Origin: Toxonevra muliebris
Taxonomy: Eukaryota > Arthropoda > Insecta > Diptera > Pallopteridae
Assembly (NCBI GenBank): GCA_963691655.1
Contig: OY829330.1
Location: 4,430,793 to 4,494,792 of the forward strand
Direction of reading: 5' to 3'
Length of the DNA: 64,000 nt
Shown here: positions 1 through 64,000 of the stretch, piece by piece
Layout of the letters: each line of letters opens with the position of its first letter
Position numbering within the stretch: the stretch's first letter is position 1
Translations under genes and position numbers: made by a program
The notes under the pieces: generated by a model
Seen by the model: the letters and a program-made list of their open reading frames with translations, nothing else
Told to the model about the DNA's origin: nothing
Databases searched by the model: none

Positions 1-340
1 TGCACCCAAGATTTCCTCGATAGCTTGTCTGATTGCTCGGAAGTCAGCCCAAATAATCTGCTAGGGTACCTAAACTCTACGGGGTGGGTTTAGAAAGAGT
101 CCATCATTAATTCCAGTTCGGAGAGGAAGCGGTTCCAAAACGGCGCTACAGTGCTAATTGTGATTCACAGTGGGTATTCTGTGGATCAGCCGCGTTAACC
201 AACCGCACCCAAGGGATCAAAATATTTTCAATTGTTTGGGCCTTGATCACAAGTTATCACTCGTATTCTTAAAAGCATTTCTGTTGCAATCTGTGTGCTA
301 TTTAATAAGTATATTTGTTTTTTTAATATGGCCCTTAATG
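1..340. other. GC-richer unassigned segment
   Basis: This stretch is clearly less AT-rich than what follows and looks like a fragment of a mobile element or an old exon. Both strands have stops, and I could not match any recognisable protein motif. Confidence 0.3.
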
Positions 341-1708
341 GAAGTTTCTGGAACAACATAATTAAAAACTAATATCCATTTGTAAAATATGCCCCTCAGT
401 ATAAAAGTTTATTAGTTCGCTTGTAGCTTAAATATTCCAATGAATCTATAACATCGACTAAAATATTATAACTCAAATTCCTCCGAATTACAACTTCCTC
501 AAACATTAAAACATCCTTTCAGTAGAACACGTTTTCTTTATTACAGGTGCAGGAATTTCCGGTTGCGAGTTTTTTAATTCATTCCATCCATGTAGGTCAG
601 TTTGTTCGTTGCTTTACCTTTTCGTTGAAAATTAAGTAGACAAGATACGCGAGAAGAGCGAGCAACACAAAATTACAGACTTAGATCATATTTCATGTAA
701 ATGAATAATTATTTTTCTTTTTCTTTCCATTAAATAAATGCCGTTAATTCGTACTTTTCTTAATTTAACCTCGTTATATCGAAAACCCCTGTAATTCGTA
801 AACAATTGCTGGTTCCTTGCGATTACGAATTATAGGAATTCTACTGTATTATGAAAAAATAAGTTGAGGTCGATATTTAATAGATGCTTTATGTGAATAA
901 TCTTTTTTAATTTTAGTATTTTTGAATATATTTTATTGCATTTGCTTAAGTTTTCGAAAAAAAAAATTTACTAGTTAAATCATCTAATTTGATGGGTTAT
1001 TTTTTTCTGTTTTACTTTCATTAATTTTTATATAATTCATATAACCCATTTATGTATATATTTTGTTATGAAAAATAAATCTTAAAATCGTTAATAAAAT
1101 ATTTTATGTTATTAAATTATTATTAAACCTACAAATACTACCCGTCTATATCGACGTAGAATCGTAGAATAATTACTATGTCCAAATGACCGCTTATTTT
1201 TTTCTACTTCTTCCTAAAAATTCCATATAATCTACTCTACATTTGCCATGAATGCATATTTTGCATAACATTGCCGTTCATACACACATTTGCCGCTGCT
1301 TGCACAAAGAAACCAGAAAATATTTATTTCCAAAAACACAAAATTTTATTGCTTATGCTTTTACAAAGATGTTTGTGTGTAGGTACAATTGCACTTCGTT
1401 TGTAATCGTGAGTATTTACGAGTACACACAATTTTACGATGATTTATTTTACTTTTTTGCAGCCTCGCGTTTTCGCCAACAACAGCAAAGAAAAAAATGT
1501 TCTCTTTGGCTTTCTGCTGTTTTGATTTCATATGTTACTCTTATATGGATTTATTATAAATCCGAATAGAAATTTTTATGCGGACAAGCAAATGTATGGG
1601 AGTGAGACATCTTTATATTATTAAGATCTTTGCTTTAATGCTTGCCTTACAACATTTTCGCATTTTGCGTTTGAACTGCAAATTTAGTATTAACTTAACT
1701 CATTTCAT
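341..1708. other. AT-rich DNA without recognisable genes
   Basis: I see only A/T runs and short chance ORFs. The longest (1252-1569, 105 codons) has low-complexity composition and no motif, so it is not called. Confidence 0.5.
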
Positions 1709-1777
1709 GACGGTCTCGATAGTCTAGCAGGTAGTGCACTAGATTTTCATCCAGGAGGTTCGTATTCGATTCCCGTC
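1709..1777 (+). tRNA. tRNA-Glu-like relic (pseudogene or SINE head)
   Basis: A 69-nt segment has tRNA organisation. GACGG at the 5' end pairs with CCGTC at the 3' end. An A-box match TAGTCTAGCAG lies at 1720-1730 and a near B-box ATTCGATTC at 1764-1772. The anticodon-loop region reads TTTTCAT, giving anticodon TTC (Glu). The anticodon and T stems have several mismatches, so a working tRNA is unlikely. A tRNA-derived SINE head is an alternative, but no second copy with the same tail is visible here. Confidence 0.45.
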
Positions 1778-1884
1778 TTATTCTGGTGGATCATTTTTAT
1801 AACCTTTTTATATTCACTATCAATATGAAGAGTATGAGAATTATAAGAAAGTGTACAAGTACACACCTTGATTGGTAATGGTTG

Positions 1885-1967
1885 CATTCAGAAGACACAC
1901 CGGAGGCTCAACATGTTGAGATTAAATTCGCTTCTGCTACGTATATACATTTTGTGTCTTCTGAATG
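1885..1967. mobile_element. Short inverted-repeat element, 15-bp TIRs
   Basis: CATTCAGAAGACACA at 1885-1899 is the exact reverse complement of 1953-1967. The interior carries the palindrome CTCAACATGTTGAG. The same terminus recurs at 2560-2611, so this is a small foldback MITE or one end of a larger composite. Confidence 0.55.
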
Positions 1968-2559
1968 GCATGATGGATCATTTGACAAATTTTTGAGAAA
2001 CAGCTGTTTTATTTTTTGAGAAACAAAAAAAGTGAAAAAATTTTAATTTTATCAAAGACAAAAATAATATAAGATATCTATTATTAAATACATTCGCCAA
2101 TTGTATATTGAATTGAAACTGTTTCTTCGGCAGACATCATGTATATTTTCTTATATATATTTGTTTAACTATAAGCCAGAAACCTGTGCCGTGCGGCTTA
2201 CAGTCATCTTCGCGCCACCGCTTTGTTTTTACTTGCTACCGGCCGTGATTTATCGGGTAAGCCGTACTCACTGTATAAATGAACGACAAACTTCATAATA
2301 TGAATTGAATAACATTAAACAGATAAATTTGCTTATAATAGGATTGTTTAAAATATTATATTCGAGTATTTTTATATCAGCCGCCGAAACAAAAGAAAAT
2401 ATCGGCTACCCTAAAAATCGCCAAACCGCCGATAAATAAAAATAGACGGCGCAGATCTTTTGAGACAACATGTTGGCTCGAAAGAGCAGAAATATAATAT
2501 GATGGAAAAAATGGCGTCGAAATGCCAACAGCTCCACTGAACGAAAATTCACAACAACC

Positions 2560-2611
2560 CATTCAGAAGACACACACGCCACAGTTGCGCAACAGCTGTA
2601 CCTTCTGAATG
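2560..2611. mobile_element. Second copy of the CATTCAGAAG inverted-repeat terminus
   Basis: CATTCAGAAG at 2560 is inverted as CTTCTGAATG ending at 2611, with a GTTGCGCAAC palindrome between. The outer ends at 1885 and 2611 could also be the two TIRs of one ~0.73-kb element. Confidence 0.5.
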
Positions 2612-2639
2612 CACCCAATGGTAAAACCACCAAGCCGAT

Positions 2640-2765
2640 AAAAAATTGCCACACCGCCGTTCGGAATCGGCGTTAAACTGTAGGTCCAACTATGTGGTAT
2701 CACAATGAGCCGTTCAGGCCTAAGTGTGTCTCTCCACAGACAATCTAACCTAACCTAACCTAACT
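2640..2765 (+). repeat. Retroelement-like tail ending in (CCTAA)n
   Basis: A GC-richer stretch ends in about four tandem CCTAA units (about 2747-2765). Such a tail resembles the 3' end of a non-LTR element. The unit equals the general insect telomere repeat, but an interstitial tract of this size is better explained as a retroelement tail or microsatellite. Confidence 0.45.
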
Positions 2766-4259
2766 CATAGCCATCTTAATTTTGTTCAATTGTGAACAAT
2801 CTCTTCAGTATTGGTAATGTGTATCTATATATGAGCCGTTGTGTGCAAAAGTGATGTAAGTCAGTTTTTTTTATTATTTGGACTTTCACCTTCAGGCAAT
2901 AATTTTGGCCTCATTTAGTTTCTTACAAAAAAGTTGTACATCTAGATTGAACATATATACTATAAAGCTGCCTTTACATCGGGAAAATAAACTTTATAAG
3001 AGCACTGTTTTGCACAGCATTTCTACAAAACCAATGTATTTTCAAAAATCAGATTTTGACTTACACTTTTGCACGCAACGGCTCATATGGGTTCCATCCG
3101 CAAGAATGTATCGAACGAAATTTTTTACAAAAATAACTTTGTGGTATGTCCTTATTCGACTTCCACCTTCTTGAAAAGTTCTTGAACTTTGAACATTTGT
3201 ATATCAGAATGCTTTGAACAGTAAACAACAAATATACGTTAAATTTATTTCCCATTTTCTTCCACACTTTTCTTTTCAAATCGATTCTTTTCTATTTTAC
3301 TCTTTTATAATTTTATAAGCACTCATATTCTCGATATATATTAAAGAAATTATTTATTTCACTTCGATTAAGTTTAACTTGTGTCATTTTTAAATACTCA
3401 AACGGGTTTTTAGGTGTAGTACTGTCTTGACTTGACATTTTGATGGTATTGGTACTCTATACTTTTATCCTTTTATCCCGATGCCCGATACTTTTTTACT
3501 CGATACTTTTATTATGAGTACTTGTACTCTTTGATTACATTGATGCTGGTATCGAAATTCGATACTTTTCAAAATTTGCAGTACAAAAATTAGTACTAAA
3601 GAATGAAAATGCAAATGCAATCAAAATTAAACAGTACGACTTGTACTTTTTTGAATATATGTATTATCAGATTATGCTAATTTATATTTAAAAATACAAA
3701 CTACAAACCGCTACCTCTATTCTTGAACCACATATCTTCATTTTGGGCGAAATTGAGTTTTTTGCTTACATTGTATAAAATCACCTAAGAAACCAGATAG
3801 AAATAAATTCTCCGCGAGTTTGTATGAAAAAAAAAATTTTAAAGCCACTTCTGCAACCTCGTAACTCCACTTGAACATGAAAGTTGTTTTTCAAACCTTT
3901 AGTTTTTTTCCGTTTTCTGCGAAAAGGTACTTTTTGAGATACGTGCTTGAGGAATAGAGGTAGCGAAATTGTTGAACAGAGGCTGCACCATTTTTGTACT
4001 TAAGGTGCGATATGTATCTATATTAAATAAATATCTATATTTTTTATATATTTTTTATATACATAGGTGTATGTATTCATTATTTATATATGCACTTATG
4101 TAAATATTTCGCATTTTAAGACTTTTTTACATTAGTTATCGAAATCCGATACTTTAGATATCGAGTACATTTATGTCGATACTTTTGAGTACCCGATATT
4201 TTTCGGCCGTTACTTCAAATGAGTATAGTATCGATATTTTCGATACTATAGTCGAGACA
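2766..4259. other. AT-rich region with clustered CGATACTTTT motifs
   Basis: No gene is seen. From 3430 to 4250 the words CGATACTTTT, GAGTAC and TATCGATA recur on both strands. A related cluster lies at 36150-36250, so this is probably an old repeat family. Confidence 0.4.
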
Positions 4260-4512
4260 ATATCGCTCATTTACTAAAAGACTGTCATAACTCAAAAAAC
4301 GCGATTTTGAAGAAAACGTGTTTAAAGTTTTCAATTGACTCCCACTTTGCAGAAAAAAGACGAAATCTTATAATTCTCACGCACAGAGTATACAAGATAT
4401 TAATATGAAATTTTTACACAATATGAAGCGTGACATAATGAATAATTCTGGATCATTAACTCAGAAATCGTGTTTTTTGACTTATGACAGTCTTTTAGTA
4501 AATGAGCGATAT
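4260..4512. mobile_element. MITE family A, copy 1 (253 bp)
   Basis: The first ~46 bp starting ATATCGCTCATTTACTAA are inverted at the right end with about two mismatches. The arms contain GACTGTCATAA and a TCAAAAAA tract. The same termini and an internal TTTAAAGTTTTCAAT block recur in copies at 6754-6967 and 53825-54094. No transposase is encoded, so it is non-autonomous. Confidence 0.85.
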
Positions 4513-5463
4513 GTTAAAATCAACTGGAAATTAATGGAATCAACTTTATCAAAGGCAAAAATCAAAAGTACTTTTTTGTTGGCCAATGTAATAGATACTC
4601 AAAAGTGCTTGGGTGTTTTTTTGAAATAAAATTTAATCAAAAAATTTTAAAACTATAAAATTATTCAAATTTTCACTGAAATTGTATAAGAAATATGCCT
4701 AAACAAAAAATGTGGCCAAAAGTAGAATACAGATACAAGACGATTTTTAGAGGTTTTCCAAACAATTTAGTTCACGAACGGTAATCGCTAGGGTCAAAAT
4801 ATTTTATGGATCATCATAAAATAACCTAAGGTTCATGTTTAGAAGGGCACAACAACAATTTTTTTTTTCGAAATGTAATAAGAATTTATTAAAATTAACT
4901 TCTTGTACATTTTGACTACATTGCGAATGTTTTATATGTAAATTTTTGAAACGGTGGCTTTCTTTCCTGTTACATAGTGGAGTGTGTCAAAGGTATTAGT
5001 ATAACATGGCATTGAAATTAAGAAATAAAATAAAATGTTGCAGTGATACGCAAGCAAATCAAATAAACTGATAACAATCCAGATATAACATTAAAGATAA
5101 TAAATTTTTGTCTTACTTGCCGCAGAATCTGAATCCATAAAACAACTTTATTTAAATTATCACAATTTGTAGAATTAGTACAAATATAAGAGCATTTTGC
5201 AAAATTAGTTTTAGTTTAAACGGCAACGCGTAAACTCCAATTATATTTTAAGTGTGAGAGATCCCAGCTCAATCTCTACATACACACATACATACATATA
5301 TCTAAAGCATATATGTATGTATCTATTTAATATCCATAATCAATCAATCTGTGACTTAATTAACTGATTCAAATTCAAATTAAAGTGAGTGAGTGATTAA
5401 AAATTTTAACACCATAGTGCTATTATAGGTATATCTATGAGTAATTACATATGTATGTGTGTA
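4513..5463. other. AT-rich spacer
   Basis: Nothing beyond A/T runs and short TA-rich microsatellite-like stretches (around 5280-5330) is recognised. Confidence 0.5.
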
Positions 5464-6748
5464 CACTGGTGGACGTACAATTAAGTCATACAATTACGAG
5501 TAGAAGAATTTTAAGAAAAAATCAAAAATTTGAAAATTTTCTAAATAATCGTATGTCTTAACGATTTAATTTGCGATATAATTAAGTCATAGTTATGATA
5601 AACAAAAACATTTAATAATAATAAGTTTGATTTTTTTTTTTTTTTTGAATGAGATTTCCCCTTTAGTACTGTTAGTACTTTGTGGAAACGATTTTTGCAT
5701 GACGATTTCTGTACATCTCTTCAGCAATGTTTCGACTAGTACCAGAGCATTGGGCAGCAGTAATTTTATTCTATTCTTCCTGAATGATAATCCACGAGAA
5801 AGCTTAATTTGAAGGTTCTCCGCTGCCACGGCCCTTTTTTAAAAAAACACTCCATCGATTTTCTATACAGTCTAAATTGGAACTTTGGGCTGGCCACTCG
5901 AGAATTTTTATTTTGTTCTCATTTAGCCAAGACTTAACGACCCGATTTCTATGTTTCAAATCGTTGTCATGCTGAAAGATCCAACCCAAAGGTAAATTTT
6001 CACCGTATCCTCGAAGAAGGTGATTTTTGTTTTGTCTTTGTAGATTTCTTCAGTAATTTTGCTATCGATTTCAATAATTGGACCAACTCCAGATGAAGTG
6101 AAACGCCACCAAACCTTTACACAAGAGCCCCATGTTTAACAGTTTTTCTTAGTAAATTTTGGGTTTAGCTCAGCATTTCGCTTAACGAACTGAATGCGCT
6201 GCGCAATATTTTTTTTTTGGAACGTTGGTTTAACGTCCGCCTATTCGCCCAAATAATGTTTTTTTTCGGTTTATCGCTTAAGTATAGTTCTGGCTGATAT
6301 TTTCAATTTGTAATCTAAGTTCATTTGTGATTTTAGTTCAATTAAAGTTAAGAAATCGTCCGTTTTGCTCAGCCTAAGCAAGTACCTGTCTGACATCTTT
6401 CCTGCATGAAAAATCTAGCTCTTCCATGACCTTTGCATACTTCCAAGGTTCTGGAAAGTTTTCCTCTCTCTTGAGGGAGTTGAGCTCTTCTTTTTGCCCA
6501 TCACAGCCAAAATCAACAATTGGTCAACTAAACCATACTAAAATGTGTAAGTTATCAATTTTATTAGTTTATACAGAATTTAAGTACTCTAAATCAAGTT
6601 GATTGCGAAAGAATATAAAATGACTTAATTATATGTCCACTTCTACTAAGGCAACTAATGGTATCGCAAAATTGCGTTATAAAAAACTCTTGGACTCAAA
6701 CTCAGCATAAAATATTGTTTTAGCGACTTAATTATGTGACCACAAGTG
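5464..6748 (-). mobile_element. Tc1-like DNA transposon with IR/DR ends (1285 bp)
   Basis: Left CACTGGTGGACGTACAATTA and right CACTTGTGGTCACATAATTA (read inward) are matching ends, flanked by TA at 5462-5463 and 6749-6750, the Tc1/mariner target. Related motifs recur internally near 5577-5589 and 6618-6645, giving two repeats per end as in IR/DR-type Tc1 elements. It encloses a broken transposase on the minus strand. Confidence 0.85.
5600..6501 (-). pseudogene. Tc1-like DD34E transposase, degraded
   Basis: Read on the minus strand from an ATG at 6501 (MGKKKSS), the frame drifts through several stops and frameshifts. Recognisable parts in order are an N-terminal segment, a WGSCVKVWWRF core-like block near 6100, and the catalytic end around 5989-5835 (FQHDNDLKH then a WPAQSSNLDCIENRW-type motif). 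The spacing from D to E is 34 residues, the classic Tc1 class. The C-terminal tail survives to about 5600. The enzyme family makes staggered cuts and inserts at TA, but this copy cannot make a full protein. Stops and lost blocks indicate an old, inactive insertion. I am confident of the family, less so of the exact limits. Confidence 0.8.
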
Positions 6749-6753
6749 TACGT

Positions 6754-6967
6754 GCCGCTCGTTTTCTGCAGACTGTTATAAATCAAAATAGCAAATTTTT
6801 AAAGAAAATTACAAATTGCTTTTAAAGTTTTCAATGAACTACAAGTTCATAAAATACCGTTGTTTTTTACACAAATTAAAGCATTAAATAATAGTTATTT
6901 CTATATGCTTAACTCTATTTTTTTTTTTTTTGGATTATGACAGTCTTGCAGCAAACGAGCAATATGT
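6754..6967. mobile_element. MITE family A, copy 2
   Basis: The right arm reads inward as GCTCGTTTGCTGCAAGACTG followed by TCATAATCC. The left arm (6755-6785) is a diverged match. The internal TTTTAAAGTTTTCAATGAAC block is shared with copy 1. It lies directly beside the Tc1 element that ends at 6748. Confidence 0.75.
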
Positions 6968-7037
6968 AGATTTAAATATTAATAACTTCTTCTTCACCAA
7001 GGAGAAATAAATAACTCTTTTAGAAAATATTATATAT

Positions 7038-7138
7038 TCAGCCCTATTCTAAATATTCCTTCTTTTCCTATAGGAATATGGGGTAAAGAAACAAATTTTC
7101 CCGGGGATTTTATTCGGGAATATTTAGAATAGGGCTGA
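7038..7138. mobile_element. 101-bp foldback MITE with perfect 22-bp TIRs
   Basis: TCAGCCCTATTCTAAATATT begins the left arm and is perfectly inverted at the right end, including two further bases. CAG...CTG ends fit a hAT-like MITE, but no convincing 8-bp target duplication is seen. Confidence 0.8.
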
Positions 7139-8044
7139 TTAGAATCTGTGGTCCAACTACATAATACTACTTAAAAGGACATCAAACAATTTAAATAACA
7201 ATCAATTACAATATTAATGAAAGAGGGAAAATTTAAAACATAGTTTCGAAATGATATTTTGTTAACAGAACTAATTTCAGATCTGTTATTTTTCTGCATC
7301 ATTATCTCAAATTTTTTTTTTCGAAATGCGAAAAGCGCTTAGCATATGACAAACTCATATAATAATTTTCATCTAACATGACATGTTAAATGTTTACATT
7401 GCGTCATTCGTGCAATGTTTACTTTTTTTAAATATTTTTATTTACGAGTTAAAAATATGATATATGCATACTGGTCTAAAAGTCGTCACTGTGGGTTTGG
7501 GTTGATAAGCAAATTTGTTTTCTATGACGCTGGTTACACGAGTGCAAAGTTGAACGATGCGGAGTTGACAATCATTTTACACAATTTACACATTTCATCA
7601 GCATAACTTTTATCTTTTGTTGAACGTCATGAAGAAAGGCGGAAATGAACTACAATTGTCATATAATTTTTTTAAAAAGATTTTTTTTTTAATTTTATTT
7701 AACATTCATCCGTCCCTAGTGTCAATTTGACACTATTTTAGACTTTCAACGTGAATATTTGGATATATGTGATTATTTCTGGTTCAAATTTTGCGACTTC
7801 AGTTTTTTTGTCTTCATACGTGTTATTTCGTAGCAAGAAGTGCTGTATTAATTTTGCTGAGCTGTCAACAGAACAAAAGAAACCTATGAGTCCCTTAGTG
7901 TCAAAGTGACACTATTTGCATACCTGAGAGCAAAAGCGTATTAAAACCATAAAATAAAAATATTTTTAATTAGGAAAAAATTTTTTTTTTGTTCAAGCCT
8001 AACAATTGAATTTAATTAAATTTTTACTAATTAATTTGAAGTGT
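7139..8044. repeat. Spacer with a direct repeat around GTGTCAAWTTGACAC
   Basis: About 25 bp are repeated directly at ~7715 (CCCTAGTGTCAATTTGACAC) and ~7890 (CCCTTAGTGTCAAAGTGACA), each holding its own palindrome. This could be a transposon end with subterminal repeats. The rest of the interval shows nothing. Confidence 0.4.
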
Positions 8045-8448
8045 GAACATCGTTTTGTCCAATGATTCGGTCGATATTGTAGTTGTTTCTGGGCGTATGT
8101 TGGCTTTAATTTCGTTTAGGGTCCTTGGTTTGTTGATATAAACCTTTGACTTCAAGTAGCCCCAGAGGAAAAGTCCAGCGGTGTAAAATCCGGCGAACGC
8201 GAATGCAAGTCAAAATCACCATTTTTTTATATCAATAGACCAGGGAACAATGCCTTAAAAAAATCGATTGTGGCACGAACCGGATGAGGTGGAGCGCCGT
8301 CTTGTTGAAACCAGAAGTGCTCCATACCATTTTCAAGAACAATCGGCTACAAAACATCAAAATAACTTCTCTACGGGAAAATTGAGAAATTATTTTGTAT
8401 GTACAACTGAACAATTTCAGAGCGTTCTTTCGGAGTGTACTTTTCCAT
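8045..8448 (-). pseudogene. Mariner-related DDE transposase, internally deleted
   Basis: The minus strand starts at an ATG (8448) with MEKYTPKERSEIVQLYIQNN, the helix-turn-helix opening of a large arthropod transposase family. After about 23 codons the sequence jumps into the catalytic region: FWFQQDGAPPHP around 8310, then SPDFTPLDFSLWGYLKSKVY around 8170. The second and third catalytic aspartates are therefore present, while the rest of the DNA-binding domain and the first aspartate are missing. At least one frameshift also interrupts the catalytic part. This is a deletion derivative, not an active gene. A run of A (8585-8602) lies upstream. Terminal repeats were not identified. Confidence 0.8.
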
Positions 8449-8475
8449 GGTATATGGTATGTCATTAATCGATCT

Positions 8476-10210
8476 GACATCGCTGTCAAAAGTTACAGCG
8501 TTGCCAGATGCTTCCACTTTAAATGGCCTACCCTGTAGTACAGAAGCTTCTCGAGATAAAAATGTATGGATATGGTCGAAAGACAAAAAAAAAAAAAAAA
8601 CAATATTCCAGAGATCCACCAGTTTTAGGGCCAACACTGTATGCGTCTTAACGTTGTACTGAGGTATTATCTTCGCTCATGCTTTTCATTGAATTTCAAT
8701 GTTTGTGAATCTCGTGCAGTGCCATTAAATGGGCCAGTTTTTTAGTGCGTGTGGTTTATTTTGCATTTTTAGTTTCAGCAATTGATGAAAAGCAGTAAAA
8801 GGATAAAGACTACAGTCGTCGGTCGAACTTTGCAAAGTTTGGGTAATACGAAAATTGCAGCTACCAAAAAACTTTGCAAAAGAAATGGCCATATCCCGAT
8901 CTAAACTTAATTGTTGCTGTTATCATACATATCATTTACATGAGTAGTTCCACTCCCACGCTCCTAAAGTTACATATTAGAAGTACTTGTACATACAAAA
9001 TTTTTTCCATACTCGTATTCTTAATATAAGCCAAATCAGACCATAAAAATACATTTTCGAAATATCTCGACTCCAGCGCCACTTACTTGATCCAATTTTA
9101 GCAAATATTTTCGTTCCTATGTAGCTAGCATATATTCTGATCATAAATGAGGAACGGATGAAGGTTAAAGTCAAACATGTAATAAAAATGGAAAATAAAA
9201 TGTTTGCAAAAAAGGAAACGAAATCTATGAAATACGCCACAGTAAAAGTTTTATCACAAAAAAAATTTACTTCATATAGCCCAAATCGAAATAGACACGG
9301 AGCTTAAGTAACGCGACGAGATGATTATTCACCCACAATTGGGTTAATTATTTCCCATTATTTGGTTAATTAATTTCATAGAAAAACAACAATGGAAATT
9401 TTTTTTAATACATTTATTTATAACTGAAATGTTTACCAACACTTACTTAGAAAGAAAAATTGTAAAACGTAAGCATGCGTCGTCGATTCGACGGAGCATG
9501 TCCTTCCAGGGTTAAATAAATGAAATCCATTCACAAAAAAAACAAAATGGCTTAAATTTAGTTGTTTCATACAATAAGTATGCAAATCTACAATTATTTT
9601 TATTAATTTTAAGAAAAATAAGAAAACAAAATTAACACAATCAAGGCTAAAATAACAAGGCCACGAAAAACGTCAAGGTCATTTGAAAAATTGTATTTAT
9701 GAGCAAAGTATAGGCAAATGCAATAGTGTGCATAGTTTTTTCAATACTACGAACAAATTATTTCTCGTGGCATATTTTTAGGCTTACGTATATATTTTAA
9801 TTATTTGAGCTTTTGTATTTTCAAACAAATCGGGTAAAATTTCAAATGTTTTTAATAGTGGGGCGCATGAGAGAAAATTACGCTCAAATTTGGAATTTCA
9901 AATTTAGGACACACGACAAAAAACGAATTTGTTTTTAACAGATTATAAATTTGGAGAAGAAGAATTTTTGTGTTTGTTTCTGTAAATAAAAATTATACCT
10001 TTTAATTGGATTTGAACATCAAGAATTTATATAGCAATTATGGATAATTGGAGAAATGGAAATGAGGTACTCTCCAATTCCATTACTTTATTTTTTTAAT
10101 TAATAAGTATTACAAGAGCAGCTGTTATAAAAACAAAATCCAAAATGTCTAAAAACAATTTAATAGATCTTACATTTTACTTGCTTTTTTACAACCTTGT
10201 GTTTGAGGGT
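8476..10210. other. AT-rich spacer with one hairpin
   Basis: No gene is recognised. Around 9470-9510 there is a compact inverted repeat (CGTCGATTCGACG flanked by GCATGC and GCATG). Nothing else stands out. Confidence 0.45.
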
Positions 10211-10214
10211 TGCT

Positions 10215-10368
10215 AGTTACTTTCAGCATTCCAAGCGTATTTCCTTGAAATCCTTCTGAAATTCAGAATTTCATTTGACAGTTTTTGTGTGGCGTAATTT
10301 TGCATTTCAGACGCATTTCAACGAAATGCTACATTTGCCTGAAAATTCCCTCTCGTGTGTCCGCAATA
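10215..10368 (-). repeat. Dispersed repeat family B, copy 1
   Basis: The reverse complement matches 28760-28890 over more than 100 bp, including TTGAAATGCGTCTGAAATG and a GCGG-CAC-GAGAG end. The unit is itself partly palindromic (GAAATG-GTCTGAAATG arms), suggesting a MITE. Confidence 0.7.
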
Positions 10369-10439
10369 ATATGCAAAATTAAAACAAAAACAAAATCATA
10401 GTTTTATTGTTATACAAAACAGCCTACCTTTTTTTTCAT

Positions 10440-11870
10440 AGGTTTTTGAATCATTAATGCATAAACAAATGTCTAAAAATCTTCATGAGATTTCTCTTTT
10501 ATCTGAAAGCCAATCGGGGTCCAGGCTCATTTTTCCAACTCATTTTTTCTTTCTCCCCGATAGCTCTCGAGAAATTCCCCTATTTTCGATCGAATTCCCC
10601 TCATCGATATAGTTTCATATTATAACACGCACTTTTCTTATCAACATTTAAAAAAAACCGAAAAATTACCTAAAATTGACCTCAGTGAGTGTTATTTTAA
10701 GGCGACCCTGAATTTTCTCGGTCCAAAACTTAACCAATTTTTACGGGACTGGTAGATTAATAGAAATGTACTTTCTGACTCCGGAACTCTTTTGGGACAT
10801 GGGAGATTACACCTCAAGGGAACCCACTCTTAAAATCGATCCGGCTCAAGCTTGCACAAAGTTTAATCCTATTGGGTAGTAGTATTGGGTATTGCCACAC
10901 CAAATTTGAACGAGATGTGGTGTTTCGAGTTACTAGACGTTCATTTTGATAGATAAACATGCCTCAGCCCAGTTTTGGATATCAAAGTTCTCAAAGGAGA
11001 AGACATGGGCTCTCTTTTGACTCAAAAAAAAATGGCAAAAACCTTGTGTTGAGTTATTAATCAGGAGGTGCTGGACTAAGGCATAACTTTCTGAACGGTC
11101 GAAAGCGAAGTCGACTGTTTTGACCTAACTGATACTCGGCGCTATAATCGTCTATATCTACGAAAGCACTCCGCGTCTCTCTCTGAAATTTTCACAAAAT
11201 ACTTTCGAAACATAACACTTTCAAATAGAACTCTTTTTTAAAAATCGATTTCTCCAAACCAATTAGTCGCAGGGCCCACTTAAGAAAAGGCGAAGATTTT
11301 AAGACACAAAATATGAAATTTTGCGTAAGTTAAACGTTTTTCATTACATAAAATTTTACAAAAAATATTCTACAGACTTTTATGACTAAAAGCTGAACGA
11401 CTCCAAATTCCCCGCAAAAAACAGCTCATTCCCCGATTCCCCGCACCCAGTAAAATTTCCCGCAAATCGGGGAATTCCCCGCAAGTTGGCATCGCTGGTC
11501 CAGGCCCAAACCTAGTTGCCTGACTGCGCTAATCGATGTGACGAAAGAAATACGAAATTATCTTGACTCTAACCAGTCTTATTGGATCACTCAAAAGCAT
11601 TCGATTCAGTGGACCACTCAATCTTTTACTCAAAACTATCTAGAACATTTCATTTTTCGACTTCAGCAAACTTGTCTCTTGACCTCTCACCTCAATGATA
11701 AAGTACAAGCTGCAAGTCTAAAAAATGTAACTTTCTAATTTTCTCTTGGTCTCTACTGGTGTGCCCCAAGGATCAATTCAAGAGCCTTTGCTTTTCTCTT
11801 TAAATATAAATGATCAATGATGTTCAAAGGGACTAACAAAAGTTCGCTTAGTTGGCTACAAGGAAAAGGT
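10440..11870 (+). pseudogene. Non-LTR reverse transcriptase fragment, split by an insertion
   Basis: The 5' part (10440-10526) reads VFESLMHKQM...LSESQSGSRPG, the RT region before the first catalytic motif. After the insertion at 10527-11496 the frame resumes with TALIDVT-type sequence, LDHSKAFDSVDHSI-type first-aspartate motif (about 11570-11620), LLTSHLND and VSTGVPQGSIQEPLLFSLNI near 11750-11800. The family copies RNA into DNA at the target. Several frameshifts, missing endonuclease and a missing YADD block show it is a dead internal fragment. It lacks the I/LOA features of the elements at 15-27 kb, so it is a different retroelement, possibly Jockey-superfamily. Confidence 0.75.
10527..11496. 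mobile_element. hAT-like insertion (970 bp) with 9-bp target duplication
   Basis: GGTCCAGGC occurs at 10518-10526 and 11497-11505, exactly bracketing this block and splitting an RT reading frame. The right end reads inward AGCGATGCCAACT and the left end has CCAACT at the same offset, a weak TIR. The last 100 bp contain repeated CCCCGC and GGGGAATTCCCC palindromes. No ORF is seen. An 8-bp duplication (hAT) or a 9-bp one (MULE) both fit. Confidence 0.7.
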
Positions 11871-11880
11871 AAAAAAAAAT

Positions 11881-12555
11881 TAATATCATAATTTTATCCT
11901 CCATCCTTTTTAAATATTTCAACTTACAATAATTGCTTTTAATTTCTATACATTTTTTCAGCCGGCAGTTCCACTTTAAAAACAGTCCTGAAAATCGGCT
12001 TTTTTAGGTTTGCAATTTCGATATTAAGGGAACCTTCTGGTCTAGCGCCCGCCCTTGAATTTGATGAGTTTTTAGGATTTTTTTAAATGAAATAATGAGC
12101 AATAGTATTTAAACTTTGTAGATATATTTTATTACTTTAACAAGTAAACTAAAATTGGTGTTACATGTGCCCTCTTTAAAAAAAAAACGGATCTTGCTGG
12201 TGGTACAGGTTTTGAATTTTCCACTCATCTCAAACAAAAACAAAAAAAGAGGTTACAATTAGTATGAATGTAGTTATCGCAGGAAATAAAATGAAAAAAA
12301 AAAATTGACAAAATGGCGCGTTGTTGAAATTTACTTTACGAAAACAGATCGTTTTTTCACTACTTTTTGTATGTAGAAAGTAAGAAGTATTCAACGTAGA
12401 AAGTTTTATCTAGTTCCTGCGATAAGCACTGGTTTTCTGAATAATATAGTAAAATTTGAGACAAATCGGTCGAGTAGTTTTTGTTTTTTGTGTCCCACCG
12501 TGCAGAAAAATATAGTTTCGAGATAAATAAGTTTAAACTTCAGTCGGCCCTTTTA
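11881..12555. other. AT-rich spacer
   Basis: Nothing recognisable in either strand apart from poly-A tracts. Confidence 0.45.
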
Positions 12556-12559
12556 CCTG

Positions 12560-13110
12560 CTTCTACGCTCACCTGCTAAATAGGCTGTAGAAGTCGAAAT
12601 ACTGAAAATATTGTTACGAAAATTTTACAGTATACTTTTGAAATATAAAAAAATAAAAAATAAATTTTGAAAAATCTTGACCAGAAGGTGGCCTTAACAG
12701 TATTAATTATTTCCTCATTATTGCCGAAGACATTTCCTCTCAATTTTTTTTTATTTTGGGAAACAATTAGCAGTGTGAGCTGGGACGTTATCGTGATGCA
12801 AAAAGTAGAGGTGCAGTTCATCTTTTCTCTGGTGGCTTGGGCCAAAGTTTTTAAAAAATTTGTGGTAAGATTTAGTTATACCATTAGCAGTTACAGTCTG
12901 TCCAGTTTTCAGTGGAAAAACAGCTATAATTTTTCTCTGGTGAAATAAATTGGCATCATTTCTTTTGCACTTGACTTCTGCTACTTGGGTTTAAAGGACT
13001 GATTAGGACCTTCAGGGCCTCCATACCATAAACAAAAGAAAGTATAGAGCTCAAAAAAGACAGATCCGACTTATTCAAAAGTTTTACAGTTTTATTTGGT
13101 TTGAGATGCT
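12560..13110 (-). pseudogene. Mariner-like transposase relic
   Basis: The minus strand shows an SRSQVQKK block near 12970, VFPLKTGQTVTANGITKSYH near 12900 and LHHDNVPAHTAN near 12790, which carries the second catalytic aspartate. Straight after it the sequence passes to KKLRGNVFGNNEEIINTVKA, a C-terminal block, so the part with the third aspartate has been deleted. The frame changes several times. The order and motifs are those of the mariner branch of the Tc1/mariner superfamily. No terminal repeats were found, so the element limits are unknown. Inactive. Confidence 0.65.
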
Positions 13111-13139
13111 TTACTTTACTAGATGTTTTGGTATACATA

Positions 13140-13506
13140 TATGTGAGACGTAAGCATGCCTCGAAAATTTGGCATAGCCAGGCAGTAAATACGTTATCTA
13201 CTTTTTGTATTTTGGCAAGAGTTATACCATCAGGTTCAGAGAACTTGAAAGTCTGTTTTGCGTATCGTATCTGAAGTAATTATTTCCGGTGGGACACGTT
13301 TAGCGCTGATATTCCCAGCAAGAACTAGATTTGCGTCCGCATTCTCTGTAAGTACATGCATTTCGGTCATTTAGTTGCACTGAAAAGTCTTCAACAATCC
13401 TTCTTTCTAGAGGCAATGCTTGAAGACCACCATAGTGGTTACGGCCTGCCTCTGGAAGTTGTGGATGAACACGATATCTTGATCGCTGTTTTGCATGTGG
13501 ATGCAA
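13140..13506 (-). pseudogene. Unrecognised coding-like relic
   Basis: This block is less AT-rich than its surroundings and holds a 68-codon minus-strand ORF (13300-13506) starting MHPHAKQRSRYRVHPQLPEA. I do not recognise the family. Another minus frame continues towards the mariner relic, so it could be part of a neighbouring degraded element. No start context or regulatory signal is visible. Confidence 0.3.
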
Positions 13507-14240
13507 CTGTCTCTACCGCTTTATCTAAATGTTGAGTACAGTAGCTCCGCCTACATCCTCAACAAATGGTCTGTGGAGCAAACATTGTTCACATAAATAT
13601 AATCTATAGTAAATCGGTATTTTAAGTTTTGCTAAACATAAAAATATTGGTTTTGGTCACCATCTATGGAAGCAACAGCAATTTACCTAGTGGAATTAGT
13701 ACAAGTATGATTGATGTCATATGCTGACTCTTACTTGATTTAACCGTATTATGCTGGTTATGACCGCTCTGATTTCTTTATCTATGAAAACTTATGTGCG
13801 TAACTAAATGTCACACAATAAAAGATTGCTGCTTTACTTAACGATTTCTTTCATTTTCTTGATGTAACCAGACTTCATTACCTTACCCCTGTTTTTAACA
13901 TCGATAACTATGTACATACGTCATCATCTCCACCTAAGTATGTTTTAATATCGTTATCATCATCACAAACGCTATTACTTTTACTGTTGGTGATGTTGGT
14001 GTATTTTGCAATCATAATAATACTTGAACTGATCGTGAATTATTAATGACGTTGTTTCATGTATGTAGGTACGTCATATATGTCACAGTTGAAATGATAA
14101 ATAATTATTAATCTATTTTTCATACTTTGTTGACAAGCCGCCGAATCTAAAAAGAAATTTCAAACGGTTCTTTTGTCTTATGTAGCAATCAGGGAATACA
14201 AAATTTAAAGAAAAATATGATTGTGTGTGTTTCTAAGGCT
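13507..14240. other. AT-rich spacer
   Basis: Contains some ATC/ATG trinucleotide repetition around 13920-13990 but no recognisable gene or element. Confidence 0.45.
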
Positions 14241-14241
14241 G

Positions 14242-14505
14242 TGGTTATATTGGTAGTATGCTCGGCAACACCACTCACTCTCACACAGAACACGGTATGC
14301 TCGGTGTATTGTACACCGAGCACGCCGGGTATTCAGGGTGGCAATGAGGAATATTACAAAACAGTATCATTACATACAAAATAGTATTAAGCAAACGAGT
14401 ATATTTTGACAAAAAGCTACTCTGTAACGAGCTGAATGTAACCACTTCGACCGAGCACTGGAGAAAATGTTTTGTGTTCGTCAAACACCGAGCACCAATA
14501 TAACC
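14242..14505. mobile_element. 264-bp inverted-repeat element with central hairpin
   Basis: The left end GGTTATATTGGT followed by GCTCGG is inverted at the right end (ACCGAGCACCAATATAACC). Inside, TGCTCGGTGTA and TACACCGAGCA form a perfect hairpin (14298-14322, 3-nt loop). A chance 136-codon ORF on the minus strand overlaps it and is not called. Confidence 0.65.
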
Positions 14506-15400
14506 TCTAGCGTCAAAAATATGTAAAGAAGAACAAAACAAAAGCAATTGGATTTGGTTTTTGTTTTTACAATTCATATTTATGTTAAAATTATTTACTT
14601 CGTTTAACTGTGCAGTATCATCAAAAGAATCAAGAAACAAAGCAAAACTCGAAAAAAATACATATGTTTTCGTACTAAAACTTGGCAGCACTTAACTCTT
14701 TTTGAAAAAATATGGTAATGTTTCCCCTCTCACAAGAGAGAAAACATTATGAAGTTGAGAGAATTTTAATAGAATCTAATGTAGCGTCATTGAGGCGGCA
14801 GCCAGCCTCTGAATTTTTTCTCATAAAAGTTCATAAAATTCTGTGTTTGTTGTTGAAGCTGAGGTCGGCGGTTACCCGCTGTCAAAATTAAAATGCAAAT
14901 CTAGGATGAAATGGCTCAGAAATGGGACGGCGGTGTTTTTACCGCCGACGGCAGCTGTTCATGCACCGTTGTCCGCTTTACCGTCGTACGACAAAATTGT
15001 GTTTTAAGCTAGATATGCCGAAAACTCAAAAATATAATAAAAATCGACGCATTGATGAGATTTTGACAGTTTCCTTCTTAACTTTTTATCGCTATTTTTT
15101 TAACAAACTTACATTCCCAACAAACACAAAAAAAAATTCTCTAACCTTTGAGAAATTCGTAATTTTCAAGTTGAGAATGAGTTGAGATATATTTCAGAAA
15201 ATATTTACATATTTTATTATTGCAACACTGCTATTGTGATTGTGAATAACATGTTTTTCGACAAAAGTGAAGTGAAAAAGGGAAGAAAATGAAGTGAAAA
15301 TAATTTTTGCGAAAAACTTTAATTTTAAAAGTAAAAAATTAAAAAGTGAAATAAGGCAGGAAGTGGACTTTTTGTCGGAGCGCTCAAAGCTGCCGAAACT
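14506..15400. other. Spacer, GC-richer between 14770 and 15000
   Basis: The first 30 bases (CCTCTAGCGTCAAAAATATG) recur at ~45673 beside the hammerhead repeat. 14770-15000 contains CGGCGG-type words but no protein match. Confidence 0.35.
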
Positions 15401-17110
15401 TTGATGCTAGAGCCTTCCACTTCAACTGCCAACCTAAATTGTTTCATCGCAGCGTAGCTAGTGGGTTGCCAGGACAGTGGCGAATGAAGATGCGATTAGG
15501 TTTGCTATTGCTTCTTTTGACAGCTTCAAATCGCCGGGTCCGGATGGTATACTCCCAGTTGCTTTGAAAGAGGGTATGGTGCAATTGCTACCGGTTTTGA
15601 AGAAGATCTTCATCTCCAGCTTGGCTCTCGCTCACATACCTCAACAATGGAGGTTGGTAAAAGTTGTTTTTTGGAAAGGACAACTATACAAATTACAAAA
15701 GCATTGGATCCGGTTCTTGTTAACTGGATTCGCTCAATGCTGTCACACAGACTTTTGATGGTTCAAGCTGATTGTGGTCAATCTGTGACTTTCGGCGTGA
15801 ATAGAGGAAGCCCAAAGGGGGCGTACTCTCTCCACTGCTTTGGTGCCTGCTGGTTGACTCTCAGCTTGTTTCCCTAAATGAGTCGGGTATCTACACACAG
15901 GCCTATGCCGAAGACGTTGCCTGCTTAATCACGGGCTATCGGTTAACCGTCTTAAAGCTGGTGTTATCCTTTTCATCAGGAGAAGGAAAATTGATGGTCA
16001 CGTTTCACCAATACTAAGAGGAATCACTATTCAGCTATCCCAAGAAGTGAAATATCTAGGAGTCATTCTAGATACCAAAATTCTTTGGCGTTCTCATGTT
16101 GACCTAAAGGTATCCAAGGCATTGGCAGCTTTTTGTCAATGTAAGGCTATTTTTGGCAAAACATGGGGCTTATCACCTTATAAAGTCTTATGGCTTTATA
16201 AGGCTATGATTCGACCCATCATCACCTATGCATCCATAGTCTGGTGGAGCAGCCTTAATGTTGACAGCGTTAGGGTAGCTCTTGCCAGACTTCAAAGGAC
16301 TGTGGCCATTTTTTGTACGGGAGCTTTTCCTACAACACCTGGCCTATCCTTGCATTGCTCAACTTACCACCTCCTCATATTTTTGCTAAAGGAGAGGCTG
16401 TCAAAGCCATATGTAGGCTTAAACGCGATGGGTATTGGTATGACACTTGCTGGGATATTGGTGACATTGTTGAAGGTACTGATATGGACCTAACAGTTCT
16501 ATCAATGCCAACAATTCCAGTTTTAAAGCAGTGCTATACAATAAAAATTCCAGAGGCCCAAACTTGGCTTTTGCCAGGACCTGGGCCGGGAGTTGATTGT
16601 AAGCGTATTTTCACTGATGGCTGCAGAACAGAATTCGGTTCGGGTTCTAAGGTCTTTATTGAAAATGATGGAGTGCACCTTTACTTCTCCCTTGGGTTGT
16701 ATACTTCTGTTTTTCAAGCAGAAATTTTTGCAATCATTAAAGCAATGGACCATGTTATTGATAATGGTTGGAGAGAAACGAGTATTTGTGTATTTAGTGA
16801 CAGTCAAGCTGCGCTTAAATCCTTGCTTAATCCTCTAACTACGTCTAAACTGGTTATGCATTGTAAATCCAGGCTTGATTGTGTTGGAAAACAGAATAGT
16901 CTGCTGTTGATATAGGTTCCTGGACACTCAGGAATTTCAGGAAATTAATATGTTGACTTAGTGGCCAGAAAGGGTTCGGAAACTGGTTTCCTGGGCCCAG
17001 AACCTGTACTCTCTTTGTCGTCTACAGCCATCATGACCTCTCTAACACCGCAGGATCTGCTAAGATTTATTAATAAATCTGGTAGATTTAAAGAATAGCA
17101 AAAGGGAACA
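15400..17110 (+). pseudogene. I/LOA-type non-LTR retrotransposon copy 1 (RT and RNase H)
   Basis: The RT opens at about 15477 with SFDSFKSPGPDGILP. A deletion removes the middle fingers, then VNWIRSMLSHRLLMVQADCG and NRGSPKG follow. The catalytic box at 15901-15915 reads AYAEDVA, so the second aspartate of YADD is glutamate. The thumb (EVKYLGVILDTKILW) spans 16047-16300. RNase H follows with FTDGCRTEFGSG (about 16608), QAEIFAI, FSDSQAALKSL and VPGHSGISG (about 16918), an order that keeps the D-E-D-H set, although stops precede the histidine motif. ORF1 and the endonuclease are absent (5' truncated). At least three frame changes. RNase H places it with I/LOA-like clades. Confidence 0.85.
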
Positions 17111-17737
17111 CAGGATATAGTACAATGGACGTAAAACTGGTCTGAGTGCTGTATTCTTGAATACTTCTTTTGTCTGTTCCAACAAAAAAAAAAAAATTGT
17201 TTACTCTCAAGTGACTGAATTTGTTATTTTTTTAAAAGTTTTAATTTTACTATGTATAATTGAAGTGTTAAAGCAAAATACCATATGTGATATGAAATTG
17301 TTAAAATTTTAACTTGCTTTTGAAGTTGAAAAGCGAAGAAATAAAAAAAGTCATTTAAAATTTCCTTTTATTTTTTGTGTTTCAATTAAATAGAAATAAA
17401 TATGGCAATACAGTAAATTTCCTTTGGGATCAATTGGAGAATTACGTTAGAATTCAAGTTTTTTATTTATTTATTTTTATTTATTTGGTATCACAAATTA
17501 GTACAATAAGAAACTAGTCTTTTGCTGCACAACAATAGCAAGCAGTACAAACAAGTGGAAGAACTTAAAAATAAATTAAAATTTAACATTAAAATTAAAG
17601 TTAAAAATCACAAAGTCGAGAACTATAATTTTCTCAAGTTGATAACCATACAAAAAAAATGCCCTTTTTGTTGAGAATGCTATAGTACACCAATGGAGAT
17701 GCTATTGAGAATTAACGTTGGAGATTTGAGAAAGGTA
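17111..17737. other. AT-rich spacer with TTTA repeats
   Basis: A poly-A run at ~17183-17197 may be the retroelement tail, and (TTTA)n occurs at 17461-17490. No gene seen. Confidence 0.4.
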
Positions 17738-17771
17738 TTTGAGATCAACTTCACCTCAAGTTGATCTCAAA
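17738..17771. repeat. Perfect 14-bp inverted repeat (hairpin)
   Basis: TTTGAGATCAACTT and AAGTTGATCTCAAA surround a 6-nt loop (CACCTC). It is not followed by a T run in a coding context, so a terminator role is not implied. Confidence 0.8.
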
Positions 17772-17915
17772 CCTAAATGATTGTTGGGTTATTTGGAAAT
17801 TACAGTTTTTTGTAATATCAAAAACATTTAAAACACATAAATAATATATTTGGGTTTTTTGCATGGAGGTATTTCTTGCGGCTTTTTTGGATGAGCTAAT
17901 TTTTAACATCGTTGT

Positions 17916-18510
17916 CAGTGTTGCCAAAATGACGATTTGAACGTCATTTTGACGATTTTTGACCCAATGCATTTTTTTAAAGCACTAAGTCACCAAAGTG
18001 ACTTAATGCTTTGACGATTTTTGTTAAAAAATTACGATTTTTTAATTAAAAAACAAACAACATAAGAACTTTTTTGTTTTAAAATTTCTTCTGCCATTTT
18101 TATAAATACATGCGTGTGATACAATAAAGTATTTTGTGTGAGTTGCATTATTTTCGTACTTGGTACATCTTTGTTTTTTAAATATCCTCAACAATTAGAT
18201 ATTGAATTTAGGGAGCAACGACATATGAATGAAAGCTGAAGATTTTTGGAAAGCAATTTTCAACATAAAACTTGGTGATTCATCAAAAGCATTTCTAATA
18301 TTTTCAAAATTTTGTTTTAAAATTGATGTGTCTACCCGACTTTTCTGCAAACGTCGAAAGAATATTTTAAAAAGTCAATTATTTAAAACTAAATACAGAA
18401 ATCATTGATACAATAAGACTCTTGAAGAGATATTATTTGCACAAGGTTATTTTGCAACAAATGAATGTTTATGCTACAGCCTTAGTCCAAAACAAAATGA
18501 TGAAAAAATT
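17916..18510 (+). pseudogene. hAT element relic: 5' terminus and dimerisation-domain fragment
   Basis: CAGTGTTGCCAAAATGACGA at 17916 is a typical hAT-like terminus, followed by an internal inverted repeat AAGTCAC-CAAA-GTGACTT at about 17985-18005. From about 18220 the plus strand holds C-terminal transposase remnants: LPDFSANVERIF in one frame and TKYRNH, TLEEILFAQG in another, resembling the hAT dimerisation domain (LPHS..VERIFS...K). Stops and frameshifts interrupt it and the catalytic core is missing. The right terminus is not visible; the next retroelement starts at about 18550. Confidence 0.6.
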
Positions 18511-18553
18511 TCAATTCATTTTATATTCATAAGGATCTCATTGTACCAAGGTT

Positions 18554-20480
18554 ATGGGATATTTTCGCACTTGTCTAGCGACTGGATATGTCCCAAGGAG
18601 AGAGGCCAAAGTGGTCTTCCTTCCAAAACCAGGGAGAAAGGACTATATAGAGGCAAGGTCCTTTAGACCAATCAGTTTTACCTCTTTCCTTCTGAAAACG
18701 AAGGAGCGGGTAATGGTGGATAGTCTTGAGAGTACCTCGTTACTGTATAAGCTGCTGAGTAGATGCCAGCACGTTTATAGGGCTGGCAAATATACGGAGA
18801 CTGCCCTGCACGAATTAGTTAGTGTAGTGGAAAAGGAGCTATTTTGTGGAGGCATCGCAATGGCCACTTTCATAGACGTTGAAGGTGCTTTCGATAAAAG
18901 TAGCTTTGGTAGGCTACATCGAGCTCTGACCAAGCGTGGTGTCAATCCAATTATAACAACTTGGGTGGACAGCATGCTCAGGCAGAGGGCGGTTAATATG
19001 CAGCATGGTAGAGACAAAACTAGGGGTAGAGTTAGCAGGGGCTGTGCACAGGGAGGAGTGCTTCCACCCACCTTGTGGAGCATAACTCTAGACTCTTCTA
19101 GTAAGACTGAACCGGTCAGGTAAACTAACTTGGAACGATCATGTTAAGGACAAGATTCAGAAGGCTAAGAGGGTTTTGTTTCAGTGCAGACGAGTTTGTG
19201 GTCTCAAATGGGGTACATCTTTGGAGGCCTCAAAATGGGTCTACACTATGATGGTTAGATCTATCATTACGTATGCCTCGGTGATCTGGTGGCCGAAAGT
19301 CAACGAGATAACCATTAAAAGGATACTGGATAGGGTCCAACGGTTGGCGTGTATTGGCATAACTGGTGCAATGCGCACCATATATACGAGCGCGATGGAG
19401 GTGCGGATATGCTTGCTGCCACTGGATTTAGCAATAAAGAAAATGGCAGCAACTACAGCCCTTAAGATGCTGAAGAATGCCACATTGCATAATTCCACGC
19501 CACTGCTTGGACACATGCGAATCCTGGATATCTTATACAAAGATATTCAGGAGACGCGTATACCTATGGACGGCATGTAAAAAGTCAAAATAAATGAGAA
19601 ACGTTATAGGGCTCGGATAGCGGATGGAACCGTCAACGTGGAAGTTGAGGATAGCGATATCAGCATTTTCACTGATGGTCCTCTGCTGCAAGGTGGAGCT
19701 GGGGCAGGTATTTTTCCAGATGAGTCAAATTTCTCCTGTGTTCTACGGTTGGGAAAATATGTGTCCGTCCATCAGGCAGAGATGCTGGGTTTGGTGCATG
19801 CACTGGACCACCTTATTGAGAATCAGGTCAATGGCAAGATAATTATCATTGCCCTTGACAATCAGTCGGTGATTAAGTGCATGCAGCGGACAGATATAAC
19901 CTCTAGGTTGACCTTGGAATGTGTCTAAAAACTCAACGAGTGCGCTCGTGCAAACGAGCTTACTTTGATGTGGGTGAGGGGACATTCAGGCATAGCGCAA
20001 AATTAAACTGCTGATCTTTTGGCTAAAAAGAGCTCAGCATCGCTCAGCATTCATCGCCATTGGTGATGGATTGGCGGAAGGCCTGATAAGACAGTGGATA
20101 AAATCTGAACATTATAAAAGATGGAAAGAGGCTAGCCCGAAAGACTTTGAGCTGGCTAACAGCGCTGACCACGGGTCACGGTCCCTTCAGGTATCACCTC
20201 AAGAAGATGAAACTTGTTGAGGATGAAAACGGTGGCACACTTACTGTGCCAATGCCCAGCATTGGCGAGCAGAAGGTTGGCAATCTTGGGTCATCGATAC
20301 TTTGATGAATCTGAGATTGGCCACCTGGCCTATAAGGATATGCTCGCGTTGACGCAGGATGCCAATACTCGGAGCATGCTCGTTTACGAGTGGTAAGAGT
20401 AGAGGCATCAGGCGGTAGGGGACGAAAAGGGACCCAACTGGGTCTGATTCAGCTAATCCCCGAACTAATAATAATAATAT
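18554..20480 (+). pseudogene. I/LOA-type non-LTR retrotransposon copy 2 (RT and RNase H)
   Basis: The longest frame (18554-19123) reads GYVPRREAKVVFLPKPGRKD, FRPISFTSFLLKT, AGKYTETALHEL and FIDVEGAFDKSS (first catalytic aspartate, about 18870), then GCAQGGVLPPTLWSI. The block that should carry YADD is deleted. A thumb domain (19176-19580) leads to RNase H: FTDGPLLQGGAGAG (about 19668), HQAEMLGL, ALDNQSV and VRGHSGIAQN (about 19970). A C-terminal HLLCQCPALASRRLAILGH zinc-knuckle-like motif is near 20230. The copy ends in a (TAA)n tail at 20466-20479, typical of I-like elements. ORF1 and endonuclease are missing. Confidence 0.87.
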
Positions 20481-20780
20481 ATTCTTAATAATAAAAACTA
20501 ATATGTTAAAATAATACGGATTTTATAAAAAAAAACTATAAATAAATAAACATATTTAAGGGGGTCGAAAAGACAGAAATTTTTTTTTGTTTAAATGTTT
20601 TTTTTTTTTAATTCACAGTCGATTGAAAGTGCTTAAACTTTCAAACTCATTATTTTTAAAACCATGTTTTTGAAACTGGCGTGCACCAAAACTCAAAAAA
20701 TTCGTTATTTTTTTTTACAATTTTTAGGATTTTTTAAGTGCATTTTCTGGTAATACTGATCGTTGCTAACATGGCAGAGT
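20481..20780. other. AT-rich spacer
   Basis: Poly-T and poly-A tracts only. Confidence 0.45.
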
Positions 20781-21005
20781 TATACCAGGTGGCAGTGTGA
20801 CCAGGTAGGATGATTTATCGCCAATTAGGCGATAGTTTTGTAAAATTAAAAAAAGGACTATGGGCCTTTTTGGACTCTTATTCAAATTACTGTGGTGCTT
20901 TTAGGCGTTGCTTAAAATTATCTCTAGTTTAATTTTTTGTATGAAATTATTTACTAAATTTTTTGTATGTTTATTTCTGGAACATCCCTTTAAGTGCTTT
21001 ATATA
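20781..21005. repeat. Terminus of the CAGTGTGACCAGGT (hAT-like) family
   Basis: CAGTGTGACCAGGT at 20781 and the GGCGAT block after it match the right end of the element at 29559-32480. Positions 20860-21005 are an inverted match (about 80% by eye) to 31225-31365, sharing AGTAAATAA, CTAGAGATAATTTTA and GATGTTCCAGAAAT. It is a truncated copy. Confidence 0.7.
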
Positions 21006-21439
21006 TCCAACTCTATGAGTGAACACACACTTTTTTATATTGATAATAATATGCAACCCTGTTTATTCAAAAAAAAAAAACATCGCCCATGCACTATGGT
21101 CCAAAAACCGATTTTTTGGCATAACGTCAAGTTTTTTATGGTTTTATATTTTAAAACTGAATCGATTTTATGAAACCCAAGATAGACAAAAAATATATTG
21201 GATTGAATTTTATGGACAACACTTTATTTTTGGCTCACAATCAAAGTCAGCTAATTGAGTAGCAAGTTGACTTGACAAAAATTTGGGAAAAACATTGACT
21301 GCCTTTAAGCGTAAATATAGACATAAAGTTTAAATATGGAAAACATTGGTTAAGGTGGTTAATATTACTTTTTTCATAATTGTGTGTTGTTGTCCAATTA
21401 TGCAATGTTTTGTTCATGTGTAATTTTATATTTAACCTA
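21006..21439. other. AT-rich spacer
   Basis: Nothing recognised. Confidence 0.45.
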
Positions 21440-22560
21440 ACAACTGTGTTTGTGTTTTATGGAATATTACTTTTGTTGTGATGTTTTCTTGTCTTTTTGG
21501 CAGAACCTGCAAGTGTTATCCTGAATTCTTCATGTGCTCTCCCAGTTTACAGCGTGCTGAGAGAATGCCCATGACTATTCTAAGTTGGTCCTTCCTTAGC
21601 TTTAGACAAAGGGTCGCTCTTTTGGGGTCGAAGTTCCCAATAAGTAGCTTTGATTGCCTAAGCTTTGGGAGGAGTAGGATGACCTACTGCTCCATTCCTC
21701 GTCTTTTAGAATGCTTTTTATGGTTTGGAGTCCTAGGCCTACCATGGGTTCAGGGCCAATGCATATCTTGGCCGCTGCTTTCCTTGCCAGGCTGTCGGCT
21801 ATCTTATTACCATATATTCCTGTGTGTCCAGGTAACCAGAATAAGGTAATCTTATTTGTTTTGCCTAGCTTATTCAGGAGCTCCAGACATTTCCATACTT
21901 ATTTGTGGCTTTGCTGGTTATATTGTCTGCATGTTTTTTCCAGAGAAGTTTAGAGTCTAGTGTTATTCCTAGATATTTGACTTCCTGTGTAACAACGATT
22001 ACCGCTTCATTCAGCTTAATGGGCTTCATGAGCGGAAGTTTCCTTTTCCGAATGACTGGCACTAGGATGGACTTGGATGGATTTATGTTTAAACCCACTA
22101 ATTTGCACCACCCCTGCGTGAGGTTCAACCTCCTTTGAGATATGTCGTAGAGCACATCCTCATATTTCTCTTTAGCCGTAATGACAAAGTCATCGGCATA
22201 GCCTTGGCAGGTTATGCCATTGTCTGTTAGCATAGAGAGGAGTTCGTCAACCACTAGACTCCACAATAGTGGTGATATAACCCCTCCTTGTGGACACCCT
22301 TTAGTTGTTTGGAGTCTTATTGTGGATGATCGCACTTTGGTCTCCGCTGTCCTCGCCCTTGGCATTGCGCTAATCCAGCGGGACAACGTTGGTTCAACCC
22401 TTTATAGCCTCATGGGAGGTATTATCGAAAGCTCCTTCGATGTCCAGGAAAACGCATACTGCTGTTTCTTTGTTTTCAAGAGCGCCCTGGATATAATTAG
22501 TCAACTGATATAGGGCAGTCTCCGTGGATCTGCCTGTTCTGTATGCAGGTTGACATGCCC
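21440..22560 (-). pseudogene. I/LOA-type retrotransposon copy 3, 3' part (RT, thumb, RNase H end)
   Basis: This is the downstream half of the minus-strand element that begins near 26.9 kb. PAYRTGRSTETALYQL and FLDIEGAFDNTSHEAI (first catalytic aspartate) lie at 22560-22400. GCPQGGVISPLLWSLVVDEL and an intact GYADDFVI box follow at 22300-22190, then the thumb (EVKYLGITLDSKLLWKKH). At about 21880 the frame jumps to LPGHTGIYGNKIADSLARKA, the RNase H histidine end, so the D-E-D part of RNase H is deleted. A CRFC zinc-knuckle relic occurs near 21505. Frameshifts are present. The intact YADD sets this copy apart from copies 1 and 2. Confidence 0.87.
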
Positions 22561-23732
22561 AGTCGAAAACAAAGCACTCCAAAAGGCCTTTTAAAGTGCT
22601 TTGTGCAAAGCAAAAAGGTCTTTGCTTTACCACTACTCACCATTACGTTTTTTACATTGCATGTCCTAGGCGATCAGCACAAGAGCGCATAGTAGAATAA
22701 GAGCCATACAGCAGCAATAGCAGTGCTCTCTTTTCTTGCAGACCTATAATCTCTTTTACTCCATTTAACCTCCGCAGTAAGGCTAAGCAAAGCAATACAT
22801 TTTTCAAACGCAGCAAGCAGTGAGACAAAGCAAAGTACCGATAATACTAACAACAAATACGATGTTCGTATTATCATTCTCTTGCTCTGTTTCATAGCAA
22901 GCAGCGATTGAATACTGCTTTGCTTTTGCTTTATTGTGGAGTTTAAATGGAAGAAGAAATTTGTTTTGTTAAAATGAATTATGTACACAAAAATAATGTT
23001 TTATCATTACAAATTTTTATTTTCATTATTGTAATTAAAATATAAAAAAAAATTTTACAAATTAATATTATTAATACATAATACTTACAAAAAAAAGAGC
23101 ATTTTCAACTGCATTTCACAAGCTTTCTTCCACTTATTTTACACTTTCCACTTCTGTTTTTTCTTTTGTTACTAAACGCCTGAAGTGCCTGCTGCTGATA
23201 CAATCTGTAAAATAAAATTTTCTGTATTTTTTTATAAATTTAATAAATAAAAATGATTATTATACAAACCTTTATACACTCGCGCGCCATGTAACCGACA
23301 AGAAATTAAAACAAAAGAACGACATGCAGAAAACAAAACGAGTAACTGAAAAAGCATAATAACCTTACTTCTGCATTGGTGTCAATTTGGAGTTTAAAAA
23401 ATTTGTAAATATATAATGCATTGTACCAATATGAAACCAAACGCAATAAAATTTTAACGCAGAGATCGGGTTAACCGATTTGATACACAAATGTTGAATA
23501 CAGAGAGGCAATAATGCGATAATATGAGCATCAAACACGAAGTTTAACTTTTGATATTCGTATTATCGTTCTCTTGCATTGTTGCAGTGAAGCAGCAGCT
23601 GGCGAGCATAGTGTTTTTATTCAGTCTTCAACCAAAAGAGAAGATTTTATAAAAAACTGCTTCGGAATAAGGTATAATGGAGTGAAAAAAAGATCTTTTA
23701 TTTCACTCCTCTGCAAAGTACTTTCATTTTGT
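22561..23732. mobile_element. Insertion of about 1.1-1.2 kb in the minus-strand retroelement
   Basis: RT sequence stops near 23733 and resumes near 22560, so this block interrupts the frame. Each end carries a near-perfect palindrome: 22570-22603 (CAAAGCACT arms around AAAAGGCCTTTT) and 23679-23709 (GGAGTGAAA arms around AAAAGATCTTTT). TTCGTATTATC plus TTCTCTTGC is repeated directly at ~22865 and ~23557. No ORF of note. No target duplication could be fixed, so limits are approximate. Confidence 0.6.
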
Positions 23733-25230
23733 CCGATTGGGTGGATACAGAGGCATCCTTTCCAGCGAATTTGCTCTTATATGCTTGTCAATCACTTTCT
23801 CCATTGTTTCAAGGACGAAGGAGGTTAGGCTGATAGGCCTAAATGATTTAGGTGAAGTGTAATCCTTCTTACCTATCTTGGGTATGAATGTCACTAGGGC
23901 TCTTCCCCCGCTTCCTGGGATGAACTCCGTAGCTAGGCTACTTCTTGTTTCTTTCCCTCTTTGCAGAAGGGCAGGTATAATGCCATCTGCACCTGGCGAC
24001 TTATATGGCTGGAATGTGCTAATAGCCCATGATAGCCGGGCTACTGAGCAAATTCTCGATGCTATCTTCCAGTCTCCTAGATTAGTTCTATGTCCTTCTG
24101 GGAGTATCCTTTCACCCGTAGCAATTGCTCCGGGAAAATGTGTACTCAGAAGTGTTTTGCTCTTTGTTCTTCGTTGGCGGTGTAGCTACCATCTGGTAGT
24201 TTCAACGCCATCATAGTCTCCACCCTTCCTTTTGCTAATGCTTTATGAATCCTAGCTGCCGCAGGGGTTTCAACTATTTCCTCACATAATTTCCTGAAGT
24301 TGGCTCTTTTTGCCCTCCTTATTTCCTTGTTGTACTCTGTTAGCACTCTGGAGTATTCCTGCCACTCACCCGTACGCTTTGCCCTGGTAAAGAGTTTTCG
24401 CGTATTGGATCTTAGTTTAGACAGTGTCGGGCTCCACCATGTGCCAGAGTCTTTGGTACCTTGGTGTTTTGATCTTTTGTTGACTTGGCAGCTTGAGTGA
24501 TAAGCCTCCAAGACTGCCTCGTTTGCTTTCTTTACTGTGCTTTCTAGCTCTGAGTAGTTTTTGATCCTACTCTTCACTTCGATAGTCTGCAGATTCACTG
24601 ATAGCTTTCTGGTGAATTCTTCCCAGTTTGTTTTCCGTGGGTTTCTCGAAGGAGCTACTGCAACAGTCTCTCCCTCGAGGCCAAATACTATTATCCTATG
24701 ATCAGATAATGATCTTCTTCCCTAGTTTTTGTTACGAAGGTAGGGGTAGTTCCTACGATGTAAAATTCTAGGTCATTACTTATTAAAAATTCTAAAAGGT
24801 ACTCACCCCTAGTGTTTGTGTCACTGCTCCCCCACCAGATGTTGTGCGCGATGGCATCACAGCCTATGAGGAGGGGCAGGGCGTGTTTCCTGCAGTGATC
24901 CACTAGTCGATGCCAGCACTATTGTTCGGTGCTCCCCGTTGATGTTGATGGGAGTCTCAACCGCAACCAGGTCCCGCGTCATGAATTCTGAAATACAAAC
25001 ATAATTAGTACTTTTGCCTAAAAATAAAAAATAAAAGCAAGGGGAATTTCGTGCCTTAGGTCCCATATTACCTTTGTATTTTTATCTTGCAGGCCTCTTA
25101 CCTGCCTCTTATACGTCCAGGGCTCCTGGACCAGCGCTGCCCAAAGGTGTTCTGAGGTGAACCTTCTTGCTATCACAGCTGATGCTGCTTTAGCATGCTG
25201 AATTTTGATTTTGTTGTTGCTGGCCATTTT
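23733..25230 (-). pseudogene. I/LOA-type retrotransposon copy 3, ORF2 5' part (endonuclease, linker, RT start)
   Basis: On the minus strand the endonuclease begins near 25227 (HAKAASAVIARRFTSEHLWA) and continues with a GCDA...WGSSDTNTRGE block near 24850 and GTTPTFVTKTREE near 24720, the exonuclease-endonuclease-phosphatase fold that nicks target DNA. The linker (24598-24146) includes TWWSPTLSKLRSNTRKLFTR. RT motifs follow: PYKSPGADGIIPALLQRGKE near 24000, IPKIGKKDY and FRPISLTSFVLETMEKVID near 23840, stopping at the insertion. Frameshifts break it into pieces. In an active element ORF2 performs target-primed reverse transcription. Confidence 0.85.
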
Positions 25231-25389
25231 CTTACTGACTGGTGGAGGGTGTGCTTTTAGCCAATTCCTCCGTCAGCATTTTCTCTACATCGGAGAGGGA
25301 CATTTCCTCATTCGAATCTTCTTCCTCCACCACAACTACAGAATTGAGGTCTCTCTGAGCTAACTACCGCCCTCCAGCTCTAGCTCCTG

Positions 25390-26520
25390 CGTTGTCAGAG
25401 CCTCCGTCTTCGTCGGGACGGCCCTTTCTGCAGCCTCTGGAGTTTCTTTTCCCTTTCATCCCCTGGAGGTGGGTTCATTCCCTCCGGTACCGAAGCGTCC
25501 TTCGAGTGATGCACTCTCACCTGTCCGAACGTGAAATTGATACTACTGCCGCCCGCCTTGATCTTTTCGAGGGACTCCTCGTCGACGGCAATAGTGATCA
25601 ATTGTCCCTTCTCTACTACTCTCCTAGAGACAATCTTCCAGATTGTGGTGTTGAGTCCCACATTCTGAGCTCTAATAAGCGCTAGAATTTTGGCGTTGTC
25701 CTGCCCCTCGCATCTACGGAGGAATGTGTGGATGGTGAGTGTCTTGGGTATTTCATCCCCAAGACACGTCTTCAACCCCACAAACCTCCATTCTTCCAGA
25801 CACGGGATCGCCTGCTGTTATCATCGCTGCAGTCTATCAGCAGGTATCCCGGCCGGAAGTGGATGCCGTTGAAAATGAGGGGAGCAGTCTAACCCTTTGC
25901 CATTTCGCTAACTACCGCCTCTTCCAGAACCGTCAGATCTTTAGGGCTGAGCAATTGCTGCCGGTATTCCTTCTCTGAGATACCTCAGATACCACTTTAC
26001 GCCAGTCCCACTAAGGCCTCTCCTTAGGGGATCATCCCAGCCAGCGGGTTGTCCTAAGGGGGGCAAGTTGGAGGTCTGGCGTGCCAATAACTTAGGCCTT
26101 GCGCCCTGAGTACCTTTGGTTCCTTCTCCTATTTCCTCATTGGACGACTTCGATGGGGCAGTGATGTTCACTGACCCCTCTTTGCCGCTGAGTGTGGGCT
26201 CAGGACCATCTCTAACTTCCTTCTCTACTGGTGTAGATGATATTCCTCTTTCACCACCAGTGTGCCCCATCTGGACCGACGCCAAACTAGATGGTATTCT
26301 TCAATAATCGCCGCCTGCCCTGACTTGATTCTCTCCTGGGCCGCGCACCGTTGTAGAAGGAATTCTTCTATAACTAGTGCTTGGTCCTGGCAGATCGTTG
26401 AACACTCGGTCCGACGTAGAAGGTCTTCTTCTACCACTTCCTACTGGCAAATCATTGGGGAGGTTATTCCCGCAATATTTGCCTCTTCCTCTGCGGTGTA
26501 GTCCCGCGTGTTTAATTTTG
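25390..26520 (-). pseudogene. I/LOA-type retrotransposon copy 3, ORF1 (nucleic-acid-binding protein)
   Basis: The best block (25781-25395) reads GLKTCLGDEIPKTLTIHTFL, CEGQDNAKILALIRAQNVGL, TTIWKIVSRRVVEKGQLI and INFTFGQVRVH, ending in a basic RRRRR tail. It resembles the ORF1 proteins of LOA-like elements (DUF4780-type, from memory). Upstream, 26285-25941 gives a Gly/Pro/Ser-rich region and 26437-26225 an acidic Gln/Glu-rich start. Stops separate the parts. ORF1 proteins coat element RNA. It precedes ORF2 in the usual order. Confidence 0.7.
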
Positions 26521-26915
26521 TTTGTTTTTTTTTATTTTTTACATCATTTTGGGGTTCGGCCGTTAGCTCGCATCCGAGAATGAAAGCGTCCCGGCCACGA
26601 AATTTTTAGCGGGAAAGGAAAAGGTCGACCTTGGCAGCGCCCGATACCATGGCAAGGCCAAGGTTACTTCCTGAATCGGCCCTGTATCAGGAAGGCGCCG
26701 TCAGAAAACAACCGGATACCCCTGTTTGCAAACCATCCATGAGCACGGTGACGCATGACAATTCTTAGTAACTGCTCCTCAACAGCCTGTCTGACATGGG
26801 TGACCCTACCAGGAAGCAATTGCTTCCCGTCAGCCTAGTCTGTTAGTTCATCACAGTATAAGCCTCCACACCACGTCAAGGTGATTGTCCGAGTGGAGGT
26901 TGCCGATTTAAAGAT
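26521..26915 (-). other. Probable 5' UTR of retrotransposon copy 3
   Basis: This GC-richer block upstream of ORF1 contains the perfect 16-bp palindrome GGAAGCAATTGCTTCC (26812-26827) and CCTCCACTCGG/CACGTCAAGG-type words. It ends at about 26915 where AT-rich DNA resumes, which I take as the 5' end of the element. Confidence 0.5.
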
Positions 26916-27590
26916 ACCCGTAATTTATGGAGACATTTGGATTCCAACACGAAGAAATGCTTAGAGTTTGGCAAGAGAATAGTCGTAAAAGTAATGTTTT
27001 TTTTCAATCAGGCTCTCAAAAAAATATAATAACAATGAACTGAGTTTGTCGAAAAAAGATGAAATTATTGAAAAATACGAAATTTGTTTGGTTTTGTGAA
27101 CAAAAAACTTCTGGGTTGTAACATAATATTGAATTGGTTTAAAGAAAAATATTCAAAGTGAGTTTATACATGCATTTTTATTGCAGGTAATGAAAAATAT
27201 TATGGAAAACCATGTTCAAGTAAAATGGAATGAACTTAGCTCAGTTATGCAGAAGCAAAGGACCGATTGAAGAGAAAGCTGGTAACTGATCTCTCTTAGG
27301 AGAAAAATCACAGTATTGGCTTAATGGTTCATGCTACTACAATTACGGCTAAAAAATCAGAGAGTAAAGATTTTACGTGTGTTGTAAAAAAAATTACGTC
27401 TTCTACAAAATAAGAAAACTACTTCCTTCCAAACAAAGCAAGTTAGATCCACTTCCTCCTGAAGAAACCTTAGCTTTTTTACTTAAAAACGACTTAAGTA
27501 AAAAGCAATATGTTAATATGTTATGAGGTTACTTAGTAAAGAAAGGAATTGTGATATATCCGAACCTTAACGAAATAATTAAATGCAAGC
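26916..27590 (+). pseudogene. Unidentified repeat-encoded protein relic
   Basis: The plus strand carries broken coding text. Around 27235-27330 it reads SYAEAKDRLKRKLVTDLS, and around 27430-27560 KLDPLPPEETLAFLLKNDLS then KKQYVNML. The PPEETLAFLL...LSKKQY block resembles a conserved N-terminal domain of repeated, uncharacterised arthropod proteins I recall, but I cannot name the family. Two or three frameshifts are needed to join the parts. No terminal repeats were found. Confidence 0.4.
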
Positions 27591-28051
27591 AATAACAATA
27601 ATAGATTATATGAAACATTACAATATTTCTTATTTGAGTAGGAGAGGGGTCGCGGGGTTGTGACCCCTAAAATTTTGCCCCTTTACATATTCAAAATTCA
27701 GATATATATCTGCGAAACTGCATGTATACATAGTACGTATATCCAATTTAACTATATATTAAAAGTAGGCGTGGCAATTGACCGATTTTCTCTATTTTCG
27801 CCATAGTTTGATTTCTCGAGTAAATATATCTACTCACCAAATTTTAGCTTTCTATCTATGATACTTTAACAGATATATGCATTTCGAGATTAGCTGTATA
27901 TGGGAAGTGGGCGTGGCACTTATTCGATTTTGCCCATTTTTGTATTTTATTACGAATATGGTACTAGAAGTATATATGTAAAAAGTTTCAGACAAATATC
28001 TCTTTTCTACGACTTTATGCCAAAAAAAATGGTTTTTGGACCTGGCACTAT
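27591..28051. repeat. Old dispersed repeat with GGGCGTGGCA motifs
   Basis: GGCGTGGCA-type words followed by a stretch that resembles 45420-45560 and (inverted) 52760-52930. These look like fragments of one old family; no coding potential. Confidence 0.45.
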
Positions 28052-28328
28052 GGTGAAATAATGTAAAATGGGATAGCAAGATTACAACAATTTCACCTTT
28101 GTGAAAACAACATTTCTTATTGTTGTGTCGGATACCATTAAATATCAAAAGTAGCCTACAACAAGACAATAACATTACATCTTTGTTACTGCAGCTATAA
28201 TGGCAGCATGCTTTGAATGCCAAAATTGAAAAAAAAGTAAACAAATGATCAAAACTAAACAATGATTTTGGCAGCCAATGGTATTGACCACGAAGAAAGA
28301 AGAAGAATGAGTTGCTGTTAACTTCACC
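28052..28328 (-). mobile_element. MITE family C, copy 1 (277 bp)
   Basis: Ends are GGTGAAATAA and TTAACTTCACC. The interior (CATTCTTCTTCTTTCTTCGT on the minus strand, then GGTCAATACCATTGGCTG) matches the copy at 33570-33837 in opposite orientation along its whole length. A chance 191-codon ORF overlaps it. Confidence 0.85.
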
Positions 28329-28412
28329 TTGCATAAATTCTTCTTGGTTCACTGCCAGAAAATTCAAAAATGAGGCTAACCAGAGCAACGCTGCAAACTG
28401 CCACTGCTTTAT

Positions 28413-28603
28413 GGCACAATTATGCATTAGTTATGGAACGTAGCGTAACGAAACGTAGAAATCTATCAAAGATAGAACTTCTCATTGCATTACGATTTCG
28501 GTTATCACTTACACTGACTGCCTATATCACAGATATTTAAATGGCCACACTACGTTCCGTTCCGTAACTTAAGCATAATTATAACTTTATGCATAATTGA
28601 GCC
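28413..28603. mobile_element. Inverted-repeat element with CAATTATGCAT ends
   Basis: CAATTATGCAT (28417) is inverted at 28589-28599, and GTTATGGAACG/CGTTCCGTAAC arms follow. The right-hand 60 bp recur directly at 29391-29455. Confidence 0.6.
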
Positions 28604-28759
28604 TTTACTGCCATGAAGCGCTATTGTAATTTAACCTCTAATTATAGAAACTTAACAGAATTTAGCGACACATAGAGAACTGCCACATAGAATTCTCTTT
28701 CATATATATTTTATGTATTTGATTATAGAAACTTAACAAAACGTAAGGAAACGTTATAG

Positions 28760-28890
28760 TGCGGTCACAGGAGAGTGTATTTCAAGCAAATTTAACATTA
28801 TGTTGAAATGCGTCTGAAATGTGGAATTTCGCCATACAAAAAGTGTCAAATGAAATTCAGCATTTCAGACTCATTTCGTTAAAATCCAAT
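28760..28890 (+). repeat. Dispersed repeat family B, copy 2
   Basis: Inverted match to 10215-10368, sharing GTTGAAATGCGTCTGAAATG, TTTGACA and a GCGGTCAC-GAGAG end. Confidence 0.7.
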
Positions 28891-29097
28891 TGAAAGGCAA
28901 CATTTTTATTTATTTTTATTCACACAAAACACATACGTCACGTAACGTCGATTTTATAATATAAAATACAGATGACTTCAAAAATTCACTCCGGTCCGGT
29001 TGTTCCAACTAAATTGGAATTTAATTCCAAGAAAGTAATTGATAACACTTAAACAATAAATTCCTTTCTTTTCAATTATATTTTCAATTGATATATT

Positions 29098-29290
29098 TTT
29101 AATTATAAAATACAATTCTCTGTAAAGGAATCGAAAATTTTTCCAATTCCATTACCTAGGAATTTAAAAATTTTTAATTACTAATTACAATTCCTTGTAA
29201 TGGAATGGAAACTTTTATCAATTCTATTACCAAGGAATTGAAAACATTAAAGTACAAATTACAATTCCTTGTAATTGGAATTGGGAATGT
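29098..29290. repeat. Tandem repeat, unit about 79 bp, ~2.4 copies
   Basis: TACAATTCYYTGTAA...GGAAT and CAATTCYATTACC-AGGAATT recur in the same order with about 79-bp spacing. Confidence 0.6.
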
Positions 29291-30176
29291 AATGTAATTG
29301 AATTTACCCAGCTCTGGTTACGACCCGGGAGGGGAGGGGTCAAAATTCTTAAAAAATTACGCTACGTAATATGTGAACGGCCCCTTACACGCACTGCCTA
29401 AAGTACAGGTATTTAAGTGGCAGTTGTCAACGTTCCGTTCCGTTACTTAAGTTTTGCTATGCGCTTCCATGCAACGTTAAGTTTCTATAATTAGACCTTT
29501 AGGCTAGAATCTTTACCATAAATGTTCGTCGAACAGGAAACACGAATATCCACAGTGTGACCAGGTTAATTAAAAATAGCGCATATTCTTCAAAAATTTA
29601 TCACCCAAAAGGCTCCAATTTACGTTTACTTTGCTATTTAGTTAAGAATTAAAATCGCAAAGTAAGTAGTAAAAAAAAATTTCAAATTCCATGTGTGATA
29701 TGATATGAAAATTTAGTAAACTCGAATTATAAAGAAAAAATATGGCATTTTTCTTGTTCTTGTTTAGTTCGTGCCCTGTTAAGCTGACGGTCACGGTCAC
29801 ATCATGGGCACGAGTTTTTGTTGCTTCAATGTAAAACGAAATTTTGAGAGAGAGAGAGGGAGAGTAAAATTTTACCACCACGGTCAGCAAATGATTTGGC
29901 TTCTGATGCCGAATCAGGAGATCACAACAGAGTTACGTTGTAAAATTATTAACATAAATTAACGTAAATTTATAAAAATATACGTTTTTTAATAGTTATA
30001 CTTGCAAATAAAATTGAATATGTAAGTAATTATTGTAATATTTGTCATAAATTATTATAATTTAATTCAGAAATATATATTTTTAAGCACTTTCTTATGA
30101 ATTGTTGTGTTTATCCCTCAAAAATATATCTTTTTTTGCATATGCAAAATTTTAGCGCTCTAAATACTTTTACCAT

Positions 30177-32040
30177 GGCCATTTTGAATTTTTTACAAGT
30201 AAAAAGAAAATTTTAGAGATGCGTTTTTTGAAATGAGTACAAAAGAGAGATAGTAGTAGATTATTCATACTACTTTTAATACTTAGTACTAAATTATAAA
30301 TTTTATTTATAATAAAAGAGTATAAATAATGTTGTTTAAATATGTTTTCGTTATTAGCAAATACCTTGAATATGTTAAGAGTTAAAAAATAATATAAAAG
30401 GCAGCAACTAATTATCTCTATATACATGCAATACCATGGAAATTATTTTCTTTTAAATTTTCATATAAAAGTTGAACCATGAAAATACAACGCTGTTGCA
30501 AAAAGAAGAATAGTATAAAACCAAATGTTTTCCCAATTGTCAAAGTTCCTCTTACTTGTCAAAATGCATCTAACTTCTTAATTTTTCTAACTTCTTAACT
30601 TTTTTTGATTTTTTAAAAAAACGCGTTTAGTGTTTTTCGTATATTTTCCGATCCAATTTTGGATTATGCCAATTTATGGTTGGAAACATTTTTTTTTTTT
30701 TGTTATTCCCAAAATGGCCTTATTTTCCGGGTATGAGACACAGCATATCACCGGGTAAAAGACACCACTTAACTAGTGTTTTGATCCAATTTTTTTGTAT
30801 TCTTATCCATGTCAACCCCAAAAAATAAAATCGTCCACGAAATGAATCACATGCAAGCGGCCTATTCATTTATAGTGTGCAAACACTGCGATAGCGACTT
30901 GGATGGAGAAGACGATGACTTAAAGGGAGACGATGAATAAAAAATAAATAAATTTATGTTTATAAATAGTTATGGGGTTTTTACTTAAAATTTTCCAATT
31001 CTTAGTGGATTTTTGTAGGTGGTATAAAAGAGAAAAATATTAAAGAATAGAGTTGAAAAGAGATACGAGGGAGAAAATTGGAAACAACTTTAACGCATAT
31101 TTGTTGTATACTGTTCAAAGCATTTTGTAAAATGAAATGCCTAAACATAATTTGCCTACTATTATTTTGACAGCAATCAGCTGCTCTGACATGAACATGA
31201 ACATTGCTATGAATTGTAGCTAGTCGAGACGCTATGTTAAAGGTATGTTCCAGAAATTAACAAGCAACAAGTTTAGTAAATAAGTTCAAATAAGAAATTG
31301 AGCTAGAGATAATTTTAGAAAGCGCCTCAATAATTTAAATAAGCGCCCAAAAAAAGCGCATTACGTTTTGTGTGTTTTCAACCCATTAATTGACAATGGT
31401 GCGAAAACGCACAATTTGTAAGCTATAAAAATAATCTTTTTGTCTATAAAAATCACACGTTTAATCTATAAAAACTCACTCTTTTAATGGTGTGTTTTCG
31501 GACCATTAGCTGCGTTTTATTCGCCACTTGCTTCTAGTTATGTATAACTAAGTTATGTATAAATAGCAGCGATAATTGTATGGGAAACAACAACAAAGCG
31601 GCAGAGATAACACGTATAATTATAGCTGTTATGCATGGCAGAAGAATTAATAAGGTAGATGCATAAAAGGAACTTTGACAATTGGGAAATCATTTATTTT
31701 GATACTATTCTTCTTTTTGCAACAGAGTTGTATTTTTAAAGTGAAATTTTTAAGTGAGAATTTATAAGAAAATAATTTGCATAGTATTGCATGTATATAG
31801 GGAGAATTAGTTGCTGCTTATATTATTTTATAACGCTTAACATGTTCAAGGTATTTGCTAATAAGAAAAACAAATTTAAATAACATTATTTAAACTTTTT
31901 CTATTATAAATAAAATTTATAATTTAGTACTAAGTAATAAAAGTAGTATTAATAATCTACTACCAACTTACTCTTTTGTTCCCATTTCAAAAAATGCATC
32001 TCTAAAATGTTCCTCTTACTTGTCAAAAATTTAAAATGGC
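30177..32040. repeat. Large inverted repeat, arms about 0.4 kb, spacer about 1 kb
   Basis: Arm 30177-30595 is the reverse complement of 31637-32040 at high identity by eye, with long exact blocks such as TTAGTACTAAATTATAAATT and TTGCAAAAAGAAGAATAGTA. A direct 21-bp repeat (CTCTAAATACTT-TACCATGG, 20/21) flanks the pair at 30158-30178 and 32065-32085. Partial relatives lie at 33890-33955 and 35000-35066. This is a foldback-type structure. Confidence 0.85.
31380..31512. mobile_element. MITE family E, copy 1
   Basis: Starts ACCCATTAATTGACAATGGT and ends with an inverted AATGG-GTTTTCG arm. The central TCTATAAAAA words are repeated. Full-length relative at 46877-46990. Confidence 0.75.
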
Positions 32041-32294
32041 TACTTTTTGAAAAAATGCATCTTTCTCTAAATACTTCTACCATGGCTGTTATGTATACTT
32101 AACAAGTTGTTTAACTACATCAAATTCTACTGTGAACTGCTAATAGCGAAACAAGAAGCATGTCAGTTTGTCAAAAAAAAGAAAAGGAAAATATTTGAAA
32201 TGCCTGACGGTGAAAATAAGTTGAAATAATCGTTAAATATTTTTATAAAGAGTAAAAACTGAAAACAATGCCCGCGATTGACCGCAATGACTGG

Positions 32295-32395
32295 GATCCA
32301 TTAAAATGTTTCAGCTCTAGCTGCTGAGCAGTTTCATTGTGAATAAAATTATAACGAAGAAGAGACTTAACAACTTGGTCGTTTTATTCGCACAG
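32295..32395. repeat. Dispersed repeat also present at 35738-35832
   Basis: CCATTAAAATGTTTCAGCT, GCTGCTGAGCAGTTTCAT and GAAGAAGAGACTT are shared in order and orientation. Confidence 0.75.
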
Positions 32396-32489
32396 CTATT
32401 ATCAATTAAAGGGTTAAATTTCACGCGCTAAACTAAAAAAAATCGCCCAATCGGTGACAAACTGGCAACCTGGTCACACTGGTTACAAC

Positions 32490-33569
32490 CACGCAGTAAC
32501 GTAGATTAATGTCTTCGCATTATGGTTCGTAAATACAGTATAACGCGAGCAGTTGGAGTGAATGGGCGCGCGTCGGTTTCGTAGGATTATTGTGTGCGCA
32601 TACATTTGAAAGGAACGTAGCCTCTACACGCACACAAATTTTATTTTATTTTTTGTGTTTTGTTTTTAGTTTTCTCATCGGTAATAATAATTATTTCTTA
32701 ACAACATATAAATTTTAAATGATAATATATAAGTTGAATGATCTCAGAATTCTTGGTGTTCAAGTGTTAAAAGAATTGAGCGTAAATAAATAAAAAATAT
32801 ATATAATTTAAGTGCTGAGCGATTCTGAGCAATACGTATGTATGACAACACATACATGTGCATATCTTATTTCTAGTTCTCCGAGATTTTTGCCAAAGAA
32901 GTCTATATATAAATGCTTTCCCACGGCGATTTGATCGTTATCATTCTACTATATAATGGCATATTTATGAGAAAGAAAACAACATATCCGCCTATGTGTG
33001 CTGAGTAATAATATATAAAAGTGACATCAACCCAACTCATATGTGTATAAAAGCATACGGTAACGTCACTGAAATGACAGATGGACCATAGTAAAATAAT
33101 AAAGTATGCTGAATACAAAGCTTTGTGCAAAGTAATGTGATTTGTCAAAAATATGTTAAAAAAAAGTCGGAGACAGACTTGGGGGGATTGCATTTCTTCA
33201 TATAAATAGTCACAAGCAAAATATTTTACTTTGTTTTAGTACGTATCTGTTGAAAGTGAAATGCAATTATGCCTTGGAATGTTTAAAATTTAACGTGACA
33301 GAAATTCCAAAAGTTCGTATTTTTAAGAGTACGGAATTCTACCTTGAACTAAGGCTTTTTCAATACAGAGCGAAAGTGTCAAAAACAATTGTTATTATGA
33401 AAATTACCCCAATAATAGTTTTGTAATTTGACACTACCATATTTGTTTATTCACATTTATTATTATTTTGACACTACAACATTTGAAATATTTCATATAA
33501 AGAGAGAGTTTTCAGAGATGACTTCATCCTATTAAATATGCCATGCATAGAAGGCTTAACTATTTCCAA
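32490..33569. other. AT-rich spacer
   Basis: No gene seen. TTTTGACACTAC plus ATTTG is repeated around 33425 and 33470 and loosely at 37925. Confidence 0.4.
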
Positions 33570-33837
33570 GGTGAAGTTACCAGCAACTCATTCTTCTTCT
33601 TTCTTCGTGGTCAATACCATTGGCTGTCAAATCATTCTTTGCTTGTGATTGTTTACTTTTTTTTCCTCATTTTGAGAGTCACTGCATGGCGCCATTATGA
33701 CTGCAACAACAAAGATGTGTTGTTATTGTCTTGTAGGCAGATTTTGAGATTTAATGGTATCTGACGCAACGACAAAGGTGTGTTTTTTTTTTGCAAAGGT
33801 GAAATTGTAATCTTGCTATCACGTACATAATTTCACC
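33570..33837 (+). mobile_element. MITE family C, copy 2 (268 bp)
   Basis: GGTGAAGTTA at the left end and TAATTTCACC at the right end form the TIR. The body matches 28052-28328 in reverse orientation. Confidence 0.85.
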
Positions 33838-34162
33838 ATGACTATTTTGGTAGAGTCAAAAGAACAGTCACAGTCAAAATTAAGAAAGTAACCGGATTTT
33901 GACAAGTAAGACGAACTTCGACAATTTGGGAAAAATTGGTTTTGATACTATTTACATTTAACAATTGAACTATGCGTTTGTTGACGAAAGAAATAGGAAA
34001 ATAAGTCACCGAAGTGAATATATTTGCTGTAAAAAGAAACACCTAATAACTGAAATGTTATAGGGTGGCGCAAAAAAGAGTATTATTCAAGTGTTTCAAG
34101 TGTGCATGCTGCTTTCGGCACTATTACACGCTGCTTGCTGGGTAGATAAATTGCTTACATAG

Positions 34163-34321
34163 TAGCTGTTCTCACGGGCGCCAGCATGAACGCCTGTCTG
34201 AAAGAGAGGTAGAAAAAATTGGTAGTTAGCAAAAGACAGAGGAGTTTCTACCTTTGTCTTACTACCTATTTTTTCTACCTCTCACTTTCAAACAGGCGTT
34301 CATGCTTTCGCCCGTGTTTGG
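34163..34321. mobile_element. MITE family D, copy 1: long hairpin (159 bp)
   Basis: About 60-65 bp at each end are inverted: TAGCTGTTCTCACGGGCG, GCATGAACGCCTGTCTGAAA and GAGGTAGAAAAAAT are mirrored on the right. Only ~30 nt remain as loop. Confidence 0.85.
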
Positions 34322-34338
34322 CATCACCCTATAATGCA

Positions 34339-34584
34339 CCATGTACATTGACAACGGCAGCTACACGACTACATCTGTCAAATTATAAAAACAACATGTT
34401 CTTACAGAGACGATTATTTTGGCGACGACACGACCACATGACCACCGACCACAATTGTGGCTATAGCCAATTTTAAATCTATTTCTAATTTTAAAAGCGA
34501 CAGAAAGAAGAGAGTTTGCTTTTGCTGTGTTTGCTGCAGGTGGTGCTGCTTCTATTGTGTAGCTGCTGTCGTCAATGTGTATGG
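34339..34584. mobile_element. 246-bp MITE with ~28-bp TIRs
   Basis: CCATGTACATTGACAACGGC and AGCTACAC are inverted at the right end with about five mismatches. Directly next to MITE D copy 1. Confidence 0.7.
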
Positions 34585-35301
34585 ACCATAAGATTTTAGT
34601 TATTAGGTGTTCTAACATAAAACAAAAAAATGTTTTCACGTTTTTTTCTATAATCCATTTTGAATGACAGCAGATGAAATATCGACTGTGAAGTGATAGT
34701 GAAGTGACGACTAAAATTTCTTCTGAAAACCTGTAAAATTAATGTAGGTCTGACTGCATAGTTTTTTTGCGTTTTTAAATTAATAATAGAAATAAACGCT
34801 CTCCGCCGCCTATTTGCCAATCAGGACGCCATAATACACGGCTCTAAAAAACAAAATATGTTTAAAATTAATTTTAAGTTAAAAAGTAAAGGCGCTGGCA
34901 CATGGCACATACAACTAAAGTCCCATTTACAATGGGGCGAGTTTCGAAATCGAGCACTCGTCGTTATTCTCATTGTTCAATTTACAATTAAAGCGCAGTT
35001 TTACAAAAAACTCAAAATGTCTACTATTAGAAAAAATGCAACTATCTCTAAATATTTCTTCCATGGTAATACCTAAATTGGAGCGTTAATCTTAGCGTTA
35101 GCCAGTATTGCCAAGACCTTTAAAGAAAAGTATACTAAATCGGTCCTAAGCGGCAAATAGACGATTAAATTTTTGCTTCATTCAGCGTGCACGTGTAATT
35201 TTAGGTTTGCCCACAAACGCTTCAATCATTCTCATCAAATTTGAATAAAACAGAATTTACAGAGAATGTAAACTTTGCCATCACACATCAGTAAAAATTG
35301 T

Positions 35302-35365
35302 GCCAAGCGATTTAGTAGACCTATCACTGTAGTGCCAATCGATTTAGTAGACCTACCTCTGTAGT
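35302..35365 (+). repeat. Tandem duplication, two 32-bp units
   Basis: Units 35302-35333 and 35334-35365 differ at about three positions, with GATTTAGTAGACCTA in both. Confidence 0.85.
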
Positions 35366-35486
35366 GCCAGTTGAATCAATCAATATTGCTGATGTTCATA
35401 GCTTTTTACTACACTTTACTATTTTGTCTTGCTATTTTCTTCGAGTTTTTTTATTTTTATATGTTTTATTCTGTTATGAAACGTTT

Positions 35487-35649
35487 GTGGCTATACACAC
35501 GGGCGCAAGCATGAACGCTTGTCTGAAAGAGGGAGGTAGAAAAAATAGGTTGTTGGAAAAAGACGCGACTCTATCTCTTTCTTACTACCTATTTTTTTCT
35601 ACCTCTCTCTCAGACAGGTGTTCATGGTTACGCTCGTGTGAACAGCTAC
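35487..35649. mobile_element. MITE family D, copy 2 (163 bp)
   Basis: Shares ends and arms with 34163-34321 (GCATGAACGCTTGTCTGAAA on the left; inverted GTAGCTGTTCACACG on the right). Near-complete hairpin. Confidence 0.85.
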
Positions 35650-35737
35650 TTTCATAAGATATCTCGTTCTTTAGATGCATAATCAAAATGTTGAAATCGT
35701 ACAGATAAGTTTTTTTTTTTTTTGCTAAAAACTGAGA

Positions 35738-35832
35738 TCCATTAAAATGTTTCAGCTGTAGCTGCTGAGCAGTTTCATAGTGAATAACATTATAATGAAG
35801 AAGAGACTTTAAACTGGCGAATAAAACACAGC
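35738..35832. repeat. Second copy of the repeat at 32295-32395
   Basis: Same orientation, high similarity by eye, ending in an AATAAAAC-type word. Confidence 0.75.
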
Positions 35833-35849
35833 CAATATATATTGAAACC

Positions 35850-36789
35850 TCTTCATTAAAATTCAATATTTTTAACAAACAATGTAATCTGTTGATTAAT
35901 TTTCCTGCTATTATAAATTTTCTAGCGATTTGTATTTAAACATAATAAATATCATATAAGTTTACTCTACTCAACAAATTGCAACTTTTCTTTTACGTAG
36001 CTCATATGTCATTTTTATATGATTCATGTATTTCCAGTGGAAATATCTCAAAAACATGGCGTATAATCGAAAAACTGAGGACGCCATCGTGATGAGAGGT
36101 GCCTGGCGTCAATTTCTTGTTGAATAGTGTAATTTGTCTCTTTAAACTAGTAGTATTCGATATAAGCATATACTCGATACTTTTTTCTTATATTTTCGCT
36201 GGCATCGATACTCTTATTCCATACAAGTAATCAGTAAAAGTATCGATATGGAAAGAGCAACAGAAGAAGAACTATTCAACTAAAGAAATCAAAACCTATT
36301 CAGTTGACAGCAAGTTTACAAAAATGTTAGTTGTGACATTTCAGTTCAATACCTACACACACCGCACCAAAAGTAACAAATTAAATGCATAAATTACTAC
36401 CCTTTTCGGTACTATGTTCTTTGCAAATTGGTATTTTTTTTTACTAGAGTCCGGATTCCTATTTTTGGTCTTCTTAAAAACAATATTCAAAAAAATATTT
36501 TCAATATAAACCAAATATCTTTTATCAAATTTGTGTTTAAATGGCATTCATTTGTTAGTGCATAGGTTTTTGATCCCTTTTTATAAAATCTGTGTGACTT
36601 TTGAACTAATGGAGTTTTATTTGTTTTATTGAAAAAGTGTAGTTTATCCAATAAGTATTTGTATTATCTGTTTAATACCAATTTAACATGATAAAGGAAA
36701 TCTAAATATGCAAATATTTGCTTTTTTTTTTATCACTTTTCAGTTATTTTATGTATATGCAAATTTTTAGTCTTTTTTTGCTTTAAAAC
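35850..36789. other. AT-rich spacer with TATCGATA-type motifs
   Basis: CGATACTTTT/TATCGATA words at 36150-36250 resemble those at 3430-4250. No gene. Confidence 0.4.
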
Positions 36790-37195
36790 ACTATGGCTCG
36801 TAATCGTAATCGAAAATAAAGTATACTTTTAGTATTTGAAAGTATACTTTTAACTACACTGCACTTTAAGTTAGACATAGTCGAGTTAAAACATACTTTA
36901 TTTTTAAATATCATTTTTTTGGAATATTCAGTTAGTGTTTTTTAAAAATATTAAAATAGTGGCAAAATATTTCAGTAAAAAACGGTGCGACATAAATCAA
37001 AGGTTGATATGGAAAAAGTTGAGATATCTAATGAACTACCAAACAATACTAAAAGTATGGAATTATATATTTATTTAAAAATTTTATGAGACAAAATATA
37101 AAAGGGAGCGCTTTCACTTCATCTTCCCCTACTTTAAAATTTTAGTTTACTAACTAAAGTATACTTTTATTTGGAACCATAATTATGCGCCTATG
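36790..37195. repeat. Imperfect inverted repeat around AAAGTATACTTTTA
   Basis: AAAGTATACTTTTA appears at ~36819, ~36839 and ~37153. An ACTATGGC-CGTAAT block on the left is loosely inverted on the right. Possible degraded MITE. Confidence 0.4.
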
Positions 37196-38960
37196 TAAAT
37201 AAATATTTAAAAAGTACTTTAATAGCATATTTTTCTGGATTTTAGAGCAAATTTTTTTTATTTTTAGCGACATATTTTTGATTTTTTAATGCATGAAAAT
37301 CCGGATCTTAGTTATTACTATGAATTCCCGTTGAGTAGTTGTACCTGCGGCAAATCATTTGATTAATGTTCCGGTATTTGTTCGTAACGAATTTTGGTTG
37401 TACCTTGTACTTTTTACGCCTCACAAAATTCCTGGAAAAATGTGCTTACTATTCTAGTTTTGTGCGGTTATACCGTTATGCCTGTCTATTTCTTGCACGT
37501 TTACACATTCAATTCATGATGCCAATCGTTTGTCTTCTCTTTGTTCTTCGTCATCTTCCTTATTTTGTATTCCTGTTTAAAAATGATGTCATATTATTTT
37601 TGTGTTTGTTTTTATTTTGTTTTTGTATCGTCTTCATTAAAAGCCTAAAAAGAAATAAATACAATTTCAGACAAAATATTAAATGAAACAAGTATAAGAA
37701 AGTATTACCCGTTTTGCGTTTCTTTTACTCTTCCACCACCTGCACTTGCGGTTTGTGATAAAAAAGTTTGTTTATTCCCCAATCAATATTCAGACTTGAC
37801 TTCATATTGTTAACTTGAAACGAAAGCATATTTAATAGAGTGAAGTCATGTCAGAGAGCAAAATATATGGTTGCAAAAACATCTGTTCAGTGTAAAAAAT
37901 ACCATAATAATAATAATTTTGAATTTTGACATTACAACTTTTGTTTATTTACATAATCATTATTTCGATTCTACACACATAGTCCAGTAATTATAAAGAT
38001 TTTCATCATAATAATTCTTATCTGAGATTTTTCTTCAGTAATTATTAATGGGGGTATGATAGACCACAAAAAACAGTTCTGGGGTTGAAGAGCGACCTCC
38101 CAAAAAAACCCACCTCTGGTGAAAAAAGGCTTCTTTTACTAATATAAAACATGAAAACACACATAAGAAATTATTATATATTACTAATGTGATCACGTTA
38201 TTTTATAAAGGAGTGTAGCTGAGTGAGTTAAGAAAAAGGTCCACTACAGGTGGACCCAAGTGATCCTTTTTTAATACAAATAATTATTTATTTCATATTT
38301 TTATATAAAACTGTAACTTGATTTCATGGACATATGCCCATCAATAACTCAGATAATTTTGGATATATCTTAGTACAAGGATGTTAATTGGCAAAGTAAT
38401 ACCGCAGGAAAAAGGTCTTTGAAATTGAAAAAGGGGTCATGGCATCTCCTATATAATCTGAGTTTTAACTGTGGAATATCTCAGTATTCATTTGTGGCAC
38501 GTCTCTAAAAAATGTTATTTGTCAATGGCGTTCTATGAAAAAATATGCATTTTCTGTAGACCCTGAAAAATTACTTCCTGAAAGTTAAATTTTTTTTTTA
38601 GAATTTGTTAAAATGAACTTTATATTATTTGGAATTAATAATAACTTTTTCGATTTTTTCCGATTATTTAGCCCTTGGAAATATCAAAAAATTACTTGAG
38701 TGATTTCCTAAAAAAAAGGTATCTAGTAATTTTTTCGTATGTCATAGTTTTCGAGATATTCAATATTTAAGAAATTGCAAATTTTGTATTTTGGAGGAAC
38801 AGTGGATGCGCGCGTATTTTTGTTTATTTGAATTCTTGCACGCGGAGCCTCTAGGAAAAATTGAATTACTCGAAAACCAAACAAGCTAGGAAGAAAATCA
38901 AAATGGGGTTTGAAGGGGATATAAAGCACGGTTCACGCAAAATTGGCACGCAGGAAAGTT
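37196..38960. other. AT-rich spacer
   Basis: A 106-codon ORF at 37366-37686 is Phe/Leu-rich and looks like chance. A short GGTCCAC/GTGGACC hairpin occurs near 38247. Nothing else. Confidence 0.45.
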
Positions 38961-39044
38961 GTTGTATCTTTTTAACCAGAACACTCAGAATAACAAATAA
39001 TGCATTAAATGATAAGTTTAATATTGTGTTTTAATACTATAATA

Positions 39045-39590
39045 TTAAAAGATTTGAATTTCTTTGTTGTGCAAAAAGTTCCGGGTATTCCTTTTAATGG
39101 ACCCCATCAAACTTTGAACATCCGCTCTGGATACTCTTGCGGCTATTTGGTTCCATTTTAGTAACATTGAATTCACATTTTTGACAATACCTGCATTTTT
39201 CTTCAACTTATATTTTGTAATAGCCCAGTATTTTTCGATCGGTAGAAGCTGGAGGCAATTGGGTGGATTCATATATTTGGGCACTACATCTACTTTATTT
39301 GCCTGATACCAACCCATGGTTTTCTTAGAGTAGTGGCAACTGGCTAAATCAGGCCAAAACTTCACTGGCGAATGGTGGTGACGAACAAATGGCAATAGTC
39401 GTTTCGAAAGGCACTCTTTGATGTAAATATCAGACGTCATAGAAGAGGATGTCACAAATGCCCTGGATTTGAGACCACAACTGCAAATAGCCTGAAACAC
39501 CATTGCTTTCTTTGCAAATTTATCCATTTTTATGTACTTGAATTTTGAGGGTACATTACCACGATTCGTTTCACTAAAAGTTAATTTACC
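39045..39590 (-). pseudogene. Tc1-like DD37E transposase, 5' truncated
   Basis: A 160-codon minus-strand ORF starts at 39527, and its frame extends upstream to about 39585 (LTFSETNRGNVPSKFKYIK). It contains KKAMVFQAICSCGLKSRAFV, then FWPDLASCHYSKKTM (second catalytic D, about 39350) and NCLQLLPIEKYWAI (E, about 39230). There are 37 residues between D and E, as in the ITmD37E subfamily described in mosquitoes. Family copies continue upstream with a DDESYFTFS-like first-aspartate motif; here the sequence breaks just before it. The C-terminus (SLMGSIKRNTRNFLHNKEI) is intact. Longest uninterrupted transposase frame in the window, so this copy may be comparatively young. Confidence 0.85.
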
Positions 39591-39599
39591 TGTTCAAAT

Positions 39600-40063
39600 A
39601 TAACTCGATTTGAAAAATTTGTTTATTTTAAATAAACTAAATTAAATTACTTACAATTCTACGTTTTTAATTTTAAAAAAATTACCGCTATCTGGAAAAT
39701 CCCAACGGGTAAATTTAAAAATTAGTAAAAAAAAAAAGTGCCAAATGGCCGTTTTAGGCGCTACGGGTGGTTTTCTGTTCAGTTGTATCAAAAAACTGGG
39801 TACGCCATTCGCTTAAGTGGCCTATTTTAGATAGGGCTAGATATCTGAAATTCTTTTATGTTCAAGATAAATGTTTTTTCCATAGAAGATCCCAAACCCA
39901 TTGTAAAACATCCTTTTAATTAGTTTTTAGCACCCTATTTTCATATTCTGCTGTCGCAAGGAAGATCTGAAATAGTTAAGCAAAATAAGCTATCTAATAT
40001 ACATGTATTCAAAACCCAAAAAAAAAACTTTAAACGCGTTTTTCTCGAAATGAGTTTTTTTTA
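39600..40063. other. AT-rich spacer
   Basis: Nothing recognised. Confidence 0.4.
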
Positions 40064-40361
40064 CATGGCGGACAGTTAATCTCGGAAACTACTAGACCGA
40101 TTTTGGTGCGTTGTGTTTGTGTGAGTGTTTTATACAGGAATCAACCAGAATTTCACGAAAAATGGGTTTTTTAGAGGAAAAAAGATCTCAAAAAACAGGT
40201 GCTTTTTCGACACTTTTTAAAAAACTTGAATTTTTATTTGTTTTTTTTTGCTTTTTTACACTAAATCTGGTTGATTCCTGCGTAACGAGATGTATATTAA
40301 ACAATTACGTTTGATTTTTTTGTTTCAGATAAGCTAGTTCTGAGATTAACTGTCCGTCATG
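40064..40361. mobile_element. 298-bp foldback element with two nested TIR pairs
   Basis: CATGGCGGACAGTTAATCTC is inverted at 40342-40361 (one mismatch). A second pair lies inside: CAGGAATCAACCAGAATTT at 40135 and AAATCTGGTTGATTCCTG at 40263. No protein. Confidence 0.8.
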
Positions 40362-40559
40362 GACTGTCTATTTTCTGTAGGTGCCGACTAAGACGCCTTC
40401 TGGAGGAAAGATTAATGAAGAAAAAACAATTTTTTTTTCTATACTCTGTAATAATGTAGTATCATATTAAAAAAAAAAAATTAAGTTCATAAATATTCAA
40501 TTGACTGAGTAATAAAATATTGAAAATTCTATTTTTTTTTGCCTTGTAAAGTGAGATTA

Positions 40560-40960
40560 TACCTTAAGAAAACAGCTGAAAGTAAAATATCCATCACATG
40601 ATGGCGACATGCAATTCAGACGGGTTCTATTTATGGGTTTTTTCAATAGTGGTACATGCACCTTTATTAAGTCCTGTATTACTTGCTGTAGTTTCAAAAA
40701 GAAGTCCTTTAATATTTGGGTTTGAATTACACTTTTCTCTAACTTCAACGCAAACTCGTGCTTGATTTTCACCCGTTCCATTGCAAATCTTGGGTATCCA
40801 TTGCAAGCCTTGAGTAATAATTATCGCTATTCGGTCAACTTTTTCTTTAGGTCCGTTAATGTCTAGCAAAAGTTTTCCATCCCAATGTAAAAGAAAAGGC
40901 GCTACTAAAGACAGCCAATTTTATTGAGATATGGCGGCTTTTTGCTTCACTTGCATTCTG
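40560..40960 (-). pseudogene. Relic of an uncharacterised insect repeat-encoded protein
   Basis: The minus strand reads FLLHWDGKLLLDINGPKEKV from about 40900, VDRIAIIITQGLQW, IPKICNGTGENQA, GLLFETTASNTGLNKGACTT and, after a frameshift, CRHHVMDILLSAVFL near 40590. The series HWDGKLL, DRIAII, GTG-NQA, DTTASNTG and CRHH is conserved in a repeated, transposon-like arthropod protein I recall. The Asp and CRHH motifs could be catalytic or metal-binding, but that is inference. It is truncated at both ends and frameshifted. Confidence 0.5.
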
Positions 40961-42180
40961 GAGCGTCTAATCGACTTCGATAAAGTGTGGGTTAAGTAGT
41001 CTAAACATATCCATACTTCATGAATTTTAAAGGGTTGGAGCGACCTGTAACCTTCAACATATCAAGCTTAAATTTGGAATCTAATTACCTGAATCCAAGT
41101 GGCAAGAATGCGCCTTGTGGAGCTATAATTTAAATAATTTTCTTCATACAAGCGTGGACCACACTAATATACATATTTCATTTAAGTACCACTGTAACAA
41201 AATCAATCGACTTAGTTCTTTGTTCCAATGTAATTTCACTTTTAAAAACACTTTTCTTCCTCGCGAATGAGACATTTAAAAAAAATTAAATCACGAAAAA
41301 TTCAAAACATATTTAAATAAATATGCAATATTAAAATAAATATTTTGCCTTGCCCTGATAATTAACTTTGTGTATTTAACATTTCAAAAATTAAAAAATA
41401 GGTTAAAAGCGAATTTTACAATTATAAGGCTCAAACGATATTTAGTATTATTAAAGTTAAATTTTTTCTGTTTGCAGTTACTAAAGTATTATATGCTGAG
41501 AACGAAAATTCCACAATCCTTAACACTCTCAGAAACTAATATCAGCCCTTGCACTAATAATCTGAAAATCGTACCTATACTATTTTGGTGGCAGTAGACA
41601 CGAATCTGCAATAAAATCTCATAAAGTGACTCATATGACCGTGAGGTTGTGTCCAATATATGGGGCATCATTACTGTGTGAATCACGATTTCCGTCACAT
41701 GCTCTTGTTCAATATATTGGACAAATGCCTGTAAGGGTTAATGAAATTAGACAATTCGTCGGGTAGAAGGTCCTTAACATTTTCATAGGTAGACTCTGAA
41801 TTGTTAAACAAAATAGTTTTGATTGTGAATAGACAGAGTTGCGAGATATTACAAAATTCATCTTATTTGATAACATACTCATATATTCAGCCCTTTCTCT
41901 ACTTTTATGGCAATGTGAAAACAATGTTTAATCTCAAATATAACGATGAGGAATTTTTCAAATGCTATTAGTGGTTGATTAGTTTAGTATTATAAATGTA
42001 TTAGTATGCAGTTCTCTTAAAAAAATCTCTGTGTGTACTAGATATGGTTCTTTTCAAAAGAACTGATAAATTAAAATATGCAGTTTATTCTTAATTTTTA
42101 TAGTTTTGCAATCAATTGCAAATGGAATTCTTAATTAAAACCACTCTTTTTCAATGAAAATGAAATTCAAAGAAAATTTG
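40961..42180. other. Spacer with one inverted repeat
   Basis: TGTCCAATATAT (about 41651) and ATATATTGGACA (about 41721) form a 12-bp perfect inverted repeat with ~60-nt spacing. Otherwise empty. Confidence 0.5.
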
Positions 42181-42182
42181 TT

Positions 42183-42644
42183 TTATTCATTGTGAAAGGT
42201 ACGAAAACAATTGTATTTAGCGTTACAACACAAGTGCAAACCAAATTTTTCGTGTTCAACATGAACGTCGTTGAACTGAGACTGAAAATTCATCCAACGA
42301 GCGTTGTCTCGCTCTACCATATCACTAGCAATTGCTGTGGCAGTTGTCGATGGCTCACCGTATGCCGAAGATTCAACATCTGCTTCAGGCGAATTCACTT
42401 TATCGTCGTCGCCGTCGCTCTCAATTTTGTTCAAAATGTTGATGCTAGTGATCGCTGGTGTAATCGCCGCCATTTTCAATAGTGTCGTACATAAGCGATT
42501 GCATATAAGAATAGCATTCTTCTTCATTCGATGTTTATCGTTCCATTTTGCTATAGAAATAAAAAAAATATTTGAAACGAACTCACATAAACAAACGAAA
42601 AAAAAGTCTATTTGCAAACGCACAGAAAATAAAAAAGAACGCAA
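42183..42644 (-). CDS. Small unrecognised acidic ORF (153 codons; likely start at codon 58)
   Basis: The minus-strand ORF is open from 42644, but only the part after the internal ATG at 42473 looks coding. The 96-residue product starts MAAITPAITSINILNKIESD, has an acidic stretch (ESDGDDDKVNSPEADVES) near residues 17-34, a Thr/Ala segment, and a C-terminal half with QSQFNDVHVEHEKFG. The ATG context (GAAAATGG) is good, the DNA is markedly less AT-rich than its flanks, and the stop codon overlaps an AATAAA signal. The 57 residues upstream are Phe/Lys-rich and probably not translated. I do not recognise the family. It could be a small gene, an exon or a captured fragment in a repeat. Confidence 0.4.
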   Translation of the reverse strand: MRSFLFSVRLQIDFFFVCLCEFVSNIFFISIAKWNDKHRMKKNAILICNRLCTTLLKMAAITPAITSINILNKIESDGDDDKVNSPEADVESSAYGEPSTTATAIASDMVERDNARWMNFQSQFNDVHVEHEKFGLHLCCNAKYNCFRTFHNE

Positions 42645-42689
42645 ACGATTCTTTTTCAGTACATTTTGTATTGGCTAATTCGATTTTCC

Positions 42690-43025
42690 CACTACCGCAC
42701 GACCCGTTAAATTTAACCGCCAGGTAAAACGCGATATGTCAATTTAACACCCATTGTTTTGGGGAAGCTCGTTAATGATTGATAAAAGCATTTTTTCTTT
42801 ATATTTGTTTGGTCACAATTTTCACAAATTGATGTTTTCACGTTTTTTTTACATGTGATAGTAAACACATATAGCATTATAACAGCGCTGCGAGCGGTTT
42901 AAATTGAAGCTACAAATCTACCTTACCGACATCATTTAGCATTTATGTTAAAAAAAAACAATAATTTAGAAGATTTTTAAATTTCCGTGGTGCAGTTAAA
43001 TTTAACTGCATAACGCATTTGAGGG
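42690..43025. repeat. Region bounded by GTTAAATTTAAC palindromes
   Basis: GTTAAATTTAAC at ~42708 and a 20-bp perfect palindrome TGCAGTTAAATTTAACTGCA at 42991-43010 bracket about 300 bp. TTAA-rich ends hint at a piggyBac-type relic but no TIR could be fixed. Confidence 0.45.
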
Positions 43026-45665
43026 TTAATAGAGCGTACGAATATTTTTTATTATTATTTTTTTGAAAAGTATTCTACCCCACTATAAAATTTAAAGAAG
43101 TTTCAAGATTAGAGAACTTTACTATTTATTTAAATTTTCAAGCTAAGAACCAATTTAAGTCTATTTTTTTTTTTTGTAAAATGTCTATCTAGAGGCGTGG
43201 CTATCTAAGCAAAGACAAAAAAAAACAAAAGTAAGAAAATCAAAGTAAACTTAACAGAAGCAATTTTAACCAATAATTGTAATGTTAAACAATGCATACA
43301 TTCACCCTTATTGCAGATCACGATAGAGATAGCAACTATAGAAAAATCTATAGTTGGCATTGCAGGTTCCTTACGTGATTTTTTTATGTTCGAAAATATA
43401 AAATCTGGCATCACAAGTCCCAATCGAGATGAGATTTGAGATATGACTATAGAGAAATTTTCCTATAGTGTTTTACTTGAAGGAATTAAAGACATTATCT
43501 CTTTCCGTCAATAGGTTTTAATGGTTAAAAGAATTAAAAATGTGAGTATTACATTAATTTAAATAAAAAATGTTGCCCATTGAGAGAGGGCTTGCTCAGC
43601 CTTAAATTTTTTATAACACTAATTTAAATATTAATAAAATTTCAATATTTGGCTTTAAAATAAACAACCTTACATTGAATCATCCATTTCCATAGGATTA
43701 CTCAAGTCCCTCAAAAATTTTCGTCCCACTTTAAGTGAAACCCTTTTAGCAACGTAGTGGTAATAATTATTGGGGATTGTCTGTTCTGTTGACATGGCAA
43801 TAGATTACGAGAGCCCACAAACGACTTTTTTAAGAGCTGCCTTGATGAGGAGGAAATGGGTTTTCACCTTCTCGCCAAACGCTGTCTGGCATCTTCAAAT
43901 TATTTAATTAATTTTTATTTTGATTATGCAGGTATTACTATGTTTTTTTTTAGCGAATAAGTAAAAAAAAGTAGTTGTGCGGACATTTGTACATTTGTAA
44001 AACTTGCTAGATTTAATCGGGTAATTTCAGCTTTTTCTTTCTTTAATTCGATAGCTATTAGGAATACCGAAAAAATTTATATGAGTGAATTATTCCTCTT
44101 TGATAGATCTATAAATTTTTTAAAGACAGTTTTTATGTAAAATAAAAAATGTGTGAGATATAAACAATCAAATATGAATTTTGTGCACAAAAACCGTTTT
44201 TTTTTCCAAATTTTGGAGCTCTTGGGGCACACACATTTTCAATTCTCCAAATGGTCATCAGGAACCGAAAGAATAATGTTAATGTATGCATTGCTTAACA
44301 TTATATTTCTTCTGTTAAGCTTACATTGAATTTCTTACAATAAAGCAAATAAATGTAAGCTCTGTTTTTATGTAAATCGATTTACCATTGATCGAGCAGC
44401 TGTAAAATATTTTCAATAAATTAACAAATAACATTTGAGAGTAATAAATTGTGTGCAAAGTTTAAGTACGTTTATTTTAAACAAAATTATAATTAAAAAA
44501 AAAACAAATAGTAATAGTAAGCAGATCATGTATCAATTAAGAAAATTTGGCCAATTTATTAGTTATGGTAAATAAATCCATATATTGAAGTGACCTTATA
44601 GTGAAATGGTGGTTAAAGTGGAATTTTTTTTAGACTTATTAAAAATTTACTGGGTTTGGTTGAAATAAAATCATCAGGATTGCTTCAGGACATTCAGTTA
44701 TGTATTAGATTACTACGTTTCGCTCTGCGATTTTTGAAAAATTCAATTTTTTCTTAGACTACCGAATACCAAATTGCGATTGGTTTGTTGTATGGCGCGC
44801 AGTGGTATGACTGCGGGGAAATTTTTTTTTTTTTTTGACGCGTCGATATTAGAAATTTTTTTCTTAATTTCTATTCATACATAAATATTTTATTAGCTCA
44901 TTAAAAAGAAATTGGAGGAATTATTTCATTAAATAATTGTGGGTAAGCCATCGAAGTTGATGAATGCTAAACACAAAGTGGTAGCATGCATTTTGACGCG
45001 TTTTTCGGAAGCTTCTGATGTTTAACTATAATTATAATCTTTGAAAATTTTTTTTTATATATGTTATATATGAAGAATGAATTTCATAAATAAAAAAAAA
45101 AACGAGAAAAATTTGTTTTCGGAAAAAAATTTGGTTTTTAGAAACTAAAATTTCAAGATTGGTGGACCAGGTCTATCTTGCGAAGCTGGTGCGACGCATT
45201 CTAGTATATGAAAATGTAAATTATATAATTTCTTAGCTAAGTAACAAAAAAAAATTGGCGGATAGCTGCGGATCTCATTTTTATTAACAAAACACTAAAT
45301 GCATATTGAGAGGAAACTATTAAGAGATTGAAAGTTTTTTTTTGTAAAAAAATGGACAAAATTTTAAACAGTACGAAATTTTAAAACAGTCGAAACTGTA
45401 TTTTATGACTTTTATTTTGATGTCTTGACTGCAATGGGAAATGGGCGTGGCAGTTGACGTGGGTGTGGCAATCTTATTTTCATGTGAGGGCATTCTACCA
45501 TCTAACAAACTTCTGAACCAAGTTTCATATCGATACCTCCATTTTTCGAACTTTGGCCAGCAAATTGGGCAAAATTTCTTATAGTGCACCGTTGGAAAGT
45601 TTAGATTTATGCTTTAAACACAACCACAGCAGCTGACCGCTGACTTCTGAGAGAATAAACACACA
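43026..45665. other. AT-rich region without recognisable genes
   Basis: Contains a short coding-like island near 43800-43900 (FFKSCLDEEEMGFHLLAKRC on the plus strand) that I cannot assign, and a GGGCGTGGCA repeat fragment at 45420-45560. Confidence 0.4.
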
Positions 45666-45670
45666 AGAGC

Positions 45671-46150
45671 GTTAACCTCTAGCGTCAAAAATATGTAGAA
45701 GAAAAAAAATGTGATGACTACATATATACGTTCCTTAAGCCTGTTATACATTCAGTCAAGACTTTGAAAAATTAACGCTTAGGTTTAATTTTCATAGTCT
45801 ACTAAAAATAAAATAAATTGATTAAATGGGGCCTGATTTAGAAAAATGACAATTAGAATCATTTTTCTACAAACACACTCATGTACTAGACTTTGAAATA
45901 ACGAACTGTTATGCAGACTAGTGACAATGAGGTTCAGTGAAGATATTTGGAATCAAATCTGCAATTCTGGGTTACGATTTCAAATATTAGTAGCTTATAT
46001 AGGATATTGAAAGATTAAGAACTATCACTAAGATCACTGATGAGGAATCGTGGCGGATTCCGAAACGGCCGTCTGATTTGCCAGTCTCTGTATACACTGT
46101 TGTTGTGATGACTACATATATACGTTCCTTTGGCCTGTTACCCATTACCT
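45671..46150 (+). repeat. Repeat containing a hammerhead ribozyme, with 45-bp direct repeats
   Basis: A segment starting GTGATGACTACATATATACG occurs at 45711 and again at 46105, bracketing about 350 bp that include the ribozyme at 46031-46079. The left flank CCTCTAGCGTCAAAAATATG is shared with 14503-14530. A 10-bp hairpin (AGAAAAATGA/TCATTTTTCT) lies at 45840-45868. The arrangement may be a target duplication or a remnant of tandem or long terminal repeats. Confidence 0.6.
46031..46079 (+). ncRNA. Hammerhead ribozyme, copy A
   Basis: All core elements are present in order: CTGATGA at 46037-46043, a perfect 6-bp stem II (46044-46049 with 46056-46061, 6-nt loop), GAAA at 46062-46065, and GTC at 46071-46073, the predicted cleavage site. 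Stem I pairs 46031-46036 (AGATCA) with 46074-46079 (TGATTT; one G-T). Stem III is the self-complementary ACGGCCGT (46065-46072) with no loop, so cleavage in cis as a monomer is unlikely and a dimer is implied, as reported for hammerheads of Penelope-like elements and newt satellite RNA. The homologous copy at 57128 supports a repeat family. No Penelope RT is seen nearby. Confidence 0.85.
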
Positions 46151-46808
46151 GAAAAAAATATTATTAATATAAAAATTTCTAATTATGAACTTTTAATAGC
46201 TTTGAACATACTTGTAAGATTTAAAACGAAAAACGTGAAGCGCTTGCAATAGATAACACTATGCGACAAAAATTTGGGTGAAAAAAATCAACTAAACGTG
46301 ACTAGAAGATTTGGTAAGATTACGATGCCAGTAGTTGATCCTGAAAAGGGTTTTGAAAAGTTAGCTCCGGTTTAGGATTAATTGATGTTTAAAGTCGAAC
46401 CCTTTGGCGCTTCGTTATTTCCTCAAAATTCGATTTGTTTTGCTATTTTCGGTTCTTAAAATCACTTAGCACTCGCCAATCATCTTGTAATTTTGCACAC
46501 TTATTTTCAAAAGAAAGCAGTTTAAGAGTCTCTAACCAGAATTGGACAATTCAAAATGGCGGATCAATATGGCGAAATCTTACCAAATTTTCTAGTCACG
46601 TTTCGTTGATTTTTTTCACCCAAATTTTTGTCGCATAGTGTAATTGATGCATGAATATGAAGTTATTAAAAATTTTATTGCACTGCAAAATGATGTGCAC
46701 TGTTAAAATTTTCTCGATTTTATCTTGCAGTCACGTTTTTTTTTTTCGTTTTAAATCTTACAAGTATTTTCATTGCTAATAAAAATTTTCAATCATAAGT
46801 TTTCAGGA
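46149..46808. mobile_element. Outer MITE (about 275 bp without its insert), CCTGAAAA ends
   Basis: CCTGAAAA and ATACTTGTAAGATTTAAAAC with ACGAAAAA on the left (46149-46240) are inverted on the right (about 46730-46808). Interrupted by the element at 46257-46640. Confidence 0.7.
46257..46640. mobile_element. 384-bp MITE with ~65-bp TIRs, nested in another MITE
   Basis: CACTATGCGACAAAAATTTG begins a ~65-bp arm that is inverted at 46576-46640 with about three mismatches (GTGACTAGAA and TTTGGTAAGATT are in both arms). TAA flanks both ends. CACTATG starts recall Transib termini, but the flank does not show a 5-bp duplication. High arm identity suggests recent activity. Confidence 0.85.
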
Positions 46809-46876
46809 CTATCGGTATAGGGTTAGGAATCTGTATGGAGATAGGAAAAATTATTTTATATTTTTTAGTCCGTCTT

Positions 46877-46990
46877 AACCCATTAATTGACAATGGTGCG
46901 AAAACGCACAATTTTTAATCCATAAAAAGAACACTTTTAGTCTATAAAAACACACTTTTTAATGGTACGTTTTCGCACCATTTATGACCG
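46877..46990. mobile_element. MITE family E, copy 2
   Basis: Matches 31380-31512: starts ACCCATTAATTGACAATGGT followed by GCGAAAACGCAC and ends with the inverted AATGGTACGTTTTCGCACCA. Confidence 0.8.
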
Positions 46991-49299
46991 ATTGCAAAAG
47001 TTAGTTCTGGTGAAAATTTTAATACGTTACAATTAGACGTTGATTTAATCTCTAGCGCTATATGTAACTATATTTAAATTTGCTCCTTTGAGTGAAGTTT
47101 CTAGCGATCAGTTATATTTGATAATTTATTATGAATTTTAATGTATTTTTTGGTAATTTTTAAGGTTATTTTCAATAACTTTATTGATAATTTTTTTATT
47201 TTAACAAAATCTAAGCCCTGTTGATCAGTATCGAATATAAAATTTTTCTGTCAGAGTACTTAAAAGAAAAAAAAACATTCATCCATATAAATTGGTACTT
47301 TATAATAGTTAGATATGTGTGAGTTTTGATCTCTTACACTAAGGACAGGTTCACCGACTGAGTGCCGCACTCTCCTTTCGTTTTATATATGCGGTTTTTA
47401 TGTATCAAAAATAGTTGTGGAATATACTTATATATCAAAAATTGACGAATTGTGCAATATATCAAAAATGATTGTGGGATATTTTTGTTGTATTGAAAAA
47501 ATTGTGCACACTGCTGCCCTAAATTACACATAGTACAAAGTGTGTAATGCGTGAAGTATGTTACCACATCATATGAAGAGTGCAGAAGGGACTAATTTTT
47601 GTACCAATGTGACATATGCTTAAAAATTTTCAGGATAATTAACTGTTAGGAAGTAGATTAAAATTTAATTACAAGCCAATAAACCAAAAAACAGCCAGAA
47701 CGAGTAAAAATTAACTGTACGCACCAACGGGATAATTTTAAATTATATTATCTTTATATTATATTATTGCGTATTTCTATGTATGTAGACACGAAAAAAA
47801 GTTTTTTGGGATTTTTAATTTTTTGAGGTTAGGGACGACATGTAACATTTTCTGTGAAAAATAATATTACATTCATATACAGTGAAAAAAAATATATGAA
47901 AAAAGCTTTACCTTTTTTTTATGATGACTTGGGTAAGCGTACGCATGATAAAACTATTATTTTAAGGTTAGGTGCTAGACTTGCAGCCGCCATATTGGTC
48001 CGCCATCATGCAAAATCAAAAAAGGCCTTCTTGCATTCGAAACTAGAGATAATAAGCTTTCATTTGAGCCCAAACATGCCTTAAAATACCTTAACCAATT
48101 TTGGACAGGGGGGGGGGGGGGATCCCCCATTGACAGAGAATGTCCCATATATATATATATTTTTTTTAATGGTTCATTTCACGCGATGCGATGAACAGAA
48201 ATGGAGTTATCGCCATTTGAAAAAGGCAATAATCGGCGAATCACGTAAACTTTACCCATCAATATTTTCGAAAATATTTATCAAAAAAAAAAAAAAAAAG
48301 GCGTACTACAAGTACCCTTATTTTATATAGGAAACGCGTAAAAAATTTTGAAGCGAACCAAAAATGTTGACCAATAAAAGTGTTCGATTGTAAGAGAATG
48401 CCTCATATACGGAATGCAAGAAAATCGTAAAATAAGTTTTTAAAGGTGACGAGTCGTCAGTCATAAATACGTAGTCAGTCGGTATACTCATAGCTTCAAG
48501 TTTTTTATTTGCATAAATTTTTGTTTATTATGTCACTACTATTAATCAGTTGTGAGTAAAAGCAAACAGATAAAATGATTGCATGCATGAGGAATTTGCT
48601 TGTCGAGATAGAAAAATAAATGGACAATGACAGATGAGGATTTCCAACACTATAACATAGCTCAAGTTATAACTATATTTAACCCTCTAGCTCCAAATTG
48701 TTTACTGATCTAAAAAAATTAGTTAATTAAATATTAATTCTCGGTGTTAAAATCCGTTCTTAAAAAAAAAAAAAATTGGTATAGTTGTATGAAATGGGAA
48801 TTCGTTGATAAATGTTTTTTTTTTAACTCTTACAGCTCGGTAGGATATTTGATATTCCACCTAGATTATCATAAATTTTCCTATAATTCGGAAACATTCC
48901 GTTATCTGAAGATTCTCGTGAATTTGTTAATATTAATAAACAAATACGAAAAAAATTCACTTTTTGCGAGAAAAATTCACTATCTGAGAAAGTTTTCATC
49001 GTATTTATATGAAACTTGCTACATGCGGGTTTTTGGGATCACTGATTTCGAATTTGGTTCAACATAGATCCAAAACCAGCGATCCTAAAAACCCTTCCAT
49101 ACAAATTCCTATTGCAATCAGAGTTAATTTTATTAATTCGGTAGTGCTGCCACTTTCTGTATAATCATACCAAATATGTATAATTTCAAGAGGTTTCGTA
49201 TCTTTTTTGTATACATTTTTATTTGGCAGATTTTTTTATAATTTGATTTAAACCACTTTTGCATTATTATGTTTTGAATAAAAAAAACGGACCCTAACG
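46991..49299. other. AT-rich region with small tandem repeats and a G14 run
   Basis: About 47403-47510 holds 3-4 loose copies of an ATCAAAAATnGTTGTGGAATAT-like unit of about 30 bp. A run of 14 G lies at 48108-48121. No gene is recognised. Confidence 0.45.
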
Positions 49300-49535
49300 G
49301 TTATGCATTTTATAATAAAAGTCAAATATTAAAAGTTATTTTGTGATTTTTGTCGTAATAGGCAAAATAAAACGGTAAATTATTGACTTTTATGATTTTT
49401 GGCAAAAAATAATAGTTATAATTGACTTTTATTCTGTTGGACAAAAAAAAAACTGTTATTTTATGACTTTAATTTTGTTGACCAAATCGAACCAGTTATT
49501 TTATGACTTTTATTTTTTTGGACAAAAGTAAATGG
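49300..49535 (+). repeat. Imperfect tandem repeat, unit about 47 bp, ~5 copies
   Basis: GTTATTTTATGACTTTTATT followed by a TTGGACAAAA word recurs about every 47 bp, getting cleaner to the right. Confidence 0.7.
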
Positions 49536-50450
49536 TCAAACCTATTTGCAAGCAAACGGCTTGAGCAATTGAATTATGTCATTCAATTCAGCTCATCCGG
49601 TTCATTATTATAGGTAAAAAAAATTTTAAATTTTGAAATTCCAAAACAGTGGCTGCGGTGACAAAACAATTGAGTAGGTATAAAGATAGATATGCTGTGG
49701 GGTATGAAATATGAAATTAAAAAAGTTCTCTTACTATTAGAAAGGCCTCTTCGTGTACTTTTGAAAAATGTATTGCACTTTGTATGGCCAATGTCTAGAT
49801 TCGAAGTTATGGCCAATTTTGTACTCCAGTTTTCTTTTGGTAAAAAACGGTTATTAATGAGTAATTTTTGGTCATTTTCAATACATATTGAAAAAATTAA
49901 TTTTTCTTTATTAACCAATGAAAAAACTTAAAAATTCAATTTTTTAATTTGAAAAAAAAGAGATAAAAATATAAATTTAATAAGATGTAATTAAATTTGA
50001 ACAGTTTAAGGTACTTCAGATTCCAATTCATTGAGCTTCTGGAAAGTATTAATGGAGAAAAACAATAGAGAGAAACATCAACAAATACACTAAGGTGTTC
50101 TGTTAATAAAGAAGCGTTCGCTCATTCTCATAGTAGGTAATTGATTTGAAACAAAAACAACATATTTTGTGCAAACAAAATAAAACGAAGACTTGCATTC
50201 GAGAAAAACACAACAACAATGATGACAAATTTGCACATATATGTGTGTGTTATTATGAATTTGACCGAAAAAGACTGAAAATTACCGGTAATTTTAAGTA
50301 AAATACCATCGTGACCGATAACTTTCGGTCTTTTCACATCTCTATCCATTACACATTGATATCATAAATATAAACACAAGGAATGAAACCGTATTGAGAT
50401 AAAACAGTTTGAGTCAAACTGAATTGAAATATCGTATAAACAAAGTAATC
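49536..50450. other. AT-rich spacer
   Basis: Nothing recognised; ORFs here are chance. Confidence 0.45.
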
Positions 50451-50454
50451 TATA

Positions 50455-51020
50455 CATTTATTAGTGTAACTACAATTTTATTCCAGAAGAGCTTTACGAG
50501 TAGGTTAACCAAAAATTATATAAAATCGGTTAAGCCAATTCCAAAATATTAGCGTCGGAATTTTTTTTAAATTCGCTCATTGAACAAAGCATTGCATTCA
50601 CCGTTTAAAAAAATCATTGCTTAAGCGGGAGTAAATAATAAATGAGAGAGAGAAGACATGAGTAACGGCATCTCTCAGAATTATCTAACGAATTGTCTGC
50701 ATATACAAATAACAAAACAAACACCAACGAGTAGTTTGGTTCTCTTCTGATATTTGTTTTTTCGTAAAGAGATTTCTTCCGCAAAAAAAAGCCCCAGTTA
50801 CTGAGTTACTGGGGCCTTACCGACTAGTTGAATATAATTAGGAAAGTTGGAAAAGTTGTTCGCTCTTCGTATACATGTAATGGATTGGAGAATGTACAGC
50901 CGTACGTAAAAAAACGCAAAAACAAGAGAAAAAAGAGAAAAATTCCCAAGTTTACTGGATAGATTGATGTTTTTGTTTATTTTCTTATGTATATATAACT
51001 TTAATTTCAATTAAAAATAC
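50455..51020 (+). repeat. Dispersed repeat family R, copy 1 (fullest)
   Basis: The first ~370 bp are inverted at 58252-58665 and the last ~180 bp recur at 60645-60825. Shared blocks include GCTTAAGCGGGAGTAAATAA, AAAGAGATTTCTTCCGC and a CCTTACCGACTAG end. CCCCAGTTACTGAGTTACTG at 50792 is the start of a near-perfect 23-bp palindrome. No ORF. Confidence 0.85.
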
Positions 51021-51189
51021 ACCCAAATCTATTTTTTACGCGGTCTTTTTTGCACGCTTTTGAACCGTTCTTGAAATTATATCTAATACCAAAAATTATT
51101 TAAAAGTTTGAACCAATTTGCTATTTAGTATAAATATAGAATGTGTCACCTATCGGATTTTAACATAGCTAGGCAGGTTTTTTAACTTT

Positions 51190-51490
51190 TTTCATAAAGT
51201 AGTAGAAATAATAGTAGAAAAAGGAATCAAAAAAAGTAGTGGAAAAATTAGTAGTAAAAACAGAAAATAGTATTAGAAATTGTTGTAAAAAAGTGGTAGA
51301 AATGGATTTAAAAAAGGAGTAGAAAATAGTAGAAGAAATAATAGTAAAAATAACTGTAGAAAAAACAGTAAAAATTAGTAGTAAATAGTAGTAGAAAATA
51401 GCAAGAAATTGTAGAAAAAATGTAGTAAGAAAGTAGTAATATACATAGTAGTGGATAACATTAGAAGAAAAAGTAGCAGAAAATAAGAAA
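51190..51490 (+). repeat. Purine-rich cryptic repeat, TAGTAGAAA type
   Basis: Loose iterations of TAGTAGAAAA, AATAGTAG and GTAGTAGAAA run for 300 bp, almost pure purine except T of TAG. Confidence 0.7.
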
Positions 51491-51683
51491 AAAATGTCGA
51501 CTGATGAATGCTCGACAGCTATCAATCGGTATCACTGTAGTCGAGAGTCGATTAAGTAATCTATTACAAATCAGTATTTTGAGAGTCGATTATCGACAAA
51601 AGCAACAAGCTGTCAAATTTTTGACAGCTACTAAAAAAAACCTTTTTTATGTTAAACCTTGGGAAAAGAATATAAAACAACAA

Positions 51684-52085
51684 TGAAAGTAACAAATGTG
51701 AATCAGTTTGTGGCATTAGTGGCACATATGCAGAAAAATGTGTCAATGGTTAGGAATTTCAGTAAGGCTTAGAAAAAGTAGACATGAAGCGAGAGTTTGC
51801 TTTAATCGCTACCAAGCTAAACAATTTGGGTCCTCCGGTGCGTGAAGACGATGGGTGGCATAAGGTAAAAAATGGATTAATCAATTCTGTTGAAAATTTC
51901 GTAAGAATTATATATATATGTCACAGCAAACGAAATTGCGAGCTACGGGGGGAAGCATTTTTAATAAAAAATTATATCGTCGTTGGAAGAATGTGTAGCT
52001 ATTCATGTACTTCGATGAAATGTTAAGTCCAGCCGGGGTGGTCTTGGGTGCTACTATAAACTCAACCGTCAAAGAGCTATTGTCT
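51684..52085 (+). pseudogene. Harbinger Myb/SANT-like DNA-binding protein, broken
   Basis: The plus strand starts at 51684 with MKVTNVNQFVALVAHMQKNV, then stops, then resumes at 51784 with EFALIATKLNNLGPPVREDD and GWHKV. The pattern of aromatic residues and LN..GPP.R matches the Myb/SANT-like protein that Harbinger elements encode next to the transposase to help it bind the ends. A frame change follows, with AGVVLGATINSTVKELLS near 52040-52075 as a possible C-terminal part. Stops at 51771 and nearby disable it. The minus-strand transposase fragment overlaps its end, which suggests a deletion fused the two converging genes. Confidence 0.65.
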
Positions 52086-52440
52086 ATCCCAGAACCAATT
52101 CCGTCTATGCATCCAATCACAGCGGGAAATCCGGAATTACCGTAAAAATGCTGCTTCGCTTCTGCTTTTCGTTTGCCATTCTTTCCATCCATTTCGAACC
52201 AATTTCCCTTTCTGAAATTGCAATGACCTCTTTAAAAATTGAGAAAACGGTGGTCTGCGCAAGAAGCGTATGAGTGGTTTCGTGAAAATTATGGATAAAT
52301 CTAGAATACAATAAAAGAGTACAAGAGCTTAAGAAACTCATTGATTTAATTTATATGCTTCCTTACTCTGTATCTGACAGTGCATTACAGTGTATTGAAG
52401 CGGCTTTGAGCATTGTGACGCAACCGCGATAAGTTTTCTA
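52085..52440 (-). pseudogene. Harbinger transposase N-terminal fragment
   Basis: The minus strand reads NGKRKAEAKQHFYGNSGFPA followed by VIGCIDGIG at about 52190-52085, the Harbinger motif around the first catalytic aspartate (GxPxVIGxIDG). Further upstream lie diverged N-terminal fragments in shifting frames. Everything after the first aspartate is missing, because the sequence runs straight into the opposite-strand Myb gene. Not functional. Confidence 0.7.
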
Positions 52441-52710
52441 CTGTAGCACTTTGCTCCTCGCCAGGAAAAAACATGGCGATACTGCCCATTTGTAGAATAT
52501 TGCCCAAAATTTAGAAAATTAAATTTTAATAATAAATAAAACTTCAAAAAAGTTGTTTCTTTTTTTCATTCACAGTAACGTTTTCCGCTCGTTACAATCT
52601 ATTACAAATATTGTCGAGTCGATTAAGTTTCACAATTCCGATTTCAAGTCAACTCGACAACAAACTCGACAGTCGAGTAACTCGACGCTCGGCAACTATA
52701 ATAGGAGTGA

Positions 52711-53824
52711 TTAATTACTAATTCTTAGTACCATACCATAAATGAGTTTTCAGAATTCAGGTTATATGGAAGGTGCCACACCCCCTTTGTCAACCCCACA
52801 CATATTTTTGCTGCAACGTGGCATTGTAAATTCACGTTTTTGTACCAAATTTCTGTACTGTGCTATAAATGATTCTTGAGATATACCAAAAAAATGTATT
52901 AGAATTGTATGGGAGGTGCCACGCTCACTTCCCTAAAAGCCATTATGAATAGCAAAACTATTACATTCTGGAAATATGACTTCAATCGTTCAAGTCGTTC
53001 AGAACTTACACGATTACAAACATACACAATAAAACTCTACGATTATATATATAAAGATTTTCCATAAACAGCTGATTTTAACAGATTCGAAATGTTAAAG
53101 CAAATACTAAAGCTCATATGATATTTCTGCTCATAACTTTTATCAGATGAAAAAGCAGGCGAAAATATCAAATGAAAAACTCAGATAGCGTAAAGCGACT
53201 TCAATCTAATCGTAGTTTTAGTAATATTAAACTAAAAAAAAATTAAAACATAATTTATTCTTTATAACATTTTGTGTAGGTATTTCAACAACATTCCATT
53301 AAGCGATGTAAACATAAATTTCATGTTATCTATTATTGAGAAGATATTTAGTGTTAAAGATTTGTTTTGATATTCGACAACTTAATTTTTCAACATACTG
53401 TATGTACATAAATATATATTGTTATATGTATACAAGGTAGATAGGTACACAACAATTACCAAAGAATCTTAAGGTAATTAACAAACAACAACAAAGTTTT
53501 AATTTTGTTCTACTAGCATTTGAGAAAATGTGTTTCTATCTATGACTTGTTTTCCAAAAAAAAAAAGCAAAACGAAAAAAACCAAAAGAAAAGAAAATAA
53601 CAAACGTAACAAAAAGTACGACAAGCTATGCACAAAGATAGACAGTTTTCCCTGGCGGAATTGTTTTTGTTTATAATGAAAGTTTTTTATGTGTTTTTTT
53701 TTTATTAGCACGCGTATTGTATATATAAATGAGTTTCTAGTAGATCTGGTTATATGGATACACATATATTAGCTTCAAATATATTTTCATTTTGGTTAGT
53801 TTCGTTCAAATGATTTCAATTCTA
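52711..53824. other. AT-rich region with GGTGCCAC repeat fragments
   Basis: GGTGCCACACCCC (about 52772) and GGTGCCACGC (about 52915) belong to the same old family as 27780, 27910 and 45440. Otherwise no features. Confidence 0.45.
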
Positions 53825-54094
53825 TATATATCGCTCGTTTGCTGTGACACTGTCATAATCCAAAAAAAAAAAAAATATATATAAGATCGAGTTAAATATG
53901 CAGATCTTACTGTTAGTTAATCTTTTATCTTGTGTAACGGTATCAAAAGAACTCTCCTCGTAAGAAGAAAAAGTAAAAAGTATCGTTATTGTGTTCTACC
54001 GAATAATAGTTCATTGAAATCTTTAAATGAAATTTTCTCAAATATTTGTTTTTTTTGACTTACGACAGTCTTGCAGCAAACGAGTTGATATATA
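53825..54094. mobile_element. MITE family A, copy 3
   Basis: Left end TATATCGCTCGTTTGCTG with ACTGTCATAATCCAAAAA; right end (inverted) CTCGTTTGCTGCAAGACTGT. The internal AGTTCATTGAAATCTTTAAA block is the reverse complement of the block in copies 1 and 2, so this copy is inverted relative to them. Confidence 0.8.
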
Positions 54095-54181
54095 CTGTCG
54101 TTTTTTTTTTTGTACGTTAGATCAATTTTTTCATTTTGCACTTGCCGTATGTAATATATTCGCGTTTTTTATATATACATA

Positions 54182-55722
54182 CAGCTGCGGTCAAAATAAT
54201 AGTGTGCACACACCAGAACTGGAAAAACACAAAAAAATATATTCATTTGTTTTCGAAAGTTTTTATTTTATATTTTTTGAACAAGTTAAGTATCTTAGCA
54301 AGGTATTCACTAAAAAAAATTTAGGATTTCAATTCAAAAAAATAGTACTTTAGTCTAAAAAAGATAAAAAAATTTTCTAGTTCATACAATTATAATTATT
54401 GATGAATAGTGTGGTGTATTTTCTTCAAGTTAATATTTGGTTGCGTGGCCGTTGTTCGCAATTTCTGCAACACAGCGTCGTGAGTTGATGAGATTTTGAC
54501 ATCTTTCTGCAGGTATTGAACTCCAAGCACCATGTACTGCTTCCTAAAGTTTCGAATTACTTGTCGGATTACAATGAGCAACTGCTTTCTTTACATCACA
54601 CCACAAATTCTCAATCGCATTGAGGTCGGGGACAGTGCGGGCCATTCCAGAACTTTAACTTTGTTGGACTGAAACCATTGTTGCGCGACTTTGCTCGTGT
54701 GCTTTGGATCATTATCCTGCTGGAACACCTAAAGCAGTGGCATTTCTTCGCGGGCATATGGGAGCATAATTTCCTGCATGATTTGCACATACACATGCCG
54801 ATACATAATTTCTTTGATCCAATAAATAGGATAAAAAGCACGCTGAAATCATTATGCTGGATCCTCCATGTTTAATGGTTCTGGTTGTAAGTTTCGGGTT
54901 GTATTCAGAGTATGCTGGTCGTTTGACATATTGTCGAGTCCCCTTTCCACCATATAGAACGATTTTGGATTCATCGGACCATAAAATATTTCTCCACTTC
55001 TCTGCAGGTCAATTTCAATCGTTTCGTCACATGTTTTTTTGTTAATAGTGGAACTTTTCTTGGACTTCGAGCTGACAGATCATGTTCTTACAAGCGTCTA
55101 CGGACAGTTGCATCGCTAGCATCGATATTTAGTTTATCTTTTATTTCAGTGGCAGAAGCAAATGGGTTCTTCTTGGAATATCTCACTACGCGCTCAATTA
55201 ATTTTTCTGACATTACGGAATGTCGTCCGTGATTCTCAACATGTGCTTAATACTTTAAGGCATTTCGTACCATCATCGGTGAGCAACCAATAAGATTTTG
55301 GACTTCTGCGTACATCATTCCTTCTGAAATTAATTTTTTAATAAGGAGACGATTTTCAACCGTACAGTGCATACCTCGTCCCATATCTGAATAAAATGAA
55401 GTGAAATTTATGTTAAAAATTACAAACACAATACACACCGTTTGAAAACTTTTATTGGAAATAATTTTTTTTTATTAGTTTTTTCGCGTGATTTCTACGA
55501 ACACTACAATTATTGTGACTGACCAAATAGCCAATGGATTTCAGAATATATCAAATTATGACAGCAACACCAAACATATGCGAACATAACGGGACAATTT
55601 TTTTGTGCTCTCCCTATATAACAGTATCTTACTGTAAACGACCAAAAATCAAGACAAACAAAAAAAATATGACTGTTCATACGTATTGAATAATCCCACT
55701 ACTATTATTTTGACCGCAACTA
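54182..55722 (-). mobile_element. Tc1-like transposon, near full length (1541 bp)
   Basis: CAGCTGCGGTCAAAATAATA at the left and TAGTTGCGGTCAAAATAATA (read inward) at the right form a 22-bp TIR. TA lies on both sides (54180-54181 and 55723-55724). It encloses a nearly complete transposase frame on the minus strand. Confidence 0.9.
54396..55384 (-). pseudogene. Tc1-like DD34E transposase, recently inactivated
   Basis: Starting at an ATG (55384, MGRGMHCTVENRLLIKKLI) the protein shows a helix-turn-helix region (55384-55250), KNPFASATEIKDKLNIDASD, a YVKRP block after the first-aspartate region (about 54940), QQDNDPKHTSKVAQQWF with the second catalytic D (about 54700), and WPALSP at about 54645. 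A one-base loss there shifts the frame away from the following LNAIENLW motif that carries the catalytic E; it then reads to a stop at 54396. Overall order and length fit Tc1 transposases of about 340 residues. Only a few frameshifts and stops separate it from an intact gene, so the insertion is probably younger than the other relics. It would cut at the TIRs and insert at TA. Confidence 0.85.
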
Positions 55723-55724
55723 TA

Positions 55725-56310
55725 CATACATGAATGTATATATACACCCTGCACAATAAAAATAGCAAAATTCAAATTTTATATGAAAATTTAATGTTGT
55801 ATCTTTTCTGTTCGGACATCAAAGCTTGGTACAACACCTTCCAAGATGACTTTTTTTTGTACTTTATGATATTGACAGTACTTTACACTATGATCATATT
55901 GTCTCATAATAAAAAAAACTTTTTTCGATTTAACATTTCATTACAAAATTCTTTTTGTTTCGTTTTACACAGCTTTTATGTATATCGTAAGGTTCCTTTT
56001 AGTTATTAGTTGTGAATTTACACACGCCTACACGAAATTTGGGTCAAACGCCTCATACATAATTTTTATATACATAATTCGTGAGCTTTGATCACGATAC
56101 TCTGATACTCAGTTTTTAGCTATCATGTAAGGTTTTTGAGATATTTGCATTTGAATTTCATGGCAACCATTTTTACAAAAATTAAAAAAAGTTCACAGCG
56201 GTATTTGATGGTATTTGTATGAAATATTTTATTTATCATCATAACTCAATACCAAACCTTGTTTATTTCCTTTTTTATTTTTCGTTGAAAATGTCACTTA
56301 TATGGAAGGT
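55725..56310. other. AT-rich spacer
   Basis: Nothing recognised. Confidence 0.45.
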
Positions 56311-56318
56311 AAGCTTGG

Positions 56319-57015
56319 CTATTGCTCGATGTTAACACAATTTTTGTTCCAGAATTTGCTGTAGAATTTCCTTCCATGGCACTGGAAATTACACTTACAG
56401 CTGCGTGCAACGAATTGACGCGATGTCCAGTTTAACACAGTCACCAAATGTTTGTTAAACCATTCCTTCACTTCTCGAGCAGTGTGCTTAGGATCGTTGT
56501 CCTGTTGAAAGATCCCAGTAACAAGCATATTTTCATCCGAATAAAGCAGCATTATGTCGTTTGGTATGTCTCTATACTGGAGCCTGTTCATGGGACCGTC
56601 AGTTTTGTGCAGCGTACCAGCTCCATGCTTCAACGTGGCTCGATTGTACTTTGGATGAAATTCTTCCAATCTTGGGCGGCGAATATATATTTTTCCATTG
56701 AGCGAGACTCTATTTATTTTTATTTCATCTGAATATCACAGTCTTTTCCATTCGTCCGGCAGTCCATTAGACGTACCTTTTCGCAAATTCAAGTCTTGCG
56801 ATTTCGTTCAGACAATAATGAATTTTTTCGCAAAATTTTCCAAATGACTCTGATTTTCGAATCCTGGACACTTTTTCCGTAATCGAATGTTTTTCGAAAT
56901 ACACTTATGCGTTATTAATCATAGTTTTGGAAGCTTTTAGAGCTACTGGTACTGCGACACAAGTTTCCATCCTGTTACATCGAGTGCTGGAGTCGCAATA
57001 CTTTTTTTTACCCAT
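56319..57015 (-). pseudogene. Tc1-like transposase relic, C-terminus lost
   Basis: From an ATG at 57015 (MGKKKYCDSST, then a stop after 36 codons) the minus strand continues with RVSLNGKIYIRRP near 56690 and a clean 116-codon frame: EEFHPKYNRATLKHGAGTLH, PNDIMLLYSDENMLVTGIFQ and QDNDPKHTAREVKEWFNKHL, which holds the second catalytic D. After VTVLNWTS the frame is wrong and the expected SPDLNPIE-type motif is not readable. The N-terminal DNA-binding domain is also shortened. The MGKKK start resembles the relic at 5464-6748. TIRs were not found. Confidence 0.75.
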
Positions 57016-57127
57016 TGCAAACTAAAAAAACTTGAGAACTTCATCTGAATTTTAAAATAAGGTTGTTTCATTTACTTCACAATATTTTCACTTTTATAGA
57101 TTGTTTGAAATAAGGGAACTGCCACAA

Positions 57128-57177
57128 AGATCCACTGATGAGAAATCGTAGCAGATTCCGAAATGATCGTCTGATCT
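57128..57177 (+). ncRNA. Hammerhead ribozyme, copy B (degenerate)
   Basis: Core CTGATGA at 57135-57141, stem II 57142-57147 with 57154-57159 (one A-C mismatch, 6-nt loop), GAAA at 57160-57163, GTC at 57169-57171. Stem III is the loopless ATGATCGT (one T-G pair). Stem I pairs AGATC-A with TGATCT if one C is bulged. About 45 bp on and around the ribozyme match copy A, so they share descent. Confidence 0.75.
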
Positions 57178-57589
57178 GCTATTTCTATGACTTTTTGGTA
57201 TTCTTCTGACATTAATGTTCATTGGAAGTATGTTAATTTTAAATAATTAATCTTAAATATGAACAGCCGAATTCGTTTATAAATTTTTTCCAAACTAAAA
57301 TAATATAATTAATAGTTTAATTTTAGGTGCAATTTTCCACATAAATCAATAAACTTTCAATATCTCACAATTCAAACAACTTTGTGAAAATTGCAGAAAT
57401 CAGTTTTCTACTTATTGTTCAAGCTTTCCAAGCACACCCTTCATTTATTGTTATATAGAATTTAGTGTGGTTACTCTAAATCGGCACTGAACAGAAAATG
57501 TAATTTTTCCGGTAAAACTTATCGTAAAGCAATATGTTTATTATCGAAATATTTGTAATTAAGTGTAGTCTATAAAAATAAAGAAATGA

Positions 57590-58161
57590 ATTTTCAACAA
57601 CATCATTGCGCCGAATTAGATCTAATCGTGACTTTAGCCGGGTAAATAATTGGCAATATTTTCGGCTTTCCAGTTCTTTTTATACACCTTTGATTTTAGA
57701 ATGCCCCAAAAATTTGCATTTGGTCACTCTACTGGCACATTTGCAGGGTCGTCGTCTTTCTCTATAAAAACAATGTTTAATCGCGTAAGAACTTCAAAAC
57801 TTTTTTCCATAATGGACGCTCGCAGGATATTTTTTTTTTTATAAAAGACAACAATCGCAACCGAATACAATCTTTAAGCTAGGTTTTTGTATCAACTGCA
57901 TACCCAGAAGGACGTATTAGGACTCGTGACGATTCTTTGGGGCTTATTGCTCTCGCTTGAAACTTTACATCTTTGCTGCAGTAATTTGCTGTAAAGTAAG
58001 CTTCGGGATTGTCTGTTTTTTCTTATATCGAATCTCGGTTTTATTACGTAAAATTTTCTAAACATAGTTTTTGGAAATGTCAAATTTTTTTGCAGCCATG
58101 CGCTAAGAAAATCCACCCCTTGAAACATTTGTTTCAAGCTTTCAACTTTACTCTGAGGCAT
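57590..58161 (-). pseudogene. Tc1/mariner-type transposase relic (DD37E-like)
   Basis: The minus strand opens at 58161 with MPQSKVESLKQMFQ and later gives YFTANYCSKDVKFQARAISP near 57950. The recognisable catalytic end is VFIEKDDDPANVPVE near 57755, a stop, and PNANFWGILKSKVYKKNWKA near 57700. In the family this reads P-N-P--RPIEDFWG, so here the glutamate position is altered (ANFWG). A large internal part including the second aspartate is missing. Assignment to the DD37E-like group rests on the PNVP...FWGILKSKVY block, and is from memory. Confidence 0.65.
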
Positions 58162-58251
58162 TTCCCTGACTTTTCTTTCTGCTAGTAGACCCTTTTCTTA
58201 TCTTTTAATTATGGAATAAACAATTTTTGTTTTAATATTTTCGTGTACAAA

Positions 58252-58665
58252 ATGTTTTATAGTAAACTAGTCGGTAAGGCCCCAGTAACTGGAGCTATCT
58301 TTTGCGGAAGAAATCTCTTTATGAAAAAACAAATATCAAAAGAACCAAACTACTCCTTGGTGTTTGTTTTGTTATTTGTGTATGCAGATAATTCGTTAGA
58401 CAGTTCTGAGAGATGCCGTTACTCATGTCTTCTCTCTCTCATTTATTATTTACTCCCGCTTAAGCAATGATTTTTACAACTATGAATGCAATGCTTTGTT
58501 CAATGAGCGAATTTTAAAAAACTTCCGACTCTATTATTTTGGAATTGGCTTAACCGATTTTAAATCTGGTAATTTTTGGTTAACGTACTCGTAAAGCTCT
58601 TTAAATTGATTTATAATATGATAGTGTAGTACTTCTGGATCTGTAGTTACACTAATAAATTTATA
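58252..58665 (-). repeat. Dispersed repeat family R, copy 2
   Basis: Inverted copy of 50455-50830, starting ACTAGTCGGTAAGGCCCCAG and ending GTAGTTACACTAATAAAT. It has ~30 extra bases near 58610-58640. Confidence 0.85.
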
Positions 58666-58819
58666 GAAAATTTTCTACAACTTTCGTGCTCCAAATGAAA
58701 TTTTTACACGCACTTTCTTAACTTCTCTTCGTTATTTGCCATGTTGTCACACAGAAAAATGATTGCGAACTGCTGATTTTGGAACATATGTAGATAGTAT
58801 ATCCATACATCTAATGGTA

Positions 58820-59941
58820 GGGTAAAGTGGGGTGCCTTTGATTTAACATTGATTTTTCTAGATCAAACCACAAAAAAACTATATTTTTATAAAAACTGCA
58901 TAACTATTTTTTTTGGACTTTTTTCAAAATACCCATTTTGTCAAAAGTGCCCCAAGTACGGGGCACATTTAACCAATTTGTCATTCGTCTATATATATAT
59001 ATATATAATAATTAAAATATTTGTATATATCTCGAATAACACTGAAATCTTAGCAGAGGCTGACACAAATTTGTACAATGATGCATAATTATTTTATTAC
59101 TATTATTTTATTTTTCTGCTCTAACTATTATTATTTGCTCCTCATTTAGCAAAATTTTCATTTAAATTGCATAATGATGCATTATGTCTCTGGTTAGAAG
59201 ATAGGCATAGTCTGAGTTCAAAATTGCAAGTGGATGTGGCACTTCCTATACAAACTATGTATATGCTCTTTTGGGTATATATCTGGAATGTCGATTGACA
59301 ATATTACAGGAAAAGCGTGGGTTGGGTTGAAAAGGGGGTACGACTCCAAGATTTAGTATGAAGGACCCTAAATATTGTCTTCTTTACCCCATATTTTTCG
59401 GAGGCTGATGTCGCCGTTTCATGTTCTAATATCTGAAATAGCTCTCTTCACTTTCGTTACATCAATTTCGCTTCGATTTGTCTTCCTTATGTAGCTACGT
59501 ACCATATCTTTAAAAATGTATAAACAGAAAATATAACAATTGTATTGTAAATACGTAAATCTGCAATATAAGGGACATTTGATATTTGTTAGATGTGCCC
59601 CTTGGTATAAGTCAAATGTGCTCCAAATGGTCCTGATGATTTTTTTCAATTTATCTTGTTTTATTTTTACAAAACGCACTTTTATTTTGTTAACTTTCAG
59701 TTACAATTAATTCACGAAACGCTTACATACTAGTTGTCGAAAATGACTTCAGTGTTGGCAAATTTACAAAAACACGTATGAATCCAAGAAGAGTTAAAGT
59801 AGAACTTTAAAAGTTCATAACGTTTCTTTAAATCAAATTAAGGTTTTTTCTGCATTTTAACTTTTTGGCTTTTAGGGCGTGATCACACTGATAATGGCAA
59901 AGTCAAGTGTTCCCCGGTGTCAAAAGTACCCCACTTTACCC
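58820..59941. mobile_element. 1.1-kb TA-flanked element, GGGTAAAGTGGGGT ends
   Basis: GGGTAAAGTGGGGT at 58820 and its inverse at 59928-59941, with TTTGA a few bases in on both sides. TA flanks both ends (58818-58819 and 59942-59943). Interior fragments repeat GTGCCCCAAGT/GTGCCCCTTGG-type words. No transposase seen, so it is a non-autonomous Tc1/mariner/pogo-type element nested in the element at 57465. Confidence 0.8.
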
Positions 59942-60021
59942 TATATTTTCTACGCATTTGTGATCAGAAATTTTGAAAATATTAATATTGGAATTCAGTG
60001 ACGATTTAGAGTGACCACACC

Positions 60022-61500
60022 TTAGTCACATAAAAAATGTGTTTCTTGTTTCCCGGTATGTTGTTTTATTTCTTCAGCGAACTCAAAATTTCTTTTAATA
60101 TAGTTAAATTGAAAGAAAAAAATTGGATAAAAGTTTCCTATTTTTAGCTTAAAAAAATCAATACAAAGAAATCGCTAAAAATCCTGGGGTCCCGGTTTGC
60201 CATTTTGAAGTCTCGAGAACCCGGGTATAAAAATGAAATTATTATAAGACCTCGCTTAACACGTACTTCTTATAGTACGGCCTCGCTCTAGCACGTTTCA
60301 CTTTTTATGACATATTTTCGTTTAACACGGTAAAAACCCCGTTCTAACACGGTATCGGAAAAAAATAAGTGTTTTTTAGTCGTTAGGTTTGGTTTACACA
60401 CATGCATATACTTACTATTTATGTGTAGATATATTAGATACATTAGACTGCACACAAAAAAAATCGGTGTAATATTTTGAGTGCAATTTGCGGAAAAGTG
60501 TCGACTTGGCCTCATTTAGATATCCTATAATTTTTACGAAAAAATTTTGTAATTTAAAGGTCGTTAGGCTTGGTTTTTTGCTTGGGAAATAAATTTTAGC
60601 GGTTGCAGAAAAAAAAATCTTCTATAAGCACCAGGAACGCTGGGAAATTTGTTTTGCCATTCGTTGTATATGTTATGGATTGGGAACTAGACGCGTTGCC
60701 AGTTTTCGGCGCAAGAACAAGAGAAAAAAGCGAAAAATATCCAAGTTTAGGGGATCAATCGATATTTTTTTGTATTTTCTTATAAACTCGCATATGTAAG
60801 TATAATTTCAATTAAAAAATGTCTGGAAAATAAAAAAAAAAATTATTTTTGGGTGTCTCTTAAGATCTTGGAATGTAACTCTCCTTTTTGCACTGGTTCC
60901 TTGTATCGTTTGACACTATTTCGCTTAACACTGCATTATCCAGGAACGCAGCGTACTTTCGGCAGCACAATTATATTTTGACATTACACAAAGTTTGTTT
61001 GTTTTGTTCACTTAAAAATTGATGGTGGCCATGCATGAACTTTTTTTTTAATAAAATATTTTTGGAAATGAGTTTTAATGTATTTTATTCTTCTATCAAT
61101 AGAGAGTAAGTTCCAGCTTTATTTATAAAAAAAATTCAAATGGCAGTTTGTTTTTTTTTTTCAACTAAATTTGGATAATAAAACCCAATTTTTTTTTTTT
61201 AGATTCAATCTACCATTTTTTTCTGTTTGTTAAAAATATTTGATTGTGATACGTGAAAACGTAAACGTTTTATAAAGGTTTAATAAACTTTTACATTTGA
61301 AAACGTTTCAGAAAAGTTTACATTCTCATATTTTTAAAAAATATTATATTCGCGAACGTTTGTTCAATGTTGTATTCTCCGAATGTTATATTGACAGTTA
61401 CTTTTCTTTCATTAAAAACAGAGAGCCGAAAGTGTTAAGTTAATATTAAAGATTGTAAAAAGTGAATTACAAATAATAACAACATGCACATTTCGGTTGT
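60022..61500. repeat. AT-rich region with CTCGCTTAACACG motifs and repeat R fragment
   Basis: Four loose copies of CTCGCTTAACACG occur at 60250-60355 and one at about 60930; such motifs are typical of pogo/Tigger-like ends, but no TIR pair was fixed. No gene. Confidence 0.4.
60645..60825 (+). repeat. Dispersed repeat family R, copy 3 (3' part)
   Basis: Matches 50840-51020: GTTATGGATTGG, ACAAGAGAAAAAAG, CCAAGTTTA, then ATAATTTCAATTAAAAA. Confidence 0.75.
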
Positions 61501-61504
61501 TTGC

Positions 61505-62700
61505 ATATACACACCTGCTCAAAATAATAGTTACACATTAGAATTCTAACTTCAACAAATCAGAAAATTATTTTTATTTAACATTTTCAAAACAAAACAA
61601 ACGCACATTATTTCTTTGATTTTATACATAAAAAAAAATAATTTCTTTAATATATAGTGTAAAGTACAAAAGTTGAGATGGATAAATATTTATTTTGCCT
61701 AAATCAGCCTACTCATAAAAATAGGTACACTTATGCTTTATAGAAAAGTACAAAAAAATTAACAACGGTAAGAATAGTTTTGTATATATTTTTAATTATT
61801 TATCCAATAACCTGTATATCCACCCCCTTGTTGGACTACTTTCACGATTCTTTTCGGCTTGCTGTTGATTAAAGTCTGACAGGATTGCTTGAGTATGTCG
61901 TACCACATTTTTCGAACAAATTGTCATAACTGCTCCTAGTTTTGAAAAAGTTTGTTTGGACAATTTGTTTTTCAACTCTCCCCACAGGTTTTCTACAACT
62001 CAACAACAAATCGACTTAATGGTTCTCAAAGTGTTTTTTTTTACCAGTATGGGATGTGCTTTGGGTCGTTATATTGCTAAAGGACTCAATGCAAAGGCAT
62101 GTTTTTCTCAGAATAGGGTAGCATCACATTTTCCAATTGTTCCTTGTATTCGGCGACAGTTATTTTAATTGTTGTCAAGTATATAGGACATATCCATGAA
62201 AGGTAACACCCCACCCATGCTTCATTGTTTTCATTGTTTTTTTTTTTTTTTTGTTAAACAAACATGAAACATCTTTGCCTTTGAGGCGTCGAACATTCCT
62301 TTCTTCATCGCTTCCAAAGAGATTTACCTTAGTTTCGTCACTCCATAAAATATTTCTTCATTTTTTTTTTGCTTTCAGGTCCTTACCAGTTTTCGTGGTC
62401 CTTTTTTTATAGTTTAGCCTCATATACAATATTTTTGTTTTGCGTTAAGGGAACTTTTTTGGCTATTCATCCTGGTGGGTTGACTTTTTATAGCCGTCAC
62501 CAAATTATTTAAGCACTAACCTCGTTTCCAATTTTTACTGCAATCGCCTTTAATGATTTAAATGGGTCCTTTCTGCATTAGGTGACTATATGTCGATCAA
62601 GCGTTGTGTTCGTTTTTTAAGACCTACCTTCGATTTTCTCTTTTTTATCACATTTCTAACAAAATTATGGGATATGTTAGTAAGTTCAACTTGATCAGTG
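61505..62700 (-). pseudogene. Tc1-like transposase relic with left TIR-like end
   Basis: A left end ACCTGCTCAAAATAATAGTT at about 61517 resembles Tc1 termini (compare 54182). On the minus strand, KRNILWSDETKVNLFGS at about 62340 carries the first catalytic aspartate, and VENLWGELKNKLSKQTF at about 61980 the catalytic glutamate with the following helix. The block between them has stops and lacks a readable DNDPKH motif. N-terminal fragments extend to about 62700. The right end is not visible, so the copy is truncated or rearranged. Confidence 0.7.
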
Positions 62701-63486
62701 GGATGTACTGGCACCCCGTGTGGGTTTGCGTGAGTTTTTTTTTTTAGTGCAAAGCTTTCATATTAAAACTATTTTTGAGGTATGGTTTTGTGCGCAAGGA
62801 CGAGCGGAAACTAAAGTAGATAGATCAAGGAAGTAACTTGGAAAAAAAATTGTTTTTGAGCCTGGCTCAGGAACGGCTCAGCGACAAGGTGCCATATGGC
62901 ACTGCTAGGCATTACTGGGTTTACTTTTAACATTGAATATTAATGTTTTTCGATTTTCCGATAACTTACGTTCAAGAATTTTCAAACATTTTTACTGGCT
63001 TATACCAAACGGAATGTTAATAAAATAATTTAATAATAAACCTAAATCCAAACGTTGGGTAAGGTACATATACACGCTGATGCACCTGTTAATGGTTGAT
63101 GGTTAGACGGTCATACTGATTGAATATATTGTATATTGCGGTGTATCGATAAATTCAAAATTTCAAGTTGATAAAAATTTGGTCCAATTGAAAAAAATTT
63201 AGGTTTCCCGCATGGGGCCTAAAGTTAATAATTTTCTTAAAAAATTGAAATTTTCCATTTTTTTTTTTTGATGATCGGTGAAATGTTTTTTTTTCAGGTT
63301 GAAAAATGATAGCAATATGGTGTGAAATAAAATAATACATTTAGGTTAGGTCTCTCGCGTAATCGTAATCGTATTTATTTTTCAAAATGACGATCAGCTG
63401 ATAGAAATATACTATCGTGAACAAGCCAAAATGAGCAAAATTCACAATAGCGCGATTCTCTGTCGAAAGCACCTCAAATCAAATTC
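62701..63486. other. Spacer with a 14-bp palindrome
   Basis: GTGCCATATGGCAC (62889-62902) is a perfect palindrome. Otherwise nothing. Confidence 0.5.
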
Positions 63487-63521
63487 GTTCGATCTCGGCA
63501 TTCGACTACAGTCGAAGATCG
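63487..63521. repeat. Hairpin with two stacked inverted repeats
   Basis: GTTCGATC/GATCGAAC arms enclose TTCGACT-AC-AGTCGAA, forming a compact hairpin with one internal bulge. Confidence 0.7.
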
Positions 63522-63661
63522 AACGCAGTTCATAATAAGGACCTTAAAGAATATTTAAAAAAAAATTTTTTTTTTTTTCTAATTTAAAAAAAAAGGTTAA
63601 TAAAGGTTTTTTTCTTGCCATTAAATATTTCATTGTTTACATTTTCGTTTATTTGTTTTAA

Positions 63662-63868
63662 CCTTCGCATCTACCATTGAAAAAATTCAGAATGTTATTT
63701 TTGCAATGTGCAAGAGACACTGAATAAAGAATTTATCAATTTTTATTTAAAACCTTATATTTTTTAATAATGTGATAATATTTGGAAATGAACGAGTTTA
63801 CAGAGGATCTATTGAAAAAAAGTTTTATGAATATTCTTTATTTGGCTGGTAAGTGGTGGATGCGAAGG
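63662..63868. mobile_element. piggyBac-like MITE (207 bp) with TTAA duplications
   Basis: TTAA lies at 63658-63661 and 63869-63872. CCTTCGCATCTACCA at the left is inverted at the right as CCTTCGCATCCACCA (one mismatch). TTAA targets are the hallmark of piggyBac insertion. No ORF, so non-autonomous. Confidence 0.85.
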
Positions 63869-64000
63869 TTAATATAAACTAATTGCATTCATCATTCATG
63901 CTAAAAGCAGAGTTATATCGTAATACAATTGCAACGCAATGCATTGTTCATGCAGTTATGTTCTATGTTTTGTATTTTATATAATCTCCGTTATTCTAAT

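Follow-up and report, generated by a model that had tools for sequence, protein, structure and literature searches.

A type I hammerhead motif in the window

Within the 64-kb stretch of DNA analysed here (the window), the forward strand carries at 46031..46079 a hammerhead motif in type I order, named HHR1, with cleavage predicted between 46073 and 46074. Stem I is made of AGATCA (46031-46036) and TGATTT (46074-46079), which form six of six pairs, one of them G-U. The core CTGATGA (46037-46043) leads into stem II, in which GGAATC (46044-46049) and GATTCC (46056-46061) pair at all six positions and enclose loop II, GTGGCG (46050-46055). After GAAA (46062-46065) comes stem III, the self-complementary 8-nt sequence ACGGCCGT (46065-46072), whose first A is common to GAAA. 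The GTC site ends in C17 at 46073, and the predicted cut is directly after it. There are thus 6 pairs each in stems I and II and 4 in stem III, of which the final two require a second molecule. Directly 3' of stem I, the bases GCCA (46080..46083) are the exact complement of TGGC in loop II (46051-46054), the predicted first side of a pseudoknot. A first-pass annotation of this DNA had reported a complete hammerhead at 46031-46079 with 6-bp stems I and II, a GTC site and a self-complementary stem III, and each of these elements is indeed present.

The hammerhead core is described as C3 U4 G5 A6 N7 G8 A9, G12 A13 A14 A15 and U16 H17 (Perreault et al., 2011, PMC3088659). All of these positions are found both in HHR1 and in a second copy, HHR2, which lies about 11 kb away on the same strand (57128..57177). 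The stems follow type I order and the core-adjacent pairs form in both copies. The topology is not that of type III, as CTGATGA precedes the cleavage site in each, and reading 3' of the HHR1 cleavage site up to 46146 finds no CTGATGA. By structure, HHR1 qualifies as a genuine hammerhead of type I. None of its core positions is altered, and its RNA is probably self-cutting.

The pattern CTGATGA-N-CGAAA-N-TCTGA occurs twice in the window, as against 0.00 expected from 100 shuffles. A stricter descriptor, which sets minimum lengths of 5, 4 and 2 bp for stems I, II and III respectively, has a single match in the window (HHR1) and a single one in 1000 dinucleotide shuffles, both strands included; the decayed HHR2 fails it. 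The local folding energy of HHR1 is ordinary (z of -0.99 over 49 nt, -0.58 over 57 nt and +0.59 over 85 nt). A chance resemblance to a hammerhead would fit with the Rfam score of HHR1, which is below the gathering threshold. It is nonetheless very improbable, given that there are two copies, that their loops are complementary in both, and that shuffling so rarely satisfies the strict descriptor.

At gathering thresholds no Rfam family matches anywhere in the window, and a search with 1201 bases lists no hammerhead at E up to 5. When the search is confined to 91 bases, RF00163 (Hammerhead_1) comes out on top, giving HHR1 23.8 bits and E 3.6e-4. Because this is below the gathering score of 34, HHR1 is called a type I hammerhead by structure and not a curated member of RF00163. 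A search with HHR2 lists no family of hammerheads even at an E limit of 10; one lower-scoring overlapping match of the same clan is omitted from this list. RF00163 and HHR1 have in common the order of elements, the core, a 6-bp stem I and a palindromic, loopless stem III (consensus ACGcgCGU); they differ in the length of the stretch printed between the two ends of stem II, 12 bases in the model and 16 in HHR1. Since the family consensus carries the same palindrome, this trait of HHR1 is ordinary. The loopless stem III had been singled out in the first-pass annotation, and its reading as something unusual is ruled out, as it is the family norm. Matches to snoRNAs and other Rfam families below gathering thresholds were taken as chance.

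A second copy and its conservation

HHR2 retains an intact core; its stem II contains a single A-C mismatch, and a C bulges from its stem I. Its stem I therefore has six pairs with a bulge and its stem II five of six, while stem III keeps four, its palindrome ATGATCGT including one U-G pair. Within the window, a 64-nt match between the two copies reaches 83% (E 1e-9). They differ in none of the 11 core columns, in 8 of the 39 other hammerhead columns (one being the inserted C of HHR2) and in 15 of the 28 flanking columns, and the core set against all remaining columns gives a Fisher p of 0.028. We read HHR2 as a divergent, partly decayed copy. A covariance model (R1) built from both copies finds only two sites in the window, both matching by construction. 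The first-pass annotation was right about the HHR1 motif and had missed both HHR2 and the complement between the loops; with HHR2, the hammerhead is present in more than one copy, as its proposal of a repeat family would require.

Exact hammerhead patterns have no match in the viral contig and genome contig collections. A wider pattern hits three viral contigs, where by reading the matches are without stem I and have at most three stem II pairs, so they are attributed to chance. These three contigs have no Rfam match at gathering thresholds, a test that HHR1 also fails. Phage records give three weak matches at E 0.5, which were set aside. A literature search on hammerheads in named fly genera returned no "hammerhead ribozyme" among the matches listed.

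A predicted contact between loop II and the end of stem I

In HHR1, the UGGC of loop II is exactly complementary to GCCA, the four bases that directly follow stem I. HHR2 has UAGC in loop II (TAGC, 57149..57152) and its complement GCUA (GCTA, 57178..57181), a compensatory change relative to HHR1. All four pairs form in both copies, and one pair of the predicted pseudoknot is changed on both sides between them. A complement of loop II is found at 0.6% of window positions for HHR1 and at 0.9% for HHR2. The pseudoknot was sought after a published account had suggested it (PMC7936874), and the pairing and covariation figures given here are accordingly post hoc and carry no correction for that choice. 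When the two sequences are compared over a 20-pair structure, with the pseudoknot included and stem III taken as a dimer helix, 39 of the 40 cells hold standard pairs, as against 18-45% in slid versions. This structure contains two double-sided changes, one in the pseudoknot and one at the centre of stem III. With no more than two sequences compared, the observed covariation is equalled in 132 of 500 column shuffles. If 8 transitions are placed at random on HHR1 (200,000 trials), no more than one pair is broken in 13.6% of placements, two or more double changes arise in 9.6%, and the two outcomes coincide in 4.0%. From the complementary loops, pseudoknot formation is predicted for HHR1.

Such a contact would be in keeping with what is described for other hammerheads. 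By one estimate, a pseudoknot is used by about 40% of the known hammerheads, and it is shown for all three types (PMC3088659). In the type III hammerheads of HDV-like RNAs, a YGGC loop II pairs with GCCR at an internal loop of stem I; similar motifs are reported in termites and dipterans, and a wider search of invertebrates placed them mostly in dipteran genomes (de la Pena et al., 2021, PMC7936874). The UGGC/GCCA of HHR1 fits YGGC/GCCR. The UAGC/GCUA of HHR2 falls outside this consensus and is still complementary.

HHR1 might accordingly be a type I relative of the pseudoknotted HDV-like and dipteran hammerheads by circular permutation, a proposal that is compatible with the retrozyme-like reading preferred below and that we regard as doubtful. 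Likened by description, the two share the 6-bp stem II, the UGGC loop with its YGGC-GCCR pairing and a GCCA that adjoins stem I, and the mostly dipteran distribution of the published motifs agrees with such kinship (PMC7936874). The published ribozymes are however of type III, with a closed stem I, a 5-bp first part of stem I and an additional hairpin of about 20 nt, whereas HHR1 is of type I with a palindromic stem III, and the loops of HHR2 depart from YGGC/GCCR. Since some 40% of hammerheads may carry a pseudoknot, the signature may also be convergent. It nevertheless offers a concrete test of kinship between the hammerheads of animal repeats and the ribozymes of HDV-like circular RNAs.

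Stem III: monomer or dimer

The self-complementary stem III had led to the claim that catalysis would need a dimer. This overstates the case, as HHR1 can form a 2-bp stem III closed by a GGCC tetraloop, but the predicted folds do favour a dimer. For the 49-nt monomer the minimum of -13.6 kcal/mol belongs to another fold, as against -7.4 kcal/mol for the hammerhead with a 2-bp stem III and -8.2 kcal/mol for the hammerhead without stem III; with flanks, the minimum is -17.4 versus -9.5 for the active fold. When two HHR1 strands are co-folded, the minimum of -33.9 kcal/mol is itself the double hammerhead: stem III has 8 bp, and every pair of stem I but the outermost is closed. No double hammerhead is predicted when HHR2 is co-folded with itself or with HHR1. 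Neither the pseudoknot nor tertiary contacts enter into any of these energies.

Published systems offer parallels for both modes of action. A stem of two pairs with a tetraloop is likened to invertebrate hammerheads by Cervera and de la Pena (2020, PMC7229834), who report efficient monomeric cleavage for most of the latter. The hammerheads of amphibian retrozymes are described as cleaving better as dimers (PMC7229834; PMC7761336), and a palindromic stem/loop III with a dimeric form has been proposed for Aedes and others (PMC3088659). The latter account also reports no cleavage in 4 of 18 RNAs, including two from Aedes and Nematostella. On the modelled folds, dimeric cleavage of HHR1 is plausible.

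The carrier repeat

HHR1 lies between two direct repeats of 43 nt (45710..45752 and 46104..46146, forward strand), which are 91% identical and 394 nt apart. The left one may mark the start of a 394-nt unit and the right one the start of a truncated second unit. The putative unit, a retrozyme-like monomer delimited by this direct repeat only, would thus occupy 45710..46103 on the forward strand. The 394-nt period contains the hammerhead once. The unit has a GC content of 33%, and no ORF of at least 80 aa overlaps it. Its linear fold is rather stable (z -2.3, with 1 of 100 shuffles as stable). Folded as a circle it is unexceptional, 41 of 200 control windows reaching as low a GC-corrected energy; among 45 windows of similar GC, five are as low in energy and one is as highly paired. 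Pol III boxes were discounted, as the best A box and the best B box each have 3 mismatches in 11 positions.

The sequence just before the left direct repeat, at 45673-45708, belongs to a TAACCTCTAGCGTCAAAAATATGT... stretch of 36-38 nt that recurs at 14501-14538, and a shorter CTCTAGCG match is present at 47050. Directly behind the right direct repeat there is a foldback or MITE-like element (46172-46803) with nested inverted arms of 72 nt at 94% and 62 nt at 82% complementarity. A search for a further unit beyond this element scores 35 against a shuffle mean of 39, with 153 of 200 shuffles as good.

Metazoan retrozymes are described with units of 170-400 nt and a GC content below 50%, insects being among their hosts (Cervera and de la Pena, 2020, PMC7229834). 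The definition of a retrozyme applied here asks for a non-coding unit with GC below 50% that measures about 150-450 bp and contains a type I hammerhead, for tandem arrays from dimers upwards, and for circular RNA and a high number of copies in the genome. The type I hammerhead and the low GC of 33% in a stretch free of such ORFs are shared with metazoan non-LTR retrozymes, and the possible 394-nt unit would fit their size range. The latter come as dimers or longer arrays, whereas a single hammerhead is present here: no tandem second hammerhead is found at the HHR1 locus, and the only two sites in the window are 11 kb apart. For this reason the repeat is filed as retrozyme-like and not as a retrozyme. 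Unlike what is described for metazoan non-LTR retrozymes (PMC7229834), the contact between stems I and II is here a predicted Watson-Crick pseudoknot. The 43-nt direct repeat would be compatible with a copy that covers 1.1 units of a small retrozyme-like RNA, although an ordinary duplication would leave the same repeat.

Outside the hammerhead, homology between the two copies is unconvincing upstream (7 of 200 shuffles as good) and downstream (179 of 200). The putative unit compared with the region upstream of HHR2 is equalled by 46 of 200 shuffles. For the region downstream of HHR2 the comparison is again unconvincing, with 8 of 200 shuffles as good for the whole unit and 11 of 200 for the unit without its hammerhead end. 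One gapped local alignment spans 45972 to 46160. As the copies do not align convincingly beyond 78 aligned columns, a 394-nt unit common to both is only putative.

The weakness of these flanks bears on the idea that HHR1 is an isolated, inactive fossil, a motif preserved fortuitously in an old repeat and now without a role. We hold this to be unlikely: the core of HHR1 is intact, all its stem pairs form, and differences from HHR2 number 0 of 11 columns in the core against 15 of 28 in the flanks. The stem II mismatch and stem I bulge of HHR2 speak for decay, as do flanks that are not convincingly alignable, an active monomer fold that is disfavoured, and a window with many repeats and broken ORFs of mobile elements.

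Comparison with Penelope-like elements

The first-pass annotation had linked the motif to Penelope-like elements, among others, and had proposed a non-autonomous repeat. Penelope minimal hammerheads resemble the present one in their type I order, in their tandem or partial-tandem repeats and in the dimer proposed for them (PMC7761336, PMC6155905, PMC11167929). According to their descriptions they have no helix III or loop-loop contacts (PMC7761336, PMC6155905), whereas HHR1 has an 8-nt stem III and complementary loops. This mismatch is why HHR1 is not filed as a Penelope hammerhead, and it tells against the link.

Could the two copies still be pseudo-LTR leftovers of a degraded Penelope-like element, whose reverse transcriptase has decayed or lies beyond the window? 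The direct repeats around HHR1 could be pLTR ends, and a Penelope gene may have decayed or may be among the unscanned ORFs. In the 10 scanned of 27 ORFs of at least 80 aa at 43-64 kb, there is no match to a reverse transcriptase or GIY-YIG domain at E up to 0.1 (one weak, unrelated match has E 0.016), and no GIY-YIG domain is found in the 9 scanned of 10 ORFs of at least 150 aa in the whole window. The two RVT_1 matches of the window are both at 18.5-22.4 kb. With the features of the hammerhead itself, these results leave the Penelope origin with a rather small probability, and those of the 10 scanned ORFs are consistent with the non-autonomous repeat without a nearby reverse transcriptase that had been suggested.

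A model for the repeat

We favour, with moderate confidence, the explanation that HHR1 is a pseudoknotted type I hammerhead carried by a small interspersed repeat without coding capacity, whose mode of action resembles that of a metazoan non-LTR retrozyme. After transcription of the repeat, the RNA would fold into stems I and II, and the UGGC of loop II would pair with the GCCA adjoining stem I. Cleavage would then follow C46073. It could proceed in a single molecule, with a stem III of 2 bp, or preferably in a double hammerhead, where an 8-bp stem III is formed jointly by two copies. From multimeric transcripts this would produce unit-length RNA of about 394 nt, to be ligated into a circle. 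A helper element could reverse-transcribe around this circle, and reinsertion would leave slightly more than one unit. That the RNA is cut, forms the pseudoknot, closes into a circle and moves is what we infer; what the analysis shows is the motif, its second copy, the loop complement with its one compensatory change, the dimer as a predicted fold, and the direct repeat at 394 nt.

The motif, the palindromic stem III and the pseudoknot each have published precedent, and small mobile repeats of the kind proposed here are known from many animals. The repeat hammerheads of Aedes aegypti (Perreault et al., 2011, PMC3088659) are close by description, as they are found in an interspersed insect repeat and have a palindromic stem/loop III proposed to dimerise. 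Type I hammerheads in insect repeats have thus already been reported, and the question in the field is whether they act as monomers or dimers and which helper element they use. As HHR1 is intact, its loops are clearly complementary and its stem III is a perfect palindrome, it allows cleavage as a monomer and as a dimer to be compared on one natural sequence. In a more specific and improbable form of the retrozyme-like explanation, the repeat would belong to a small retrozyme family with a hammerhead built for dimers, whose palindromic stem III is kept by compensatory change and which is locked by a Watson-Crick pseudoknot of loops I and II, as in the dipteran and HDV-like type III hammerheads. 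If true, circular permutation would connect this type I form to the ribozymes found in infectious circular RNAs.

Other features of the window

No gene of the host was recognised in the protein searches, the ORF at 42 kb has no protein match, and no tRNA genes were found in the window. Broken ORFs of retrotransposon type extend over 15882-24721. The ORF domain scan finds RVT_1 at 18533-19120 (forward strand) and 21877-22401 (reverse strand), with a weak RNase H match at 16274-16912 (forward strand). The retrotransposon-like ORF at 24149-24721 has three protein matches, one of them from Sitophilus oryzae at 46% identity. A transposase-like ORF on the reverse strand (39048-39593), with a weak DDE_3 match, has 78 relatives in the database; the best of them is 62% identical over 97% of the ORF. 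On the other side of the HHR1 locus, a degenerate 12-nt tandem array, AGTAGTAGAAAT, occupies 51198-51482 with about 24 copies and 65% matches.
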